A model generated the notes under the pieces. It did not search any database, was not told the DNA's origin, and saw only the letters and a program-made list of their open reading frames with translations. Shown here piece after piece: positions 1 to 64,000 of a stretch of DNA of 64,000 bases. Source of the stretch: Succiniclasticum ruminis DSM 9236 (GTDB lineage Bacteria; Bacillota; Negativicutes; Acidaminococcales; Acidaminococcaceae); the NCBI RefSeq assembly GCF_900112895.1, contig NZ_FONL01000002.1, positions 62,001-126,000 of the forward strand, in the 5' to 3' direction. Position numbers and translations under genes: made by a program. Each line of letters begins with the position of its first letter. Position 1 is the stretch's first letter.

Positions 1-578
1 GTATCATCGGAGAAGCCGGATATACAGGCATGGAATTCGCAGTTGGTATCCCCGGCAGTCTCGGTGGCGCCGTCTTTATGAACGCCGGCGCTTACGACGG
101 GGAAATGAAAGATACGGTGGTATCCGTCCAGGTAATGACACGGACCGGGGAAATAAAAACGCTGGACAGGAATGATCTGGATTTTTCATACCGTCATTCT
201 GCGCTGCAAAATTCAGATTCTATTGTACTTACAGTAACATTGCGGGTAAACAAGGGCGACAAGGCAGCGATACTGGCCAAAATGGATGATTTCAGCCAGC
301 GCCGTATCAGCAAGCAGCCATTGGATATTCCCAGCGCCGGCAGTACTTTCAAACGTCCTGAAGGGCGGTTTGTCGGGCAGATGGTGGAACAGTCCGGACT
401 GAAAGGCTTCCGTATCGGCGGGGCAGAAGTTTCCGTCAAACACGCGGGGTTCATTGTCAATGCGGATCATGCTACCGCTGCAGATGTATTGCAGCTGATT
501 GAATATATCCGGAATAAAATTCTGGAAGATTATAATGTTGCTTTAGTACCTGAAGTTTTGGTTTTAGGAGAAGAATGA
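1..578 (+). CDS. murB: UDP-N-acetylenolpyruvoylglucosamine reductase, 3' part
   Basis: The gene is cut by the left window edge; the reading frame is open from base 3. MurB reduces UDP-GlcNAc-enolpyruvate to UDP-MurNAc with NADPH and FAD in the cytoplasm, the second step of peptidoglycan precursor synthesis. Visible are the FAD-domain motif GIPGSLGGAVFMNAGAYDGE, the SYRHSAL segment, AGSTFKRPEG with the presumed proton-donor serine, and the end PEVLVLGEE with the conserved glutamate. The C-terminal arrangement (GGAEVSVKHAGFIVN) fits type II MurB of Bacillota. About one third of the protein, including the N-terminal FAD-binding part, lies outside the window. The stop overlaps the next start as ATGA, so the two are probably translationally coupled. 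Confidence 0.95.
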   Translation, partial: IIGEAGYTGMEFAVGIPGSLGGAVFMNAGAYDGEMKDTVVSVQVMTRTGEIKTLDRNDLDFSYRHSALQNSDSIVLTVTLRVNKGDKAAILAKMDDFSQRRISKQPLDIPSAGSTFKRPEGRFVGQMVEQSGLKGFRIGGAEVSVKHAGFIVNADHATAADVLQLIEYIRNKILEDYNVALVPEVLVLGEE

Positions 579-2128
579 CAAATATTTACGACGTGATTAA
601 CGAATTATACAATGACGATGAAGGCTGGAATACAGTCCTGGAACGAAGATATGCGGAGCAGTTTTTAAGGACAGAGGCCTTTCATGGCGCTTCAGATGAT
701 GAACTGCTGGAAATTTGGCAGCAGGTCATGTACCTGCTGATTTACTGCGGGAACACATCTTACCGGATCGGTGACATGACCGCCGAGGATTTTATTTATT
801 GCATCAGCTGGTGCCAGCGGAATATCGGCGATTTTGAGCTGGATTACGACAATGTAGATTATTTCCTGTCTGTTATCCAGCGCCTGCTGACTTTTTTAAA
901 GCAGAAAAAGGCCATAAGCAGTGATACGGCACCGGCTAAATGCCGTTTGAAGCTGTTGGGGACGGATGGCAGACTGCTGCTGTTCCGGAATGACGGATCC
1001 CTACCGGAAGAATATGAGAATTTCCGTACCAACCGGGAGCCCGATCTGGAAACGAAAGTCTTCATGCAGTTGGGGCAAAAGCTTGCCGTACTGTCTGATA
1101 TGATGCAAAAGTATTTTGGCGATGCCCGCTTCAGCCTGGACCGGCGCCGCGCCAGTTATGCCTTTTTCGGTACGGACAGGGAACCGGAAACGGATATGGA
1201 AAGACCGGAACTGTTTGCATCCTTCTGGGAATATTTTATTTTTGATTACCATTTAAGGGATACGGACGAAAGACCGATCGAACATTTTTATATGTATTAC
1301 AAGAATCACCCGGATCCTCAATATGGCAAAACCAATAAGGCTCTGACCGAGCTTCTGGCATCGATGCGGAAGATCCAGCTGATGGTTTTTACCATCGAAA
1401 GAGAAGAAGCTGACGGGTGGTTCAGCTGCAGGGACTTTTTTTCAGGAAGTATTTCAGAACTGAGCCTGCCAGTTGACGAGACCGTGGACATTCGGAATCT
1501 TTTGTGTATTGCCCATGTGTTTGAGGACGGCAACCTGATCACCGAATATCTTCGCAGCGTTATTGTAGCGCCGCCCGTACAAAAAGCCCTTTACAACCGT
1601 CTTTCGGAATTTCTTGCATATTACAGGGTTGCCCATCCTGATGCGGACTGGGAGCAGTTTGTTAATGCCAATCCGGCCCTTGTTATGCATATGGTTGCCT
1701 ATGCAGGGATTCCGGATACGGTCATGCAGCTGGTCCATCCTTCCGAAAAGGCGAAAAAGTATAAACCCGCAGCAATCAGAATAGATGACCCGGTACATCA
1801 GTTCCTTTCGCAGTTTGGCAAACTGCTGCATCTGTCATGGCAGGACCGGAAGAACCTTACACAGATGTGGGGGGATTTTTATGACCTTCGCCCCATAGCC
1901 TGTTTCAGGGATGAAGATTATATGATATGGGCGCTGTCAGTACTGGAAAATTATATGAAGATAACGAAGACATTCCTGCTGGATGTGGTTCCCTATGCGG
2001 AAAAGGTCCACATTAATACTAAAACTATTGCGGAACGAACTGCTGTAATTCAGGATGTACTGCACCTGGAACCTTTTGACCCGCGTTACATAAGTGAAGA
2101 TGCTTTTATGAATATGGTATTTTCGTAA
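575..2128 (+). CDS. Conserved hypothetical protein, 517 aa, coupled to murB
   Basis: I do not recognise this protein. It starts at an ATG overlapping the murB stop, with AGGAG five bases upstream. It has no signal peptide and no membrane segment, and is rich in aromatic and acidic residues, so it is probably cytosolic and mostly helical. The stretch FWEYFIFDYHLRDTDERPI (about residues 213-231) and the all-helical look remind me of SEC-C-associated or plasmid-type helical proteins, but no C-terminal SEC-C cysteines are present. The gene sits between murB and a zinc-ribbon membrane protein with short gaps, so it is likely in their transcript. A role linked to the envelope would be inference from position only. 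Confidence 0.75.
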   Translation: MTNIYDVINELYNDDEGWNTVLERRYAEQFLRTEAFHGASDDELLEIWQQVMYLLIYCGNTSYRIGDMTAEDFIYCISWCQRNIGDFELDYDNVDYFLSVIQRLLTFLKQKKAISSDTAPAKCRLKLLGTDGRLLLFRNDGSLPEEYENFRTNREPDLETKVFMQLGQKLAVLSDMMQKYFGDARFSLDRRRASYAFFGTDREPETDMERPELFASFWEYFIFDYHLRDTDERPIEHFYMYYKNHPDPQYGKTNKALTELLASMRKIQLMVFTIEREEADGWFSCRDFFSGSISELSLPVDETVDIRNLLCIAHVFEDGNLITEYLRSVIVAPPVQKALYNRLSEFLAYYRVAHPDADWEQFVNANPALVMHMVAYAGIPDTVMQLVHPSEKAKKYKPAAIRIDDPVHQFLSQFGKLLHLSWQDRKNLTQMWGDFYDLRPIACFRDEDYMIWALSVLENYMKITKTFLLDVVPYAEKVHINTKTIAERTAVIQDVLHLEPFDPRYISEDAFMNMVFS

Positions 2129-2140
2129 GGAGGAGAATCC

Positions 2141-2569
2141 ATGTTATGTGAATTCTGCCGGCATGAGTTTGATGACAGTCTCACTGAATGCCCTTATTGC
2201 CACAAAAAGGTTGATATTGAAGCAAAAAGCCTGACCAGGGAAGAAAGGGATAACTTTGCGGGAACAACCATTGAAATGGAAGGTTCTTCCGGCGAGGACG
2301 GCTACACAAAGCGTGCCGAATACCAGGAGAAGGACAGTTATTCCCGGCAGGAAGATACTTTTCACAGGGCCGACAGTCCATACGAAGATAACAGGGATTC
2401 TTCAGGCTTTAAGGTGTACCGGCTGGGAGGAGGTCTGCTGACCTGGATCATATTTGCCCTGATCGTATTAGGGATTATCTTTTTTGTTCTTCCGGCTTTC
2501 TTGTTTATAGGAATTGTGGGCGCGGTAGCAGGCGCGATTATTATCCTGCTGTCAAGACTGTTTCAATAA
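2141..2569 (+). CDS. Zinc-ribbon single-pass membrane protein
   Basis: 142 aa, preceded by a good AAGGAGGAG ribosome site. The N-terminus MLCEFCRHEFDDSLTECPYCHKKV has two CxxC pairs (C3/C6 and C17/C20), the form of a zinc ribbon. A charged, low-complexity linker (about residues 30-95) follows. The C-terminus is one or two hydrophobic segments (about 100-138, LTWIIFALIVLGIIFFVLPA onward). Such zinc-ribbon plus membrane-anchor proteins are common in Bacillota and mostly have no assigned function. It lies 12 bases after the 517-aa gene and is probably co-transcribed with it. Confidence 0.8.
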   Translation: MLCEFCRHEFDDSLTECPYCHKKVDIEAKSLTREERDNFAGTTIEMEGSSGEDGYTKRAEYQEKDSYSRQEDTFHRADSPYEDNRDSSGFKVYRLGGGLLTWIIFALIVLGIIFFVLPAFLFIGIVGAVAGAIIILLSRLFQ

Positions 2570-2604
2570 ATTGCGAATGACAATATGTCAGAAAGGGGAA
2601 ACAC

Positions 2605-3549
2605 ATGAAAAACAGATTCTGTGAATTGTTAGGAATCCGGTATCCGATTGTGCAGGGAGGCATGGCCTGGAGCAGCGACGGAGTATTGGCCGCCGCCGTC
2701 TCGGAAGCTGGCGGGGCCGGTATTATCGGTACTGGGGGACGCACCACGGAATGGGTAGCGGAAGAAATCAAAAAGGCGAAAAATCTTACGAATAAACCTT
2801 TTGGAATTAATCTGATGCTGATGGCGCCTAACGTAAATGAAATTGCGGATCTTGTCTGTAAAGAAAAAGTTGCGTTTATTACCACCGGTGCCGGTAACCC
2901 GGTACCCTGGATCGAACCGATGCATAAAGCCGGAATCAAAGTGATTCCCGTAGTACCCAATGTTAAACTGGCTAAACGGATCGCAACTTCGGGAGCTGAC
3001 GCAATGGTAATCGAAGGCATGGAAGGCGGCGGGCATATCGGGACCCTGACCACTATGGCCTTACTTTCCAATGTGCTTAAAGAAAAATTTTCCATACCTG
3101 TGCTTGCGGCAGGCGGTATTTCCGACGGTCGTGCCATGGCAGCAGCCCTGCTGATGGGTGCAGACGGCGTGCAGATGGGCTCCCGGTTCCTGCTGACAAC
3201 AGAATGTCCCATCCACGAGAAAACAAAAGAAATGATTGTCAAGGCTACTGATACTGACAGCGTGGTAACCGGTTATTCCAGAAATATGGGCGTACGCTGT
3301 CTGAAAAATGCATTTACGCAGAAGTATCTTGAAGCAGAAACGAGTGGCGCGCCAAAAGAGAAACTGATGGAACTGGGTACGGGAACTTCCCGTATGGGCA
3401 TGAAGGAAGGCGACATCGAAAATGGCAGCGTCATGGTAGGCGAGAGCCTGAACGTTTTGAATGAGGTACTGCCGTGCAAAGATATAATTGAAAAGATCAT
3501 TGCAGATGCAAAAGCAACGCTTGCGAAAGGCGCTTATATCGAATTGTAG
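2605..3549 (+). CDS. fabK: Enoyl-ACP reductase II (FMN-dependent)
   Basis: 314 aa, with ribosome site AAAGGGG. FabK is the flavoprotein that reduces trans-2-enoyl-ACP at the end of each fatty-acid elongation cycle, replacing FabI in many Bacillota. It is a TIM barrel of the nitronate monooxygenase/FabK family. Visible are the N-terminal RYPIVQGGMAW, the FMN phosphate-binding segments EGMEGGGHIG (about 138-147) and VLAAGGISDGR (about 169-179), and GADGVQMGSRF (about 188-198). Length and C-terminal layout fit FabK better than nitronate monooxygenase, but the two are close relatives. No other fab genes are nearby, and a terminator follows, so it is probably the last gene of its unit. Confidence 0.88.
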   Translation: MKNRFCELLGIRYPIVQGGMAWSSDGVLAAAVSEAGGAGIIGTGGRTTEWVAEEIKKAKNLTNKPFGINLMLMAPNVNEIADLVCKEKVAFITTGAGNPVPWIEPMHKAGIKVIPVVPNVKLAKRIATSGADAMVIEGMEGGGHIGTLTTMALLSNVLKEKFSIPVLAAGGISDGRAMAAALLMGADGVQMGSRFLLTTECPIHEKTKEMIVKATDTDSVVTGYSRNMGVRCLKNAFTQKYLEAETSGAPKEKLMELGTGTSRMGMKEGDIENGSVMVGESLNVLNEVLPCKDIIEKIIADAKATLAKGAYIEL

Positions 3550-3625
3550 TTAATATTAAGGAATCACCGATTTATTCCCGGACAATTGCATAGCACGTTT
3601 ATCAGTGTTTCCCTAAAGAAAAAAG

Positions 3626-3695
3626 GACCGGAGCATTATCTCTGAATCATTTCGGCAATCCGCTGATCGGACTGCCGGACAGATATGCTCCGGTC
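3626..3695. terminator. Large hairpin between convergent fabK and the 3D-domain gene
   Basis: Arms GACCGGAGCAT (3626-3636) and ATGCTCCGGTC (3685-3695) pair perfectly, with a second inner hairpin in the 48-base loop. The right arm is followed by TTCAGTTTTATTT on the + strand, and the left arm by TTTTTTCTTT on the - strand. It can serve as a terminator for both converging genes. The loop is longer than in a simple terminator, so a structured 3' UTR is possible. Confidence 0.7.
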
Positions 3696-3790
3696 TTCAG
3701 TTTTATTTACTTGACTTTACATGTCTTTGGTAATTTGTAAAAGGGTATCAATCTGAATAGTATTGCGGATACAGCTTCAGTTACCGGTTC

Positions 3791-4351
3791 TCAGGGTCTG
3801 GCCTGCGGCTTTATTACCGTGGCTGCGGCGGGGCTGCGGCCATGTGAGTTATTGTCAGCAGAATGTTGGGGCTTAATCTCTTTTGCCGGCTCCTGCTGCT
3901 TCTCTTCATTAACTGTCTGTGAATGTTCTTTTATGGTTTGTTCAGAATCCTTTGTGGTTTGTTTATGTTCAGCGGTTTTATTAACCGGTTTAACAGTCTT
4001 ATTAACTTTTGGGAGCTTCAGATGACTGTCGTCGGGTGTGATGACCTGGACTTTGGCCTCTTTGCGGCCAAATTGCAGAGCTTTTTTATGCGATTCCATG
4101 AATAAATCCACATGCCTGTTATAACCCGGATTCATCCTGTCCTGTACATAATACTTGTGACCTTCGTAAATGATAACACTTCCAATCGGCACAAAATTAG
4201 TCGCACAGGTGTATCCTTCTTTCGCTTTTTCGCCGCTGGCGGTGACCCGTGAACCGGTTTCATGAGGAGTATAGGCGGACATGGATACCGTTGTCCAGAA
4301 AATGGCGGCAAGTGAAATTACACGATAAAAGGAATACATGTCATGTTTCAT
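3791..4351 (-). CDS. Secreted 3D (Asp-Asp-Asp) domain protein
   Basis: 186 aa. The N-terminus MKHDMYSFYRVISLAAIFWTT is a plausible signal peptide. The 3D domain lies at about residues 28-103: SRVTASGEKAKEGYTCA, then VPIGSVIIYEGHKYYVQDRM and the signature RHVDLFMESHKKALQFGRKE. This double-psi beta-barrel fold is shared with RlpA and MltA-type enzymes that bind or cleave peptidoglycan, so the protein probably acts on the cell wall outside the membrane. The tail (about 110-186) is a Lys/Thr/Gln/Pro-rich low-complexity stretch without a fold. The start abuts the nadE stop (TAAATG), so it is read from the nadE transcript. A catalytic role is not certain. Confidence 0.85.
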   Translation of the reverse strand: MKHDMYSFYRVISLAAIFWTTVSMSAYTPHETGSRVTASGEKAKEGYTCATNFVPIGSVIIYEGHKYYVQDRMNPGYNRHVDLFMESHKKALQFGRKEAKVQVITPDDSHLKLPKVNKTVKPVNKTAEHKQTTKDSEQTIKEHSQTVNEEKQQEPAKEIKPQHSADNNSHGRSPAAATVIKPQARP

Positions 4352-6268
4352 TTAAAACAACCGCTCCTGTACCAACAGTTTGTCTTTCATTTCTTTATAA
4401 TCCAGTGAATAATACGTAGTCATCTGCGCTTCCCGGCAGTCGGTGCCGAAAGCCCTTTTGCTGAGGCTTAATACCGGAGGCGCCTGAATGCGTTTGGCAA
4501 CCGCAAGTCCGGTAAACAAGCCGTACCAGCGTTCCAGGTCCTGACAAAAAGCAGCATGACTGGGAAAGAGCCGGGCAATAAGACCTTCATCGCAGCCTAA
4601 AAAAGCTTCCAGGTCCTGATCGATATAGTGTTTCAGGATGTCTGCAGGGGAGATCTTTTCCCAGTTTTCAACAAAAGCACGCAGCAGATAATCGTGGTAT
4701 TCATAAACCAGCGGATCTCCGCCGTTGCCTACCGTCTGTTCCTGTGACAGTTCGGCGCTGGGACGGATCGTAAAAACAGGTTCGGGAATTACCCTGCGTT
4801 TATAAACATACTCATTAATGTATCTTCCGAGGGCATAGACCTGATATTTCCACAAATCTCCCATTGGACAAAAAAGACCAATCAAATCGCCATAAAAAGT
4901 ACCGTAACCCACAGTAATTTCCGCTTTGTTGGCGTTGCAGCTGATACCGCCTTTAAATGCGGCGGAAAAACCGGCCAGAATCCGGGAGCCCCGGTCGCGG
5001 GCCTGTATGTTTTCATACATGATCCCGTTCAGTTCTACTTTGAAATCCCGATTGGTGGTGTAATTGTGGATAGGAGTATAAAGCTGTTCAACTGTATGCG
5101 AAACACTGTCGTTGATAGGTACGATGGTGTAACAGCAGCCCAGGTTTTCCGCCAGTTGCTGCGCCAGATTTTTGGTCAGTTCCGAATTATAGCGGCTTGG
5201 CATATTAACAAGTAAAACCTGGTGCGGTCCCAGGATATCCGTGAACAGGGCAGCGGTAACGGCGGAGTCAATTCCACCGGATGCGCCTAAGACCATACGT
5301 TTGATACCTGTTTGTTTCAGGAAAAGCCCGGTGCCGTAACGAATGGTCTTATAAATAATGGCAGTTTCGTCATCCTCTGTGGCGATCAGCTCATCTTCTG
5401 CCGAATAGGCTCGTATCTTTTCGGTATCTTTATCCCAGGAGAAAATCAGTAGTTTTTCTTCGAACATAGGGGCTGCTGCCTTGACCATACCGTCAGGGCC
5501 GTAGACACAGCTCTGTCCGTCAAAAGTGTAAATATTTTTGCCGGTGTTCTGAATCCCTGTATGATTGCAGTATACAACCGGCATCTGCAATTCTTTTGCC
5601 TGTTTACCAAATATAATATGCCGTTTGCTGTTTTTTCCAAGGGTAAAAGTCGAACTGGATAGATTGCATAAAATCTCGGCGCCGCCTTGTTTCAGCATAA
5701 ACGGTACGGAAAGGGGAGTCGCTTCCGTCCAGGTGTCTTCGCCCAGCAGAAGGCCCAGTTTGTATTTAACGTTACGTATTGTCGCGGTTACCGAGCCCAT
5801 TCCGTTTTTCAGAGAAATGCGTTTATCTTTCAACAGCGTTTCCTGTCCTGAAAAATATCTGGGGTCGTCGAACTGGCGGTAAGCGGGAAGGGCTGTTTTT
5901 GCAACATAATCCAGACCCTGTTCTGTTGAAATCAGCTTTCCGTCCAGTGCAGTAAAGGCAGCGTTATATTTACGTACATGACCGTCTTTGTTTTTCCGTT
6001 TCCAGTCGATAGCCACATTACCGAAAACAACAGTGATTCCCTGTGTTGCGGCAATGACCTGCTGTCCGTAAGTCTCACAGTCTTTCAGGAACGCGTTCTG
6101 TTCCCATAGGTCACCAATCAGGGCGCCGGGTATGGCCAGTTCGGGAAACACTAAAATATCAACAGATTCTTTTCTCGCCAGATTAATTAACTGCAACATT
6201 TTTTTAGTGTTCAGATCCGGCCGGCCGGCGATGATTTCAATTTGTCCGCAGGCAATTTTCAGTGCCAT
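4352..6268 (-). CDS. nadE: Glutamine-dependent NAD(+) synthetase
   Basis: 638 aa from the ATG at 6268, which has AGAGGCG eight bases upstream; a longer open frame to 6439 lacks a ribosome site and family homology. The enzyme amidates nicotinic acid adenine dinucleotide to NAD+, using ammonia from glutamine. The N-terminal half is a nitrilase-type glutaminase: the glutamate in VFPELAIPG, and the cysteine in AEILCNLSSST. The C-terminal half is the synthetase: the PP-loop GASGGIDSAVTAAL, and the NAD-site segment NIQARDRGSRILAG followed by GYGTFYGDLIGLFCPMGDL. The length fits the two-domain bacterial form. It is transcribed away from ybaK across a divergent promoter region and leads into the 3D-domain gene. 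Confidence 0.95.
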   Translation of the reverse strand: MALKIACGQIEIIAGRPDLNTKKMLQLINLARKESVDILVFPELAIPGALIGDLWEQNAFLKDCETYGQQVIAATQGITVVFGNVAIDWKRKNKDGHVRKYNAAFTALDGKLISTEQGLDYVAKTALPAYRQFDDPRYFSGQETLLKDKRISLKNGMGSVTATIRNVKYKLGLLLGEDTWTEATPLSVPFMLKQGGAEILCNLSSSTFTLGKNSKRHIIFGKQAKELQMPVVYCNHTGIQNTGKNIYTFDGQSCVYGPDGMVKAAAPMFEEKLLIFSWDKDTEKIRAYSAEDELIATEDDETAIIYKTIRYGTGLFLKQTGIKRMVLGASGGIDSAVTAALFTDILGPHQVLLVNMPSRYNSELTKNLAQQLAENLGCCYTIVPINDSVSHTVEQLYTPIHNYTTNRDFKVELNGIMYENIQARDRGSRILAGFSAAFKGGISCNANKAEITVGYGTFYGDLIGLFCPMGDLWKYQVYALGRYINEYVYKRRVIPEPVFTIRPSAELSQEQTVGNGGDPLVYEYHDYLLRAFVENWEKISPADILKHYIDQDLEAFLGCDEGLIARLFPSHAAFCQDLERWYGLFTGLAVAKRIQAPPVLSLSKRAFGTDCREAQMTTYYSLDYKEMKDKLLVQERLF

Positions 6269-6317
6269 TTTCACGCCTCTTTCTGCAAAAGTCATATGCG
6301 ATGTATTAATTAATAAT

Positions 6318-6346
6318 ATTGTAGCAAGAAAAGCTGATTTTGAAAA
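6318..6346 (-). promoter_or_regulatory. Possible nadE promoter
   Basis: On the - strand, TTTTCA (6341-6346) and TACAAT (6318-6323) are 17 bases apart, about 50 bases before the nadE start, in a very AT-rich stretch. The -35 box is weak. Confidence 0.45.
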
Positions 6347-6426
6347 ATAAAAAATGAAAGATATGTTGTAATTAATGCTGGAGAATTCAATAATATAATG
6401 ATCTATATTAATTATAACAGAGACAT

Positions 6427-6455
6427 TTGCGTTTTTCAAAAATTTGGTTTACTAT
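6427..6455 (+). promoter_or_regulatory. ybaK promoter
   Basis: TTGCGT (6427-6432), 17-base spacer, TACTAT (6450-6455), just upstream of the GGGAGGT ribosome site of ybaK. The predicted 5' UTR would be under 20 bases. Confidence 0.55.
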
Positions 6456-6479
6456 ATATAAGCGCGGGAGGTATTTCTT

Positions 6480-6959
6480 TTGAAAAAGGTTAAGAAAACA
6501 AATGCAGCCCGTATTCTGGACGAGCTGCAAATCAAATACGAATTGAAAACGTATCCTGTTGATGAAGAGCATCTGGATGCCGTTCATGTGGCAAAAGAAG
6601 TCGGCATGCCTCCGGAACAGGTGTTTAAAACGCTGTGCGTGCGCGGCGATAAAACGGGCGTTATTTTTGCGGTTATTCCGGGAAACGGGGAACTGGATCT
6701 GAAAGCGCTTGCCAGAGTCAGCGGCAACAAGCGCTGCGAAATGGTGCATCTGAAAGAAGTCCTGCCGCTGACAGGTTATATCCGCGGCGGCTGTTCGCCA
6801 CTGGGAGCCAGAAAAGACTACCCTGTCTTCATGGATGAAACCTGCCGGCTGTTTGACCGCATCGCCATCAGTGCAGGCCTGCGTGGCATGCAGATACTGG
6901 CCGCTCCCGGGGATCTGGTCCGTGCAACCGGGGCCGCTGTAGACTCATTAATCATGTAA
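6480..6959 (+). CDS. ybaK: Cys-tRNA(Pro)/Cys-tRNA deacylase, YbaK/EbsC family
   Basis: 159 aa from a TTG start with GGGAGGT eight bases upstream. YbaK hydrolyses Cys-tRNA(Pro) mischarged by prolyl-tRNA synthetase, acting in trans as a proofreading factor. Visible are the family N-terminus KTNAARILDELQIKYEL, the segment AKEVGMPPEQVFKTLCVRG with the conserved lysine, and the glycine-rich GYIRGGCSPLGARKDYPVF. The C-terminal RGMQILAAPGDLVRATGA closes the fold. The length fits YbaK rather than the ProX domain inserted in some ProRS enzymes. It is followed after 80 bases by thrC. The substrate assignment is by family only. Confidence 0.9.
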   Translation: MKKVKKTNAARILDELQIKYELKTYPVDEEHLDAVHVAKEVGMPPEQVFKTLCVRGDKTGVIFAVIPGNGELDLKALARVSGNKRCEMVHLKEVLPLTGYIRGGCSPLGARKDYPVFMDETCRLFDRIAISAGLRGMQILAAPGDLVRATGAAVDSLIM

Positions 6960-7039
6960 TTATTCCTGCAGCTGAGCCGGGAATCAAATCTAAGCATCAT
7001 CGTATAACAAATATAAAAATAGATGACAAGGAGAAAAAG

Positions 7040-8542
7040 ATGTTATTTGTAAGTACAAGGGGGCAGGTTGAGAAAGTATCTTCTGCCCATGCCATCAAAG
7101 AAGGGCTGGCCGGTGACGGCGGGTTATTCGTTCCCCAGAGTTTTCCGTATCTTTCCCAGGAAACGATTTTAGGCATGCACGCACTGCCATATGAACAGTG
7201 CGCCGCGAAAATACTGGGATGCTTCCTTACGGATTACAGCGCGGAAGAACTGGCAGAATGCACTGCGGCAGCCTATTCTTCCGAAAAATTCGGGGAAGAC
7301 CCTGCGCCGCTGCGCAAGGTGGCGGAACGGACCGATGTATTGGAATTATGGCATGGCCCTACTATGGCGTTTAAGGATATTGCCCTGCAGATCTTACCTC
7401 ATCTGATGACGAAAGCACAGGAAAAAACAGGATCGGATATCCGGATTGTGATTCTGGTTGCTACGTCCGGGGATACAGGCAAAGCAGCTCTGGAGGGTTT
7501 TGCGGATGTTCCCGGCACGGAGATTATCGTTTTCTATCCCGAAGACGGAGTCAGCCAGGTGCAGAAGCTGCAGATGGTGACCCAGGCCGGCAGCAATACA
7601 AAAGTGTTCGGCATCCTCGGTAATTTTGACGATGCCCAGCGGGGCGTAAAAGAAATTTTCGGTGATGCGGAACTGGGTAACGAACTGAAAGAATGCGGCT
7701 GGACATTCTCTTCCGCCAACTCGATCAACTGGGGAAGACTGGTTCCTCAGATTACATACTATTTTAAGGCGTATGCTGATGCTGTAGCCAATGAACGCAT
7801 CCAATTTGGGGAAAATATTATTTTTTCTGTTCCTACCGGAAATTTCGGCGATATACTGGCAGGGTATTACGCAAAAAAGATGGGGCTGCCGGTAAAGCAC
7901 TTTATCTGCGCCTCCAATTCCAATAATGTTCTGAGTGATTTTATCAATACCGGCGTGTATAATAAAAACCGCACGCTGAACAAAACGGTTTCTCCTTCCA
8001 TGGACATTCTGGTTTCCAGCAATCTGGAACGGCTGCTGTTTGACCTGACGGAAAATGACGCAATACAGGTTGCGGAATGGATGAAACAGCTTAATACAGA
8101 AGGAACATATCAGGTTTCCAAAGATGTGGCAGACCGTGTACGCGAATTGTTTTTCGGGGCATGGATCGACGAACAGGAAACCGTAGACACCATTGGACGG
8201 GTCCACAATGATTTTGAATATCTGATCGACCCGCATACGGCGGTAGCCTGGCGGGCAGCTGAAAAATACCGTCTGCTGAGCAGCGATGACAGTTACATTG
8301 TCGTTTTATCTACTGCAAGTCCATATAAATTCTGCTCGACTGTTCTGGAGGGAATCGGCAAAGCAGCCGGGTTAGATGAAACGGATCCTTTTGCCGCGGC
8401 GCACAAGCTTGCCGAAGAAACGGAAACCTTGATACCGCCGCAGGTTACGGCTCTGGAAACCATGCCCGTCCTCCATAAGAATGTCATTGCGGCGGGAGAG
8501 ATGGCACAGAATATTAAAGAGACATTAGGAATCAAAGGATAA
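7040..8542 (+). CDS. thrC: Threonine synthase
   Basis: 500 aa, ribosome site AAGGAGAAAAAG. ThrC converts O-phosphohomoserine to threonine with PLP, the last step of the pathway whose earlier genes hom and thrB are at 37.5-39.9 kb. Visible are the N-terminal STRGQ and the PLP lysine in GPTMAFKDIALQ (K112). The phosphate-binding loop follows in VATSGDTGKAALEGF. Further segments are SANSINWGRLVPQI and SVPTGNFGDILAGYYAKKMG. Length and layout match the long bacterial/fungal type. The stop is followed by an rpsB promoter, so thrC is likely the end of its unit. I see no threonine leader or T-box upstream. Confidence 0.96.
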   Translation: MLFVSTRGQVEKVSSAHAIKEGLAGDGGLFVPQSFPYLSQETILGMHALPYEQCAAKILGCFLTDYSAEELAECTAAAYSSEKFGEDPAPLRKVAERTDVLELWHGPTMAFKDIALQILPHLMTKAQEKTGSDIRIVILVATSGDTGKAALEGFADVPGTEIIVFYPEDGVSQVQKLQMVTQAGSNTKVFGILGNFDDAQRGVKEIFGDAELGNELKECGWTFSSANSINWGRLVPQITYYFKAYADAVANERIQFGENIIFSVPTGNFGDILAGYYAKKMGLPVKHFICASNSNNVLSDFINTGVYNKNRTLNKTVSPSMDILVSSNLERLLFDLTENDAIQVAEWMKQLNTEGTYQVSKDVADRVRELFFGAWIDEQETVDTIGRVHNDFEYLIDPHTAVAWRAAEKYRLLSSDDSYIVVLSTASPYKFCSTVLEGIGKAAGLDETDPFAAAHKLAEETETLIPPQVTALETMPVLHKNVIAAGEMAQNIKETLGIKG

Positions 8543-8568
8543 AAATATCTGAAATTAGTAAAAAAGTC

Positions 8569-8597
8569 TTGCCCGATGGCAATGACTGTGTTATAAT
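8569..8597 (+). promoter_or_regulatory. rpsB promoter and leader
   Basis: TTGCCC (8569-8574), exactly 17 bases, TATAAT (8592-8597). The roughly 100-base leader holds a small hairpin (CAGTC pairing GACTG near 8621-8637) and ends in a strong AGGAGG ribosome site before rpsB. Ribosomal protein S2 leaders are often autoregulatory; that role here is inference. Confidence 0.75.
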
Positions 8598-8701
8598 GCT
8601 TCAAGTGTTTCAATACACACGCAGTCGGATGGGGACTGTCCGTGAAAACGGTGAACCCGAATACAAAGAAGGCTGCGGAGGAAAAAACAGGAGGAAAGAA
8701 C

Positions 8702-9451
8702 ATGAGCAGTATTATTTCAATGAAACAGTTGCTGGAAGCCGGCGTACACTTCGGTCATCAGACCCGTCGCTGGAATCCCAAAATGGCGAAGTACATCTTC
8801 ACCGAACGTAACGGTATCTACATCATCGACCTGCAGAAGACCGTTAAAAAAGTTGACGAAGCGTACAACTTTATCCGTGAAACTGCACAGAACGGAGGCA
8901 GCATTCTGTTCGTCGGCACTAAAAAGCAGGCTCAGGAAGCCATGCGCGAAGAAGCTGTCCGCTGCAACCAGTATTATGTTAATGAACGTTGGCTGGGCGG
9001 CATGATGACCAACTTCAAGACTATCCAGAAGAGGGTAACCCGTCTGCGTCAGCTGGAAAAGATGGAAGAAGACGGAACTTTTGACGTTCTGCCTAAAAAA
9101 GAAGTGCTGGGTCTGCGTCATGAAATGGAAAAACTGAACCGGAATCTGGGCGGCATCAAAGAAATGAAAAAATTGCCGGCAGCTCTGTTTGTAGTTGATC
9201 CCCGCAAAGAACACATCGCGGTTCTGGAAGCCCGCAAGCTGAATATTCCTATCGTTGCTACCGTAGATACAAACTGCGATCCTGACGAAGTGGATTACGT
9301 AATCCCGGCTAATGACGATGCCATCCGCGCCGTACGCTTACTGGCCAGCAAGATGGCTGACGCTGTTCTGGAAGGACGCCAGGGCCAGCAGACCGCTGAA
9401 GCGGAAACTGCCGACGTTCCGGCAGAAGAAACTGCTGCAGAGGCTGAATAA
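8702..9451 (+). CDS. rpsB: 30S ribosomal protein S2
   Basis: 249 aa. The ATG at 8702 follows AGGAGG and gives the family N-terminus [20 protein letters not shown]; an upstream in-frame ATG at 8642 would add 20 unrelated residues. S2 binds the platform/body junction of the small subunit. Family motifs [45 protein letters not shown] and [17 protein letters not shown] are all present. The C-terminus has an acidic Ala/Glu/Thr-rich tail after about residue 225. The classic rpsB-tsf pair follows, separated by a hairpin. Confidence 0.98.
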
Positions 9452-9497
9452 TTTTACATCTGGTTTTCGGTTCCGAAACCTTTATGTGATGCTCTCG

Positions 9498-9523
9498 AAA
9501 GGGAACCCGTCGTGGTTCCCTTT
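9498..9523 (+). terminator. Hairpin between rpsB and tsf
   Basis: AAAGGGAACC (9498-9507), six-base loop, GGTTCCCTTT (9514-9523), then ATTTTAC. The short T-tract suggests a partial terminator that lowers tsf relative to rpsB, or an RNA-processing hairpin. Confidence 0.65.
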
Positions 9524-9575
9524 ATTTTACTGTAAAATAAACATTAAACTTTTTGATATTCAGGAGGATTAAAAT

Positions 9576-10457
9576 ATGGCACAGATTACGGCTGCAATTG
9601 TTAAAGAACTGCGTGAACGTACCGGCGCAGGCATGATGGACTGCAAAAAAGCCCTCGTAGCTACCGAAGGCGATATGGAAAAAGCAATTGACTTCCTGCG
9701 TGAAAAAGGCCTGTCCCAGGCTGCAAAGAAAGCCGGCCGCGTAGCAGCAGAAGGCGCTGTAGTAGCCTATGTTGCTGAAGATGGAAAAACCGGCGCAATC
9801 GTAGAAGTTAACTGCGAAACCGACTTTGTAGGCAAAAATGAAAACTTCCAGGCACTGGCGAAATCCATTGCCGAACTTATCGTGAAAACAAATCCGGCTG
9901 ATGTGGATACCCTGCTGGCTTCCGAACTGGATGGCAAAGCAGTAAAAGATGTTGTTACTGAAGCCATTGCAAAAATCGGTGAAAACATTTCCGTTCGCCG
10001 TTTTGTCCGTTATGAAAGCGCAGAAGGCCTGGTTTACAGCTACATTCACGGTGGCGGCAAGATTGGTGTTCTGGTTGACATGAAGGGCGGAGACGCTGAG
10101 CTCGGCAAAGATGTTGCCATGCAGGTTGCTGCTGCCAATCCCCAGTTCTTAAACCGCAATGAAGTTCCTGCTTCCGAACTGGAACACGAAAAAGAGATTC
10201 TGACCGAACAGGCCCGCAACGAGGGCAAACCGGAAAATATCATCGCCAAGATGGTAATCGGCCGTATCAACAAATACTATAAGGAAGTCTGCCTGGTTGA
10301 CCAGGAATTTATCCGTGACGGTGATCTGACCATCAGCAAACTGCTGAAATCCAAGAATGCGGATGTTGCCCGTTTCGCCCGCTTCCAGTTAGGTGAAGGC
10401 ATTGAAAAGAAGAAAGAAAACTTCGCCGAAGAAGTTGCTGCCTTTGTAAATAAATAA
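9576..10457 (+). CDS. tsf: Elongation factor Ts
   Basis: 293 aa, ribosome site CAGGAGG. EF-Ts exchanges GDP for GTP on EF-Tu. The N-terminal UBA-like domain (about 1-50) shows VKELRERTGAGMMDCKKAL, and the core has the EF-Tu-contacting TDFVGKNENFQALA. The dimerisation/core repeats follow: YIHGGGKIGVLVDM, DVAMQVAAANPQFLNR, and the C-terminal LVDQEFIRDGDLTISKLL. Length is normal. A strong terminator follows, so rpsB-tsf is a unit separate from pyrH. Confidence 0.98.
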   Translation: MAQITAAIVKELRERTGAGMMDCKKALVATEGDMEKAIDFLREKGLSQAAKKAGRVAAEGAVVAYVAEDGKTGAIVEVNCETDFVGKNENFQALAKSIAELIVKTNPADVDTLLASELDGKAVKDVVTEAIAKIGENISVRRFVRYESAEGLVYSYIHGGGKIGVLVDMKGGDAELGKDVAMQVAAANPQFLNRNEVPASELEHEKEILTEQARNEGKPENIIAKMVIGRINKYYKEVCLVDQEFIRDGDLTISKLLKSKNADVARFARFQLGEGIEKKKENFAEEVAAFVNK

Positions 10458-10468
10458 TCCGGTTTTAT

Positions 10469-10501
10469 AAAAAGACTGCAAATCCGTTGCAGTCTTTTTT
10501 T
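10469..10501 (+). terminator. tsf terminator
   Basis: AAAAAGACTGCAA (10469-10481), five-base loop, TTGCAGTCTTTTT (10487-10499), T-run. A textbook rho-independent terminator. Confidence 0.92.
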
Positions 10502-10581
10502 ATAGGCTGGATTACAGGCAATACAAACAATAATGTTGGCGTTTTTTCACAAATTCAGTGGCATTTATGGTGTTCTGCTAT

Positions 10582-10609
10582 TTTTCAAAAGCGCAGGATG
10601 TGGTATAAT
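10582..10609 (+). promoter_or_regulatory. pyrH promoter with extended -10
   Basis: TATAAT at 10604-10609 is preceded by TG at the extended -10 position (TGGTATAAT). The -35 is weak (TTTTCA at 10582-10587, 16 bases away). It drives the pyrH-frr operon about 80 bases downstream. Confidence 0.65.
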
Positions 10610-10678
10610 GTTATGAGTAATTTCTGCAAATACCATCTTTCCGTAATTTAGTTAGCGAATGACTATAAAGATAATTAG

Positions 10679-11416
<738 letters not shown>

Positions 11417-11418
11417 TC

Positions 11419-11982
11419 ATGGCTACGATTGAGGAACTCTTGACAACAAACGAAGAAAAAATGAAAAAAACAATTTCCTATCTTCGTGAGGATCTGGCCG
11501 GCTTGCGGGCAGGCCGGGCAACTCCGGCGTTGCTGAATAAGATTACAGTGGATTATTACGGAACTCCCACGCCCATCAACCAGGTTGCCAACATCGGTGT
11601 GCCGGAACCCCGCATGATTGTAATCACCCCCTGGGAGAAAACTATGATCAAAGCGATTTCCAAGGCAATCATGACGTCGGATTTGGGTCTGAACCCCAAC
11701 ACAGACGGCTCCGTAATCCGTTTAAACCTTCCCCAGCTGACGGAAGAACGCAGAAAAGAACTTGTAAAAACCGCCAATAAGCGTACGGAAGAAGCCCGTG
11801 TAAGCATCCGTAACATGCGCCGTGATATTATCGACGGCATCAAGAAGGCTGAAAAAGCGAAGGAAATTACCGAAGATGATTCCAAGGACGGTCAGGATAA
11901 GGCGCAGAAACTGACCGACAAGATGATGAAAGAAATCGATAAAGTAATCGAAGCGAAAGAAAAAGAAATCATGGAAGTGTAA
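11419..11982 (+). CDS. frr: Ribosome recycling factor
   Basis: 187 aa. I choose the ATG at 11419 because it lies nine bases after AGGAGG (11404-11409); the ATG at 11413 overlaps the pyrH stop but is only three bases from that site. RRF splits post-termination ribosomes together with EF-G. Visible are MKKTISYLREDLAGLRAGRA, the hinge and domain II (VDYYGTPTPINQVANIGVPE), and the long-helix motif INLPQLTEERRKELVKTANK-like sequence, here with RLNLPQLTEERRKELVK. The C-terminal helix is Lys/Glu-rich as usual. Confidence 0.97.
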   Translation: MATIEELLTTNEEKMKKTISYLREDLAGLRAGRATPALLNKITVDYYGTPTPINQVANIGVPEPRMIVITPWEKTMIKAISKAIMTSDLGLNPNTDGSVIRLNLPQLTEERRKELVKTANKRTEEARVSIRNMRRDIIDGIKKAEKAKEITEDDSKDGQDKAQKLTDKMMKEIDKVIEAKEKEIMEV

Positions 11983-11986
11983 CCAT

Positions 11987-12211
11987 ATGCCAGATGTTCT
12001 TGCCCTGCCGCTTTCTGAAGCGGTAAAAATGCTGCAGGCTGCCGGCTGGGATTATCAGGTGGTACGTATTTCTTCCGCATACCGGCATGACAATACAGAT
12101 AATTGCCGTATGGAAGAGTATGTTGTCAGGCAGCAGGAGCTGGCTGACCATAGAATGCTTTTGAGTACAATTATGAAGAGGAGAAAGGAGGTGCTCGAGC
12201 ATGGCTTATAA
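11987..12211 (+). CDS. Small hypothetical protein, 74 aa
   Basis: It starts four bases after the frr stop, with GGAAGTG upstream, and its end overlaps the ferredoxin start by 11 bases. The first 25 residues (PLSEAVKMLQAAGWDYQVVR) have the helix-then-strand pattern of a PASTA-like unit; the remainder is charged. I do not recognise a family. Tight packing between two real genes supports translation, and coupling to the ferredoxin is plausible. Function is unknown. Confidence 0.6.
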   Translation: MPDVLALPLSEAVKMLQAAGWDYQVVRISSAYRHDNTDNCRMEEYVVRQQELADHRMLLSTIMKRRKEVLEHGL

Positions 12212-12377
12212 AATTGATACCGACGCTTGCGTAGGCTGCGGCACTTGTGCCAGCACTTGCCCCGTTGGCGCACCGAAAGAAAATGGTGAAGGCAAATACC
12301 AGATCACTGCCGATGAATGTGTAGAATGCGGCGCTTGCGCAGCTAACTGTCCGGTTGGCGCTATTTCCCAGGAATAA
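12201..12377 (+). CDS. 2[4Fe-4S] ferredoxin
   Basis: 58 aa from the ATG at 12201, with a very strong AAAGGAGGTG site. Two cluster motifs are complete: CVGCGTCASTCPVG and CVECGACAANCPVG, each of the CxxCxxCxxxCP type. This is a small clostridial-type low-potential electron carrier of the cytoplasm. It lies inside the frr-uppS interval and is followed by a hairpin. Electron supply to the [4Fe-4S] enzyme IspG (16.5 kb) is a reasonable guess from pathway and position, not shown by sequence. Confidence 0.95.
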   Translation: MAYKIDTDACVGCGTCASTCPVGAPKENGEGKYQITADECVECGACAANCPVGAISQE

Positions 12378-12392
12378 TTTTTTGCGACAAAA

Positions 12393-12428
12393 CTCCCCTT
12401 CTGTTTCTGCAGGAGGGGAGGCACATTT
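12393..12428 (+). terminator. Terminator after the ferredoxin
   Basis: CTCCCCTTCTG (12393-12403) pairs with CAGGAGGGGAG (12410-12420) with one wobble, followed by GCACATTTTTC. Confidence 0.7.
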
Positions 12429-12454
12429 TTCTTTATGATCAAGGATGTTAATCT

Positions 12455-13240
12455 ATGTTTAACACTTTATTTTTAAAGCCGGTTCGTTCCATGCCCGCCA
12501 AAGTCTCGATGAATGTCGACGGTCTGGATATGGATAATATCCCGCAACATGTGGCAATCATAATGGACGGTAACGGACGCTGGGCCAAAGCCCGCGGCAA
12601 AATCCGTACACAGGGCCATAAAGTGGGCGCCGAAACGCTTAAAACCATTGTACGGGCAGCCGATACGCTGGGAATCAAAGCCATTACAGCGTACGCTTTT
12701 TCTACAGAGAACTGGAAGCGACCCGTAACAGAAGTGCATTTTATTATGGAGTTGTTAAGCCGGTATCTCACTTCTGAGATTGAAGAGTTTAAGGAAAACA
12801 ATGTGCAGGTCCGGTTCATGGGCTCCAGGGAAGGGCTGCCTGATATAGTAACAGAAAAGATGGACCACGCTATTGAAGAAACTAAGAATGATACCGGGAT
12901 CATTTTAAATCTGGCAATTAATTACGGTGGGCAGGCAGAAATCTTACATGCAGTCAAATCCATTGCGCAGCAGGTTGCAGACGGTACGCTGAAGGTTGAA
13001 GACATTGATGCTCCCGTATTTGAAAATAATTTATATTCCAAAGGGCTTCCGGCCCCTGATTTACTGATCAGGACAGGCGGGGACCTGCGGGTCAGCAACT
13101 TTTTATTATGGCAGATTGCCTATTCAGAAATCTGGACAACTCAGGTCTTCTGGCCTGATTTTACCCCCGATATGCTGGTTGAAGCCATTAAGATGTATCA
13201 GAAACGGGAACGCCGGTTTGGCGGGCTTGTCCAGAAATAA
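12455..13240 (+). CDS. uppS: Undecaprenyl diphosphate synthase
   Basis: 261 aa, AAGGATG ribosome site. UppS is a cis-prenyltransferase that adds eight isoprene units to FPP, making the lipid carrier of wall synthesis. The catalytic motif HVAIIMDGNGRWAKARG carries the Mg2+-binding Asp. Other motifs are ITAYAFSTENWKRP and the C-terminal LPAPDLLIRTGGDLRVSNFL with WPDF. The N-terminus is about 25 residues longer than in many homologues, and a later start (MNVDGLDMDNIPQ) is possible. It opens the block uppS-cdsA-dxr-rseP-ispG-proS. Confidence 0.97.
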   Translation: MFNTLFLKPVRSMPAKVSMNVDGLDMDNIPQHVAIIMDGNGRWAKARGKIRTQGHKVGAETLKTIVRAADTLGIKAITAYAFSTENWKRPVTEVHFIMELLSRYLTSEIEEFKENNVQVRFMGSREGLPDIVTEKMDHAIEETKNDTGIILNLAINYGGQAEILHAVKSIAQQVADGTLKVEDIDAPVFENNLYSKGLPAPDLLIRTGGDLRVSNFLLWQIAYSEIWTTQVFWPDFTPDMLVEAIKMYQKRERRFGGLVQK

Positions 13241-13259
13241 CGCAAAGGTTGGATTAATT

Positions 13260-14090
13260 TTGTTTAAACGTATTTTAACGGCAATTGTGGGAATTCCGGT
13301 TGCTGTTTTTCTGGTGACAAAGGGCGGTCTTTTATTTGCTGCCGCTGTTTTTATTTTGGCGTTGGCGGCCTGGCGGGAATACGCCCGGATGGCCGGTGCC
13401 AAAGATGTTCATACTTACATACTGACGTCGTTTCTTCCTTCCATGCTGCTGGTTTGCGCAGCAGGTCTCGGTAAAGTCGGATATTTTATGCCGATATTGA
13501 CATTTGCAGTGCTTGGCATTTTATTTGAAGGGCTTTACCGGCACTGCAAATGCGGTGAACTAAACTGGCCGCTGCACGTTTCCAACTCACTGCTGGCATT
13601 GTTATATGTGGGACTGTTATTTGCACATATTCCCCTGATCCGTGAGTATTCCCCGGAGACTGTCAATTATTTGGGAATGGATTTTTCAAGGGGTGAACTT
13701 GCGTTGTGGATGGTATTGCTGGGCACCTGGGCAAGCGATACATTTGCCTATTTCTTTGGTATTGCTTTCGGAAAACATAAATTTTGTTCTGTAAGTCCGA
13801 AAAAATCAATGGAAGGCGCTGTTGCCGGCTTTATCTTTGCTTTTGCGGTAACAGGAGGAATTGCGTATCACGGGCTGCATACCGGACTGCTGCCAGCGGT
13901 CTTAACAGGATTAACGGTAGCGTTTTTCGCTCCTGTCGGAGATTTGATCGAATCCGTGCTAAAACGTTCTTTTGACATTAAAGATTCCGGCAATTTCTTT
14001 CCCGGCCACGGCGGAGTGTTAGACCGTTTTGACAGTCTGTTGTTTGCCGTACCTGCTGTATATTATGTAATGAAACTAATGGGTATTTAG
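13260..14090 (+). CDS. cdsA: Phosphatidate cytidylyltransferase
   Basis: 276 aa from a TTG at 13260, giving MFKRILTAIVGIPVAVFLVT; the longer open frame into uppS is not needed. CdsA makes CDP-diacylglycerol from phosphatidate and CTP in the membrane. About seven or eight hydrophobic segments are seen. The family signature is at the end: SFDIKDSGNFFPGHGGVLDR plus FDSLLFAVP, and LGTWASDTFAYFFGIAFGKH lies in the middle. The AAAGG site is 11 bases away, so translation may be modest. The gene sits in the conserved uppS-cdsA-dxr order. Confidence 0.96.
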   Translation: MFKRILTAIVGIPVAVFLVTKGGLLFAAAVFILALAAWREYARMAGAKDVHTYILTSFLPSMLLVCAAGLGKVGYFMPILTFAVLGILFEGLYRHCKCGELNWPLHVSNSLLALLYVGLLFAHIPLIREYSPETVNYLGMDFSRGELALWMVLLGTWASDTFAYFFGIAFGKHKFCSVSPKKSMEGAVAGFIFAFAVTGGIAYHGLHTGLLPAVLTGLTVAFFAPVGDLIESVLKRSFDIKDSGNFFPGHGGVLDRFDSLLFAVPAVYYVMKLMGI

Positions 14091-14106
14091 CATTTCGGGG
14101 TTTACA

Positions 14107-15294
14107 ATGAAAAACATTTCTGTATTGGGCAGTACCGGTTCTATTGGCAGGCAGACACTGGAAGTTGCGGCTGCCAATCCGGAAAAACTGAAGATCCGGG
14201 TACTGGCGGCACACTCGAGTGTAAGCCTTATGCTGCGGCAGATTGAGGATTTTCATCCGGATTTTGCGGTTTTAACAGACAAGAAAGCTGCTGCGGAGTT
14301 GCAGCGGCAATACCGCGGGAAAACGGAAATCTTAAGCGGTCAGGAAGGCTTGCTTGCCGCTGCCACTTATGAAAATGTGGATACTGTACTGGGCGCTATG
14401 GTTGGTTACGCCGGTCTTCGTCCTACATTGGCCGCCATAAAAGCGGGCAAGGATATTGCCCTTGCCAATAAAGAGACACTGGTGGCCGCAGGCCATATTG
14501 TCATGCAGGCCGTAAAAGATAACAACGTAAGCCTGCTGCCCGTTGATAGTGAGCACAGCGCTATATTCCAATCTCTGCGGGGAGGGTATCATCCCTGTCT
14601 TTCTTTTGCGGAAAAGGAAAGGAATAACAGTGAAGTCAGACGTCTGATACTGACTGCTTCCGGGGGACCTTTCCGGGGTAAAACCAGAGAAGAACTGAAG
14701 CATGTTACTCTTGCCCAATGCTTAAAACATCCGAACTGGAGCATGGGTAAAAAGGTTACCATCGACAGTTCTACGCTGGCTAATAAGGGCCTGGAAGTCA
14801 TGGAAGCCCACTGGCTGTTCAACATGCCCTATGAGAAAATCGATGTCGTCATCCATCCCCAGAGCATTGTCCATTCCCTGGTTGAATTTAAGGATGGAGC
14901 GGTGATTGCCCAATTAGGCATACCAGATATGAAGTTGCCGATTCAGTACGCGCTTTCGTATCCGCAACGGTTTGACTGTAGTTTTGGCCGGCTGGATCTG
15001 CTGCAATGCGGTAATCTGACCTTTGAAGCGCCTGACAGTGAAGCCTTTCCTTGCTTGCAGACCGCCATTGACTGCGGTAAGACGGGAGGAAGCCTGCCGT
15101 GTGCTTTTAATGCCGCGAACGAAGAATGCGTAACGGCATTTTTAGAAGAAAAAATTTCATATCTGGATATCCCGGAAATCGTAAAACGTGTTGTAGACTC
15201 CCATGTCGTCATTCCGCGTCCCTCTCTGGATGAAATCGAGGAAACGGACCGGACTGTCCGCATAAAAACAAAAAAAATGATCAGTCTCCAATAA
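14107..15294 (+). CDS. dxr: 1-deoxy-D-xylulose 5-phosphate reductoisomerase
   Basis: 395 aa. Dxr converts DXP to 2-C-methyl-D-erythritol 4-phosphate with NADPH, the committing step of the MEP isoprenoid pathway. The Rossmann motif VLGSTGSIGRQTLEV is at the N-terminus. NADPH and metal/substrate segments follow: ALANKETLVAAG, LLPVDSEHSAIFQSL, LTASGGPFRG, and the flexible loop HPNWSMGKKVTIDSSTLANK. NAANEECVTAFL lies in the C-terminal domain. Sixteen bases separate it from cdsA. Confidence 0.98.
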   Translation: MKNISVLGSTGSIGRQTLEVAAANPEKLKIRVLAAHSSVSLMLRQIEDFHPDFAVLTDKKAAAELQRQYRGKTEILSGQEGLLAAATYENVDTVLGAMVGYAGLRPTLAAIKAGKDIALANKETLVAAGHIVMQAVKDNNVSLLPVDSEHSAIFQSLRGGYHPCLSFAEKERNNSEVRRLILTASGGPFRGKTREELKHVTLAQCLKHPNWSMGKKVTIDSSTLANKGLEVMEAHWLFNMPYEKIDVVIHPQSIVHSLVEFKDGAVIAQLGIPDMKLPIQYALSYPQRFDCSFGRLDLLQCGNLTFEAPDSEAFPCLQTAIDCGKTGGSLPCAFNAANEECVTAFLEEKISYLDIPEIVKRVVDSHVVIPRPSLDEIEETDRTVRIKTKKMISLQ

Positions 15295-15423
15295 ATAATT
15301 TGCGATTAAAGTATTAAAGATGCATAAAACAGCCTGACAGGTTACAGGTTGTTTATATAAACATGGTCTGCACAGTTTTGTCCATACGCAGACTTAATAG
15401 TTTTAATATAAGGAGTTTTGCAT

Positions 15424-16443
15424 TTGTTAACGGTATTAGCTTGTATTTTTGTATTTGGTATATTGGTTACGGTGCATGAATTCGGTCATTTCATCACAGC
15501 CAAGCTGACAGGGATGAAAGTGGAAGAGTTTTCCATCGGGTTCGGCCCGAACATTTATCAGCGACAGGAAGGGGAGACGCTGTATTCATTACGCATGCTT
15601 CCCTTGGGCGGTTATAATAAAATCGCCGGGATGGACCCGGAAGACCCCGAAGATCTGGAACGGGGTTTTAATTCCAAGCCGGTTGCCTCCCGAATGCTGG
15701 TCATTTTAGCCGGCTCCCTGATGAATTTTGCTTTACCGGTGCTGATTTTTTTTGGTATTTTTCTGGCATATGGCATGGAAGTGCCGCAAAACACACCCGT
15801 GTTAGGCCAGATAGTGGAAGGATATCCTGCGGCGCAAAGCGGATTAAAAGAAGGAGACAAGGTCCTTTCCATCAACGGACAGCCGGTCAGCCAATGGACG
15901 GATATACGAACCCGTCTTGCTGACGCAGGAACAAAACCTGTACCTTTTGAGATTCAAAGGGATAAAGAAAAGCTGACGGTGACAGTTACCCCTGTTTTAA
16001 ATCCGGAAACAGGAAAGCCATTTATCGGCGTGGTCTCCTCTCTGAAAAAAGTTCAGCTGACACCCTGGCAGGCTGCAGTTTCTTCTGTTACCGCCACCAA
16101 AAACATCATTAAAAACATGTATGCTTCGCTGTATCATATGGTGACCGGAAAGACTAAGGCGGAATTATCCGGTCCTGTGGGCGTGGCAAAGATGGCAGGA
16201 CAGGTAGCCCACAAGGGATTTGACATGCTGCTTCAGTTTACTGCCATGCTGAGCCTGAATCTGGCAATTATCAACTTGTTACCGCTGCCTGCACTGGACG
16301 GCGGACATTTTCTGATTTTGTTGATAGAGGCCGTTACAGGTCATAAGTTAGGGAAAACTGCCATGCAGAATATCCAGAAGGTTGGCGTAGCCATGATTTT
16401 AGCAATCACTATTTTTGCTACGTTTAAAGATTTGACTCGCTGA
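15424..16443 (+). CDS. rseP: Site-2 intramembrane zinc metalloprotease
   Basis: 339 aa from the TTG at 15424, eight bases after AAGGAG; an in-frame TTG at 15418 is only two bases from that site. RseP-type proteases cut single-pass membrane proteins inside the bilayer, such as anti-sigma factors or signal-peptide remnants. The zinc motif HEFGHF is in the first membrane segment (about residue 17). A single PDZ domain (about 118-190, VLGQIVEGYPAAQSGLKEGD) follows, and the second zinc site is LINLLPLPALDGGHF near the C-terminus. It lies between dxr and ispG, as in most Bacillota. Confidence 0.95.
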   Translation: MLTVLACIFVFGILVTVHEFGHFITAKLTGMKVEEFSIGFGPNIYQRQEGETLYSLRMLPLGGYNKIAGMDPEDPEDLERGFNSKPVASRMLVILAGSLMNFALPVLIFFGIFLAYGMEVPQNTPVLGQIVEGYPAAQSGLKEGDKVLSINGQPVSQWTDIRTRLADAGTKPVPFEIQRDKEKLTVTVTPVLNPETGKPFIGVVSSLKKVQLTPWQAAVSSVTATKNIIKNMYASLYHMVTGKTKAELSGPVGVAKMAGQVAHKGFDMLLQFTAMLSLNLAIINLLPLPALDGGHFLILLIEAVTGHKLGKTAMQNIQKVGVAMILAITIFATFKDLTR

Positions 16444-16505
16444 AAGTTTAATCATTTTTATTTGTTTCGCTATTGTTAAGACTATATCCGTTAAGAAGGT
16501 GACCC

Positions 16506-17576
16506 ATGAAACGTAGAATTACCCGGCAAATTTATGTTGGGACTGTTGCGATTGGCGGAGATGCTCCTATCGCCGTCCAATCGATGACTAATACCAAAAC
16601 ACAGGATGCCAAGGCTACGCTGGAACAGATTCATAAGCTGACAGATGCCGGCTGTGATATTATACGCTGCGCCGTGCCGGATATGGATGCTGCCCTGGCG
16701 TTAAAAGAAATTGTGCAAGGCAGTCCCATACCTGTCATTGCCGATATCCATTTCGATTACCGGCTTGCCCTGCAGGCCATTGAATCCGGCGTGCACGGAC
16801 TCCGGCTGAATCCTGGCAATATCGGCGGAACCGAAAAGGTGAAAGCGGTAGTAGAAGCTGCCAAACCGAAAAACATTCCGATCCGTATCGGCGTGAATGC
16901 CGGTTCGCTGCCGAAAGACTTACTGGAAAAATACGGTCATCCCACGGCAGAAGCTTTAGTGGAAGCGGCCTGGAGGCACATCCGTATTCTGGAAGAGATG
17001 GATTATCGCAATATAAAGATATCCCTGAAATGTCATGATGTTCCTCTTACGCTGGCAGCTTACAGACTGCTGGCATCCCAGTGTGATTATCCCTTACATG
17101 TGGGGATCACGGAAGCCGGTACGGTGAATTCCGGAATCATTAATTCTGCAGTAGGAATCGGCACGTTACTCGCAGAGGGCATTGGCGATACAATCAGAGT
17201 TTCACTGACCGGCGATCCGGTAAATGAGGTGAAGGTTGGTTTTGAAATATTAAAATCGTTAGGCCTGCGTTCATATGGCCCGACACTGATCAGTTGTCCG
17301 ACCTGCGGACGTACCAGTATTGATTTGGAAAAACTGGCAACCACTGTAGAGGCAAGGCTGGCAGATATTAAAGATTCCATCAGTGTTGCTGTCATGGGCT
17401 GTATCGTAAACGGACCCGGGGAGGCCCGGGAAGCCGATGTGGGAATTGCCGGCGGCAAAGGAGAAGGACTTGTTTTCCGCAAGGGACAGATTATTAAAAA
17501 AGTTCCGGAAGAGTGTCTGGTCAACGAGTTGTTTCATGAGATTGATAAAATTTTAGATGAGAGGAAGAATAAATAA
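16506..17576 (+). CDS. ispG: 4-hydroxy-3-methylbut-2-en-1-yl diphosphate synthase
   Basis: 356 aa, ribosome site AAGAAGGTG. IspG reduces MEcPP to HMBPP using a [4Fe-4S] cluster and low-potential electrons. The TIM barrel shows VQSMTNTKTQDAKATLEQI and PVIADIHFDYRLAL with LRLNPGNIGG. The C-terminal cluster domain has LISCPTCGRTSIDLEKL, and VMGCIVNGPGEAREADVGIA gives the third cysteine and the catalytic glutamate. It ends one base before proS. The small ferredoxin upstream could be its electron donor. Confidence 0.98.
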   Translation: MKRRITRQIYVGTVAIGGDAPIAVQSMTNTKTQDAKATLEQIHKLTDAGCDIIRCAVPDMDAALALKEIVQGSPIPVIADIHFDYRLALQAIESGVHGLRLNPGNIGGTEKVKAVVEAAKPKNIPIRIGVNAGSLPKDLLEKYGHPTAEALVEAAWRHIRILEEMDYRNIKISLKCHDVPLTLAAYRLLASQCDYPLHVGITEAGTVNSGIINSAVGIGTLLAEGIGDTIRVSLTGDPVNEVKVGFEILKSLGLRSYGPTLISCPTCGRTSIDLEKLATTVEARLADIKDSISVAVMGCIVNGPGEAREADVGIAGGKGEGLVFRKGQIIKKVPEECLVNELFHEIDKILDERKNK

Positions 17577-19292
17577 ATGTTAGTCAGCAAATTATACGCA
17601 CCTACCTTACGTGAAGTCCCGGCAGAAGCAGAAATCCCCAGCCATAAACTGATGCTGCGGGCGGGTTATATGAGAAAATCCGCTACCGGCATGTATTCCT
17701 ATCTGCCGCTGGCGCAGCGCGTCCTGCAGAAAATCGAAACGATTATCCGGGAAGAACTGAATGCCATTGACTCCCAGGAAATCCTGATGCCGATTGTACA
17801 GCCTGCGGAAATCTGGCAGCAGAGCGGCCGCTGGGATGTATACGGTGCAGAGATGTGGCGCCTGAAAGACCGGCACGGACATGATTACTGTCTGGGACCT
17901 ACCCACGAAGAAATGATTACGACACTGGCCCATATGGATGTGAATTCGTACCGACAGCTGCCTCTTTCTCTCTACCAGATCCAGGATAAATTCCGGGATG
18001 AACGCCGTCCCCGTTTCGGTCTGATGCGCAGCCGTGAATTTATAATGAAGGACGCCTACACATTTGATAAAGACGAAGAAGGACTGAACAAATCCTATCA
18101 GGATATGTACGATGCGTACAGTAAGATTTTCACCCGCTGCGGTCTTACGTTCCGTCCGGTTGAAGCGGACAGTGGTGCCATCGGCGGCAGCGGTTCCCAC
18201 GAATTTATGGTGCTGGCTGATTCCGGGGAAGCGGAAATCAGTTACTGCACGCAGTGCGATTATGCGGCAGATACAGAAAAAGCGGAACTGAACCTGATCG
18301 AAGCATCTGCAGAAGAAGTTCTTCCAAAAGAAAAAGTTGTTACACCGGACTGCAAAACCATTGCGGATGTCTGCGCGTATTTAAAATCACCTGTAGAAAA
18401 ATCGGTAAAAGCGGTTGCGTACCAGAGCGAAAAAGGACTGATCCTCTGCTTTGTACGGGGCGATCACGAAGTCAATGATATCAAAGTCATCAACACCTGC
18501 GGCGTCAACCAGCTGGAAATGGCTCCCGCCGAACTGTTGGAAGCAGCAGGAACTACAGGCGGTTACATGGGCCCCTGCGGAATCGATCCGGAAAAGGCCA
18601 TTGTTGTCTGCGATCAGTCCGTAATGAAGATGCACAATTTCTGCTGCGGCGCCAATGAAGAAGGATATCATTTTATCAATGTGAACCCGGGACGTGATTT
18701 TACACCGACATTTGTTGCCGATATCCGTCTGATGCAGGAGGGGGACCCCTGTCCGCGGTGCGGCGGAAAGATTGCCAAAGCACGTGGCATTGAAGTAGGA
18801 CAGGTATTCAAACTGTTTACAAAATACAGTGAAAAACTGAACGCGACCTATCTGGATGAAAATGGCAAGGCAAACCCGATGTTCATGGGCTGTTACGGTA
18901 TCGGCGTAGGCCGTACCATGGCGGCCGCCGTAGAACAGAATAACGATAAGGACGGTATCATCTGGCCGGTGGAAATTGCTCCGTATCATGTGATTGTAGT
19001 TCCAATCAACATTAAGGACGAAGCGGTTAAAGAAAAAGCTTTTGCTGTCTATGCCGAGCTTAAAAAGGCCGGAATAGAGGTAATTCTGGATGACCGCGAC
19101 GAACGTCCCGGCGTCAAATTTAAAGATGCGGACCTGATCGGTTATCCCGTACGTGTTGTACTTGGCAAAAAGACGCTGGATAACGGGCAGATCGAAGTGA
19201 AAGCCCGTAAGACCGGCAGTATACGGATGTTGCCTGCGGATGATTTTGTTGACGGAATCAGGGCTATACTGGAAGAACTGAAAAAGTCGTAA
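17577..19292 (+). CDS. proS: Prolyl-tRNA synthetase, bacterial type with editing domain
   Basis: 571 aa, starting immediately after the ispG stop, so translation is probably coupled. It charges tRNA-Pro; one such tRNA lies at 39987. The class II core shows SATGMYSYLPLAQRVLQKI (motif 1 region), FRDERRPRFGLMRSREFIMK (motif 2), and the late MGCYGIGVGRTMAA (motif 3). The INS editing domain that hydrolyses Ala-tRNA(Pro) is present at about residues 225-385 (KAVAYQSEKGLILCFVRGDH, AGTTGGYMGPCGI). The anticodon-binding domain closes the protein (ILDDRDERPGVKFKDADLIG). The free-standing deacylase YbaK at 6.5 kb complements its editing. Confidence 0.97.
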   Translation: MLVSKLYAPTLREVPAEAEIPSHKLMLRAGYMRKSATGMYSYLPLAQRVLQKIETIIREELNAIDSQEILMPIVQPAEIWQQSGRWDVYGAEMWRLKDRHGHDYCLGPTHEEMITTLAHMDVNSYRQLPLSLYQIQDKFRDERRPRFGLMRSREFIMKDAYTFDKDEEGLNKSYQDMYDAYSKIFTRCGLTFRPVEADSGAIGGSGSHEFMVLADSGEAEISYCTQCDYAADTEKAELNLIEASAEEVLPKEKVVTPDCKTIADVCAYLKSPVEKSVKAVAYQSEKGLILCFVRGDHEVNDIKVINTCGVNQLEMAPAELLEAAGTTGGYMGPCGIDPEKAIVVCDQSVMKMHNFCCGANEEGYHFINVNPGRDFTPTFVADIRLMQEGDPCPRCGGKIAKARGIEVGQVFKLFTKYSEKLNATYLDENGKANPMFMGCYGIGVGRTMAAAVEQNNDKDGIIWPVEIAPYHVIVVPINIKDEAVKEKAFAVYAELKKAGIEVILDDRDERPGVKFKDADLIGYPVRVVLGKKTLDNGQIEVKARKTGSIRMLPADDFVDGIRAILEELKKS

Positions 19293-19331
19293 TAAAGGTT
19301 TTATTGGAAGAACCAAATAAGTAATCCCGGG

Positions 19332-20060
19332 GTGATTGAATTGGAAGCATGGCTGACTGATTTTATGAATTCCATTCAGGGTGAAATGGTACTGCGCCTG
19401 CTGCTGGCTGCTGCATTTGGCGGTATCGTAGGTATGGAACGCGGCAGTGGTGACCGCCCGGCCGGATTTCGTACACATATTCTGGTATGTGCGGGCTCTG
19501 CACTTATTATGCTGGTGTCCATGTATGGTTTTGAAGGCTTTGATAAGGTGCCTTTTGAATATCCTAAAAACAGGGATTCGGCCCGGATTGCCGCACAGGT
19601 GGTTAGCGGCATCGGTTTTCTTGGCGCCGGTACGATTCTGCATGAGGGTATCACCGTGCGCGGGCTTACTACAGCCGCCAGTCTCTGGATGATTTCCGCC
19701 ATAGGTCTGGCTACAGGGGCCGGCATGTATTCAATAGGCGCGGCAGCTACGCTTATTACGTTTATCACACTAACCGCTTTTCACAGTGTTGAAAAACGGT
19801 TTGCTGTAGTCAACAGCAAATCCGATAAAAAATATATCCGGGTTGTAACCGCGAATATCCCGGGTACTGTTGCCCGGGTTGCAACTTTTCTTGCCCAGAA
19901 CGATATTAAAGTAAAAACAATCAACGTTCAGAACAGTGCATTAAGCGATAAAGTTGTACTGGAATTATATCTTAAATTCAACAAGGAAACAGATCTGGCG
20001 CTCATCATGAACGGACTGCAGCAGATTGAAGGAATTAAATCAATAGAGAATATTGGATAG
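19332..20060 (+). CDS. mgtC: MgtC/SapB family membrane protein with C-terminal ACT-like domain
   Basis: 242 aa from GTG at 19332; a TTG at 19341 with GGGGTG six bases upstream is an equally good start. The membrane part (about 15-150) has the family motifs LLLAAAFGGIVGMERG and DRPAGFRTHILVCAGSALIM, the latter with the conserved aspartate. GIGFLGAGTILHEG and VRGLTTAASLWMISAIGLA complete it. The C-terminal soluble part (about 165-242) looks like a small ACT-type domain. MgtC proteins affect Mg2+-limited growth or inhibit the F-ATPase in some pathogens; the role here is unknown. Confidence 0.88.
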   Translation: MIELEAWLTDFMNSIQGEMVLRLLLAAAFGGIVGMERGSGDRPAGFRTHILVCAGSALIMLVSMYGFEGFDKVPFEYPKNRDSARIAAQVVSGIGFLGAGTILHEGITVRGLTTAASLWMISAIGLATGAGMYSIGAAATLITFITLTAFHSVEKRFAVVNSKSDKKYIRVVTANIPGTVARVATFLAQNDIKVKTINVQNSALSDKVVLELYLKFNKETDLALIMNGLQQIEGIKSIENIG

Positions 20061-20078
20061 CTTTAATGAGGAGTATAT

Positions 20079-23000
20079 ATGAAACCCTCTTATTATTTGG
20101 AGCCTGATGCGGAAAAAATGCGGTCTTTTTTCCGCTCTTTTTCTTTACATAAGGATTTAACTACTGATTTGGAGAGAATCAGCATCAATAGAATATGGAT
20201 CGATGAAACCGAAAACGGCTGGGAGTTAGAGTATTCTTCCCCTGTGCAGCCGGATTCCAATTTGCTGGATACGCTTTCAGAGCATATTAAAACTTCATTT
20301 AACCTTAAAAAGCTGGCATGGAAACGGTTACAGGATGCTATAGTTTCGGTATCTGTACCTGCTACAGATATAATACAAGCTGATTCCGAAACTGACGAGG
20401 CTAACCCTGTTTTTGATCTGGATATTCCTGTAGAGGAAATGCCTCCGGATGCAGATTGTGAATCGGTTTCCGGTATCGAAGAAGATGAAACTTATTTACA
20501 GGCTTATAATGCCTTATATGGGAATAAATACGCTGACGGGTGCCTGTTTGGTAAAAATTTCAAGGCAAATGATATTGTTCCTCTGAACAAACTGACGGAA
20601 GCCCGTCGTCATGTTGTGATTCAGGGGCATATCGGTACACAGCGGGATAAAGATGATAAGCTTGTAGCCTATACGGAACGGGAAGTCAGGGGACGCAATA
20701 AAGATGCTTCCCGGTTACTGGTCCAGTTCAACGTTGTGGATGCGGATGGCGGCATTTACGTTAAGGTTTTCTTTGATGACCACGACGACGGAAATGGGTT
20801 TAAAAAACAACTGAAACCGGGCATGGAATTACAATTGCTGGGAAATGCCGAGCCTGATCAGTACAACCACGATGCTATGACATTTTCACCGATTGCCATA
20901 AAGAAAATCGAGACTCATCAGAGAGAAGATCATGCGCCGGTGAAGAGAGTAGAATTGCATTGCCACACTAAAATGAGCAAACTGGATGCAATCACAGACG
21001 TAAAAGACCTTATTAACACAGCAATCCGGTTTGGCCATAAAGCGCTGGCAATTACAGATCACGGAGTAATTCAGGCATTCCCGTTCTGTGCCGACGCTGT
21101 GGAAGATGCAGGCAGTGATTTAAAACTTATTTACGGCTGCGAGGGGTACCTGGCTTCCGATGCTGACGGCAAAATCATGATGGAAGGCTTGCCTCATACG
21201 CATAGAATCCAATCAAATCATATTATCATTCTGGCCAAAGATTATATCGGACTGCGGAATTTGTATAAACTGATTACTCTGTCCCATCTGAGTTATCTGA
21301 ATGGCAGCGGGGTCCGCGCCCGTCCGCTGATTCCCAGAAGTGTACTGGAAGAACTGCGTGAAGGGCTTTTGCTGGGCAGCGCCTGTGAAATAGGTGAGTT
21401 ATATCAGGCGATAGAAAAGGGAAAATCCGAAGAAGAATTACTGAAAATTGCGGATTTTTATGATTATCTTGAAATACAACCCCTGGGCAATAACGCATTC
21501 CTGGAAAGGGAAGGGCGTTTTACCCATGAGCAGCTGATTGAAAACAATAAGCTGATTTACCGTTTGGCTAAAAAACTGGGCAAACCGTGTGTGGCAACCT
21601 GCGATTCGCATTTTCTGGAACCGGGGGATGCTAAAACACGCGCTATTTTGCAGTACAGCCAGGGATATAATGACGCGGATATGCAGGCACCGCTGTTTTT
21701 CCGCACCACAGAGGAGATGCTGGGGGAGTTTGCATATCTTGGCAAAGAAATCGCCTATGAGGTCTGTGTCACCAATCCAAATCTGATTGCGGACCGGATC
21801 AGCCGGATCAAACCGGTTCCGGACCGGGATCAGTTGTATTCACCTGTATTGCCGGGTGCAGAAGAAGAAATCGTGAATTTATGTTATGAAAAAGCGCACC
21901 GGTATTATGGAGATACGCTGCCTAAAATTGTGGAAGACCGGCTGAAGATGGAGCTGGATGCCATTATCGGCAACGGCTATGCCGTTTTATATGATATTGC
22001 CCACAAATTGGTTAAGCACTCCATGGACGAAGGCTATCTGGTTGGCTCCCGGGGCTCAGTAGGTTCCAGCCTGGTTGCCTGTATGACAGACATTACGGAA
22101 GTGAACCCTCTGATACCTCATTACCGTTGCCCAAAATGCCGGCATACAGAGTTTTTCGAACACGGTGAATATGCCAGTGGTTTTGACATGCCACCCAAAA
22201 CCTGTCCCGACTGCGGGACGGATATGGCGCGTGACGGTCACAATATTCCCTTTGCGGTATTCATGGGATTCCACGGCGACAAGGTACCGGATATAGATTT
22301 GAATTTTTCTGATGAATATCAGCACAGGGCCCACAAATATACGGAAGAATTATTCGGACGCGACAATGTCTGCCGCGCTGGTACCATTGCCACAGTTGCA
22401 CCGAAGACAGCCTGGTCTTATGCCAAAAAATATTTTGAAGAACATAATATACCTGCACATCCGGCGTATGTTGAAAGCTTCATTGCCGGCCTGAATGGCG
22501 TTAAGCGCACGACAGGACAGCATCCGGCCGGAATCATGGTTATCCCAAGAGATATGGATATCCATTACATAACGCCCATGAGCCATCCGGCTGATGATAG
22601 AAGCAGCAGTATAATCACCACACATTACGATTATCATTCTATTAACGACCGGCTGGTAAAACTGGATATCCTGGGACACGTTGATCCCACCATGATCAAG
22701 CGGCTGGAAGAATTTACCGGCATCAATGCGCTGGATATTCCCGTAGGCGATCCGGATACTATGTCAATCTTTTCTTCCACGGAGAAACTTGGTGTGACTC
22801 CGGAACAGATAGGTACGAACGTGGGTACGCTGGGCATTCCGGAGTGCGGAACCCGTTTTACGCTGGATATGATCCATGAACTGAAACCCAGACTTTTCAG
22901 CGACATTGTCCGTGTATCCGGTTATTCCCACGGTACCAATGTATGGATCGGCAACGCCAAAGATCTGATAGAATCCGGCCATCCTGTGGAACAGACCATT

Positions 23001-23807
23001 TCCACCCGGGATGACGTGATGACCTCATTGATAGCTAAAGGTGTAGATCCGGCTATCGCGTTTAAAACCATGGAATACGTCCGCAAGGGTAAGGCTGCCA
23101 AAAAAGGACTGGAACCGGCAATGCGGGAAGCCATGGAAAAAGCCCATGTGCCTGACTGGTATATGAAATCCTGCGAGACCGTCCAGTACCTGTTCCCCAA
23201 AGCCCATGCTGTGGCATATGTATTAAATGCTTACCGGATAGCCTATTGCAAAGTCCATCATCCCCTGGCGTACTACGCCGCGTACTTTTCCCAGCGGGCC
23301 GATGTGGACGCGACTTATATCGCCAAGGGGGAAGCGTACATCCGGCAGTACATTAAAAATGTGGACTTACAGGGCAAAGATGCGAAAGCTGTAGATAAAG
23401 ATAACGTGATTTACCTGCAGCTGGTTCTGGAAATGCTGGCAAGGGGTTTTGTATTTTATCCCATTGATCTGTATAAATCGCATGCCTGTCAGTTCCGACC
23501 TGAAGACGACAAAGGGATACGTATCCCGTTATGCTGTCTGCCGGGTGTAGGCAAAGGTGTAGCACGCACGCTTTCACTGACTGTAAAAAACAATTCACGC
23601 GAGTTTATTTCCCAGGAAGACCTGCTTTCCTGCTGCAGACAGACAGAACAGATCGTGTTGGATAAAACTGCCAGACGGGAAGAACTGCTGCCGGAAGAAG
23701 AAGAGTTAGGACATGTGGGACAGACCGCTTTGGATGCTTTGGCGGAGTACGGAGCGCTTGGCAATCTGCCGGTCAGCAATCAGATGGATCTGTTCAGTTT
23801 CTCCTAA
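20079..23807 (+). CDS. polC: DNA polymerase III alpha subunit, PolC type, without exonuclease insert
   Basis: 1242 aa; PolC of Bacillus is about 1437. It is the main replicative polymerase of Bacillota. From the N-terminus: a poorly conserved domain (1-160), an OB-fold (about 175-280), a PHP domain starting RVELHCHTKMSKLDAITD (about 289), a four-cysteine motif CPKC...CPDC (about 682-712), the catalytic palm with PDIDLNFSDEYQ (about 735) and LDILGHVDPT (about 860), and GVKRTTGQHPAGIMVIP. In usual PolC the DEDD 3'-5' exonuclease interrupts the PHP domain after the YGLEA-type segment. Here YGCEGYLASDADGK runs within 40 residues into IILAKDYIGLRNLYKLITLS, so the insert and its VFDVETTG motif are absent. 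Confidence 0.96.
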   Translation: MKPSYYLEPDAEKMRSFFRSFSLHKDLTTDLERISINRIWIDETENGWELEYSSPVQPDSNLLDTLSEHIKTSFNLKKLAWKRLQDAIVSVSVPATDIIQADSETDEANPVFDLDIPVEEMPPDADCESVSGIEEDETYLQAYNALYGNKYADGCLFGKNFKANDIVPLNKLTEARRHVVIQGHIGTQRDKDDKLVAYTEREVRGRNKDASRLLVQFNVVDADGGIYVKVFFDDHDDGNGFKKQLKPGMELQLLGNAEPDQYNHDAMTFSPIAIKKIETHQREDHAPVKRVELHCHTKMSKLDAITDVKDLINTAIRFGHKALAITDHGVIQAFPFCADAVEDAGSDLKLIYGCEGYLASDADGKIMMEGLPHTHRIQSNHIIILAKDYIGLRNLYKLITLSHLSYLNGSGVRARPLIPRSVLEELREGLLLGSACEIGELYQAIEKGKSEEELLKIADFYDYLEIQPLGNNAFLEREGRFTHEQLIENNKLIYRLAKKLGKPCVATCDSHFLEPGDAKTRAILQYSQGYNDADMQAPLFFRTTEEMLGEFAYLGKEIAYEVCVTNPNLIADRISRIKPVPDRDQLYSPVLPGAEEEIVNLCYEKAHRYYGDTLPKIVEDRLKMELDAIIGNGYAVLYDIAHKLVKHSMDEGYLVGSRGSVGSSLVACMTDITEVNPLIPHYRCPKCRHTEFFEHGEYASGFDMPPKTCPDCGTDMARDGHNIPFAVFMGFHGDKVPDIDLNFSDEYQHRAHKYTEELFGRDNVCRAGTIATVAPKTAWSYAKKYFEEHNIPAHPAYVESFIAGLNGVKRTTGQHPAGIMVIPRDMDIHYITPMSHPADDRSSSIITTHYDYHSINDRLVKLDILGHVDPTMIKRLEEFTGINALDIPVGDPDTMSIFSSTEKLGVTPEQIGTNVGTLGIPECGTRFTLDMIHELKPRLFSDIVRVSGYSHGTNVWIGNAKDLIESGHPVEQTISTRDDVMTSLIAKGVDPAIAFKTMEYVRKGKAAKKGLEPAMREAMEKAHVPDWYMKSCETVQYLFPKAHAVAYVLNAYRIAYCKVHHPLAYYAAYFSQRADVDATYIAKGEAYIRQYIKNVDLQGKDAKAVDKDNVIYLQLVLEMLARGFVFYPIDLYKSHACQFRPEDDKGIRIPLCCLPGVGKGVARTLSLTVKNNSREFISQEDLLSCCRQTEQIVLDKTARREELLPEEEELGHVGQTALDALAEYGALGNLPVSNQMDLFSFS

Positions 23808-23871
23808 ACTGGTTCTTTGCACAGGAATTTATATTTTATTACAAAATCCTGCAGATTCTTTCAAAAATAAT

Positions 23872-23955
23872 TTGCAATTATGTTTTTTGATGATATAATA
23901 AGTAAAGAAAATTTATGAAGTTCTTAGAAAGAGTGGGCGCAAAACCCGCTCTTTC
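23872..23955 (+). promoter_or_regulatory. Promoter and leader hairpin of the rimP-nusA-infB operon
   Basis: TTGCAA (23872-23877), 16 bases, TATAAT (23894-23899). The leader has a perfect 11-bp hairpin, GAAAGAGTGGG (23927-23937) with CCCGCTCTTTC (23945-23955), with a G-T wobble at one place. It is followed by GTTATATTGG, without a T-run, so it is a leader structure rather than a clear terminator. Leaders of this operon are often sites of feedback; that is inference here. Confidence 0.7.
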
Positions 23956-23990
23956 GTTATATTGGAATATTTTATACAGGGAGTGAAGCT

Positions 23991-24467
23991 ATGAAACGTG
24001 AGGAAGTGGAGAAGTTTATTACGGAACTGGTCACACCTATATTACAAGATACTGACATTACGCTGGTTGATGTGGAATATGTGCGCGAGAAAGACTGGTA
24101 TCTCCGTATTTTTATTGATAAACCGGAAGGCATTGAGATTGACGACTGTCAGTTTGTAAGCGAAAAGCTGGCAGAAATTCTGGATGAGAAAGACCCTATC
24201 AAAGAAAAGTATTATCTGGAAGTCTCATCTCCGGGTATTGACCGTCCGTTAAAAAAGGATAATGATTTTGAGACAAACTATGGTAAAAAAATAGATATCC
24301 AGTTCTTTGCTCCCTTTGAAGGAAACAAAGAACTGACCGGCGTCCTGCTTTCACACACGGAAAACGTTATTGAAGTGAAACGAATTGTGAAAGGCAAAGA
24401 AGATAAAAATCCAATTACGATAGATCGCAAATTGATTGCAGTAATCAGACCGCATATTGACTTTTAA
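23991..24467 (+). CDS. rimP: Ribosome maturation factor RimP
   Basis: 158 aa, ribosome site GGGAGTGAAG. RimP assists late 30S assembly. The N-terminal alpha/beta domain shows TLVDVEYVREKDWYLRIFID and the conserved EIDDCQFVSEKLAEILDE. The family motif YYLEVSSPGIDRPLKK is intact, followed by the SH3-like C-terminal domain. It heads the conserved rimP-nusA-rnpM-ylxQ-infB-rbfA operon. Confidence 0.97.
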   Translation: MKREEVEKFITELVTPILQDTDITLVDVEYVREKDWYLRIFIDKPEGIEIDDCQFVSEKLAEILDEKDPIKEKYYLEVSSPGIDRPLKKDNDFETNYGKKIDIQFFAPFEGNKELTGVLLSHTENVIEVKRIVKGKEDKNPITIDRKLIAVIRPHIDF

Positions 24468-24482
24468 GGAGGAATTTCAAAA

Positions 24483-25556
24483 GTGAGTTCAGAGTTCGTA
24501 CAGGCAATTGAAGCTTTGGGAAAAGAAAAAGGTATCAATTCAGATGTTTTGTTCCAGGCTGTTGAAGAAGCTGTGGTAAGCGCATATAAAAAGAATTACG
24601 ACAGTTCACAGAACGTGCGTGTGGAGATGTCAAAAGCTACCGGAGAGTTTCATGTGTTCGAGCAGCGTAAGGTTGTTGAACAGGTAATGAAACCCCATGA
24701 TGAGATTTCTTTGGAAGAAGCGCTGAAAATGAATCCAAATTACATTTTGGGTGATATTGTCGAACAGGAAGTCTTTCCTAAAAACTTCAGCCGCGTCGCC
24801 GTGCAGAATGCCAAGCAAATCATCATGCAGCGCATCCGGGAAGCGGAGCGGAACATGGTCTATGACAAGTTTTCCGAACGGGAAGACGATATTGTAAACG
24901 GCATGATCCAGCGTGTTGAACGCGGTACCGTCTATGTGGATCTCGGTTCAACGGAAGGGCTCCTGATGGCAAATGAGCAGGTTCCAGGTGAACGCTATAT
25001 GCCCCATGACCGCATGAAGTTTTACATCATCGAAGTCAAAAAGACAGGAAAAGGGCCCCAGATCATGCTGTCCCGCACACATCCAGGTCTGCTGACAAGG
25101 CTGTTTGAACTGGAAGTTCCGGAAATTCACGACGGTATCGTAGAACTGAAGTCCATAGCGCGGGAAGCGGGAATGCGGTCCAAAATCGCTGTTTTTTCCA
25201 ACGATGAAAAAGTCGATCCTGTTGGTTCCTGCGTAGGCCATAAAGGCATGCGGGTGCAGAACATTGTAAATGAACTTCGCGGCGAAAAAATCGATATCGT
25301 AAAATATAATACAGACCCGGCGCAGTATGTGGCTAATGCGTTGTCACCGGCCCAGGTTGTCAGTGCAACAGCCAGTGACACAGAAAAAATCTGCTGGGTC
25401 GTCGTTCCTGACTACCAGCTTTCGCTGGCCATCGGCAAAGAAGGACAAAACGCCCGTCTTGCTGCCAAACTGACCGGCTGGAAAATAGATATCAAACCGG
25501 AATCTCAGGTGGAAGACGCTGAGACGGTTCAGGAAGGGAGCGGTGAAGAGGCGTGA
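24483..25556 (+). CDS. nusA: Transcription elongation/termination factor NusA
   Basis: 357 aa from GTG, with AAGGAGG upstream. NusA binds RNA polymerase and nascent RNA to modulate pausing, termination and antitermination. The N-terminal RNAP-binding domain (1-130), the S1 domain (about 134-200, [20 protein letters not shown]) and two KH domains are visible ([20 protein letters not shown] and [20 protein letters not shown]). It has the short Bacillota form without the acidic repeats of gamma-proteobacteria. Its stop overlaps the GTG of the next gene. Confidence 0.97.
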
Positions 25557-25819
25557 AAGTAAAGAAAATTCCGCAGCGCAAGTGCGTAGGCTGCGGAGAA
25601 ATGAAGTCCAAGAAAGAGCTGATCCGCGTCGTCCGTTCTCCCGAGGGAGATATCTCCCTGGACCTTACCGGTAAAAAGGCCGGCCGTGGCGCCTATGTCT
25701 GTCCGGATAAGGAATGCATAACCAAAGCATATAAGGGTCACCGGCTGGAAAAAGCCCTGGAAAAACAGGTGAATGATGACGTATATAAGAAGCTCCTGGA
25801 GGAATTGAAGCATGAGTGA
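25553..25819 (+). CDS. rnpM: YlxR/RnpM family RNA-binding protein
   Basis: 88 aa from a GTG overlapping the nusA stop by four bases. It has the family signature RKCVGCGEMKSKKELIRVV, the GRGAYVCP motif and a basic C-terminus. YlxR of Bacillus (RnpM) has been linked to RNase P activity and wider regulation. The gene is read between nusA and the L7Ae-like gene, as in most Bacillota. Confidence 0.93.
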   Translation: MKVKKIPQRKCVGCGEMKSKKELIRVVRSPEGDISLDLTGKKAGRGAYVCPDKECITKAYKGHRLEKALEKQVNDDVYKKLLEELKHE

Positions 25820-26117
25820 AAAAGATGTGGCCGGTGCGTTAGGCCTTGCACAAAAAGCAGGTAAAATTTCTTCCGGGGATCTTGGTGTAAAAGACGCGCT
25901 GTCCGGTGGCAAGGCTAAACTTCTGGTCATTGCCGCCGATGCATCTCCCAATACCGTAAAAGAACTGAAATTCCTGGCAGAAAAAGCGTCTGTACCGGTT
26001 ATCTCATGTATGAAGCGCACTGAGTTGGGGCTCTGCATCGGAAAGGCGCCCAGGGCAGCTGTAGCTGTAATGGATAACGGGTTTGCCGGGCTGATTATGA
26101 AAAAATGGAACATGTGA
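25812..26117 (+). CDS. ylxQ: L7Ae-family protein YlxQ
   Basis: 101 aa, overlapping the previous gene by eight bases, with CTGGAGG upstream. The fold signature of the L7Ae/L30e/Gadd45 family is visible: ALGLAQKAGKISSGDLGVKD, GKAKLLVIAADASPNTVKEL and the C-terminal LGLCIGKAPRAAVAV. These bind kink-turn RNA. The exact RNA target of YlxQ is not established. Confidence 0.92.
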   Translation: MSEKDVAGALGLAQKAGKISSGDLGVKDALSGGKAKLLVIAADASPNTVKELKFLAEKASVPVISCMKRTELGLCIGKAPRAAVAVMDNGFAGLIMKKWNM

Positions 26118-26137
26118 TAGAAGCTGGAGGTAGTTGA

Positions 26138-29086
26138 ATGGGGAAGAAACGTATTTTTGAGATTGCAAAAGAATATGGGGTAAAAAGCCCTGAAGTCATA
26201 GAATTGCTGGCAAAGCACAATATCAGCAAAACAAATTTCAGCAGTGTGGATGACAGTGAAGCCGCTATTATTCATGCGGCATTTGCAAAAAAACAGTCTG
26301 CACCGGCCAAACCGCAAAAACCGGAGCCGCAAACGGCAGGGAATGTGGAAAAGTCAAAACTGGCTGCACCTCCGGTTCCGCCGAAAGCAAGAGCGGAAAA
26401 GGCAGAGCGTCCTTCCATGATTGTAAAGCCGGTCATCATGACCGTCGAGACAAATGCGGAGGGCAAAAGCACGATAACCCACAATGCCCTGCAGAAAGAC
26501 AAAACCGCCAAACCGTTGCCAACGGAAAACAAACCGGATAACCGGAACATGACTGTAGCTCCGGTTCAGACACCTAACAACGATGGAAAAAATAAATATC
26601 GCAATGTGCCGAACAATAAGAATATTGCGCGTAAAGATGTTCCTGCTTCCGAAACAAAACAACCCGACAGGACCGCAGGCAATCTGCCGCAGCCGAACGC
26701 AAACCGCAATGTGAATCAGAACAGAAACATGCCGAACCGGCCGGCAAACGCTCAGGGAATCAATAACCGTCCGGACCAAAACCTGAACTACAACCGCCAG
26801 GGTGGAGGGTTTAACCGGGACCGTCAGGGACAGCAGGGCCAGGGTCAGGGTTTTAACCGCCAGGGTGGAGGGTTTAACCGGGACCGTCAGGGACAGCAGG
26901 GCCAGGGCCAGGGCTTCAACCGTCAGGGCGGAGGCTTCAACAGAGGCGACCGTCAGGGACAACAAGGACAGGGCCAGGGCTTTAACCGTCAGGGCGGAGG
27001 CTTCAACCGGGACCGTCAGGGACAGCAGGGCCAAGGCTTCAACCGTCAGGGCGGAGGCTTTAATAAAGATAAAGACGCAAATCAGGGTAATAAATTTGGA
27101 GGAAACCGCCCGGGCAACCGCAACAATAACACGGCTAAAAAACCTGCCGGTGCTTTTGAAGAGATTCCACGTGGTAAGGAAAGCCGGGAAAAATATAATA
27201 AAAAGCACGAAAAACAGCTGAAAGGTTCCTATGCTTCCCGTGACAGCCGTCCTATGCGCAGCGCAGACCATATGCGTCCCACAAAGCATCTGAAATCCAA
27301 ATCCGGTGTTCCGGTGCGCAATGATCAGCCGGCTGCAGTAATACGTCCCACTATGGTACAGATTGCTGAATCCATCAATGTTCAGGAATTTGCCAAACTG
27401 ATCAAACGGGAAGTAGCGGAAGTAATCAAGTGTCTCTTCCTGTTAGGAGAAATGGTAACTATCAACCAGGATATCGATTTCGACACCGCAACGCTGGTCG
27501 GTAACGAATTCGGGGTCGATGTGCAGCCGCTGCCTCCGGAAGAAGATCCAACCGAGATTCCGGAGATTGAAGATAATCCGGAGGAGCAGATTGTACGTCC
27601 GCCGGTTGTTACGGTTATGGGCCATGTCGATCATGGCAAAACCTCCCTGTTGGACGCCATCCGCAAGACTCATGTAACGGCCCGTGAAGCAGGTGGCATC
27701 ACCCAGCATATCGGCGCTTATACCGTAAATGCAGGTGGTAAGAAGATCACATTTCTGGATACGCCGGGCCATGAGGCGTTTACAGCCATGCGTGCCAGAG
27801 GCGCACAGTGTACAGACATTTCCGTTCTGGTCGTAGCGGCAGACGACGGCGTTATGCCCCAGACAGTTGAAGCGATTAACCATTCGAAAGCTGCCGGCGT
27901 GCCTATTATCGTAGCTATCAATAAAATGGATAAACCGGCTGCAAATCCGGAACATGTCAAGAAACAGCTTTCCGAGATGGAACTGATTCCGGAAGATTGG
28001 GGCGGGGATACCATTATGGTTCCCGTATCGGCTCGTTCCCATCAGGGTATTGACGATTTGCTGGAAATGATCCTCCTGGTAGCGGAAGTCAAAGAACTGA
28101 AAGCCAATCCGAAACTGCCAGCCCACGGTACTATCGTTGAGGCAAAACTGGATAAAGGCCGCGGACCGGTTGCTACTGTACTGGTACAGCGGGGCACTCT
28201 GACCATCGGCGACTATATTATCGCAGGAACAGCCCACGGCCGGGTGCGCGCCCTGATCAACGACCGGGGTGAAAAAGTACGCAAAGCCGGTCCTTCTACA
28301 CCGGTAGAAGTATTAGGTCTGAATGAAGTTCCTCAGGCCGGCGACATTCTGGATGCGGCAGATGAAAAGATTGCCCGCAGCGTAGCGGAGAAACGTATCG
28401 CCAAAGCAAAAGCAGAGCAACAGAAAGCCGCCAAGGTATCCCTGGATGATATCTTCAGCCGCATCAAAGAAGGCGAACTGAAGGAACTGAATATTGTTGT
28501 CAAGGCGGATGTACAGGGTTCTGTGGAAGCTTTGTGCGCGTCCCTTGTCAAGATTCAGAATGAAGAGGTTAAAGTATCTGTTGTGCATTCCGGCGTAGGC
28601 GCTATCAATGAATCGGACGTCATGCTGGCTTCTGCGGCAAACGCCCTTATCATCGGCTTCAATGTGCGCCCGGATGCGAATGCCCGCAAGATTGCGGAAA
28701 GCGAAAAGGTGGATATCCGTCCGTACCGTGTCATCTATGATGCCATCAATGACGTGGAAGCTGCCATCAAGGGCATGCTGGCTCCCAAATTCGAAGAAGA
28801 CGTAATCGGTCGCGTGGAGGTTCGCCAGGTCATCACCATTTCCAAGATGCTCATTGCCGGCTGCTATGTTATCGAAGGCAAAGTTACAAACAATGCCAAG
28901 ATCCGTGTGGTCCGGGACGGTATTGTCATTGCCGAGGACGAGATGGAATCCCTGCGCCGTTTCAAAGACGACGTGAAAGAAGTTGCCGCCGGATACGAAT
29001 GCGGTATCACGCTGGCCAAATTCCATGACATCAAAGAGAATGACCAGTTTGAAGTTTATATTATGAAAGAAGTTGCTCCCGAATAA
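26138..29086 (+). CDS. infB: Translation initiation factor IF-2
   Basis: 982 aa, longer than most Bacillota IF-2 because of its N-terminal region. IF-2 is the GTPase that places fMet-tRNA on the 30S subunit. The IF2-N domain at 1-50 ([20 protein letters not shown]) is followed by a disordered basic region with tandem repeats (about 219-310), then a second IF2-N-like unit (about 415). The GTPase has [17 protein letters not shown] (G1, about 493), [22 protein letters not shown] and NKMDKP. Domain IV at the C-terminus has [20 protein letters not shown]. All catalytic motifs are intact. Confidence 0.97.
26792..27065 (+). repeat. In-frame tandem repeats in infB
   Basis: Four to five units of 57-66 bases code for variants of [18 protein letters not shown]. 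The first two units are nearly identical at the DNA level and later ones differ mainly at synonymous sites, so the array probably grew by recent duplication under protein-level selection. Unit number may vary between strains. Confidence 0.9.
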
Positions 29087-29106
29087 GGATATTGTAAAGG
29101 TGAATT

Positions 29107-29469
29107 ATGGCCAGATTACGAGTTGAAAAAGTTCAGGAAGCTATCCAGCATGAGATTTCCAACATGCTTCTGCTGGATATCAAAGATCCCCGTATCAAAC
29201 TGGTAACGGTTACGGGCGTGAACCTGACAGATGATATGAGCCAGGCGAAAGTTTTCGTAAGCCTGTACGGTTCTGCAGAAGAACAGGAGCAGGCGTGGAA
29301 AGCATTGAACAAAGCAAAAGGCTTCATGAGAACAGAAATCGCAAAACGCATCCGTCTGCGTTTTGCTCCGGAGCTGATATTGGAGAAAGATACTTCCTGG
29401 GAATACGGCGAGCATATCGACAGTCTGCTGCGCCAGATCAAAGAAAATGAAGGAACAAAAAATGAGTAA
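29107..29469 (+). CDS. rbfA: 30S ribosome-binding factor A
   Basis: 120 aa. RbfA binds the 30S neck and helps 16S rRNA 5' end maturation. It has the single KH-like fold with RVEKVQEAIQHEISNMLL, KDPRIKLVTVTGVNLTDDMS, the KVFVSLYG strand, and LRFAPELILEKDTSWEYGEH. It follows infB at 20 bases and overlaps the nrnA start. Confidence 0.96.
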   Translation: MARLRVEKVQEAIQHEISNMLLLDIKDPRIKLVTVTGVNLTDDMSQAKVFVSLYGSAEEQEQAWKALNKAKGFMRTEIAKRIRLRFAPELILEKDTSWEYGEHIDSLLRQIKENEGTKNE

Positions 29470-30415
29470 GAACTGTTCATTAGCGGAAACCGGTGAACTG
29501 TTGAAAGCGGCAAAAAAACTGGTGATCGTCAGCCATGTCAGTCCTGACGGCGATACTCTCGGCTCGTCCCTTGCCCTTATGCATGCGTTGTGTATGCTGG
29601 GTAAAGAAGTCATTATGAACGTTGACGACGACATTTCCACTGTCTATTCGTTTCTTCCCGGAATTGCTGAATACCGTCGCTTTGCGCCAGAAGAATCTGT
29701 AGATGCGGATCTTCTGGTAATTGTCGACGCCAGTTCGGCAGACAGGGCAGGCAATGCTCTGGACGTTGTCAAATCTCCTGCCGTTCTCAATATTGACCAC
29801 CATAAAACAAATACACGGTTTGCGGATTATCTGTATTTGGACTCCGATGCCGCAGCAACAGCTGAAATTATATATAGCCTGCTGCTGGAGATGGGAATCA
29901 AACTTACCAGGGACATCGCGACCTGTATTTACGAAGGGATATATACCGATACCGGTTCATTCAAATACTCTAACACGACCTCAAGGACTTTGAAAACAGC
30001 AGCTGCCTTACTGAACTACGGGGTCAATCCCAGCCTGATTTCGGATAACATGGAATTAAAATCCCGTTCACAGGTGGAAATGTTGCGTAAAGTACTGGAA
30101 ACACTGACATTTTTAAAAGACGGAAAGATTGCTTATATTGAAATCCCTCTGGAATTATATGATCATAATGTCGAAACTGACACTTTTATCTCGTACCCCC
30201 GATATGTGGAAGGGGTGGAAATCGCCTTGCTTTTTAAGCAGGTTGAAGCGAACCTTACCCGTGTAAGCTTCCGTTCTAAAGAAATTGATGTGGCAAAGGT
30301 TGCGTTATCCTTTGGCGGCGGCGGTCATAAGAAAGCTTCCGGCTGCAGCATTTACGCTCCGCTGAAAGAAGCTGAAAAAGTGATTCTGGAAGCAGTCGGG
30401 GAATTGTTTATATGA
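29462..30415 (+). CDS. nrnA: DHH/DHHA1 bifunctional oligoribonuclease/PAP phosphatase
   Basis: 317 aa from ATG at 29462 (AAGGAAC seven bases upstream; an in-frame ATG at 29447 is less likely). NrnA degrades nanoRNAs and hydrolyses 3'-phosphoadenosine 5'-phosphate. DHH motifs are VSHVSPDGDTLGSSLAL, LLVIVDASSADR and LNIDHHKTNTRFAD. The DHHA1 end has LSFGGGGHKKASGCSIYAP, the GGGGH substrate motif. It is embedded between rbfA and truB, the usual place in Bacillota. The exact substrate preference is by family. Confidence 0.93.
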   Translation: MSKNCSLAETGELLKAAKKLVIVSHVSPDGDTLGSSLALMHALCMLGKEVIMNVDDDISTVYSFLPGIAEYRRFAPEESVDADLLVIVDASSADRAGNALDVVKSPAVLNIDHHKTNTRFADYLYLDSDAAATAEIIYSLLLEMGIKLTRDIATCIYEGIYTDTGSFKYSNTTSRTLKTAAALLNYGVNPSLISDNMELKSRSQVEMLRKVLETLTFLKDGKIAYIEIPLELYDHNVETDTFISYPRYVEGVEIALLFKQVEANLTRVSFRSKEIDVAKVALSFGGGGHKKASGCSIYAPLKEAEKVILEAVGELFI

Positions 30416-31293
30416 CGGACGGTATTGTAAACGTACTCAAGCCTCCCGGCATGACCTCTCATGATGTAGTCAGCCGGATCCGCCGGATTTACGGGATAAG
30501 GAAGGCCGGTCATTCCGGAACGCTGGATCCGGATGCTGCCGGTGTGTTACCTGTTTTTATCGGTAATGCGACCCGTTTGCTGGAATATGCGGCAACAGCA
30601 ACGAAGCGTTACCGTGCGGAAGGGATGTTTGGCATTCGCACGGATACCGGTGACGACAGCGGAAACATATTGGAAACAAAACCCGTTCCGGCTATTTCTG
30701 CAACGGAATTCGAAAACGTTTTACAACAGTTCCGTGGGAAGATTTTACAGGTTCCTCCCATGTATTCCGCATTGAAGGTCAACGGGAAAAAACTGTATGA
30801 GTACGCTAGAGAAGGCATTATAATAGAACGCCCCGCCAGGCCCGTAGAAATTTTCCGCCTGGATTGCGTAAAGCTGTATCCACCGTATTTCAGTCTGGAT
30901 ATCGAATGTTCCAAGGGAACGTATGTCCGCACCTTGCTGGAAGATATAGCTGCTGCTCTGGGAACCTGTGCCTGTATGACCTTTTTACTCCGGACGAGAG
31001 CCGGAGATTTTTCTATTAAGGACTCCCATACATTAGATGAGATAGCGGAAAATCCGGACAGGATACTGCTGCCTTTGGAAACCGCCGTCCGCAAAACCGG
31101 GAAATTATGTGTTAATGAACTGCAGGCCTTCCGTATCACCAACGGAGTCCGGACAACGGTAAAAGGTACAGCCGCCGGAACATACTCTCTTTATTTGGCT
31201 GATGCATTTCTGGGAATGGTGAATGTAGAGGACGAAATAGTGAAACCGGAAAAAATACTTGTCCAGGTTAAACAACCGCCGGAGCCAGTTTGA
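30412..31293 (+). CDS. truB: tRNA pseudouridine(55) synthase
   Basis: 293 aa, ATGA overlap with nrnA. TruB makes pseudouridine 55 in the T-loop of tRNAs. The catalytic Asp lies in KAGHSGTLDPDAAGVLPV, preceded by KPPGMTSHDVVSRIRRI. Further family segments are KRYRAEGMFGIRTDTGDDSG, QVPPMYSALKVNGKKLYEYAR and CSKGTYVRTLLEDIA. The C-terminal domain (about 235-293) is a short PUA-like unit. Confidence 0.97.
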   Translation: MTDGIVNVLKPPGMTSHDVVSRIRRIYGIRKAGHSGTLDPDAAGVLPVFIGNATRLLEYAATATKRYRAEGMFGIRTDTGDDSGNILETKPVPAISATEFENVLQQFRGKILQVPPMYSALKVNGKKLYEYAREGIIIERPARPVEIFRLDCVKLYPPYFSLDIECSKGTYVRTLLEDIAAALGTCACMTFLLRTRAGDFSIKDSHTLDEIAENPDRILLPLETAVRKTGKLCVNELQAFRITNGVRTTVKGTAAGTYSLYLADAFLGMVNVEDEIVKPEKILVQVKQPPEPV

Positions 31294-31377
31294 AAAGACA
31301 TATCATTGCTGTTTCGGGAAACACAGGATTGAAAGAGCCGGGCAGTCGTATGATGTCTGTTGAAACATTTGACAATT

Positions 31378-32334
31378 ATGGAAATCGTTAAGCGTTTGTA
31401 TTTGGAAAAAACAGAAAAGGAATCCTTTCAAAAAACGCCCTGCGTGATTGCCATGGGGACCTTTGACGGTCTTCATAAAGGGCACCGCGACGTGATTGAC
31501 GCCGCTGCGGCCTATGCCCGTAAAAACCGGCTGCGGTTGGCTGTTTTCACGTTCAGTAATCATCCTTATGCCGCCATCCGGCCTTCGGCGATTCCACAGG
31601 CGTTGATTTCCCCTGAAGAAAAGGTAAGGCTTTTGAAACGCTGGGGGGTAGATTTGCTGATCGATGTTCCCTTTAACAGGCAGTTGTCACTTTTATCTCC
31701 GGAAGAGTTTTTGCAAAAACTGAAACAGTTCAATTTTTCCTGCCTTGTATGCGGAACGAATTTTACCTACGGTTTCAGGGGCACAGGGAATACGGAAATA
31801 TTGAAGGAAAGCGGCAAAGAAGATGGCTTTGATGTGATTGTAAGGCCGCTTCTCAAATATAAGAACCGGATTATCAGCAGCACACGGATACGCCGGGCCA
31901 TTTCTGAAGGCAACCTTCGTGACGCGGAAAACATGCTGGGCCGTTTCTGCAGCGTCCAGGGAATTGTACACAAAGGTTTTCAACGGGGAAGGACGCTGGG
32001 CTTTCCTACCGCAAACCTGTATGTGAACCGGAACGGTTCCGCGTTGCCTCCTGCCGGTGTTTACGCTTTGCAGGTGCGTGACGGTGAAAGGATTTTTAAC
32101 GGGGTAGGGAATCTGGGCATGAATCCCACTTTTGACGACGTGGTCCGCGAAGTGCTTGAGGTTCACTTGTTTGGCTGCAATGAGGATCTCTACGGTCATG
32201 TTCTTGAAACGGCGTTTTGCAGGTTCATCCGTAATGAGCGCAGGTTTTCTTCATTAGATGAACTAAAAGCACAGCTGGAAAAAGACAAAGCGGACGCCCT
32301 TGCCTGGTTTTCCGCCCAGAACCATGAACAGTAA
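31378..32334 (+). CDS. ribF: Riboflavin kinase / FAD synthetase
   Basis: 318 aa from the ATG at 31378; an upstream TTG at 31360 is possible, and no clear ribosome site precedes either. RibF phosphorylates riboflavin to FMN and adenylates FMN to FAD. The N-terminal nucleotidyltransferase has VIAMGTFDGLHKGHRDVI and FNFSCLVCGTNFTYGFRGTG, with SSTRIRRAISEGNL. The flavokinase domain has GRTLGFPTANLYV and NGVGNLGMNPTFDD, and the late catalytic region LEVHLFGCNEDLYG. The 84-base gap after truB contains no obvious terminator. Confidence 0.95.
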   Translation: MEIVKRLYLEKTEKESFQKTPCVIAMGTFDGLHKGHRDVIDAAAAYARKNRLRLAVFTFSNHPYAAIRPSAIPQALISPEEKVRLLKRWGVDLLIDVPFNRQLSLLSPEEFLQKLKQFNFSCLVCGTNFTYGFRGTGNTEILKESGKEDGFDVIVRPLLKYKNRIISSTRIRRAISEGNLRDAENMLGRFCSVQGIVHKGFQRGRTLGFPTANLYVNRNGSALPPAGVYALQVRDGERIFNGVGNLGMNPTFDDVVREVLEVHLFGCNEDLYGHVLETAFCRFIRNERRFSSLDELKAQLEKDKADALAWFSAQNHEQ

Positions 32335-32354
32335 ATTATTTTTCAAAAAAAGAT

Positions 32355-32470
32355 TTGCATTATATTTATTTCTGTGCTAGAATATCTCAGTATCCTAACC
32401 GGAACTACGTAGAGCGCTTCTCCAACGCCTTCCTGGTCCCGGCCGGACAATTAAAATTTATGGAGGTTTG
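32355..32470 (+). promoter_or_regulatory. rpsO promoter and structured leader
   Basis: TTGCAT (32355-32360), 17 bases, TAGAAT (32378-32383). The leader contains CTACGTAG and a small GTCC/GGAC hairpin just before the ATGGAGG ribosome site. S15 commonly represses its own mRNA by binding such leaders; the specific site here is inference. Confidence 0.65.
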
Positions 32471-32475
32471 TTATC

Positions 32476-32742
32476 ATGTTAACAACAGAAGAAAAACAGG
32501 CGATTATCAAAGAACATGCCCGTCATGAAGGCGACACCGGATCTCCGGAAGTACAGATTGCGGTTCTTACCACCCGCATTGCTGCTCTGACCGAGCACCT
32601 GAAATCCAACAAAAAAGATCATCATTCCCGTCGCGGTCTGCTGAAAATGGTTGGTCAGCGTCGTGGCCTGCTGAACTATCTGCAGAAGAAAGACATTGAA
32701 CGGTACCGTGCAATTATTGCCAAACTGAATATCCGTAAGTAA
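32476..32742 (+). CDS. rpsO: 30S ribosomal protein S15
   Basis: 88 aa, ribosome site TGGAGG. The whole protein matches the family: [37 protein letters not shown], the [20 protein letters not shown] core that binds 16S helix 22, and [12 protein letters not shown]. It binds the central domain of 16S rRNA early in assembly. It has its own promoter and terminator. Confidence 0.98.
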
Positions 32743-32757
32743 TCTTTGTAAACAAAA

Positions 32758-32787
32758 GGCCCGCTTGAAAAAAGCGGGTCTTTTTTT
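32758..32787 (+). terminator. rpsO terminator
   Basis: GGCCCGCTT (32758-32766), loop of five A/G, AAGCGGGTC (32772-32780), then seven T. Confidence 0.92.
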
Positions 32788-32806
32788 GCTTTTTTACAAT
32801 GTACAT

Positions 32807-32835
32807 TTGTGTTTTTTTTGAAATTTATGTATAAT
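32807..32835 (+). promoter_or_regulatory. Promoter of the PDZ/radical SAM gene
   Basis: TTGTGT (32807-32812), 17 bases, TATAAT (32830-32835), 25 bases before the start codon. Confidence 0.65.
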
Positions 32836-32859
32836 ATAACAAGACATTTCGGAGGACGT

Positions 32860-34260
32860 ATGGAAACTAACTGGGAAGGCAAAATCTGTTCGGTCAGGAA
32901 GCATAGTGCTGCGGATAATGCCGGCATCAGGGCAGGAGAATCCCTTTGTGCCGTCAATGGTATGCCTATGCGTGACATACTGGATGTCAGCTTTGCTGCC
33001 GCTGATTTTGAACCGTTGCTGTCTGTGAAGGGAACAGACGGATCCGTACGTGAAGTAAGGGTATCGAAAGCAATTGACGAAGAACTTGGACTTTCCTTTG
33101 AAAGCGCAGTGTTTGACAAGGTACGTATCTGTCATAATCACTGTGTGTTCTGCTTTGTTGACCGCATGATCCCCGGTCTCCGAAAGGGTCTGTATATCAG
33201 GGACGACGATTACCGGTTATCTTTTTTATACGGCAATTTCGTCACGCTGACCAATTTAACAGAAGATGATTTTGACCGCATCATCCGGAATCATATGTCC
33301 CCCCTGTATGTGTCCGTCCACGCAACAGACCCGCAGGTACGTCAGGCAATGATGAAGAACTGGCATTCCGGGGAGATCATGGAAAAACTGCAGCGTCTGT
33401 TTGCCGCAGGCATCCATATCCATGCGCAGATTGTCTGCTGCCCCGGTTGGAACGACGGCACAGTTTTGGAAAAATCTTACCGTGACCTGGTGGCTTTATC
33501 GGATTACGTAGAAGACATGGCCATAGTCCCGGTAGGTATTACAAAAAATAAAAAAGGATTGCCCGACTTAAATTTGTTTACCAGAGAAAGCGCTGCTGCT
33601 GTAGTCGAAACAGTAACCCGCTGGCAGGAAGACTGCCGCCGGCGTCTGGGGCGTTCTTTCGTTTATCTGGGCGACGAGTTTTATATACTGGCAAATCAGA
33701 AGATGCCTCCCGTTGACTGGTACGACGGATTTCCCCAATTGGAGAACGGTATCGGGCTGACACAGAACTTTCTGTCCGAATGGGAAAAGGCTGTCCGGCG
33801 TCACAGGGATGATTTGCACCCGGCGCATAAAGATTACGTCATTCCCGTCGGTGTTTCCGCTGCGACTTTACTCCAGCAGGTGATACAGGAATTTAATTTC
33901 CGTTATCACACAAACAACCGCATTATCCCGGTTGTCAATGATTTCTTCGGGCATACCGTTAATGTAACAGGTTTATTGACAGGTACAGATATTCTGGCCC
34001 AGCTTCCGAAAGAAGCTCCTGTGATTCTGCCTGCAGTAGTGTTGAATCAGGACAATCTGTTTCTGGACGATATGCCGTTAGATGAATTTATACGCCGAAG
34101 GGGCAGGGACGTCAGAATCGCCAAAGGCGCAGCTGAATTATATAACCTGCTGTTGGAACAGCCGCTGTCGCATAAAGACATCACTGCCAGGAATTCAGTT
34201 CCGGAACGGAAAACAATCTCTGCCAAAAATAATACAGAATATGTGAAACAGTTTTCATAA
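32860..34260 (+). CDS. PDZ / radical SAM / DUF512 protein
   Basis: 466 aa from the ATG at 32860, which follows GGAGGA; an upstream ATG lacks a site. The N-terminus is PDZ-like (about 5-70, AADNAGIRAGESLCAVNGMP). A compact CxxxCxxC cluster follows in VRICHNHCVFCFVDRMI (about 87-103), the radical SAM iron-sulphur site. The next segment is RDDDYRLSFLYGNFVTLTNL, and the C-terminal DUF512 domain has GVSAATLLQQV and VNDFFGHTVNVTGLLTGTDI. This architecture is widespread in clostridia and Negativicutes, often near der and plsY as here, but the reaction is unknown. Its place before cobO may be accidental. Confidence 0.88.
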   Translation: METNWEGKICSVRKHSAADNAGIRAGESLCAVNGMPMRDILDVSFAAADFEPLLSVKGTDGSVREVRVSKAIDEELGLSFESAVFDKVRICHNHCVFCFVDRMIPGLRKGLYIRDDDYRLSFLYGNFVTLTNLTEDDFDRIIRNHMSPLYVSVHATDPQVRQAMMKNWHSGEIMEKLQRLFAAGIHIHAQIVCCPGWNDGTVLEKSYRDLVALSDYVEDMAIVPVGITKNKKGLPDLNLFTRESAAAVVETVTRWQEDCRRRLGRSFVYLGDEFYILANQKMPPVDWYDGFPQLENGIGLTQNFLSEWEKAVRRHRDDLHPAHKDYVIPVGVSAATLLQQVIQEFNFRYHTNNRIIPVVNDFFGHTVNVTGLLTGTDILAQLPKEAPVILPAVVLNQDNLFLDDMPLDEFIRRRGRDVRIAKGAAELYNLLLEQPLSHKDITARNSVPERKTISAKNNTEYVKQFS

Positions 34261-34276
34261 GCGAGGCGTATTGGAT

Positions 34277-34804
34277 ATGAAAAATTTCGGCATGCTGCAT
34301 GTCTATACCGGAACCGGCAAAGGCAAAACTTCTGCCGCCCTTGGACTTGCGCTACGGGCCATTGGCCATGGAGCCAGAGTCATCATGATCTGTTTCATGA
34401 AAGGCGACGCTACCTACGGGGAAGCCCGGGCTTTTCATTTCCTTCCCAACTTTACCCTGAAACAGATGGGGCGGGACAGTTTTGTAAACTTTCGCAACCC
34501 GGATCCCATTGACGTAAAAATGGCACAGGATGCCTGGGAAGAAGGAAAACGCGTTTTATTAAATCATGAAACGGATGTTTTGATCCTGGACGAAATCAAT
34601 TTAGCCATGGCTAAGAATCTGATTGATACGAAGAAAGTTGTCTCGTTCCTGCATAATTACCGCAAAAATACAGAAGTTGTCTGCACCGGAAGGGAAGCAC
34701 CGGCGGAACTGATTGACGAAGCGGATCTGGTAACAGATATGCAGGAAGTAAAACATTATTTTACGCTAAAAAATATTACCATACGGGACGGTATAGACCA
34801 TTAA
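34277..34804 (+). CDS. cobO: Cob(I)yrinic acid a,c-diamide adenosyltransferase
   Basis: 175 aa from ATG at 34277; a TTG at 34271 closer to GAGGCG is an alternative. CobO/BtuR transfers the adenosyl group of ATP to cob(I)alamin precursors. The P-loop near the start, VYTGTGKGKTSAALGLALRA, is the family form, followed by VIMICFMKGD, DVLILDEINLAM and VVCTGREAPAELIDEADLVT. No other cobamide genes are in the window, so it may serve salvage. It is the CobO type, not PduO. Confidence 0.93.
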   Translation: MKNFGMLHVYTGTGKGKTSAALGLALRAIGHGARVIMICFMKGDATYGEARAFHFLPNFTLKQMGRDSFVNFRNPDPIDVKMAQDAWEEGKRVLLNHETDVLILDEINLAMAKNLIDTKKVVSFLHNYRKNTEVVCTGREAPAELIDEADLVTDMQEVKHYFTLKNITIRDGIDH

Positions 34805-34911
34805 CCCGGTTATGAAGTTATAATTGTTTTTTATTGAAAATATCATTAGTTATATATTTGTGATAGATGTTTTTATAAACCTTTACAAGAAAGTATGAGG
34901 ATCTTTGCACT

Positions 34912-36243
34912 ATGTCAAAACCTATTGTCGCCATTGTTGGAAGACCGAATGTGGGCAAGTCCACCCTGTTCAACGTATTGGCCAATGAACGAATTTCCAT
35001 TGTAGAAGATATCCCCGGCGTGACCCGCGACCGTTTGTACGCAACCTCTGAGTGGCTTGACAGGGAGTTCGTTATTATCGATACCGGCGGTATCGAAATA
35101 GCCAACACTGACAAAATTGCCGTTTCCATACGGGAACAGGCACAAATCGCCATTCGTGAGGCTGATGTTATTTTGTTTGTCTGTGACGCCCGCACCGGTA
35201 TTACAGACGAAGACGCAGAAGTTGCGAAATTATTGCGTAAATCCAAAAAGCCAATCATCCTCGCTGTAAATAAAGCGGATTCCTTTAAACAGGAAATGGA
35301 AATCTTTGAATTCTATAATCTTGGATTAGGCGAACCGATTCCTATTTCCGCGACAAACCATCTGGGGCTTGGCGATATGCTGGATTCCGTCATGGATAAA
35401 GTTCAGCAGACTGTGCCTCAGTTAAATGATGAAGACGAGGATGAAATCAAGGTCGCCCTGATCGGCAGGCCTAACGTAGGAAAATCTTCCATCTTTAACG
35501 CGCTGGTGGGGGAAGAACGCTCCATTGTCAGCGACCAGGCGGGTACTACCCGTGACGCAATTGATACCCCGGTAGTAAAAGACGGGCAGCGTTACCTGTT
35601 TATTGATACGGCCGGTATGCGCCGCAAAGGCAAAATTGAAGAACTGATTGAAAAGTACAGTATCGTCCGTTCCCTTCGTGCCGTTGACCGTTCCGATGTT
35701 GTTCTGATGGTCATCGACGCAGTGGACGGTGTCACCGAGCAGGATAAAAAAATTGTCGGCTACGCCCATGAAGCGGGCAAAGGTATCATCCTTGTTGTAA
35801 ACAAATGGGATCTGTATAAAAAAGATACCGGTTCCACTCTGCGCTACACGGAAGAATTACGGAAAGAACTTGTCTTTCTCCAGTACGCTCCGGTTGTTTA
35901 TGTTTCGGCAGTCACCATGCAGCGCATCCACCGGCTGCCGGAAGTCATCAAATATGTGGCCGAGCAGAACGCAATGCGCATCTCCACGTCTGTCATCAAC
36001 CAGATTATCGAAGACGCCTGCGCCATCAATCCGCCGCCCACAGACAAAGGACGCCAGTTAAAGATTTATTTTGTAACACAGGTTAAAATCAAGCCGCCGA
36101 CCTTTGTACTGTTCGTCAACAATCCTGAAATCATGCACTTCTCCTATCAGCGTTATCTGGAAAACAAACTACGGGAAGCTTTTGGTTTTGAAGGTACGCC
36201 TATCCAGATGATTATCCGTGCAAAAAATGAAGAAGATCTGTAA
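34912..36243 (+). CDS. der: Ribosome-associated GTPase Der (EngA)
   Basis: 443 aa. Der has two consecutive GTPase domains and a KH-like tail, and acts in 50S assembly. First G domain: VGRPNVGKSTLFN, DTGG, NKAD. Second: IGRPNVGKSSIFN (about 180-192), DTAGMRRKGKIEE, VNKWD. The KH-like end includes RQLKIYFVTQVKIKPPTFVL. About 100 AT-rich bases precede it and may hold its promoter. It is followed by plsY, a common pairing. Confidence 0.98.
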   Translation: MSKPIVAIVGRPNVGKSTLFNVLANERISIVEDIPGVTRDRLYATSEWLDREFVIIDTGGIEIANTDKIAVSIREQAQIAIREADVILFVCDARTGITDEDAEVAKLLRKSKKPIILAVNKADSFKQEMEIFEFYNLGLGEPIPISATNHLGLGDMLDSVMDKVQQTVPQLNDEDEDEIKVALIGRPNVGKSSIFNALVGEERSIVSDQAGTTRDAIDTPVVKDGQRYLFIDTAGMRRKGKIEELIEKYSIVRSLRAVDRSDVVLMVIDAVDGVTEQDKKIVGYAHEAGKGIILVVNKWDLYKKDTGSTLRYTEELRKELVFLQYAPVVYVSAVTMQRIHRLPEVIKYVAEQNAMRISTSVINQIIEDACAINPPPTDKGRQLKIYFVTQVKIKPPTFVLFVNNPEIMHFSYQRYLENKLREAFGFEGTPIQMIIRAKNEEDL

Positions 36244-36311
36244 CCTTTTAAGAGTAACAGCATGTCAGAGATTTTTTATCCCGGAAAAATAGATTAAAGG
36301 AGTTCCTGCGC

Positions 36312-36926
36312 ATGAATTATCTGTTAACCGCCGGCGGTTTCCTGCTGGGGTATGTGTTTGGTTCTATACCTTGCGGATTATGGCTGGTGCAGGCATTTCA
36401 CGGAATTGATATCCGAAAATACGGAAGCGGTAATATCGGAACGACAAATGTCTTCCGCACAGTCGGACCGAAAACAGCGGCCGCCGTATTGGCAGGGGAT
36501 ATGATGAAAGGTATATTGGCTTTACATATCATTTCTAAGTTTTCTGCAGACCCGGTTATTGTGGCAGTGACTGCACTGGGCGCGTTACTGGGACATAACT
36601 ATTCGCTGTTTCTCGGTTTTAAAGGCGGAAAGGGCGTAGCGACCGGCCTGGGATTGTTTCTGTATATGCTTCCCTGGGGAGCGGCGGCCGGACTTTGTGT
36701 ATGGATTATCATTGTCCTGATAACCCGTTATGTATCCCTGGGTTCTGTAATTGCAGCAATTGTCGCCGCATCGGCCGGATGGTATCTTAACTATCCCGCG
36801 CCCTTTGCTGTATTCGGAACACTGGCATGCCTGTTTGTCATAATCCGCCACAAGGATAATATCAGACGGTTATTAAATGGGACTGAAAGTAAAATCAAAC
36901 CCGGTCATCTGAATGACAATAAATAG
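36312..36926 (+). CDS. plsY: Acyl-phosphate:glycerol-3-phosphate acyltransferase
   Basis: 204 aa with about five membrane segments. PlsY acylates glycerol 3-phosphate from acyl-phosphate at the membrane, starting phospholipid synthesis. The loop motifs are intact: YGSGNIGTTNVFRTVGPKT and GHNYSLFLGFKGGKGVATGL. RYVSLGSVIAAI gives the third conserved loop. Ribosome site AAAGGAG. Confidence 0.96.
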   Translation: MNYLLTAGGFLLGYVFGSIPCGLWLVQAFHGIDIRKYGSGNIGTTNVFRTVGPKTAAAVLAGDMMKGILALHIISKFSADPVIVAVTALGALLGHNYSLFLGFKGGKGVATGLGLFLYMLPWGAAAGLCVWIIIVLITRYVSLGSVIAAIVAASAGWYLNYPAPFAVFGTLACLFVIIRHKDNIRRLLNGTESKIKPGHLNDNK

Positions 36927-36947
36927 TTAGAGGAAGGAGTCAGGAAC

Positions 36948-37439
36948 ATGGGACGAACCAGGAATATCGATCTCAACGCAGCAGCAAGCAAACCAGGTTA
37001 TGAAACAACATCTTTCTATCTTGTAAAAGAAGATATTTTACCGGAAGCTATTAAGAAGACCATCAAGGTGAAAGAGATCCTGAAACGTGGCGAAGCAAAA
37101 ACCATTAACGAGGCGGTAGAACGGATGAATCTTAGCCGGAGCGCTTATTATAAATATAAGGATTATGTTTTCCCGTTTTATGAAGCCAGCAGGGACAAAA
37201 TCATCACCCTTTCCTTGTTGTTGGAACATAAAGCCGGCGTACTGTCCCGTGTCCTCAACCTGATTTCGACAGATTCCGGAAACATCATGACCATCAACCA
37301 GGGAATCCCCCTTCAGGGCGTAGCCAATACTACCATTTCTATTGAAACAAAGAATATGACAGTGGATCTGGAAGCATTATTGGATAAACTGCGCATGATT
37401 GACGGTGTAAAACGGTTGGAGGTTTTAGGACAGGTGTAA
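36948..37439 (+). CDS. ACT-domain protein of the UPF0735/PheB type
   Basis: 163 aa, with GGAAGGAG upstream. The N-terminal half is basic and helical with a possible helix-turn-helix (AKTINEAVERMNLSRSAYYKY, about 48-68). The C-terminal half is an ACT domain (about 85-160) beginning ITLSLLLEHKAGVLSRVLNL with GNIMTINQGIPLQGVANTTI. Such proteins usually lie just upstream of hom, as here, and are thought to sense an amino acid. Regulation of threonine or aspartate-family flux is inference. Confidence 0.88.
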   Translation: MGRTRNIDLNAAASKPGYETTSFYLVKEDILPEAIKKTIKVKEILKRGEAKTINEAVERMNLSRSAYYKYKDYVFPFYEASRDKIITLSLLLEHKAGVLSRVLNLISTDSGNIMTINQGIPLQGVANTTISIETKNMTVDLEALLDKLRMIDGVKRLEVLGQV

Positions 37440-37549
37440 GGAGGTTGTCCTCAGTTTTTCTTTCCCGGCAAGTCTGATTCTCCGCACCGGATATTTTTAA
37501 TCATTATTTTTTTATAAAATATATTTGAGGGAGAAGGTATTAAAACATT

Positions 37550-38854
37550 ATGAAGAATACTGTTAAGATCGGCCTGTTAGGCTGTGGCACCGTCGGCGGC
37601 GGCGTGATCATCGTCCTGAACGAAAACAAAGAGGACATTGCAAGGAAAGCCGGCTGCGCCGTTGAAGTGAAGACCGTTCTGGTCCGGGATAAGTCCAAAT
37701 TAAAACCGGAAATTGAAAAATACAACATTGGATATACCGACAATCTGGACGATATTTTAAACGATCCGGAAATTGATATAGTGGTCGAACTGATCGGACG
37801 TGTGCATCCTGCCAAGGAATATATAGAAGCAGCGTTACAGCATGGCAAACATGTGGTAACCGCTAACAAAGACGTGTTGGCAGAATACGGCAAATCTCTG
37901 TTTGCGTTGGCTGCGGAAAAACAATTGGATTTCCAGTTTGAAGGCGCAGTGGGTGGCGGCATTCCTATCATTCGTCCGTTACGTTCCTGCCTCGCCGGCA
38001 ATAAAATCTCCCGCGTCATGGGCATTGTGAACGGTACTACCAACTACATGCTGACCCGGATGACCGAAGCGGGACTTTCTTACGAAAACGCTCTGAAGGA
38101 AGCTCAGGCAAAAGGTTATGCGGAATCCGATCCCACAGCGGACGTGGAAGGTATCGATGCTGCCCGCAAAATCACCGTGCTGGCCTCTCTTGCCTTCAAC
38201 ACTGCGCTGACTCTGAAAGATGTGCACATAGAAGGCATCGACAACGTAGAAGCCTGTGATATCAGTTATGCCCGTGAACTGGGATATGTAGTAAAACTGC
38301 TGGGCGTGGCCAAAAATGATCCGGAAAACGGAATTACCGCCAACGTTTATCCTGTCATGCTGCCGAAGAATCATCCGCTGGCCAGTGTAAACGATGTATA
38401 TAATGCCATCTACGTGAACGGCGACGCAGTAGGAGACGCAATGTTCATGGGCCGCGGTGCGGGCCGGCTCCCCACCGCCAGCGCGGTCTGCGGCGACATC
38501 ATCGATACAGTCCGTAACATTTGCCATAACGCCTGCGGACGTGTCTCCGGGAATCTCTTTGTTGAAAAGAAAATGTGCCCGCCCGAAAAAGAAATGGAAC
38601 CCTGCTACTTCCGGCTGCTGGTAAACGACCGGCCCGGCGTACTTGCCGCTATCGCATCCACTTTTGCCGCCCAACAGATGAGCATCGCTTCCGTAATTCA
38701 GAAAGCCGTGGTGGAAAACGGTCTGGCCGAACTGATCATCATCACCTACAAAGTCAGCAGATTAAGTCTGGATTTGTCGTTGCGCACTCTGCAGGTATTG
38801 CCTGTTGTAAAAAAGGTTTGCAGCGTGTTGCGGGTAGAGGATCCTAACTTATAA
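37550..38854 (+). CDS. hom: Homoserine dehydrogenase
   Basis: 434 aa. It reduces aspartate semialdehyde to homoserine. The Rossmann motif is GLLGCGTVGGGVIIVLNENK; the catalytic region has HVVTANKDVLAEYG, FEGAVGGGIPIIRPLRSCL and GIVNGTTNYMLTRM with KAQAKGYAESDPTADVEGID-like sequence. The C-terminal ACT domain (about 360-434, YFRLLVNDRPGVLAAIAS) marks the feedback-controlled form. It precedes thrB with a 78-base gap. Confidence 0.96.
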   Translation: MKNTVKIGLLGCGTVGGGVIIVLNENKEDIARKAGCAVEVKTVLVRDKSKLKPEIEKYNIGYTDNLDDILNDPEIDIVVELIGRVHPAKEYIEAALQHGKHVVTANKDVLAEYGKSLFALAAEKQLDFQFEGAVGGGIPIIRPLRSCLAGNKISRVMGIVNGTTNYMLTRMTEAGLSYENALKEAQAKGYAESDPTADVEGIDAARKITVLASLAFNTALTLKDVHIEGIDNVEACDISYARELGYVVKLLGVAKNDPENGITANVYPVMLPKNHPLASVNDVYNAIYVNGDAVGDAMFMGRGAGRLPTASAVCGDIIDTVRNICHNACGRVSGNLFVEKKMCPPEKEMEPCYFRLLVNDRPGVLAAIASTFAAQQMSIASVIQKAVVENGLAELIIITYKVSRLSLDLSLRTLQVLPVVKKVCSVLRVEDPNL

Positions 38855-38932
38855 AAAGCTGTCTGGTTGTATTATTCAGGCCGTTTCGTAAAAAATATTA
38901 TTCCGCCTGACTACAGGTATGATTGGAGAATT

Positions 38933-39862
38933 ATGAAAAAATCTGTTACCGTCCGGGTACCGGCTACCTCTGCAAACTGCGGTCCCGGTTTCGACAGCCT
39001 CGGGCTGGCATTAACGCTATATAATGAATTCACCTTTACCGTCTCTGATGAGCAATACGGCTTTTCCCTGAAAGTGGAAGGGGAAGGCAAAGACAGTTTT
39101 CACGCATCCGGGCGTAATATGGCATTTGCGTCGTTCCTGTCCCTCTGGAATAAATTGACAGACCACAGGCGTATCGGGCTTGACGTACAGATGAAAAACC
39201 AGGTTCCCAAAAGCCGGGGACTGGGAAGCAGTTCAACGGCCATTGTGGCCGGTGTAACAGCCGCCAGCATATTGAGCGGCGCCAATCTGACCCAGGATGA
39301 AATATTACAGGAAGCCAATAAACTGGAAGGGCATCCGGACAACGTTGCACCTGCCATCTACGGTGGTTTTACCATCAGTTTTCAGGAAAACGGCGTGGCT
39401 CATACCCTGCGAACCATCCCTAAAATGCCCCTGCAGTTTATCGCAGTAGTGCCGGACATGCAGCTTTCCACACATCTGGCGCGGGAAGCGATTCCAAAAG
39501 TTATCGCCCATCCCGATGCGGTGTTCAATGCTTCCCGTACTGCTTTGCTGACAGCCGCTTTGCTGGAAGACCGTCCGGAATTGCTGGAGTTTGCGCTGGA
39601 AGACAAATTGCACCAGCCATACCGGGCGAAACTTATTCCGGGGCTGCCTGAAGTGTTTGCTGCAGGAAAAGCAGCCGGAGCATATCAATGCATCATCAGC
39701 GGATCCGGTTCTACGTTGCTGGCATACGCTTCGCCGGAAAAAGACGGGGACGCTATCGGAAAAGCTATGGTAGGCGCCTTCGCTTCCTGCGGACAGACAG
39801 CAGTCTATCATATTCTGCAACTGAACACCAAAGGAACAGAAGTTTTACATGTTGAACTGTAA
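38933..39862 (+). CDS. thrB: Homoserine kinase
   Basis: 309 aa from the ATG at 38933, eight bases after GGAG; the longer frame to 38867 lacks homology. ThrB is a GHMP kinase that makes O-phosphohomoserine for ThrC. Motif 1 is VRVPATSANCGPGFDSLGLA, motif 2 is VPKSRGLGSSSTAIVAGV, and motif 3 is YQCIISGSGSTLLAY. With the ACT protein and hom it forms a threonine unit; thrC itself is 32 kb upstream. Confidence 0.96.
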   Translation: MKKSVTVRVPATSANCGPGFDSLGLALTLYNEFTFTVSDEQYGFSLKVEGEGKDSFHASGRNMAFASFLSLWNKLTDHRRIGLDVQMKNQVPKSRGLGSSSTAIVAGVTAASILSGANLTQDEILQEANKLEGHPDNVAPAIYGGFTISFQENGVAHTLRTIPKMPLQFIAVVPDMQLSTHLAREAIPKVIAHPDAVFNASRTALLTAALLEDRPELLEFALEDKLHQPYRAKLIPGLPEVFAAGKAAGAYQCIISGSGSTLLAYASPEKDGDAIGKAMVGAFASCGQTAVYHILQLNTKGTEVLHVEL

Positions 39863-39945
39863 AGTTTTTCGCGGCAGTGTTTTGGGTGCTGTTTCTGTAT
39901 TAATTGTTTTTTATTAATGTTGCCGTTGTATAGTATAAAAAGTGG

Positions 39946-39974
39946 TTGACAGAAACGCATTTCTATACTAAAAT
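39946..39974 (+). promoter_or_regulatory. tRNA-Pro promoter
   Basis: TTGACA (39946-39951), 17 bases, TAAAAT (39969-39974). The start would fall a few bases before the mature tRNA. Confidence 0.75.
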
Positions 39975-39986
39975 ATCCTATGTATT

Positions 39987-40063
39987 CGGGGCGTGGCTCA
40001 GCTTGGTAGAGCGCTTCCTTGGGGTGGAAGAGGTCGCTAGTTCAAATCTAGTCGCTCCGACCA
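39987..40063 (+). tRNA. tRNA-Pro (anticodon GGG), CCA encoded
   Basis: 77 bases. Acceptor CGGGGCG pairs with CGCTCCG (one G-T), discriminator A60 position then CCA. The anticodon stem CTTCC/GGAAG holds the loop TTGGGGT, so the anticodon is GGG (reads CCC/CCU). The T-arm is CTAG-TTCAAAT-CTAG with GTTCAAATC. Its 3' end borders foreign DNA with an integrase gene 155 bases away, the usual tRNA attachment layout. Confidence 0.96.
40040..40063 (+). other. Probable attachment site (left end) in the tRNA-Pro 3' end
   Basis: Tyrosine integrases that lie beside a tRNA gene usually recombine in its T-arm/3' end and restore it on entry. The T-arm and acceptor 3' strand here would be the core. No second copy of this sequence was found in the window, so the other end must lie beyond 64000 or the core is very short. 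Confidence 0.5.
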
Positions 40064-40075
40064 ATTAAAAAAACG

Positions 40076-40113
40076 TTGGGAATCCGCATAATAAGCGGGT
40101 TCCCAATTTTTTT
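40076..40113 (+). terminator. Terminator after tRNA-Pro
   Basis: TTGGGAATCCGC (40076-40087), seven-base loop, GCGGGTTCCCAA (40095-40106) with one wobble, seven T. Confidence 0.9.
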
Positions 40114-40217
40114 ATATTGCCGTAATAATAAGTGCAATTTAAACCGATTCAACCTATAAAGTATAGGTCGTACCAAATTTCGTACTTTTTTTGTACCAGA
40201 CTACGCATGGTTGACGC

Positions 40218-41456
40218 TTATTCTTCGTTTAAAACTGACTCAGCTTTCTCAAATCCTTCCTTGGAAAGAGATGCATAAATATTAAGAGTTGTAGCCGTCT
40301 TGGAATGTCCAAGCAGCCTGGAAATCGTTTTTATGTCCACACCTTTGACAAGCAGGTACGTGGTGAAGAAATGCCGCAGACCGTGGGGTGTGACACGTTC
40401 AAAGCCATACCTTATCCTGTATTTCCTGAGCCAGTGGCTGAAGGAATCCGGGTAGGGAAGGCTGCCGTCTTCCTGTTTCACAATCACATATTTCTGTACC
40501 TTCACAAGATCCGGACGCTGTTTCGTCCAGGCCTCGAAGGACGCTTCGCAGTATTCCTTCCAGTAACGGAGCATATCCAGTACCTTGCCTGGCATAATCA
40601 CCTTGCGCATACTGCTGCGCGTTTTGGTCTCTTTCGCAACACGGCCTTTCCCGGTAACCCTGACCTCCGCTTTCCTGATGTGTATCCGTTTGTTGTCAAA
40701 ATCAATGTCGTCCCATGTCAGGGCAAGTATTTCCTCCGTGCGCAGTCCGCACCACGTTATAAGGTTTATGAAAACCTTGTAATGGTATCTGACATCCTCG
40801 TTCCGGTTAATATGGTTGATGAAACCGATAATATCCTCTATGTCAGGGATCTCCACCTGACTGTACGGATCCTTGGGAAGCCTTGTCATACGGTTGGTGA
40901 CCGTATCCGTCAGGTAGCCTTTCCTGTCCGCCCACCTGATTGCCTGTATCAGAAGGGACTGGATCCTGTAGGTGGTATTCCTGCTCAGTTTGCGTATCTC
41001 GGAGCCGTCCGAACCCCGTATATAGCTGACTTCCTCATCATGACGGTTTGTGGATTCCGCCAGTTCCCTTGAAAAGGCGTCCAAGCGCTGCAATGTGAGT
41101 TCACTGATGGTCCGGTTGGCAAAGGCCTCATCGATGCGTGGTCGGCGGTTGTTGTAATTCTCTATGGTCTTGGCTGCACGTCCCGCCAGTTTCATATCCT
41201 CTATATACAGGTCCAGCAGTTCGGAGACAGTCATTTTACGGCTGTCCATTTCTTTTTTCGTCATGGGGTTCTCGTTTTGGACTTCGACGATGAACTGCCG
41301 CAGCATGCGTTCCGCGGCAGCCTTGCTGTTCGCCCTTACACGTCTGCTGCGGGTGTGGGTGACCCCGTCAGCATCCTCTTTTGTATAAACACGCAGGTCG
41401 TACCTTCCGTCACCATAATCCCTGATTTTTGTCCTGATCCGTTTTTTTTCCCTCAT
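40218..41456 (-). CDS. int: Tyrosine recombinase/integrase
   Basis: 412 aa, ribosome site GGGAGAT. The N-terminal part is an arm-binding-like domain (about 10-60), then a SAM-like core-binding domain (about 75-180), then the catalytic domain (about 205-400). Catalytic residues: R239 in WCGLRTEEILALTW, H358 and R361 in TPHGLRHFF, H384 in LLGHSKTATT, and the nucleophile Y394 in LNIYASL. The gene points towards tRNA-Pro. Excision with the upstream xis-like gene is expected. The terminator between them suggests that int is not simply co-expressed with the operon above. Confidence 0.95.
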   Translation of the reverse strand: MREKKRIRTKIRDYGDGRYDLRVYTKEDADGVTHTRSRRVRANSKAAAERMLRQFIVEVQNENPMTKKEMDSRKMTVSELLDLYIEDMKLAGRAAKTIENYNNRRPRIDEAFANRTISELTLQRLDAFSRELAESTNRHDEEVSYIRGSDGSEIRKLSRNTTYRIQSLLIQAIRWADRKGYLTDTVTNRMTRLPKDPYSQVEIPDIEDIIGFINHINRNEDVRYHYKVFINLITWCGLRTEEILALTWDDIDFDNKRIHIRKAEVRVTGKGRVAKETKTRSSMRKVIMPGKVLDMLRYWKEYCEASFEAWTKQRPDLVKVQKYVIVKQEDGSLPYPDSFSHWLRKYRIRYGFERVTPHGLRHFFTTYLLVKGVDIKTISRLLGHSKTATTLNIYASLSKEGFEKAESVLNEE

Positions 41457-41478
41457 AATATCTCCCGGTGTAACAAAA

Positions 41479-41502
41479 GCCCCACAGGTAATCCTGTGGG
41501 GC
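41479..41502 (-). terminator. Terminator between xis-like gene and int
   Basis: GCCCCACAGG (41479-41488), four-base loop, CCTGTGGGGC (41493-41502). On the - strand it is followed by TTTTGTT. It ends the relaxase/xis operon before int, which must then use readthrough or its own promoter. Confidence 0.8.
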
Positions 41503-41510
41503 CTGTTGTT

Positions 41511-41906
41511 TCAAATCGCCTTCATACGCTTGAAATGCGCTATTTTTTCCCGTCTCGGCTCCTTGATCATGGACACGTCCAGTGATTCCGGCAGTTCAAC
41601 CTCGGGAACTTCTGCTTCTTCATTACCGTTTTCCGCACCGTCTTCTGTACCGGCAAAGGTTTTCGAATGTTTCCTGAAAAACTCGTCCACCATGGGCAGG
41701 TAGTAATAAATACAGTGCATGCCCTCCAGCATTAAATACTTCAGCCCGTAATTCTTGCGCAGAAGCGTTATGAAGTACGTGGATGTACCGAGATATTCCG
41801 CCAGCCGTTTCTCGTTCATTATGAGGCCAACAGGGGCGTTTGCGGGGGTCTTTTCCAACGGAAGGATGTTTGCCGCAATTTCATTCACAATTGTTGTTTC
41901 GTTCAT
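41511..41906 (-). CDS. Putative excisionase-like DNA-binding protein
   Basis: 131 aa. Residues 30-80 (MNEKRLAEYLGTSTYFITLL then MHCIYYYLPMVDEFFRKHS) have the winged-helix pattern of excisionases and MerR-like HTH proteins: a helix-turn-helix, a short wing, then a polar helix. The acidic Glu/Pro-rich tail (about 85-112) is low complexity. The start overlaps the upstream stop by one base (TAATG). Its place next to int supports an Xis role, which is inference. No close family is recognised. Confidence 0.6.
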   Translation of the reverse strand: MNETTIVNEIAANILPLEKTPANAPVGLIMNEKRLAEYLGTSTYFITLLRKNYGLKYLMLEGMHCIYYYLPMVDEFFRKHSKTFAGTEDGAENGNEEAEVPEVELPESLDVSMIKEPRREKIAHFKRMKAI

Positions 41907-42445
41907 TATCTGTCACCCCTGTCCTCTATGTTTTTTACCATAATGCGCCAGTTTTTCTTGTTCAGCAGCGGAAACCTTTTAGAGGGATTCATTTTGCAGC
42001 ATTCGTTGTACGCCCAGTTGATCGCTTCATCGAAGCTTGTAAAGTTTTCAACTACCACTGTAGGCGCGTGAAAGAACTGCTTGCCCCGTTCATAGTCGTT
42101 GGAATTGGTGTAGGCGGCATAGCTGTACATATCGGCAACAGCGATTATAACCCGTCTGGGCACTGGCGGGGGATCTGACTGACGGACCGGAACCGCATTG
42201 GACTGGTTGCGACTGTTATCGGCAATCATATTTATTCCGTTGTTTTGTTTTCCCAAAGCCTGACCAATGCGGATACCGTTTTCCATTGATTCCTTCAGGG
42301 CCTTGGGATATTTCTCCATAACCTCGGCAAAATTGATTACAACCTTGACCTCGGCATTCTTCATATCTTCCGGGGTTATCAGGGTAACCTTGTTGTTGTT
42401 CTCGTCGTAATAATAATTGGTATTTTCGTTGATTGTGTTACTCAT
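41906..42445 (-). CDS. Hypothetical protein of the mobilization operon, 179 aa
   Basis: I take the ATG at 42445, which follows GGGAGGAATATACC and overlaps the relaxase stop by ATGA. The N-terminal third is Asn/Tyr-rich (MSNTINENTNYYYDENNNK). A segment with PEDMKNAEVKVVINFAEVM follows, then a Pro-rich linker and a C-terminal folded part (about 110-175) with FTSFDEAINWAYNECCKMNP. I do not recognise it. Coupling to the relaxase suggests a role in transfer or replication. Confidence 0.7.
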   Translation of the reverse strand: MSNTINENTNYYYDENNNKVTLITPEDMKNAEVKVVINFAEVMEKYPKALKESMENGIRIGQALGKQNNGINMIADNSRNQSNAVPVRQSDPPPVPRRVIIAVADMYSYAAYTNSNDYERGKQFFHAPTVVVENFTSFDEAINWAYNECCKMNPSKRFPLLNKKNWRIMVKNIEDRGDR

Positions 42446-43308
42446 GGTATATTCCTCCCATTTTTTAAATTCAGGCCAAATTCCAGGCCCGTTATAAACA
42501 TTTCCCTGCAGTCCTCCCGGTAATCTTCCCAGATCCGGGACACCGAGAGATTCTGCTTTAGGTAAGGCACACATTCCTGCGTGCCTGAAAGCCGGTCATA
42601 CGGCTGTAATACCATTGTATTACACAGCTGATATCGGTTTCCCGGGGCAGGGTATGCAGCCCCATACCCGGCGGCTGTCGGTAAGTAAAAAACGCAGCCG
42701 TAGTCTGTATTGCCATCGCCGTTCCCTGCCTTTATGCTGCTTCCGTCAATTTTCAGTACCTTCCTTCTCCGGTATTTTCTTCTCAGCAGGAGAGGGAAGC
42801 CTTTCTCTTTGGCCAGCGTATCATAATAATTTTTCAGTTCTTCCAGATCTGACGGCGATTGGCTGAACTGATGCCCGTCCCACGGCGACGTGCAGCAGAG
42901 AAGGGCGTGGGAATGCGGATGTTTCGTGTTCGTGTGGACTGCGAACATATAAGGGTAGCCCCTGGGATCTGACAGATGGTCCAGAACCTTCCGGGTAAAT
43001 TCCATCATCGCTTTTTCTTCCAGCCAGCTGTCGCCGAAGGAAAATACAAAATGCTTGAACAAGCGTGTATCAGGCGGCTTGTGAAAACGTTCCGTAATAG
43101 ATTTCAGATGTTCCACAGGGTCGTTTCTGCTAAGGCCTGAATAATGCTGCAGGTACTGATTGGTAGCCCTTGGGCTGGTAATGTATTTCAGGCTCTTCTC
43201 AAACCGCTGTAGATTTGCGTTTTTGTAATTAATGGCAACTAGGATCGCGGGGTTTCGTTTTGCGAATCCGGGATCCCCGATGCCAGGTTTTGGCAGCACA
43301 GTTTCCAT
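42442..43308 (-). CDS. Relaxase, MOBP-like
   Basis: 288 aa from the ATG at 43308, which has a very good AAGGAGGTG site; it overlaps the ribbon-helix-helix gene by about 70 bases in another frame. The metal-binding histidine motif is clear: H125, then H130, H132 and H134 in AVHTNTKHPHSHALL. An upstream tyrosine-containing segment (KYITSPRATNQYLQHYSGLS, about 41-60) may carry the nicking tyrosine. Relaxases nick oriT and lead DNA transfer. The protein is short and has no helicase or primase domain, as in small mobilizable elements that borrow a conjugation machine. No type IV secretion genes are in the window. Confidence 0.8.
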   Translation of the reverse strand: METVLPKPGIGDPGFAKRNPAILVAINYKNANLQRFEKSLKYITSPRATNQYLQHYSGLSRNDPVEHLKSITERFHKPPDTRLFKHFVFSFGDSWLEEKAMMEFTRKVLDHLSDPRGYPYMFAVHTNTKHPHSHALLCCTSPWDGHQFSQSPSDLEELKNYYDTLAKEKGFPLLLRRKYRRRKVLKIDGSSIKAGNGDGNTDYGCVFYLPTAAGYGAAYPAPGNRYQLCNTMVLQPYDRLSGTQECVPYLKQNLSVSRIWEDYREDCREMFITGLEFGLNLKNGRNIP

Positions 43309-43589
43309 AACACTTTCACCTCCTTCCGGATGACGAGGTTGGTCTGGTAATCGTCGGCCGCATCGTCATTGTCGACAAGATAATAAAGGTACCGTATTTG
43401 TTTCAGCACATCCTGAGAAGCGAGTACGCCCGGCGATGGGGCACCCTGATTATCGTTGGATATGCGGGATTCCAGCGCCTCGCGTACCAGCGTTGAAATG
43501 GAAATACTGCTCAGATCAGCATATTTTTTAGCTTTCTCCTTCAGTTCCAGAGGTATGCGGACGCTGATTGCGACGTCATGATCCATCAC
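43239..43589 (-). CDS. Ribbon-helix-helix mobilization accessory protein
   Basis: 116 aa. The first 45 residues (DHDVAISVRIPLELKEKAKK then SSISISTLVREALESRI) are a typical Arc/MetJ ribbon-helix-helix DNA-binding unit. The helical remainder may contact the relaxase. Such proteins (MobC or nikA type) bind oriT and regulate the operon. It lies directly upstream of the relaxase, and the 70-base overlap ties their translation. The oriT itself is not identified. Confidence 0.8.
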   Translation of the reverse strand: MMDHDVAISVRIPLELKEKAKKYADLSSISISTLVREALESRISNDNQGAPSPGVLASQDVLKQIRYLYYLVDNDDAADDYQTNLVIRKEVKVLWKLCCQNLASGIPDSQNETPRS

Positions 43590-44963
43590 TTAAAACCTCT
43601 GCACCAATTTCAGACCGACTACGCAGGCCCTGGGATTCTTGTCGCCGTAAAGGCGCGCGCGTTTTTTTGAAAAGCCGTACTCCATCAGCTGCCCGCTGAA
43701 GATATCGTCCGGGACCGCACGGATGCCTGCATCATCGCAAAACTGCTTGTAACGGTTGTACAATTCTTTAGAGTAAACGGCTGCACCGTCCGACCTGATG
43801 ACACACGTCGCATCATTAATAAACGCTGACACGGAATTGGTCATCAGGCTGTAGTTTTCAATAATCGCCCTGGTTTCCGGGTCATCCGTGAACTGATAGT
43901 TGTTGCTTACGATGTCCCGGCCCTTGATTATCGCAAGAGACATGATCGCGTCCCGTTCCTGCCACAGACGGTCATCCAGATCAAGAACCCATTGCTCACG
44001 GGGAATTGTCTCGCCAAACTTCAGGACCTGCAACCGCTGAAGCAGGGCGCCCCCGTGGTCCAGCTCGACCGGCAACGGCATGACATTGCTTGCGAACATC
44101 GCCTTGATGTTAGGCCTGAGCACGAACGACGGTTTGTTTTTTTCTTCCGCGACGATTTCCTCGCCAGACAGCACTTTTTTAAGAATGTCCAGATTTTCAA
44201 TGCTGCGGCCCAGCTCGTCGTTCAAGATGTAGTTCGTGTGCATCAGCATGGAAGAACGGAAACGCTGGCCAAGATCTGAGAAGCGGAGCGGGGAGTAGTT
44301 ATCATCACCGACAAAACGTTTCACGAAGTTCAGAAGACGCGATTTTCCGCAGTTTGCAGGCCCCAACAGAATAAAGGCTTTCTTGGCGCCGCTAAGATTG
44401 GAAATCATGTACGTCATCATCTGGCAAAGTAACGCGAGTTTTTTTTCCTTGTCCGGCGGCAGCGTGGAATCAAGATCAATGCCAAGACTCAGCCTGAGAT
44501 AATTCCGAAAGTCCGGAACCTGCTTCCAGCCGGCTTTTTCAATGAAAGAAAAGTCCGCGGCCCACGGTACAAAATCCTTTTTGCCGAAATCCGACAGTTC
44601 CAGCGTACGAAGATCCAAACATTTCCCGCCAATCATCGGCAGCAAGAAATCTTCCAGCGTACAGGCAGGCAGTCTGAAAACGGGATCCGTAAAGAGCGCA
44701 TCCAGGATTTCATTGCATACAGCGATAATTTCCTTGCGCTTTGCCGGGGAGTACTTGAACTCCGAAGCGTTGCGGTCAACGGGCAGGTAATCCTGCAACA
44801 GAGCTGGCAACGCGGATTTCTTTTTGTATCGGTCCCATACCATGGAAACCGCGTTAAAGCGGTACAGGTAAAAATTATCCGTACGGTAGTTGTCGTTCGC
44901 TTCAATCTCGGTCAGGAAGGCGTTTACAAGTCTTTCAATACTGCTTCTGTCTTCTTTTTCCAT
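43590..44963 (-). CDS. SF3/D5-type helicase-primase of mobile elements
   Basis: 457 aa from the ATG at 44963 after AAAGGTGG. The C-terminal ATPase has Walker A LLGPANCGKSRL (about 200-211), Walker B-like NYILNDELGRSI, and FASNVMPLPVE with the SF3 sensor region. The N-terminal part (about 60-170) matches the D5 N-terminal style, including LPMIGGKCLDLRTLE. These enzymes open and unwind the origin in phages, P4-like satellites and plasmids. No separate primase motif is seen. It is the first gene of the - strand operon, so autonomous replication of the element after excision is likely. Confidence 0.85.
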   Translation of the reverse strand: MEKEDRSSIERLVNAFLTEIEANDNYRTDNFYLYRFNAVSMVWDRYKKKSALPALLQDYLPVDRNASEFKYSPAKRKEIIAVCNEILDALFTDPVFRLPACTLEDFLLPMIGGKCLDLRTLELSDFGKKDFVPWAADFSFIEKAGWKQVPDFRNYLRLSLGIDLDSTLPPDKEKKLALLCQMMTYMISNLSGAKKAFILLGPANCGKSRLLNFVKRFVGDDNYSPLRFSDLGQRFRSSMLMHTNYILNDELGRSIENLDILKKVLSGEEIVAEEKNKPSFVLRPNIKAMFASNVMPLPVELDHGGALLQRLQVLKFGETIPREQWVLDLDDRLWQERDAIMSLAIIKGRDIVSNNYQFTDDPETRAIIENYSLMTNSVSAFINDATCVIRSDGAAVYSKELYNRYKQFCDDAGIRAVPDDIFSGQLMEYGFSKKRARLYGDKNPRACVVGLKLVQRF

Positions 44964-45370
44964 AAAAAACACCACCTTTTTTAAAATAATTAGGCGAAAA
45001 GGGCAGGGCCGGCGCTTAATCCCGGGAACCAGCTAACTGCTGTATTGTTTCAGAAACGTTCGAAAAACCGGCTTATGGGATGAACCGCTATTCGCCACAA
45101 TTCGAAACACTTTTCTTTTTGCCTGTTTCCAGTATAAGGGCAGAAAAATTTTAATTCATGAAATGGAGATACTTAAAAAAACTGCCGCATAATTCCAATG
45201 GTGGAGGTTTTTGGCAACGACGAGCTATTTTCAAGTGTTCCCGGTTGCTGTAAAATTAGTATGACAGTGAAATTAAAAAAGCCTGCACTATCTATGCAGG
45301 CAGGTAACGATGTAATAATTTGCTGTTTAATATCTTTTGCTGCCGATTGGGGCAGGGAAACGGAGTGCTT
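44964..45370. promoter_or_regulatory. Divergent intergenic region: promoter of the 888-aa gene, hairpin, possible origin
   Basis: On the + strand TTTTCA (45228-45233), 17 bases, TAAAAT (45251-45256) is a good promoter for the orphan gene. GCCTGCA (45281-45287) and TGCAGGC (45295-45301) form a hairpin that has its T-run on the - strand, so it would stop - strand transcripts entering the helicase operon. TTCGAA-containing short inverted sequences near 45055-45110 are possible origin or operator sites; this last point is weak. Confidence 0.5.
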
Positions 45371-48037
45371 ATGAGAAATATGTTCGGCTACGGAACAGAC
45401 AAAATCAAAACGGAATTAAAGGCGGGGAACAGGACCAAAGCAAAAATGATTTTAAAGCAGGTTATCCGTAATTTCCCGTTAATCAAAAAATCTTTGGGAA
45501 TTAATAATGAAATAGAGGATTTGGAACTGTTTGCCAAGAAGATTTCCGGCATGGATTCAAAAGCTTTGCTTGAGATGGCTGTAAAAGCGTGTGAGCCGTA
45601 TCTTGTGCCTGAAGATTCCATAGTTAAATTTTTTTATCCGCCTGAAAAACAGAAGGATTTTCTTAAAATTAAACACTTGAACCGCAGGTTTATTGTTGAT
45701 GAATCAATTGCTGAATTATTAACTGAGTGGGATGAAAAAGACAGGTGTTTTTATTTTTATCCCGGAAATTATTGTCCTGATGACGAATTTAAGCAATCGG
45801 TCCGCATCTGGCTCTTAATGTCGGCACTGTATTCTGGTTCGCTTAAAATTGGCGAATCCTTTGAAAACATCATGCGGCCTTTAAATCTCGATGATGACAC
45901 CTGCAAAAGGATTAAAGAGTATTTCCATAGCAAATACTATAATAATAAAGGAAAACTTGCTAAAAAGAGCGCGAATTTTTTTTATAACGGCCAAACGGCT
46001 TTCGTTGACTCCTTTTATGATATAATGGTCGCCAACGGTTTTTTAAATCCCGGATTGAAGGCGAATGGCACTATAGTTTCAAGAAACACAAAGAATGAAC
46101 AACAAAAATACTCAGACAGGCTTCCAGATAACGTCACCCCCTCATTTTCATGGAATAGTGCAAGAACGAAATGTGCTATCGGTTACGATTACTGCGGTCT
46201 GGATTTTCAACTCATTACTCAATACCTGATAGAAAGGAAAACCGCATCCAATTTCGCCCAGCATAAACAGGAACTGTGCGTATTTTCGGAAGACCTTGGC
46301 AAATTCTTCCCTGTAATAGACAAAGAGCTGCCAGAAAGTTTGCAACGTGCACTGGCGTTATATCCCTTATCACATTTAAGAACAAAATTATTGGAGCCCT
46401 TGATAAATATTAACAATTCTTCCCGTTGTTCTGCTCCTTCAAGGGAAGAATGGGATAAACTGGCCGATGTACTGAATTATCAGACGACAGTCTACTTCCC
46501 TCTGTCAGATACGCTTTTTCACTTGTTTTTAAAGCTTAGATACAGAAACTTTGGAGAACGTAATGTGTTAACGGATCAGCTTAGAAATCTGTACGAAACA
46601 TTAATTTTCCAGAAAAACAACAAAAATGTCGTCAGGGTAGCCTATGGTGAGGTTCAGACAGTTAAACTGGAAATCAAGTTGACCGACGGATCGGTTTTCG
46701 CGGTTGCTTTGAACAGAAGAATTCCGGAGCGTGACGACATAAGAACTGAGGACAATTTACTCAATCCTGTAGTTGTTACAAATGGCGGAACTCGTAGTTT
46801 CGCTTCATGTCTTGAAGACGCCTTTGGAAAGGATTGCGGTATAATAAAAGAAATTCCCGAACAGATCTTTGCGGATTATATTAAAGCTGTGTTCGGAAAA
46901 TGTGACGGATTCATCTATGATTCATCATTTGAGAGTGTTTGCGCTACCTGCAGAGAGGAGATCTTTAAAGATTTTAAAAATATCAATAGAATCAGCAGCC
47001 ATTGTTTTGAGAAATTTATTTATAATATCTGCGATCATTTCCAAAAGTACGAATATGAGTACCTGTTTCACTATAATATGGAGACGGGGTTTACCCCGAT
47101 CTTTGGGCTTCAAAGAAAAAAACTGTACGGTATTACTGCTGACGAACTGGAAAGAGAATTGGGATGTATATTTGCTAGATTCCAGACCGATTTTTTTGTC
47201 TTTGATGAAAAATCCAGAAATTACAAAGAATATGCAAAAATGATTGCAAACGCAAAACGGACGCTGAAAACCATCAAGTCTTTGATCGACAGAAACTGGC
47301 AACAGTTATACAGACTGTGCTCGTATTTAAAGGATTTAGCTAAAATTAAGGACTATCATTTACCGGTGGAATCAATAACCGAAAAAACAGTTTACTCAGC
47401 AATAAGGGATATGGAATTTAATACGGATCAAAATTACTATGATACTATAATTAAAACAACAGAAAATATTACAAAAATGATAAATGAATTTGATTCATAC
47501 CCTAATAACGATAAGTACCGTGACAGTCTCAAAGATTACAAAAGCACATTAGAGAAAAATGATTATAAATTTGACCTCAAAGCAAGTATTCTTTCCAGCT
47601 TTGACAAAGTTATGGATTTTCTGTCTGATAATGATGAAGATAGTTCCAATGAGAGACACAACATCAGGTTATCTCTCGACAGCATGAAAACGCAATATCA
47701 GGAAATCCGTAAAATCTTCAAAGATAGCATGAATTTTGACATTTCCAATCTTAGCGCCGGAAGGCAGCAATTTTATGCAGAAATGAGCAACCTTTTACAG
47801 AACTATGAAGGCAACAAAAAAGATATTGTAAACAAATTTATGATTTTCAACACACATGATCCTGTACAGTTAACCAAAGCCATTGATTATTACAACCATC
47901 TAAATTCCAAGGTTTTAAAGTCCCTGCATGATTTTAACAGTGTAATCAGTAATCTGGAAAACAATCCCAAAATGGCTAAAGACTACCGGCAGCAAGATAA
48001 CTATATAGAGTATTTGTCTCAGTTTCGCAACCTTTGA
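45371..48037 (+). CDS. Large orphan protein, 888 aa, unknown function
   Basis: I do not recognise this protein. The ATG at 45371 follows GGAG; an upstream ATG at 45320 is less good. Base composition is clearly more AT-rich than the neighbouring operon, pointing to separate acquisition. There is no signal peptide, membrane segment, Walker motif or nuclease motif that I can identify. The N-terminal part (1-100) is helical and basic. A middle part is rich in aromatic residues (WNSARTKCAIGYDYCGLDFQ, about 260-280), and an interval at about 420-480 is strand-rich (VVRVAYGEVQTVKLEIKLTD). The final 280 residues are long helices likely to be coiled coil. A CxxC pair occurs at about 522-525 (VCATCREE). 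It has its own promoter and terminator, like cargo or defence genes. Confidence 0.8.
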   Translation: MRNMFGYGTDKIKTELKAGNRTKAKMILKQVIRNFPLIKKSLGINNEIEDLELFAKKISGMDSKALLEMAVKACEPYLVPEDSIVKFFYPPEKQKDFLKIKHLNRRFIVDESIAELLTEWDEKDRCFYFYPGNYCPDDEFKQSVRIWLLMSALYSGSLKIGESFENIMRPLNLDDDTCKRIKEYFHSKYYNNKGKLAKKSANFFYNGQTAFVDSFYDIMVANGFLNPGLKANGTIVSRNTKNEQQKYSDRLPDNVTPSFSWNSARTKCAIGYDYCGLDFQLITQYLIERKTASNFAQHKQELCVFSEDLGKFFPVIDKELPESLQRALALYPLSHLRTKLLEPLININNSSRCSAPSREEWDKLADVLNYQTTVYFPLSDTLFHLFLKLRYRNFGERNVLTDQLRNLYETLIFQKNNKNVVRVAYGEVQTVKLEIKLTDGSVFAVALNRRIPERDDIRTEDNLLNPVVVTNGGTRSFASCLEDAFGKDCGIIKEIPEQIFADYIKAVFGKCDGFIYDSSFESVCATCREEIFKDFKNINRISSHCFEKFIYNICDHFQKYEYEYLFHYNMETGFTPIFGLQRKKLYGITADELERELGCIFARFQTDFFVFDEKSRNYKEYAKMIANAKRTLKTIKSLIDRNWQQLYRLCSYLKDLAKIKDYHLPVESITEKTVYSAIRDMEFNTDQNYYDTIIKTTENITKMINEFDSYPNNDKYRDSLKDYKSTLEKNDYKFDLKASILSSFDKVMDFLSDNDEDSSNERHNIRLSLDSMKTQYQEIRKIFKDSMNFDISNLSAGRQQFYAEMSNLLQNYEGNKKDIVNKFMIFNTHDPVQLTKAIDYYNHLNSKVLKSLHDFNSVISNLENNPKMAKDYRQQDNYIEYLSQFRNL

Positions 48038-48042
48038 TCAAA

Positions 48043-48079
48043 AAGAAAGACAGGGAAGATATTCCTCCCTACCTTTCTT
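48043..48079. terminator. Bidirectional terminator
   Basis: AAGAAAGACAGGGA (48043-48056) pairs with TCCCTACCTTTCTT (48066-48079), with a mismatch between the two short stems. T-rich flanks exist on both strands. It separates the converging 888-aa gene and ERF remnant. Confidence 0.75.
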
Positions 48080-48088
48080 GTTTCATAA

Positions 48089-48619
48089 CTATGCAACCCT
48101 CCCGTGCTTTTTCTGGCATTCCATGCACAAGGGCCGTTTATACCGCGCCATGCTGTAATTCAGGACTTTTTCACTGATCTCCCGCCCGCAGCCAGAACAT
48201 ACGGCAACATCCTCGTCTGCCGGTGCAGAACTACCGGGCGGAACAGGGGAGGGGGCAGGCCTTGCTGCAGCTGTGCGCTGCGGTTCCGCAAAACTGTTTT
48301 CGTCAGTCCGTATATCCGCTTCCGGATCGTCGCCGGTAGAAATGGCCATGGACAAGAGGTACGCGTACTTGATGGCCGCTGTTTCCGCTTTCATTACAGC
48401 CTTGTCACCAGCGTCCTGACCCGTGCCGATACCGTATAAATCAATGGACTCACCGGATTCGCTGTCGATCAGCAGGATATTGCATCCCACCGTAACCTGA
48501 TGCTCCACATTGCCTCTTGCATTGGTCACATCGTAACTACTGAGTATAGCCGGGGTTACGACGCTTGAAATCCTTTCCGGAAAGCTTGTCAGAATAGATA
48601 TCTCTTTCATCAGGAACAT
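48089..48619 (-). pseudogene. ERF-family single-strand annealing recombinase, N-terminally truncated
   Basis: The open frame of 176 codons matches ERF from about VTPAILSSYDVTNARGNVEH onward: VTVGCNILLIDSESGESIDL, then GIGTGQDAGDKAVMKAETAA and KYAYLLSMAISTGDDPEAD, the ERF core. A Pro/Ala linker and a zinc-finger-like tail follow (CSGCGREIS and LCMECQKKH). The first about 20 residues (MFLMKEISILTSFPERISSV) do not look like ERF; they are the other frame of a resolvase gene fragment. So the true ERF N-terminus has been replaced at a junction near 48545. It may still be translated. ERF proteins anneal single strands in phage recombination. Confidence 0.75.
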
Positions 48620-48704
48620 ACTGCTTCAGACTGTCAATCTGCCTGTCCAGGTTTTGGTCTTTGGAACTGACCCGGATATAACCGAATATTTTTACTGTGT
48701 TCAA
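48537..48704 (-). pseudogene. Serine resolvase N-terminal fragment
   Basis: From a TTG at 48704, with GGAGGTG about seven bases upstream, 55 codons read a small resolvase/invertase N-terminus: KIFGYIRVSSKDQNLDRQID, then DERDIYSDKLSGKDFKR, including the catalytic serine in RVSS. It ends in TAG at 48537, after NPGYTQ. The catalytic domain normally continues for about 90 more residues plus a DNA-binding HTH. The fragment overlaps the start of the ERF open frame, so a deletion or insertion joined the two genes. Confidence 0.8.
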
Positions 48705-48754
48705 ATACAACACCTCCTTCGAGGATATAATATGTATTTGAATAATGACGAATT

Positions 48755-48827
48755 AGCAAATAAATAAGACAGAAACCCTTCAGACCGCTGCTGCATCAAA
48801 TCAGCCACACGGAGGTTTCTGCCTTCT
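48755..48827 (-). ncRNA. Putative small structured RNA on the - strand
   Basis: On the - strand, TTGTGT (48857-48862), 17 bases, TATTAT (48834-48839) is a plausible promoter. The transcript would hold CAGAAACC (48814-48821) paired with GGTTTCTG (48770-48777), followed by TCTTATTTATTT. No open frame is present. It lies just before the resolvase fragment and could instead be its leader. Confidence 0.45.
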
Positions 48828-48875
48828 AAGCATATAATACCATATTGGTTTAAAGAACACAATAAACATGAATAA

Positions 48876-48947
48876 TATCCATAAAAGTCCATCTATTTAT
48901 CGCATATACACAGAAATGAGTTTTGGACTTTTGTGGATAGTTTTTTT
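48876..48947 (+). terminator. Long hairpin with T-run, no obvious gene
   Basis: TATCCATAAAAGTCC (48876-48890) pairs with GGACTTTTGTGGATA (48925-48939) over 15 bp with one wobble, then seven T. It has the form of a + strand terminator, yet no + strand gene precedes it. It may be the end of a small RNA or a remnant of a lost gene. The rest of 48705-49007 holds only the - strand promoter signals described above. Confidence 0.6.
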
Positions 48948-49007
48948 GCTTGGATCCGACCACTCGGAAAAGTACACTTTTCTGGAGAAATGCATAGAGC
49001 AAAAAGT

Positions 49008-49055
49008 AAATCCCCTGCCTGTCGCTTAAATTCGAAGCGTTGGGCAGGGGGGATT
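49008..49055 (-). terminator. Carbonic anhydrase terminator
   Basis: AAATCCCCTGCC (49008-49019) pairs with GGGCAGGGGGGATT (49042-49055). On the - strand a TTTACTTTTT stretch follows. Confidence 0.75.
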
Positions 49056-49079
49056 AATTCTTGATTGTTTGTAACACAG

Positions 49080-49604
49080 TTACAACCATGTTACTGCGCC
49101 GCTGCGGATGTCGTATACGGCACCGCTGATTGTCACACTGCCGATTTCCGGATGGTTGGCAAATTCATTTTTCAGTCGTTCAACGGCATGCATCACATTC
49201 AGGCAGCAGGCTTTATATGGATCGCGTTCATTACCGACAGCTTCCAGGATATCATCAGTGATGTATTTGATAAACCCATCGGTGCTGCCAGAAAGAGCTG
49301 CAGTCACGGCTCCACAGCCAGTATGGCCGAGAACAATAATCTGATTGCAATCCAAATGCCCTGCTGCATATTCGATGCTGCCCAATTGATGGTTATCCAG
49401 CACATTACCCGCGACGCGGATCACGAACAAATCACCAACCGTAGCACTGAATATTTTTTCCGGGATGACGCGCGAGTCCGAACAGCAGATGACGATGGCG
49501 TAAGGATGTTGTCCATGTTCTGCCGTTTTCTTTCGCAGGGCGCTGTCTGATGTTTCGATAAATCTTTTGTTTCCTTCATTAAGCTTAACGCGGATATCGT
49601 ACAT
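49080..49604 (-). CDS. Beta-class carbonic anhydrase
   Basis: 174 aa from the ATG at 49604, which lies nine bases after GGAGG; the longer start at 49619 would place that site inside the coding region. The enzyme interconverts CO2 and bicarbonate. Zinc and catalytic residues are in VICCSDSRVIPE (Cys, Asp/Arg pair) and VLGHTGCGAVTAAL (His, Cys), with RVAGNVLDNHQLGSIEYA between them. It has its own terminator and sits alone among accessory genes, so it may be a chromosomal gene caught between elements, or cargo. Confidence 0.93.
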   Translation of the reverse strand: MYDIRVKLNEGNKRFIETSDSALRKKTAEHGQHPYAIVICCSDSRVIPEKIFSATVGDLFVIRVAGNVLDNHQLGSIEYAAGHLDCNQIIVLGHTGCGAVTAALSGSTDGFIKYITDDILEAVGNERDPYKACCLNVMHAVERLKNEFANHPEIGSVTISGAVYDIRSGAVTWL

Positions 49605-49688
49605 GGTTGCAACCTCCATCAGCTAATTATAGTCATTTTGTTAATTATATCATAGTTTAATCAAGGGCGAAGGAGACAATTTAAAAAT

Positions 49689-49705
49689 GTCGCCATCATG
49701 GCGAC
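49689..49705. promoter_or_regulatory. Perfect palindrome upstream of a small membrane protein gene
   Basis: GTCGCCAT-C-ATGGCGAC, followed closely by a second GCGACCACGACC stretch. It looks like an operator, or a minimal hairpin, between the divergent carbonic anhydrase and membrane-protein genes. Confidence 0.4.
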
Positions 49706-49791
49706 CACGACCATAAAAAAATGTGCTATATTAACCATGCAAGCGAGAACAAATAGTAAGCAAATTGTTAAAATTGTGCGCGTGAGAAAAA

Positions 49792-50025
49792 ATGGAGATA
49801 TCGCTCATCCCTGTAGTTGCTATAACAGTCGGAATATACACTTATACAAAAGCTAAAAAGAATAGGATGGCACAGGCTATAGGCGCAGCGATAATGCCCG
49901 GATTATTTATTGGCGCACTTATCTGGTGTCTTATAAGTGGATATTTCGGTATCATTTTTCTGGATATTGCGATAGCTGTCATTTTAATCGCTTACTTATA
50001 TTTTGGATTCATACGTTTCAAATAA
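49792..50025 (+). CDS. Small membrane protein, 77 aa
   Basis: Two or three hydrophobic segments (about 3-17, 28-52 and 50-73), with the basic KAKKNRMAQ between the first two. A weak GTGAG site precedes the ATG. I recognise no family. Composition and hydrophobic pattern are consistent with a real gene, but it is short. The neighbouring gene at 50417 codes for another small membrane protein. Confidence 0.55.
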   Translation: MEISLIPVVAITVGIYTYTKAKKNRMAQAIGAAIMPGLFIGALIWCLISGYFGIIFLDIAIAVILIAYLYFGFIRFK

Positions 50026-50416
50026 ATTTGCTGGCTTCACATATTATTATAACGGTTGTGCATTGCGGGACACTGGTCGTACGGATTCACCTCCTGCTAA
50101 GCATTTGCTGTAGTCCAGCATACTTGCTCGAAACACGAGTTGCGCTGGATTTAGAGCAGAGCCGTCCGCTTCTATTCCATAGCTTGTAAAGCGACCGACA
50201 AGACGGCTCTGCTTCAAAGGTGTTTGTCCTTTTTCAGCCAGATCGATACTCCGGCAGCGTTAAGGGTGAGCGCATTAAATACCTTTACTACTTCTTTTTT
50301 GTACTCGGTAAGTCTGAGTGGGTAAAGGGTTTTATTTACTGTAGACTACAGACCTAACATTCGCCGCACTGCTTAACCTAGCGGCAGAGGCGTTGGGGCA
50401 TAAGGTGGAAATTATA
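50026..50416. other. Non-coding interval with nested hairpins
   Basis: No protein gene is seen. TCCAGC (50114-50119) pairs with GCTGGA (50144-50149) around CTCG/CGAG. Directly after it, AGCAGAGCCGTC (50155-50166) pairs perfectly with GACGGCTCTGCT (50202-50213), enclosing CGCTT/AAGCG. Further on are the palindrome CTGTAG-A-CTACAG (50339-50351) and GCCGC/GCGGC (about 50363-50385). This resembles the structured RNA cluster at 55-57 kb. No convincing promoter was found. Confidence 0.5.
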
Positions 50417-50752
50417 ATGAAAAGTTGGTTTCTTTGTGTTGTTTTGTTTTTGATTAACAATGTAGCATTGGCAAGACCGGCAATGAGTGATGTGTATGAT
50501 AGTTCAGGAGACGTTTTTTCATATATCGCCTTTTTTGCATTTTTATATGTGGCGGGATGGATCATAAAAAAGATAACTGGAATAAAAGACGATAGCAACA
50601 CTATAGGGTACGGACTTCTTGCTTTAATTGTTATAGTTGGTATTGTCATTGTCTATGGTTTTGGAACTGCGTTTATAGGCGTAGCAAAAAAATATCCGTT
50701 ACTTGCTATCGCAGTAGTTGCTTTTTACTGGTGGGCGTTAAAAAAGAAATAA
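50417..50752 (+). CDS. Small membrane protein with signal-like N-terminus
   Basis: 111 aa from the ATG at 50417 after AAGGTGG. The N-terminus MKSWFLCVVLFLINNVALA is a signal peptide or first membrane segment. Two further hydrophobic stretches follow (about 36-54 and 66-88), then a third near the end (LLAIAVVAFYWWALKKK). The pattern resembles small TrbC/VirB2-like or holin-like proteins, but no family is clear. It may belong to the mobile region. Confidence 0.6.
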   Translation: MKSWFLCVVLFLINNVALARPAMSDVYDSSGDVFSYIAFFAFLYVAGWIIKKITGIKDDSNTIGYGLLALIVIVGIVIVYGFGTAFIGVAKKYPLLAIAVVAFYWWALKKK

Positions 50753-50910
50753 CCACTTTGATAACATCAACAAAACTCGTATCCGATACAACGAGAATAG
50801 AGCATCGTAAAACCCTGCAACGGAATATATGTAAATAGAGAGCAGAACCTCATATAAGCAACCGTTTTTAAAAATATACATATAAATAGGAAGAAATTAT
50901 TAATTTTTAC

Positions 50911-50939
50911 TTGCTATTTCTTGCTTAATCTGCTAAAAT
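50911..50939 (+). promoter_or_regulatory. Promoter of the riboswitch transcript
   Basis: TTGCTA (50911-50916), 17 bases, TAAAAT (50934-50939), about 60 bases before the aptamer. The rest of 50753-50998 shows no gene. Confidence 0.65.
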
Positions 50940-50998
50940 AGAATTGTAAAAAGAAACTTAAAATGTTCTCGAATACAATTACATACGTGAACCCAATT

Positions 50999-51126
50999 GA
51001 CCATAAAGAGTGCGCGAGAGACAAGCTCGGTGACCGCACAGCAACCTGACCGGAAAGGTCAAGGTGCTAAAGCTTGAACGATGGGAACAAAGCATATGGA
51101 GCCCATCGTGACGATGGGCTTTTTTA
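50999..51126 (+). promoter_or_regulatory. SAM-clan riboswitch (SAM-I/IV-like) with terminator
   Basis: The core elements are in order: GTGCG (51010-51014)/CGCAC (51035-51039), CGAG (51015-51018)/CTCG (51026-51029) with GACAAGC between them, GCAACC (51041-51046), hairpin TGACC/GGTCA (51047-51061), and AAGGTGCTAA (51061-51070). GCAACC and GGTGCTAA are hallmarks of SAM-I and SAM-IV aptamers. P1 may be CCAT (51001-51004)/ATGG (51081-51084). The expression platform is clear: ACGATGGG (51078-51085) can pair with CCCATCGT (51102-51109) as antiterminator, against terminator GCCCATCGT (51101-51109)/ACGATGGGC (51111-51119) plus T6. Ligand should cause termination. No methionine gene follows. Confidence 0.72.
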
Positions 51127-51136
51127 TTGAACGGAT

Positions 51137-51167
51137 AGAACAGCCCGAAAAGGCTGTTCTTTTTTTT
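51137..51167 (+). terminator. Second terminator directly after the riboswitch
   Basis: AGAACAGCC (51137-51145), six-base loop, GGCTGTTCT (51152-51160), T-run. It lies ten bases after the riboswitch terminator, so readthrough would stop here too. Confidence 0.85.
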
Positions 51168-51257
51168 ATAAGAAGCCTGTCGTTCACCGCACTCCCTCCG
51201 GCTGCCGGCCGAAGTATGGTCAGCAAAGACGACAATTAAAAGAAAGGATGTGCTGTT

Positions 51258-52313
51258 ATGAAAGCAAAAATCAACGTGGAACTCTACAACGAAGACAAGT
51301 CGAACTACGCTCCGGTCTTCCCAATCGACCCGGAAGACAAACGGGCGTGCAGGGGAACCCGGTGCCGCAGGTTCGCCACCTGGCAGCCGCTCATGGGATA
51401 CGGCTCAAGCCCTGCCTTTACGTTCCGGGACGTCGTCTATACAGGCGGCAGCATCGATAAATATCTGGGATACCGCCCTGTCTGGTGCGTTCCCGCTGAC
51501 TCCCTGGGTCAGCTTTTCGCGGAAAGCGCCCTGTGCGTCCCGAACCTTCCGGAAAAGCTTTGCTTCTTTGAAACGGACGATTATTACCAGATCGACAAGC
51601 CGCGCTGGAAACGATTCGACAAGCAGCGCAGGCCGGAAGATAAGATCGAGGATTTCTTCTGCCCCCCGCAGGATGAACGGTGTGCCGAATATATCGTAAG
51701 GGAGATTCCCGCCGACGCGGTCGTATTTAACCTTATGTCGCCCAATGGGGCAATGGAACAGGGCCCTTTCGGCGGTCTGCCGGAGGAAATCCGTTCCCCG
51801 CTCCTGCTGCAGTACCGGCAGTATTTTAAGGCGTGCGGGGAAAAGCTGGGGGCAACGATGGCATACCGGCATCAGTTCCTGTGGCAGCATCTGTTCGACA
51901 CGGGGCTGAAGGATCTGTTTATCTGCATCGCTCTGCCGGCAGCCTATATGTGCTGGCGCATGCTGCAGCAAAACGATTCTCCCTCTGTTCTGAACGGCTT
52001 GTGCAGTGACGAAACTCCCAACTTGCTGATCCATGTCATGGCAGGCTGCAAGTTCAGCCCCGCTACGCTTTACAAAGCCCGGGAATGGTTTGTGGACTGG
52101 TGCGGAGGTACTGCCATTGCCTTTGATCTGCCCGCGTATCTGGAAAAATATGGGGAACTGGCCGACTACGAAAAGAATTTCATCGAAATTTATAACCTGT
52201 ACGCGGACAAGCTGGGGCTCAGCCGGTTCCGGCTTCCGGACGGTCCCTGCTTCTGCGGCAGCGGGAAGTGGTTCCGTGAGTGCCACATGGGGCGCGTGTC
52301 CGAACTGCTTTGA
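51258..52313 (+). CDS. SEC-C motif protein
   Basis: 351 aa, ribosome site AAAGGATG. The C-terminal about 20 residues (GPCFCGSGKWFRECHMG) are a SEC-C zinc motif, CxC...CH. The rest is a soluble protein of unknown fold with several cysteines (ACRGTRC and VWCVP near the N-terminus). SEC-C is found at the end of SecA and of many accessory proteins, where it binds zinc and can contact ribosomes or partners. Codon use is GC-richer than in the 888-aa gene. Function unknown; the preceding riboswitch and terminators may or may not concern it. Confidence 0.8.
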   Translation: MKAKINVELYNEDKSNYAPVFPIDPEDKRACRGTRCRRFATWQPLMGYGSSPAFTFRDVVYTGGSIDKYLGYRPVWCVPADSLGQLFAESALCVPNLPEKLCFFETDDYYQIDKPRWKRFDKQRRPEDKIEDFFCPPQDERCAEYIVREIPADAVVFNLMSPNGAMEQGPFGGLPEEIRSPLLLQYRQYFKACGEKLGATMAYRHQFLWQHLFDTGLKDLFICIALPAAYMCWRMLQQNDSPSVLNGLCSDETPNLLIHVMAGCKFSPATLYKAREWFVDWCGGTAIAFDLPAYLEKYGELADYEKNFIEIYNLYADKLGLSRFRLPDGPCFCGSGKWFRECHMGRVSELL

Positions 52314-52370
52314 GAACCATTGGACAGGATTCTGGTTTGAACGAGAAGTCCGAAAACAAGGATGAACAAA

Positions 52371-52598
52371 ATGGCATCAACAGGAATTCGGATTAAACTT
52401 AATCCCAGATGGCCGAAAGACTGGAAAGAGCGGTTGGAACAGCAATAGATCAGGGCTTATAAGAAAGAATAGAGTTGTGGGGGCAAGGAAACGGATTCCG
52501 AAAAGAAGGCGCAAATTGTTTGGGAAGCATGGGAGTATTGGGACAAACGCAGGGAGAAACTGGGGATAAAAGACACGGAAGACGAAGAAAACTTATAA
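52371..52598 (+). pseudogene. Degenerate paralogue of the following 83-aa gene, two in-frame amber stops
   Basis: The frame reads MASTGIRIKLNPRWPKDWKE... to a TAG, seven codons, another TAG, then continues to AWEYWDKRREKLGIKDTEDE and a TAA. It aligns with the next gene (NADLPKNWKENLAAQ and LDQYWAKRRVELGFTEPEE). The frame is otherwise intact through 76 codons. Decay is the simplest reading. Confidence 0.7.
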
Positions 52599-52627
52599 TA
52601 TTTAGTCAGAGGAAGGAGCGGAACATT

Positions 52628-52879
52628 ATGGCATTGAATCTGACAGTGACAACAAAGCGGGAGAAGAGCTCAAGTAGTGCGATAATTATCTTAAACGCCG
52701 ACTTGCCGAAGAACTGGAAAGAGAACTTGGCCGCGCAGAAAGACCAGAAGTACCAGGAACTGGAAAAGTTGTGGTACCAGGAAACCTATCCGGAAATCAA
52801 GAGGCAGCGGAGCAGGGAACTGGATCAATACTGGGCGAAACGGAGAGTGGAACTGGGCTTTACGGAACCGGAGGAATAA
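52628..52879 (+). CDS. Hypothetical protein, 83 aa
   Basis: The ATG at 52628 has AAGGAGCGG upstream. It is highly charged, with a likely helical second half (KYQELEKLWYQETYPEIKRQ onward). A disrupted copy lies directly upstream, so the locus has undergone tandem duplication. No family recognised. It lies between SEC-C and Sel1-repeat genes with short gaps and is probably co-transcribed with them. Confidence 0.65.
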   Translation: MALNLTVTTKREKSSSSAIIILNADLPKNWKENLAAQKDQKYQELEKLWYQETYPEIKRQRSRELDQYWAKRRVELGFTEPEE

Positions 52880-52903
52880 CAAAAAATGGAAGGAAACTTA
52901 AAT

Positions 52904-53917
52904 ATGAAAACCTGTGATATCCGTGATTATAATCTGGAGACTGGTAAAAATTACTATCATGGGACAGGTGTTGAAAAGAACTACAGCAAAGCAGCAGAAA
53001 TATTCAGTAGGCTTGCGGAACAGGGTGACGCAGATGCCCAAAATTATTTAGGCGTTATGTACGAGAACGGGCAAGGTGTAAAGAAGGATTATGTTAAAGC
53101 TGCAGAATGGTTCAGTAAAGCAGCTGGGCAGGGATATGCGCTTTCCCAATATAATTTGGCAATAATGTATGAGCGTGGCAAAGGTGTGGAATACAATGCT
53201 GCCAAAGCAGCTGAATGGTATGAAAAAGCAGCCGGGCAGGGGGATGCAAGCGCGCAGAACAATTTGGCTTTTCTGTACAGACAAGGATACGGCGTGCCAA
53301 AAGATCCTGCCAAAGCTGTGGAACTGTATGAAAAAGCAGCCAGAAACGGGTGTACGGCTGCCCAGCTTAATTTGGGGCATATATATGAGATTGGCAAAGA
53401 AACCGGACAGGATTATGCCAAAGCGGCAGAGTGGTACAGGATAGTTGCCGAAAAGGGGATTCCGGCCGGCGCGGCGAATCTTGCAGAGTTATATGATAAA
53501 GGCAACGGCGTCCCGCAGAATTATGCTGAAGCAGCGAAATGGTACAAAATTGCTGCCGAACACGATATAAAATGCGCCCAAACCAGATTAGGGGAAATGT
53601 ATGAAAAAGGTTTGGGCGTTCCGCAGGATTCAGAAAAAGCAGCATATTGGACAAAGAAAGGGGTATATTTGAGATCCTGGATTTTTAATATGAAAACCCT
53701 GTTCGAAAGGAGTAACCGGTATAATAGGCTGAACAAAGTGATTGAGAAAGTAACCGACCCGAAGCTAAAAAGCAGTCTTATCAAAACACGGGATGAGTAT
53801 TGGGCCAGGATACAGCAGCTGAATAAACCAAATTTTACGGATGAAGATTACCATCAGATAAAGCAGGAACATGAGCGTATGGATGACCTTATCAGTAAGA
53901 TGGAAAAACTGATATAA
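52904..53917 (+). CDS. Sel1-like repeat protein
   Basis: 337 aa from the ATG at 52904 after GGAAGGAAA; ATG 52886 is an alternative. At least six Sel1 units of 36 residues (about 15-255) with the pattern A-x-NLG-x-MYExGxGVxxDYxKAAEWxxKAAxQG. Examples are AQNYLGVMYENGQGVKKDYV and AAKWYKIAAEHDIKCAQTRL. These form an alpha/alpha superhelix for protein-protein contact. The C-terminal about 80 residues are charged helices. No signal peptide, so cytosolic. Partner unknown; neighbouring WG and SEC-C genes suggest a group of interaction proteins. Confidence 0.9.
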   Translation: MKTCDIRDYNLETGKNYYHGTGVEKNYSKAAEIFSRLAEQGDADAQNYLGVMYENGQGVKKDYVKAAEWFSKAAGQGYALSQYNLAIMYERGKGVEYNAAKAAEWYEKAAGQGDASAQNNLAFLYRQGYGVPKDPAKAVELYEKAARNGCTAAQLNLGHIYEIGKETGQDYAKAAEWYRIVAEKGIPAGAANLAELYDKGNGVPQNYAEAAKWYKIAAEHDIKCAQTRLGEMYEKGLGVPQDSEKAAYWTKKGVYLRSWIFNMKTLFERSNRYNRLNKVIEKVTDPKLKSSLIKTRDEYWARIQQLNKPNFTDEDYHQIKQEHERMDDLISKMEKLI

Positions 53918-53986
53918 TGAAAGAACGACAGGAATTACCTATGTGATTTGAAATGTAGAAGAGGGCTACATGAAAGGGGATTTTCC

Positions 53987-54895
53987 ATGAGAAATTATCT
54001 GCCGAAGGATTATGATTTATCTGATGAGGAATGGGATGAAAAGTACCTCAGAGGCTGTAAGGAAATAAGAGGATCCATTGATCAAAAGCCACATTTCATT
54101 ACGAGAAGTGGGAAAGAAGTGGTAGTTGATACTACGGAAAGATTTGAATTATGCTTTGGCGGTATTGGACTTTGCCCATATAACGCCAAGTGGTTAAGTC
54201 CCCCTTGGCCAGATACCGGCCTGTATGAGTCATATGCCATAGATGCCGGTACGTGGGGCTTTATAGACACCGAAGGGAATGTGGTAATTGAGCCGCAATA
54301 TGTGTACGTAATAGGCCCTTGTGGTTATTATTGCAAAGAAGATTATTATGTGGTGGCAAAAATGATTGACGGGAAAGCCCGTTGGGGCGTGCTGGATCAT
54401 ACTGGCACAGAAGTAATTCCCTGTCAATACACAGCTATTCAGGATACTAAGTATGACGTAGTGATCTTTCAGGAAGAAGAAAAAGGCTTATACGGCCTGA
54501 TGTACATTGATGGGACTATCATAGCTAAACCAAAGTTTGCGCACATTGATACTTGGGATGTTGATATGCACAAAAAGGTACTGGCAGCAGGAACTGATAT
54601 ATATTTTGACGGTGTGTATTCGTTAGAAAAAGACTGTTTTATTGTGCCGTGCAGGTTTGCCCATATTTGGTTTATGGATGAATATATAGAAGCAGATTAT
54701 CCCATACAATCCGATTATGAAGATTTTGCTGACGATATTGATTATACAGAGTATCTTGTTATCCTTAGAAAAAATAATATTGAATTTGGAGGGACAGAAT
54801 ACTTTGATTATGCAGGCAACCTCTTGGATAAAATGGAAGTCAGGAGAAGGGAATACCATAAACAGATTGGTATAAGTAAAGAACCGCGTAAATAA
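53987..54895 (+). CDS. WG-repeat protein
   Basis: 302 aa from the ATG at 53987 after AAAGGGGA; the upstream ATG lacks a site. WG (KWG) repeats at about 75-105 (GTWGFIDTEGNVVIEPQYVY), 125-150 (ARWGVLDHTGTEVIPCQYTA) and 165-185 (GLYGLMYIDGTIIAKPKFAH). These beta repeats occur in many proteins of gut bacteria, mostly uncharacterised. The rest is acidic. No signal peptide is seen. Confidence 0.85.
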   Translation: MRNYLPKDYDLSDEEWDEKYLRGCKEIRGSIDQKPHFITRSGKEVVVDTTERFELCFGGIGLCPYNAKWLSPPWPDTGLYESYAIDAGTWGFIDTEGNVVIEPQYVYVIGPCGYYCKEDYYVVAKMIDGKARWGVLDHTGTEVIPCQYTAIQDTKYDVVIFQEEEKGLYGLMYIDGTIIAKPKFAHIDTWDVDMHKKVLAAGTDIYFDGVYSLEKDCFIVPCRFAHIWFMDEYIEADYPIQSDYEDFADDIDYTEYLVILRKNNIEFGGTEYFDYAGNLLDKMEVRRREYHKQIGISKEPRK

Positions 54896-54951
54896 ACCGT
54901 TATGCGGTATGAGGGGTGTAAATATCCGGTCAGGCCCTCCCAATACAGTAT

Positions 54952-55322
54952 TTGACATTCTATTTAATATCTGATAGTCTAGTTGTGGAAGCCTTACCGG
55001 CTGCCAATGACAGGGCATTTTTGCTGTGTCCAAGGCGCTGGCAAGGCCTCTTCTAAAAACCTCTCATGGTTACACCTTCGGGATATTGGTTCCCGACGCG
55101 CTGGATTCATGCAGAGGTTTAATAAAAGATCTGCCTGAGCCTAGGGTCGACGTCCATCTGGATAGTGCCGTTAGGCGTGCCAGTACCCTTAGTGATGCTG
55201 GTTAGATTATGATCAACATTTGTTGTATCAGCAACCCGGCCAGTGCTTTTTCAAGAAGCGAAGCCTCGCATATGTGTAGTATCTTTCGATATTGTGCCTG
55301 TGATATGGGTCGTTTCTTTTTA
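54952..55322 (+). ncRNA. Putative noncoding RNA 1 with promoter (array start)
   Basis: Promoter TTGACA (54952-54957), 17 bases, TAGTCT (54975-54980). Just after the start, GCCTTACCGGC pairs with GCTGGCAAGGC (about 54991-55047) in a long stem. Then comes unit C copy 1: AACCTCT (55058-55064) paired with AGAGGTT (55113-55119). The transcript could end there or run to a second hairpin, AAGAAGCGA/TCGTTTCTT (about 55253-55318), which has a T-run. No open frame of note. Confidence 0.6.
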
Positions 55323-55324
55323 AT

Positions 55325-55556
55325 TTGACAAATTATTTTAAGATTGGTATAGTTTTAATAGGGTGACCAACCGAAACTGGATCAGTACTTGTTACTGGTG
55401 AAAGCCTTTTGGCGCCCTGTATAAAAGGTGCTTGATCCTTTACGCCCGGGTCAATAACCCGGAAACGACCGGGAGAAGTACCTAAAAAAGCCCTTCACGC
55501 CTCCCCCTAATTGCCAATTAGGTACGGACCGCTGTGAAGGGCTTTTATTTTTTTGA
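55325..55556 (+). ncRNA. Putative noncoding RNA 2 (unit A) with promoter and terminator
   Basis: Promoter TTGACA (55325-55330), 17 bases, TATAGT (55348-55353). Unit A follows: outer GGGTG (55361-55365)/CGCCC (55413-55417), hairpin CAGTA-CTTGT-TACTG (55383-55397), and GCC-TTTT-GGC. Downstream is a CCCGGGT/ACCCGG pair (about 55445-55462). The end is a strong terminator, AAAAGCCCTTCAC...GTGAAGGGCTTTT (about 55486-55545), with an inner CCTAATT/AATTAGG hairpin and seven T. Confidence 0.65.
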
Positions 55557-55591
55557 TTATACGATACGGCGAAAATGGAGAATCGTATAAC
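55556..55591. repeat. Spacer motif between RNA units, inverted repeat here
   Basis: TTATACGAT and ATCGTATAA flank GCGAAAATGGAGA. Variants of AAAATGGAG followed by TCGTATAAC recur near 55820-55840 and, in part, near 56580-56650 and 56825. It is always between RNA units, never inside one. It may be an operator or a recombination remnant. Confidence 0.5.
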
Positions 55592-55599
55592 TCTGCGAA

Positions 55600-55800
55600 T
55601 TTGTATTGCTATTAATATCTTTTTGTGATAATATTTGATTGCCGGAAGGGTTGAGCTTGGCATTGAGCGTTGATACCCAATTTTCGGACGAGGGGCGCGA
55701 ATGCCTGGACTGTCCCTCCCAAATATTTAGAAAAACTTCTCTTGGTGATCCCCCCAGCGATTGCTGCTGGGTTGGCTTGATCCATGCAGAAGTTTTTTTG
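55600..55800 (+). ncRNA. Putative noncoding RNA 3 (unit C copy 2)
   Basis: A possible promoter has GATAAT (55626-55631) with a weak -35. The RNA has a G-rich/C-rich pairing GAGGGGC/GTCCCTC-like region (about 55690-55719), then unit C copy 2: AACTTCT (55734-55740) with AGAAGTT (55788-55794) and seven T, enclosing CCCAGC/GCTGGG. An open frame at 55639-55839 has no homology and no ribosome site. Confidence 0.5.
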
Positions 55801-55925
55801 TTTGTAAAAGCGGACGGTGAAAAATGGAGTTTCGTATAACCGAAAAATTCACGTTTATCTCACTAAACAAATAATCGGAATCGCTAAAACGCGTTCTGGC
55901 AATCAGTTTTGTCAGAATGTTTTTT

Positions 55926-56030
55926 TTGACAAATTTTAAAGGATCGTTTTATACTGTCTATAGAGCGACCAACCGAAACTGGGTCAGCACTTGTTGCTGG
56001 CGAAAGCCTTTTGGCGCTCCTTTCGTTATT
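55926..56030 (+). ncRNA. Putative noncoding RNA 4 (unit B) with promoter
   Basis: Promoter TTGACA (55926-55931), 18 bases, TATACT (55950-55955), similar in sequence to the RNA 2 promoter. Unit B: outer GAGCG (55963-55967)/CGCTC (56015-56019), hairpin CAGCA-CTTGT-TGCTG (55985-55999), GCC-TTTT-GGC. The core GACCAACCGAAACTGG is identical to unit A, while both stems have changed in a paired way. A weak T-rich end (CTTTCGTTATT) runs into the next promoter. Confidence 0.65.
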
Positions 56031-56259
56031 GACACCAATTTATCCATTATCTTATAATATCTGTAGAAGTTGGCGTACCCTGTGCGGATCTTATTTATCT
56101 GGGGTCTGAAGGGCGGTCGCTTCTAAGAATCGGTAGAGGCCGAGGACCGTTTTACGGCAGACCTTGGTAAGATACCTGCCGGTTTTTGTTTAGAACTTCT
56201 CTTGGTGATTCCCTTCAGCGATTGCTGCTGGACTGGCTTGACCCATGCAGAAGTTTTAA
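56029..56259 (+). ncRNA. Putative noncoding RNA 5 (unit C copy 3) with promoter
   Basis: Promoter TTGACA (56029-56034), 18 bases, TATAAT (56053-56058). The RNA contains AATCGGTAG (about 56128-56136), which can pair with CTGCCGGTT (56176-56184) with two wobbles, then T5, a first terminator. About ten bases on lies unit C copy 3: AACTTCT (56194-56200) with AGAAGTT (56249-56255), TTTT. Confidence 0.62.
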
Positions 56260-56344
56260 ATAGAGCGTTCCCTCATGAATCCGTCAGACGTTCTGCGTTA
56301 GGTGGTCATGATATGGGACTACTCTTAAATAGCATTATCTTTGC

Positions 56345-56557
56345 GAACGAGCGAATCTCCTCTGGTTCCGGCTTCAATGCCAGTGGGAGTGAAAAACGCA
56401 CCGTCGCCGGAGGCGGGGGTTGGGGTTCCGTTCCCACCAAAGGATATTGCTATAACATCACCATCGGCAGGCAGGCTGTTATCGCCGTTGGTGATGTAAA
56501 ACTCTTCACGGCAGTACCTGATTTGGGTTCAGGCCCACGAGCCGTGAAGAGTTTTTA
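56345..56557 (+). ncRNA. Putative noncoding RNA 6 with strong terminator
   Basis: No clear promoter, so it may be read through from RNA 5. Stems: TCTCC...GGGAG near 56357-56389, ACATCACCA with TGGTGATGT (about 56455-56497). The terminator AACTCTTCACGGC (56500-56512) pairs with GCCGTGAAGAGTT (56541-56553) over 13 bp and has the same nested design (inner CCTGA/TCAGG) as the RNA 2 terminator. Confidence 0.55.
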
Positions 56558-56649
56558 TTATATTGGAACTTAAGCCGTCGATGAGAAAAATGGTATTTTA
56601 TCGCCGATTTTGTCATAATAGAAAAAACGGTTTAGAGTATCGTATAACA

Positions 56650-56766
56650 TTGACAGGTTGCAAGATCATAATTATAATTGATTTAGCAAGAGCTGACCTT
56701 CGCGGATTGCTGTTAGGTGTTTCATCTGTTCGGCCCCGCGTCTTGAAAGAGGACAGCTCTTTTTTG
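56650..56766 (+). ncRNA. Putative noncoding RNA 7 with promoter and terminator
   Basis: Promoter TTGACA (56650-56655), 17 bases, TATAAT (56673-56678), the best of the array. The roughly 80-base RNA is a single domain: AAGAGCTG (56688-56695) pairs with CAGCTCTT (56754-56761) plus six T, enclosing CGCGG (56701-56705)/CCGCG. Confidence 0.7.
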
Positions 56767-57001
56767 TGTGTGGATGACTTATTCCGTGTAACTATCATGC
56801 AGATGCCTTTTGGTATGCGATAAGGAGAAAATGGAAGTGTACAACCACATAATTCAATTCCTACACAAAACCTGCATGAACTCTTATGTGGCGCAGAATT
56901 TGCTTGACAGTCAAAGTTGTCAAAAATTAGCAATTTTTTATTTTGTAAAACCGGCGATGGTATTTCATCTGCTTTAAAACAAGGTTAATGTGTACAAGTA
57001 C

Positions 57002-57119
57002 TTGCATTTGACAGAATTAGTGCTATAATTAGCACTGTTGCAAAGGAAGTTGTCGGCAGATTTCAGAATCAACGTCAAGAAGCATGGCCCGGGGAACTGC
57101 GTTGCCCGGGCTGTTTTTT
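57002..57119 (+). promoter_or_regulatory. Promoter, operator and terminator leader before the sigma/XRE gene
   Basis: TTGCAT (57002-57007), 16 bases, TATAAT (57024-57029). The palindrome AGTGCTA-TAAT-TAGCACT (57019-57036) overlaps the -10 box, a good repressor site. About 50 bases on, GCCCGGG (57087-57093) pairs with CCCGGGC (57105-57111), followed by TGTTTTTT. So transcripts either end as a short RNA or read through into the gene. Upstream (about 56910-56930) TTGACA/TGTCAA form another inverted repeat. Nothing else is seen in 56767-57001. Confidence 0.7.
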
Positions 57120-57177
57120 GCTGTTCTGCCGATCAACGCAAGCACAATATAGCAGGAGAGTTGTTTTTTACAAGGGT

Positions 57178-58824
57178 ATGAAACGGGATAACAGGGCGAC
57201 AGCATTAAAAAAGCTGGAGAATATCGCCAAAAAAGAAAAAGATCTGTGGTATCGGCGGATCTGTGATTACGCACTGGCGTACCGTCTGACTGTCGACGAC
57301 AGGATCTGGCTCTACAATAAACTGAAAGCAAAAGGCGTCACAATCCTGGGAATGGATCCCACAGCAGAACCGGAGCCCAGACGGAAGTCATGGTATGATG
57401 AAGATGGCACGGAATACTTTGATTTCGCCCATAAAGACTATGAGGCTGTATACGATGAGATAATAAAGAACTGTAATGCACTCAGGCCGTTGGTGGATAA
57501 AGTCAGAACCATAAAACCGCCGCAACGGTATGAACTGGAACATCTCAGCAAAAAGATCATCAAAGGGGATGACGGTGCGCGTGAACGGCTGACAGAAATG
57601 TACCTGCGCACAGCCCTGGCTTTCGGCCTCAGATGGTCGAAGCTGCTGGATGTGAACCTGCAGGAAGCAGTAGGGGATGCGCTTGAAGGTCTTGTAAGGG
57701 CTGTCAACAGTTATTCACCGGAAAACGGGAACATGTTTTCCATGTATCTTTTTGGCTGGATGCGTCATACAACGGCGAAAGGACAAACGACACATGACCC
57801 GCAGGTCTCGATCAGGAAAGACAGAAGATTCCACTTTGTCAGTGCCTATTGCGTATTGAAGAAGTGGGGCTGTACGGGGTGCGACAGGCTGCCGGATTGC
57901 AATGAGGCAGTACAAAAGGTTGCAGAAAGGCTGAACTGGGAGCCGGAAGACGCCCGGGCAGCAATACGGGCCTCACTGGAACCGCTGTCGCTGGAAGCCT
58001 TCCTTGAAACCGCGGAACACACGGCTAGCGAAGGCTTTTCTGAAGAAATCCAGGAAGAAGAGGATGACGCCCCGGATTACGAGGAGGAACTGTCAGGCTA
58101 TTGCACCGATACGGCAGAAGAAGCGGAAACAGGCCTGACCGACTGGCTGCTGCAGAAAAAACTGCAGGAGCAGATGGACCGGCTGACCCCCAGGGAAAAG
58201 AAAGTACTGGAGTATCGCAACGGGATCGGATGCGGTCGGCCTTACACGCTGGAAGAGATCGGATGTATGTATGGCGTATCAAGAACGAGAATACAACAGG
58301 TCGAAACCATGGCGAAGGAGAAGCTGCGGGCCAGAAGCAAAGTTCTGAAAGACTACCTTCCGGACAAACAGTCAGGCCAGGATAAACAAATGATGCAGAA
58401 GAGACCGCAGGCCAGTGGAACAAAGCCGAAAACGAAACCATCAAATAAAAAGGTAAGGAGAACTGTCATGAAGCTGTCAGAATTACTTGTATGCTACAGA
58501 AAGGAACATAATCTGGACAGGAGGGAGATGGCGGAACTGTGCGAGATATCGGAAGCCACACTTTCACACCTTGAGGAACCGGGCAACGTGAAATGTCCCG
58601 CTTCCAGGATACTGTTAAAACTCTTCAGAAACATGGAAATAACCGAGGATGTTTTTATGGACGTCATAAAGCACGACAGCCTGTTCCACGGACTGGACAT
58701 CGCCTGGATGTGGGAGGACAGAAACGAGGAAAGGCTGCTGAAGTATTATCATCAGATGAACAAGCAGGGAAAGGAACTCGCACTGGCTCAGGTACAGGTA
58801 CTTGCCGAATCAAGGAATTTCTAG
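57178..58824 (+). CDS. Sigma-70-like protein fused to a C-terminal XRE domain
   Basis: 548 aa from ATG 57178; the ribosome site is poor (GGAGAG 20 bases away, or AAGGG too close). Residues about 122-203 resemble sigma region 2 (NLQEAVGDALEGLVRAVNSY, then MFSMYLFGWMRHTTAKG). A cysteine group CVLKKWGCTGCDRLPDC (about 227-243) is an unusual insert, possibly metal-binding. Region 4 is clear at about 330-385: LTPREKKVLEYRNG, then YTLEEIGCMYGVSRTRIQQV. From about 431, MKLSELLVCYRKEHNLDRRE onward is an XRE helix-turn-helix (LCEISEATLSHLEEPG) with a helical tail. It is probably a mobile-element regulator acting on RNA polymerase. Regulation by the palindromic operator upstream is inferred. Confidence 0.8.
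   Translation: MKRDNRATALKKLENIAKKEKDLWYRRICDYALAYRLTVDDRIWLYNKLKAKGVTILGMDPTAEPEPRRKSWYDEDGTEYFDFAHKDYEAVYDEIIKNCNALRPLVDKVRTIKPPQRYELEHLSKKIIKGDDGARERLTEMYLRTALAFGLRWSKLLDVNLQEAVGDALEGLVRAVNSYSPENGNMFSMYLFGWMRHTTAKGQTTHDPQVSIRKDRRFHFVSAYCVLKKWGCTGCDRLPDCNEAVQKVAERLNWEPEDARAAIRASLEPLSLEAFLETAEHTASEGFSEEIQEEEDDAPDYEEELSGYCTDTAEEAETGLTDWLLQKKLQEQMDRLTPREKKVLEYRNGIGCGRPYTLEEIGCMYGVSRTRIQQVETMAKEKLRARSKVLKDYLPDKQSGQDKQMMQKRPQASGTKPKTKPSNKKVRRTVMKLSELLVCYRKEHNLDRREMAELCEISEATLSHLEEPGNVKCPASRILLKLFRNMEITEDVFMDVIKHDSLFHGLDIAWMWEDRNEERLLKYYHQMNKQGKELALAQVQVLAESRNF
58468..58824 (+). other. Possible internal start giving the XRE domain alone
   Basis: An in-frame ATG at 58468 is preceded by GGTAAGGAG at seven bases, a better site than that of the full gene. 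It would give a 118-aa free XRE protein. Either two products are made, or a once separate gene has been fused by loss of a stop. Confidence 0.5.
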
Positions 58825-58993
58825 ACAAAACATCTGATCCGTGTTTCTGGGGCAGTAAATATTATTTTTAAAAATTACTGAACAATATAGTAAAGAAACA
58901 GCATTCCTCCCAATATTTGTTGTTTTTCTTTATTGTTTTTCAAGTTTCAGACTCCTTAATTTTTCCAGTTTTCTTCATTTTTTCATTGAAATG

Positions 58994-59027
58994 CCCGGAT
59001 ACCGTACGGTATCCGGGTACCTTTTTT
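58994..59027. terminator. Perfect palindromic terminator
   Basis: CCCGGATACCGT and ACGGTATCCGGG join without loop into a 24-base palindrome (58994-59017), then TACCTTTTTT. It terminates the sigma/XRE transcript and may serve the converging XRE gene. The rest of 58825-59112 shows nothing else. Confidence 0.75.
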
Positions 59028-59112
59028 CAGAAACAAGGCGCCAGCCGTTGTCCTTCCTACCGGCAGCGCTATTGGTATACCACCGGTACATTGCAGGAAA
59101 GACAGTAACAGG

Positions 59113-59475
59113 TTACTCTTTATCTGCCAATACCATCCAGCCGTTTTCCTCGAGGATACTTCGCAGTGCCTTCGCAGAATCAAGAATGACCCGTCTTTCA
59201 TAATTGGAGCAGCCGGACAGCAGCCGCGACAGTTCTGCATCACCGGGATAACTGCTACCCGTAAGGCTTTCCGACAGCAGCTGGTCCACAGATATCTCAA
59301 GCGCATTGGCAATCCGGACTATAAGGCCGAGGCTTGCTTTCTTCCGGGCATTTTCTATATGGCTTATATACTGCGGGGATGAATCTGTCATCTCTGCCAG
59401 CCTTGCCTGTGAGACCCCGGCCCGTATCCGTTCCTCCCGGATACGCCGTCCCAGATGCTTGTAGTTAAGTTTCAT
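59113..59475 (-). CDS. XRE-family transcriptional regulator
   Basis: 120 aa. The helix-turn-helix is at 8-62 (LGRRIREERIRAGVSQARLA, then SPQYISHIENARKKASLGLI). A short helical C-terminal part (about 75-115) follows. It is a Cro/CI-type repressor, divergent from a second XRE gene with operator-like repeats between. It likely controls both promoters and so the lysogeny-like state of the element. Confidence 0.9.
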   Translation of the reverse strand: MKLNYKHLGRRIREERIRAGVSQARLAEMTDSSPQYISHIENARKKASLGLIVRIANALEISVDQLLSESLTGSSYPGDAELSRLLSGCSNYERRVILDSAKALRSILEENGWMVLADKE

Positions 59476-59609
59476 AATCTCACCTTCTATCGTGTATATT
59501 TACCGATTATTATATACACTATCGTGTAAGTTGTCTACTATCGGCTGTTCTAAATACAGCCTTTTCAAGATAGTATTGACCATAGAAGAGATTTTGAAAG
59601 GAGAACCCT
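59476..59609. promoter_or_regulatory. Operator region between divergent XRE genes
   Basis: The direct repeat CTATCGTGTA occurs at 59487-59496 and 59519-59528. GTGTATA (59492-59498) and TATACAC (59513-59519) form an inverted pair. Such paired repeats are typical operators of CI/Cro-like switches. Confidence 0.6.
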
Positions 59610-59951
59610 ATGGATGACTGCCTGAAAGGGATCGGGGAAAGGATCAGGGAAGCGAGGAAAGAACGCAGCCTGACCCAGTCCGCGCTGGCGGAAAAACTGG
59701 ACATTTCCGTCTCCCATATGAGTGACATAGAGACAGGCCGTACAAACTTCGGCATAGATATCTTTATGCGGATAACAGAGATCCTCCAGGTATCGGCCGA
59801 TTCGCTTTTGCGCACCAATGTACCGGAAGTGGATGCCGTCTATTCAGCCGAGCTCAAAGGGCTTATGGAGGGCTGTTCCTCATCCGAGAAGGAAGCGATG
59901 TTAAAGACTCTCCGCAGCATGAAAACGGTTTTCCTGAACAACCGCAAATAA
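59610..59951 (+). CDS. XRE-family transcriptional regulator
   Basis: 113 aa with AAAGGAG upstream. HTH at about 8-65 (IGERIREARKERSLTQSALA, then VSHMSDIETGRTNFGIDIFM). The C-terminal segment SSEKEAMLKTLRSMKTVFLN resembles the end of the divergent repressor, so the two are paralogues. Probable antagonist or partner in the switch controlling the downstream recombinase. Confidence 0.9.
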   Translation: MDDCLKGIGERIREARKERSLTQSALAEKLDISVSHMSDIETGRTNFGIDIFMRITEILQVSADSLLRTNVPEVDAVYSAELKGLMEGCSSSEKEAMLKTLRSMKTVFLNNRK

Positions 59952-59977
59952 TTTTATAAAATTTTTGCCGAAACTAT

Positions 59978-60016
59978 AACCACAGGTATAGATATAGCCC
60001 TGTGGTTATTTCTATT
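59978..60016 (+). terminator. Terminator after the + strand XRE gene
   Basis: AACCACAGG (59978-59986) and CCTGTGGTT (59999-60007) with ATTTCTATTTTT after. The recombinase must have its own promoter or depend on readthrough. Confidence 0.8.
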
Positions 60017-60067
60017 TTTCCGGACTTTTTTTTATAATTGCGGTGATGACATACGTGGAGGGAGGAT

Positions 60068-61957
60068 ATGAAGGAGACCCCGTTGTCCAAACAACAGAAA
60101 AAAGCAAGGATCAGGGAACGTTACAAGGGCGTCGACCCTGATATACTGGAAGTCATTCCTGCAAGGAAAAAGGCCGATTTCTATGACGATACCGCCCGGA
60201 GGGTAGCCGTATACGTTCGTGTGTCCACAGACGACCCGCGCCAGACCTCTTCATATGAGCTGCAGAAGAATTACTATGAAGATATGGTACGTCGCCACGA
60301 AAACTGGACACTTACCGAGATCTACGCGGACGAGGGAATCTCCGGGACCTCGCTTCGTCACAGGGATGCGTTCAACCGCATGATACAGGACTGCAAGGCG
60401 GGAAAGATCGACATGATCATCACCAAGAGTGTATCCCGGTTTGCAAGGAACATCGTTGACTGTATCAGCATCACCCGTGAACTTGGGGCTTTAAAGCCTG
60501 CTGTAGGGGTGTTCTTTGAGACGGAACACCTTTTCACGCTGAAAGATGACGCGGAAATGGGGCTTTCGTTCCAGGCTACCTTTGCGCAGGAGGAAAGCCA
60601 CGTAAAGAGCAATATCATGAATGCTTCCATAGAGATGCGCTTTTCCCACGGTATTGTTCTCACACCAGTCCTTCTGGGGTATGACCATGACGAAAACGGC
60701 GAACTTGTCGTCAATGAGGAAGAAGCTAAGACGGTACGGCTGATTTTCTTCATGTATCTGTACGGATACACCTGCCAGCAGATCGCTGATACCCTGACGG
60801 CACTGGAATGCGAGACCAAGAAAGGAAATACCACATGGACACCCGCCTCAATCCTGCAGCAGCTCAGGAACGAGCGCCACTGCGGTGATGTCCTGACCCG
60901 CAAGACTTACACGCCCAGCTACCTGAACCACAAGACAAAGAAGAATACCGGTGACCGGACACAGTACCGCTGGAGAAACCACCACGAGGCCATCATCTCC
61001 ATGGATGATTTCATTGCGGTACAGCACCTGATCGAAAACGCAAAGTACGGGAACAAGGGAATACTGCCGGAACTGCAGGTGATACATGACGGGGCCCTGA
61101 AAGGGTTTGTATCCGTCAATCCCCGTTGGGCCGGTTTCCGTGACACCGATTATGTGGCTGCGTCCGGAAGCGTATACGGTGACGGGGAATGCAGCCTTCC
61201 GGAATTAAGGCCTGTAGAGGCCAACTCAGGGGATTTTGACCTGCGGGGGTTTGAGATTGCAAGATCGCAGTTCTTCGACAGCATTGAAAAGACAAGCGTC
61301 ACGTTCTCCATGAAATCCGTCAAGTTCAGCAAGACCTGTATCAGGAAGCTTGAGAACACGCAGTATGTCGAAATGCTGGTGCATCCCGCCGAGCACCTTG
61401 TTGCTATCAGGGGAACAACAAAAGAGAACCGCAACGCAATACACTGGGCAAGATCCGGCAAAAAAGGGGAGTGCGAACCAAGGATCATTACGGGAAGCGC
61501 CTTTCTCCGCACGATCTATACACTGTTCGGATGGGAAACGGAATACCGTTACCGCGTACAGGGTGTGCGCAGGCACAGGAACACGGAAAGCGTGATCCTG
61601 TTCGACATGAGGGAAACGGAAGTCTTTCTGCCCCGTGAAATACTGACAGATGTTTCCGGTGACAGAAACAACAATCTTCCAGACAACAGCGTAAAGCCTG
61701 TTGCTCCAAGTACCCGCAGTTCCATCACGGCGTATCCTTCCGCATGGGCCCACGGTTTCGGAAGCAGTTATTACAGTCATTCACAGGCACGGGAACTGTC
61801 CACCATTGATATTGAAGGGGCATGGCAGATAACGGAAAAAGCGCAGCCTTTTGCAGGTCAGGGACTGAACGTTACGCCTCCGGACAAGCTGATCCAGGGG
61901 ATACGGAGCATCATCGAGGAGAAGAAGCTGGGGAGGAAGACGGATGGAGCATGCTGA
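60068..61957 (+). CDS. Large serine recombinase with an unusual C-terminal domain
   Basis: 629 aa, ribosome site GGAGGGAGG. The resolvase catalytic domain (about 43-190) has RRVAVYVRVSTDD with the nucleophile S53, YADEGISGTSLRHRDAFNRM and ITKSVSRFARN. The Recombinase domain follows (about 205-320; TPVLLGYDHDENGELVVNEE, YTCQQIADTLTALECE, ILQQLRNERHCGDV). After it the usual zinc-ribbon cysteines and coiled-coil are absent. Instead there is a domain at about 395-525 (VTFSMKSVKFSKTCIRKLEN, LFGWETEYRYRVQG, VILFDMRETEVFLP) that recurs in the next two genes. It should integrate or excise an element by site-specific recombination. Confidence 0.92.
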   Translation: MKETPLSKQQKKARIRERYKGVDPDILEVIPARKKADFYDDTARRVAVYVRVSTDDPRQTSSYELQKNYYEDMVRRHENWTLTEIYADEGISGTSLRHRDAFNRMIQDCKAGKIDMIITKSVSRFARNIVDCISITRELGALKPAVGVFFETEHLFTLKDDAEMGLSFQATFAQEESHVKSNIMNASIEMRFSHGIVLTPVLLGYDHDENGELVVNEEEAKTVRLIFFMYLYGYTCQQIADTLTALECETKKGNTTWTPASILQQLRNERHCGDVLTRKTYTPSYLNHKTKKNTGDRTQYRWRNHHEAIISMDDFIAVQHLIENAKYGNKGILPELQVIHDGALKGFVSVNPRWAGFRDTDYVAASGSVYGDGECSLPELRPVEANSGDFDLRGFEIARSQFFDSIEKTSVTFSMKSVKFSKTCIRKLENTQYVEMLVHPAEHLVAIRGTTKENRNAIHWARSGKKGECEPRIITGSAFLRTIYTLFGWETEYRYRVQGVRRHRNTESVILFDMRETEVFLPREILTDVSGDRNNNLPDNSVKPVAPSTRSSITAYPSAWAHGFGSSYYSHSQARELSTIDIEGAWQITEKAQPFAGQGLNVTPPDKLIQGIRSIIEEKKLGRKTDGAC

Positions 61958-62669
61958 GAAGAAAACAGGGAGCAGAAAACTGCCTGCCAGCGAAATGCCG
62001 GACGAAGCCGTAAAAGACAGGAAGGACTATGCGGAGAATGAAATCGTACAGGATGATTCCTTCAGCTATAACGGCTATCAGGTGGTACGGGGGGAATTCT
62101 TCGCGCATCTGTATGAGCCGTCCATCTGTTTCAACCAGAGCAAGATATACGTCAATACAGGCTGCCTGAAACGGATGCAGGATGTGGACTATGTCCAGAT
62201 ACTGGTGAACGCGGAGGAAAAAAAGCTGGTCATCAGGCCTGCAGATGAGGACGAAAAGGACGCCTTTTTATGGTGCAGCATAAAGAACAACGGCAGAAAG
62301 CCGAAACAGATTACCTGCAGGGTCTTCTTTGCCAAAATAGCAAACCTCATGTCCTGGAATACCGATTACAGGTACAAACTGCTGGGGAAAATAATCCGGA
62401 GCGGGGAGGAGAAACTGATCGTCTTTGACCTTACCGCTACCGAAATCTACCTGAGAACGCCCAAAAACGGGGAAAAGCCCAGGACATCCCGGAAACCGGT
62501 ATTTCCTGCCGAATGGGAAAACCAGTTCGGCCTTCCTGTGGAGGAACACAGAAAACAGCTTCAGGTCAATATATTCAACGGTTACACGGTATTCGGAATC
62601 CGGGAAAACAAAAAACCGGCAGATATAACCTCCGAAACCGGCAGCATAAGGGGATCAAACAATGACTAA
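61944..62669 (+). CDS. Recombinase-associated protein, shared C-terminal-type domain
   Basis: 241 aa; the ATG overlaps the recombinase end by 14 bases, with GGGAGG upstream. No catalytic resolvase domain. Residues about 45-175 match the recombinase tail: ICFNQSKIYVNTGCLKRMQD, VQILVNAEEKKLVIRPADED, LMSWNTDYRYKLLGKIIRSG and LIVFDLTATEIYLR. The flanks are low complexity. Probably a subunit that pairs with the recombinase, by homology of domain and coupled translation. The function is inferred. Confidence 0.8.
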   Translation: MEHAEKKTGSRKLPASEMPDEAVKDRKDYAENEIVQDDSFSYNGYQVVRGEFFAHLYEPSICFNQSKIYVNTGCLKRMQDVDYVQILVNAEEKKLVIRPADEDEKDAFLWCSIKNNGRKPKQITCRVFFAKIANLMSWNTDYRYKLLGKIIRSGEEKLIVFDLTATEIYLRTPKNGEKPRTSRKPVFPAEWENQFGLPVEEHRKQLQVNIFNGYTVFGIRENKKPADITSETGSIRGSNND

Positions 62670-63024
62670 GGCATCTGTATTTAAACCTTCAATACTGATC
62701 GACATGCGCAAGAACAGGATCCGTATCCATCAAAAGACCCTCAGGGCCCTGGGGGACCCTGACTTCGTTGTTCTTATCATCAACCCGGGAGAATACAGCA
62801 TAGGGATAAAATGCAGTGTGTTGGACGACAAGCTGGCCCACCGTATCCATAAAGACACCCTGAAAAATGACTGCGAGCTGTACAGCAAGGCTTTTATGAC
62901 AGCACTCCATGAACTTTGCCCGGAATGGAACGTCAGGGAAAAATACCGGATTGAGGGTGAGATCATCGCGGAAGAGAATATGGCTGTTTTTTCCTTGCGG
63001 GAGTACGCTTTGCTTGAACATTAA
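62662..63024 (+). CDS. Recombinase-associated protein, minimal form of the shared domain
   Basis: 120 aa, overlapping the previous stop by eight bases. It is almost only the shared domain: ILIDMRKNRIRIHQKTLRAL, FVVLIINPGEYSIGIKCSVL, LCPEWNVREKYRIEGEIIAE and MAVFSLREYAL. It is the third consecutive gene with this domain, and has no catalytic motif. Likely a partner in a recombination or DNA-binding complex. Confidence 0.78.
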   Translation: MTKASVFKPSILIDMRKNRIRIHQKTLRALGDPDFVVLIINPGEYSIGIKCSVLDDKLAHRIHKDTLKNDCELYSKAFMTALHELCPEWNVREKYRIEGEIIAEENMAVFSLREYALLEH

Positions 63025-63036
63025 GGAGGACTGTTC

Positions 63037-63966
63037 ATGGAACTGCAGTTGTACCGGCTGGAGACGGATCCCGTACTGAGACGGCTCGTGGCTCCGATGA
63101 ATTCCGTCGAACTGCATGAGATGGAAGAAGATATAAGGCTGAACGGGGGTAACAGAGGTGTCAGGGTATGGGGAAGAATCATACTTGCGGATCATGAATA
63201 TTATGAATACTGCCACAGGCAGAATATTCCGTTCTGCCTTGTCGATGTGCCCTTGACAAACCGTACGGAAGCCATCGCATGGGTTTGCAGGAACCAGCTG
63301 TCCCGGAAATCCCTGGTTGGGGAAATGAGGAAATACCTGATCGGAAAACAAAGCATCGCGGAACGGTCGGCCGCATCATATCTTTTGAAGTCCCCAGTAC
63401 ACCGGGAAGGCGGCCTGACATTGGGAAGTATTGAAAAAACTTACCGTGAAAACACCCTGACACGTTTAAGAGCGAGAATCGGCACCCAGTATGCCATAAA
63501 TCATATTACTGTCAGAAAATACGAGGCGTACGCAAGATCAATAGACAGGATTTACCAGTCGTCACAGGATTTTGTCAATGCCCATCTTTCAGGGAGACTG
63601 AAACTGTCATTTGAAAAAGTGGAAAGTCTGGCATCCCTTGACCCGGACATAATTGCCTGCAAATGCCAGAGATGGCTGACAGGTACGCATGAGAAAGGCA
63701 CCCTGAACCACGAAGATGATAATATGACAGTTCCCGTTGTCTCCATCAAAACAATGCCCGCATATGATCCTGACGGGGAGATAACAAGCCTCTCCCTTAC
63801 GATTCCTTCCTGGATAAGCAGCATCATGCGGGTAAGGAATGTCACAAGGATGGAGGAAACCTCGGAAAGCGCCCGGTTCCGGCTGCACAGAGCGCTTCTC
63901 AGGCTCAAATCCACAACGGACAAGATGATTTTTGTATTAAGAAAGGAAACCGATGGCAGACTATAG
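63037..63966 (+). CDS. ParB-like protein
   Basis: 309 aa, ribosome site AAGGAGG. The N-terminal part follows the ParB/Spo0J-like nuclease pattern seen in mobile elements (LVAPMNSVELHEMEEDIRLN, VWGRIILADHEYYEYCHRQN), including AIAWVCRNQLSRKSLVGEMR. A possible HTH lies at about 145-175 (HITVRKYEAYARSIDRIYQS). The C-terminal about 80 residues include SLTIPSWISSIMRVRNVTR. Role in partition or regulation; not close to chromosomal ParB. Confidence 0.75.
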   Translation: MELQLYRLETDPVLRRLVAPMNSVELHEMEEDIRLNGGNRGVRVWGRIILADHEYYEYCHRQNIPFCLVDVPLTNRTEAIAWVCRNQLSRKSLVGEMRKYLIGKQSIAERSAASYLLKSPVHREGGLTLGSIEKTYRENTLTRLRARIGTQYAINHITVRKYEAYARSIDRIYQSSQDFVNAHLSGRLKLSFEKVESLASLDPDIIACKCQRWLTGTHEKGTLNHEDDNMTVPVVSIKTMPAYDPDGEITSLSLTIPSWISSIMRVRNVTRMEETSESARFRLHRALLRLKSTTDKMIFVLRKETDGRL

Positions 63967-64000
63967 AGAATTCGTTCCTGATGTGCATTTTGAACTGATC
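63953..64000 (+). CDS. Start of a further gene, probably a second ParB-like protein (partial)
   Basis: ATG at 63953 with AAGGAAA seven bases upstream, overlapping the previous gene by 14 bases. Sixteen codons are visible (MADYREFVPDVHFELI), open to the window edge. The phrase FELI before a conserved basic segment is common at the start of ParB-like proteins; too short to be sure. Confidence 0.5.
   Translation, partial: MADYREFVPDVHFELI

Follow-up and report, generated by a model that had tools for sequence, protein, structure and literature searches.

An array of small structured RNAs in Succiniclasticum ruminis contains relatives of RNA genes that lie antisense within phage polyvalent-protein genes, on the linker that follows a divergent LPD3 domain. 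This relationship is well supported by sequence comparison for module classes B, E, T and J, the first three of which are present in the window (the whole 64,000-nucleotide stretch analyzed here). We interpret the array as a collection of orphaned LPD3-linked RNAs that most likely act in trans as antidotes against LPD3 domains injected by phages, a tentative reading to which we give slightly less than even confidence. We found no earlier description of a class of LPD3-linked small RNA genes and propose it here.

The array and its surroundings

The original prediction described clustered genes for structured RNAs, driven by strong tandem promoters of their own, in a mobile-element region, and most of that description holds. 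A promoter scan finds plus-strand promoters at 55325, 55926, 56029 and 56650, each matching 11–12 of 12 consensus positions, and no such promoter on the minus strand of the 2.2-kb array region. Dinucleotide shuffles of the region contain a mean of 0.013 and a maximum of 1 promoter (n = 300) versus the four real ones. The site at 54952, once counted among the strong promoters, is weak at best.

Twelve stretches were folded, each compared with its own dinucleotide shuffles to give a z score. As anticipated, most are more stable than the shuffles: −6.4 for 55356–55556 (its 5′ domain by itself, −3.6), −5.9 for 54985–55126, −5.6 for 56330–56565, −4.0 for 57036–57150, −3.8 for 56062–56262, −2.2 for 56682–56775, −2.1 for both 55638–55800 and 55958–56022, −2.0 for 56263–56330 and −1.7 for 55127–55316. 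Upstream of the array, 54893–54950 is unstable (+0.3).

The array units are closed stem-loop modules of about 52–64 nt, several of them repeated, with borders set by eye from folds and repeats. Recurrence had been noted before, as two kinds of unit; the window in fact holds more kinds, with two copies each of A, T and I and three of H. Some modules share one promoter. The features are as follows.

54952–54979, +, weak promoter-like site: perfect −35 TTGACA, no good −10 at 16–18 bp, absent from the scan list
54985–55057, +, 5′ stem domain of RNA 1 (fold of 54985–55126)
55058–55121, +, module H′, a divergent third H copy (repeat families D1/D3)
55253–55316, +, divergent copy of module I (likeness to 56261–56324, by eye)
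55325–55353, +, promoter, 11/12 (promoter scan)
55360–55417, +, module A, copy 1 (repeat of 55962–56019, 85% over 68 nt)
55427–55482, +, module B; homologues antisense in LPD3 linkers of G007 (L048/L163) and G194 (L130/L144)
55486–55546, +, module T, copy 1, terminator hairpin; T-class homologue antisense in the G154 LPD3 linker (L129)
55558–55592, no strand, dispersed repeat R, inverted repeat TATACGATAC...GTATCGTATA
55638–55733, +, 5′ part of RNA 3 (fold of 55638–55800)
55734–55796, +, module H, copy 1, T-run at its end (repeat analysis)
55885–55937, +, left end (hairpin) of a serine-recombinase transposon, 91% match to the full element in G007:C135
55926–55955, +, promoter, 11/12 (promoter scan)
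55962–56019, +, module A, copy 2 (repeat analysis)
56029–56058, +, promoter, 12/12 (promoter scan)
56062–56127, +, 5′ stem domain of RNA 5 (fold of 56062–56262)
56130–56182, +, module E; homologues at G000:C28 and, antisense, in the LPD3 linker of a Phascolarctobacterium MAG (L049/L091/L131)
56194–56257, +, module H, copy 2 (repeat analysis)
56261–56324, +, module I; G003:C24 (L044) likewise has H followed by I
56330–56497, +, structured stretch without a homologue found (fold of 56330–56565, sequence searches)
56498–56555, +, module T, copy 2, terminator hairpin (repeat analysis)
56650–56678, +, promoter, 12/12 (promoter scan)
56682–56765, +, U7, single-hairpin RNA with T-run (fold of 56682–56775)
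56833–56969, +, right end of the serine-recombinase transposon, 83–87% to G007:C135 (two copies) and 86% to G013:C52
57036–57150, +, structured leader of the sigma-like gene, conserved in G012, outside the module system

We reject protein coding, consistent with the earlier view that the array has no credible open frame. The longest start-codon ORF is 123 aa, stop-to-stop frames extend up to 148 codons, none is notable, and all seven differences between the A copies fall within base pairs of the fold. One 41-aa array peptide had no homologues in a protein search. Structure is also maintained between homologues: six pairs of module B are changed on both sides (0–1 in slid controls), and the T class shows covariation at 10 pairs and in 17 cells (0–2 in slid controls).

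As predicted, the array matches no known RNA family: Rfam 15 covariance models gave no hit at the gathering score, and only two low-scoring matches with E up to 5. Known ornate RNAs are rejected on this basis. ROOL, GOLLD and OLE are large multi-domain RNAs of bacteria and phages, unlike the short independent modules here, which are also found alone. CRISPR arrays have regularly spaced identical direct repeats, and repeat analysis shows no spacing of that kind. Integron cassettes carry attC sites, and integron-like cassettes with repeat R as the recombination site were rejected: R is dispersed (19 copies in 7 of 14 genus genomes, 11 of the 19 in the own genome) and also stands before peptide genes. 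By eye, it lacks the attC core order. Open antisense frames had suggested antisense capture of adhesin or tail-fibre genes, an idea rejected when a protein search of 14 genomes with one of these peptides returned only the array's own locus.

Two stretches previously assigned to the array, 55885–55937 and 56833–56969, are instead the ends of a small serine-recombinase transposon with full copies in G007:C135. The proposed link to the sigma-like/XRE gene at 57178 is incidental. Its product has one close relative in 14 genus genomes (G012, 73% identical); the remaining 13 matches share about 30% identity. The G012 relative lies 233 nt from its upstream gene and has no array there; we therefore reject regulation of the array by the sigma-like gene. 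Scanning contigs of genomes with the sigma-like protein yielded nothing useful, and four of 10 neighboring genes have no Pfam family.

RNA genes on the linker behind divergent LPD3 domains

The connection to LPD3 was discovered through modules E and B. LPD3 stands for large polyvalent protein-associated domain 3 (PF18798). Iyer et al. 2017 (PMC5512222) use LPD3 once as a whole word in their main text, with no RNA partner, and do not use the word "antisense" there. The domain spans about 110–150 aa and usually lies in a frame several hundred to several thousand aa long. In Negativicutes polyvalent phage proteins with a divergent LPD3, the linker just 3′ of the domain carries, in antisense, a consensus promoter with spacing fixed at 17 bp, about 6 nt, one closed hairpin and a T-rich tail.

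In a first set, an antisense promoter of at least 10/12 stands behind LPD3 in 14 of 26 loci, versus a mean of 2.05 and a maximum of 7 loci in synonymous-codon shuffles; these statistics, like those of the second set, treat loci as independent, and the loci are related by descent. Windows elsewhere in the same frames contain such a promoter in 7 of 176 cases. The set began with 34 PF18798 matches, of which 28 were inspected (four had no locus, and the short partial matches L136 and L138 were set aside); the count also omits L141 and L143, whose frame closes behind the domain. Hairpins were more stable than synonymous shuffles in 15/15 loci folded (mean z −3.2). At L129 the promoter before the hairpin is the second-best one (10/12), not the top-scoring one.

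The second set used a profile that excludes the linker, except for a few residues in some rows. Nine of 10 loci have an antisense promoter of at least 10/12 (synonymous shuffles: mean 0.28, maximum 3), and the hairpins have a mean fold z of −3.2. These ten comprise 11 new loci plus L145, originally found by a query that includes the linker, minus L164 and L181 (closed frames); at least eight weak matches, with E above 1e-6 or without a locus, are excluded. By eye, 12 of 14 loci are positive, including L163 (already known, promoter 9/12), L176 (repeats L142) and L180 (repeats L168), and the new loci only give 9 of 11. L164 shows two units by eye, though dropped from the count. No unit is present at L179, where the linker frame is open for some 60 codons, or, by eye, at L181, which has stop codons within the domain.

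Classic LPD3 domains have the RNA in 0/10 (first set) and 0/5 (second set) cases, the split between classic and divergent having been drawn after the result was seen. Because these domains and L114 are without it, the RNA is not required by all LPD3 proteins. The domains making up the search profile match PF18798 at E ≤ 1 in 14/14 cases (best 7.5e-20). Judged by eye with no shuffle control, five of seven phage records seem positive; no unit is visible in Pseudomonas phage H66 or Microcystis phage Mwe-JY07. A codon analysis drew on loci already known to be positive and is thus illustrative only. Rfam gave six hits on 14 LPD3 loci, none on the units. Neither tblastn with the L126 domain against phages and plasmids nor an NCBIfam scan gave anything useful. 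A sequence search found no PDB relative of LPD3, and structure predictions were poor models, the better of which matched no solved fold in one fold search.

Units inside phage genes lie on the opposite strand and are fully complementary, by position, to the host mRNA. Together with a strong promoter of their own, this would suit cis-acting antisense regulators, the RNA blocking or cutting polyvalent mRNA by pairing (for example, to silence late genes in a lysogen) and the orphans acting in trans on related phage mRNAs. We consider this unlikely. Sequence varies among loci, while position and closed-hairpin shape are constant; stems co-vary, which target pairing does not need; hairpin and T-rich tail sit on the linker, distant from the start of most frames; and we found no LPD3 mRNA target in the own genome.

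The same elements could conceivably work on the sense strand, where the T-rich tail becomes an A-rich run directly before a stable hairpin, as a signal for frameshifting or pausing between domains. Such a signal would explain neither the antisense promoter and its constant spacing nor intergenic copies that have a promoter and no frame, and we regard it as highly improbable.

Orphan copies in S. ruminis and other genomes

Comparison of modules with linker units gave scores of 84 (B–L163), 58 (E–L131), 47 (B–L130), 45 (T3–L129), 41 (T2–L129) and 36 (J–L142); the best decoy among 608 comparisons reached 30. For modules A, D, H, I, K, M, U7 and three G003 modules, nothing in the small sample of 32 units exceeded that value; A, D, H and I are probably of the same origin as B, E, T and J. 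The promoter, closed hairpin and T-rich tail that define the proposed class were all found. Two profiles identified no LPD3 match at E ≤ 0.001 in the own genome, a draft of 39 contigs that is 98% complete.

Elsewhere in the genome (family Acidaminococcaceae), reshuffled array modules recur at six or more sites. They also occur in at least five genomes within the genus, namely G000, G003, G006, G012 and G013, and in G304, of another family. A T-class search of 380 genomes located one copy in an LPD3 linker and others in places with no LPD3 nearby. The module E homologue at G000:C28 has its own promoter, and a viral-contig scan with module E returned a single contig, L071, which matches the C28 copy at 98% over 136 nt. 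Viral scans with modules B and H, repeat R and the E-linker protein gave nothing useful, as did searches of the whole array against phage and plasmid DNA. A Chitinophagaceae match, L090, was taken as chance, with no promoter or hairpin context by eye.

Could the orphans be neutral remains of decayed prophage genes that survive by chance, so that only the phage-gene copies matter? The E unit at G000:C28 retains the linker reading frame, 53% identical over 49 aa and interrupted by a single stop, and some orphan loci adjoin a cut gene or genes for a recombinase or integrase, which would fit such debris. Several features argue against decay: near-consensus promoters persist in orphans, their stems co-vary (A by eye, T computed), tandem units stand behind one promoter, and modules are spread over the genomes and the second family named above. 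Mere survival seems to us quite unlikely.

A possible RNA antidote to LPD3

Our preferred reading is that the orphans are antidotes. The home position of the RNA gene is antisense in a phage polyvalent-protein gene, on the linker behind a divergent LPD3. In S. ruminis, units appear to have left the phage gene and to stand alone or strung behind strong promoters, in recombining regions. The RNAs would be transcribed, and the hairpin would bind and block a toxic LPD3 domain, as type III RNA antitoxins block their RNases. In the phage, the RNA would guard the lysogen or producing cell against its own LPD3 protein; in the orphan array, it would shield a cell lacking an LPD3 gene against LPD3 proteins that phages inject. 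The earlier proposal of phage-related roles keeps its phage connection, of another kind: some of the array RNAs are relatives of RNA genes antisense in polyvalent-protein genes behind LPD3.

In type III toxin-antitoxin systems, RNA repeats lie upstream of the toxin gene and are co-transcribed with it, and the toxin is a ToxN-fold endoRNase that the RNA inhibits by binding it directly. ToxIN, CptIN and TenpIN resemble the proposed system in their small structured RNA, a fold-based block of a protein (putative for LPD3), tandem units and phage conflict (for the ToxIN RNA antitoxin and phage conflict, PMC5772629). The LPD3 RNA differs in being antisense, behind the domain and under its own promoter; its units are single hairpins of differing sequence, and LPD3, a domain of a large phage protein, is only a putative toxin.

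Type I antitoxins are cis-antisense RNAs against short hydrophobic peptides. The likeness lies in an RNA gene opposite a protein gene, with its own promoter and terminator, and in mRNA complementarity, which phage-gene units have and orphan copies lack. LPD3, however, is no short hydrophobic peptide; its RNA lies over a linker within the gene or at the gene's 3′ end and has a co-varying structure, and orphans exist without a found target. Polymorphic toxin systems include orphan immunity gene arrays, likewise antidote collections without toxins that are shuffled between strains; the antidotes there are proteins, whereas here they would be RNAs.

Alternatively, the RNA could be a partner of LPD3 (cofactor, guide or packaged cargo) with which it acts jointly after injection. 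The conserved neighborhood of domain and RNA fits this, and the H66 protein with an LPD3-like domain, whose record notes mass spectrometry verification, may travel in the virion. Yet H66 itself shows no unit, and a pure cofactor would hardly explain orphan arrays in a genome where no LPD3 gene was found; we judge a partnership decidedly improbable.

For the antidote reading, a broader form is possible though doubtful: the linker RNA would be the antidote to its own LPD3, and bacteria would gather such genes as an inheritable, RNA-only immunity library against incoming phages. We know of no precedent for RNA-only immunity collections against phage effectors, which bacteria may build if the RNA is an antidote. 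More generally, a phage domain without known function has a regular RNA gene on its opposite strand, invisible to standard annotation; LPD3 gains a testable partner, and RNA clusters with no Rfam match gain a simple reading. Even if the RNA is not an antidote, a conserved antisense RNA gene tied to one protein domain in several Negativicutes families is unusual and easily tested.

A gene-free array of structured RNA modules

About 2.2 kb between a WG-repeat gene (end 54895) and a sigma-like gene (start 57178) contain no credible gene, in keeping with the original prediction of RNA genes without protein coding. That prediction had placed at least four tandem promoters here. A promoter scan recovered the following near-consensus sites, each matching 11 or 12 of the 12 consensus positions, and left aside the one proposed at 54952, where only the -35 box is good.

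Near-consensus promoters of the array region
55325, + strand, promoter at 11 or 12 of 12
55926, + strand, promoter at 11 or 12 of 12
56029, + strand, promoter at 11 or 12 of 12
56650, + strand, promoter at 11 or 12 of 12

The same scan found no promoter at 11-12 of 12 on the - strand of the array region. Against these 4 observed sites, 300 dinucleotide shuffles of the region yielded a mean of 0.013 and a maximum of 1, and the rest of the 64 kb window holds only three further sites of that quality. Stable stems had been noted behind the promoters, and 11 array stretches folded at z -1.7 to -6.4 relative to shuffles, compared with z +0.3 for the stretch directly before the array. Rfam gave no array match at gathering score (two low-scoring matches reached E up to 5), in agreement with the earlier view, in which no known RNA family was recognised.

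The RNA units consist of closed stem-loop modules of about 52-64 nt each. Recurrence, originally seen for two kinds of unit, extends to modules A (2 copies), T (2), H (3) and I (2); B and E occur once each in the window. The A copies differ at 7 positions, all within base pairs of the predicted fold; by eye, 3 pairs are altered on both sides and one changes from U-G to C-G. Counts of covarying positions gave 6 pairs altered on both sides when B was aligned with outside copies (0-1 in slid structures), and 10 pairs and 17 cells for T (0-2 in slid structures). Such changes suggest that the RNA structure is under selection.

Elsewhere in the window, a 905-aa frame of low GC (45320-48037) has no Pfam match.

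Dispersed copies and transposon ends

Besides itself, the region has 13 BLAST matches in 7 other contigs of its own genome, part of which cover only a transposon end (contig C24) or only repeat R, a dispersed inverted repeat. Modules lie on C33, C39, C26 (two places) and C28, with T also on C17 and more weakly on C27, and their arrangement across the genome is a mosaic. The order D as 5' module, then B, then T is found in three places, in two of which (C39, C26) the stop codon of an XRE gene precedes the promoter by about 10-20 nt. Module E stands alone with its own promoter on C28, and C26 carries a long stretch with T at its end. In the compared genome G003, one promoter precedes H and I in window order, joined with other stems. 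Near 8400 of a C26 locus (L013), an ATPase gene, by eye of pilus or competence type, is interrupted after LRSILRQD by a stretch in which RNA units are accompanied by an XRE gene and a DNA methyltransferase-like gene.

The array had been placed on a mobile element beside a sigma-like/XRE regulator. Positions 55885-55937 and 56833-56969 match the two termini of an element that encodes a serine recombinase, is about 1.4 kb long and is present whole in genome G007; in the window, RNA units occupy the space between the transposon ends in place of the recombinase. G012 carries a gene ending EAYMEME, then 233 nt, then the sigma-like gene, and in G010 a gene with that ending is followed by a transposon end whose flank is shared with the window. 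Given these arrangements, the array looks like an insertion, and its position beside the sigma-like gene is incidental.

Copies of this small transposon lie at about 570-1990 and 9860-11310 of a G007 locus (L041, contig C135; window counterpart 55885-56969), with a terminator-like hairpin at the left end. The leader of the sigma-like gene (57036-57150), conserved in G012, has a palindrome over the -10 and two further folds, a long outer stem and, inside, a terminator-like hairpin; it looks like an attenuator. Repeat R (window 55558-55592; inverted repeat TATACGATAC..GTATCGTATA, conserved loop GGCGAAAATGGA) has 19 copies in 7 of the 14 genomes of the genus; it sometimes lies beside RNA units, at one end or at both, and also precedes small peptide genes. 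Five loci (L011, L015, L016, L053, L055) hold many copies of peptide genes whose common leader ends in GG and, by its look, is presumably of Nif11 type; several of these genes adjoin repeat R. Another repeated intergenic hairpin, GCCGTRGATTTTTCTGCGGC then TTTTGTTATAAT, is a terminator containing a -10 box (L011, L014, L018, L041, L050, L052).

Antisense units behind the LPD3 domain

Module B with a promoter (L048, in G007) and module E with a promoter (L049, in the Phascolarctobacterium MAG G027) each lie antisense within a phage polyvalent-protein gene, just before SKV(V/L)DENGEP. The window genome and G027 share the family Acidaminococcaceae (class Negativicutes); L049 includes L091 (JAUNOC010000010.1) without a single difference. 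The L049 unit sits on the linker between LPD3 (PF18798; aa 145-258) and the ART-PolyVal domain, which runs from aa 306. In three crAss-like phage polyvalent genes without LPD3, SKVVDENGEP directly follows WFGDW (two) or WFGE (one). The C28 copy of E keeps its likeness to the linker frame over 49 aa, with one stop.

Among 300 genomes of the class, 25 have PF18798 matches; 28 of the 34 matches were inspected, and the 26 whose frame stays open past the domain entered a first test. In 14 of the 26 loci, the 300 nt around the LPD3 end contained an antisense promoter matching 10 or more of the 12 positions, against a mean of 2.05 and a maximum of 7 in 300 rounds of synonymous-codon shuffling within each frame; elsewhere in these frames, 7 of 176 windows of 300 nt reach 10/12. 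Under a grouping drawn after the result was known, 14 of 15 divergent LPD3 loci were positive, the fifteenth (L130) having 9/12 and a clear hairpin, and no promoter of that quality was present in the other 11, namely L114 and ten classic domains, whose motif contains LQG. Compared with synonymous shuffles, the 72 nt following the promoter gave a more stable fold in 15/15 (mean z -3.2), where for L129 the promoter before the hairpin is the second-best (10/12) rather than the top-scoring one. The hairpins run into T-rich tails.

For a second test, a profile of the divergent LPD3 domain, free of the linker except for a few residues, matched 40 of 380 genomes. Promoter, hairpin and T-rich tail were seen by eye in 12 of 14 loci (9 of 11 counting new ones only). 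An Rfam search of 14 LPD3 loci gave no match on the units. In the shuffle version, with 10 open-frame loci including one from a viral contig (L145), 9 reached at least 10/12 (shuffles: mean 0.28, maximum 3) and 8 at least 11/12 (mean 0.02, maximum 1), with a mean fold z of -3.2. There was no unit at L179, where the linker is open, at pseudogene L181 or at five further classic LPD3 domains. In an illustrative count whose 20 loci were picked as positives, the -10 falls in the same codon phase in 19, and on AGT-ATA or ACT-ATA in 15.

Judged by eye with no shuffle control, five of seven phage records have a comparable unit behind LPD3; Pseudomonas phage H66 and Microcystis phage Mwe-JY07 had none by the same inspection.

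Units behind LPD3 in phage records, with promoter match
Burkholderia phage BgManors32: 10/12
Ochrobactrum phage POI1126: 10/12
Achromobacter phage CF418P1: 8/12
Helicobacter pametensis prophage: 8/12
Phage WC36-2: -10 alone clear

The LPD3-like domain of H66 (L183, NC_042342.1) lies within an 11.4 kb PLxRFG-type gene of P. aeruginosa phages. At L164 (G249, contig C117), two tandem antisense hairpin units near LPD3 each have a promoter, perhaps the beginning of arrays.

Homology of the modules and a proposed function

Orphan modules, the copies outside LPD3 genes, were compared with the linker units (19 x 32, or 608 comparisons, all delimited by eye; decoy maximum 30). Scores above decoys were B-L163 84, E-L131 58, B-L130 47, T3-L129 45, T2-L129 41 and J-L142 36, T3 being the C39 copy of T and J a module of C33 and C28 that is absent from the window. 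Because B, E and T score above the decoy maximum, sequence comparison indicates that these window modules possess LPD3-linked homologues; L130 (a homologue of B) and L129 (of T) belong to genomes outside the window's family. No linker homologue was found among the 32 units, a small sample, for modules A, D, H, I, K and M, the single-hairpin RNA U7 and three G003 modules, which are assigned to the class provisionally by their size, their shape and the modules they occur with.

Across 380 genomes, a covariance model built from T has matches in 7. Its one match in an LPD3 linker, in G154, is itself a training sequence; the others are in the window's own genome, G006, G012, G013, G304 and, weakly, G191. 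In G304, from another family, T is preceded by a 10/12 promoter and a different stem. No LPD3 was found around seven of the T-match places, searched to 1.5 kb where the contig was long enough, or by two profiles at E <= 0.001 in the window's own genome, a draft assembly of 98% completeness.

To our knowledge, the arrangement of the LPD3-linked RNAs fits none of the established kinds of RNA gene or of toxin-antitoxin system. Among the titles and abstracts listed on polyvalent proteins and LPD3, RNA antitoxins, polymorphic toxins and phage or virion antisense RNA, in a library with few subscription papers and without bioRxiv, none reports such RNAs; one paper, in its accessible text, mentions LPD3 solely as a DUF2213 neighbour (PMC8770471).

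The constant neighbourhood of one domain and one RNA shape, with varying sequence, resembles toxin/antidote pairs by analogy. Structure prediction for LPD3 gave no usable fold. Polyvalent proteins are thought to accompany phage DNA into the host (Iyer et al. 2017, PMC5512222, accessible text). We propose that divergent LPD3 may harm the cell, perhaps as an RNase, and that the antisense RNA would block it through its fold. In ToxI-ToxN, the RNA blocks the protein (PMC5772629, accessible text); the LPD3-linked RNA is proposed to act alike. Such a function could place the class near type III toxin-antitoxin systems, and bacteria may collect such RNAs against the LPD3 proteins of incoming phages.
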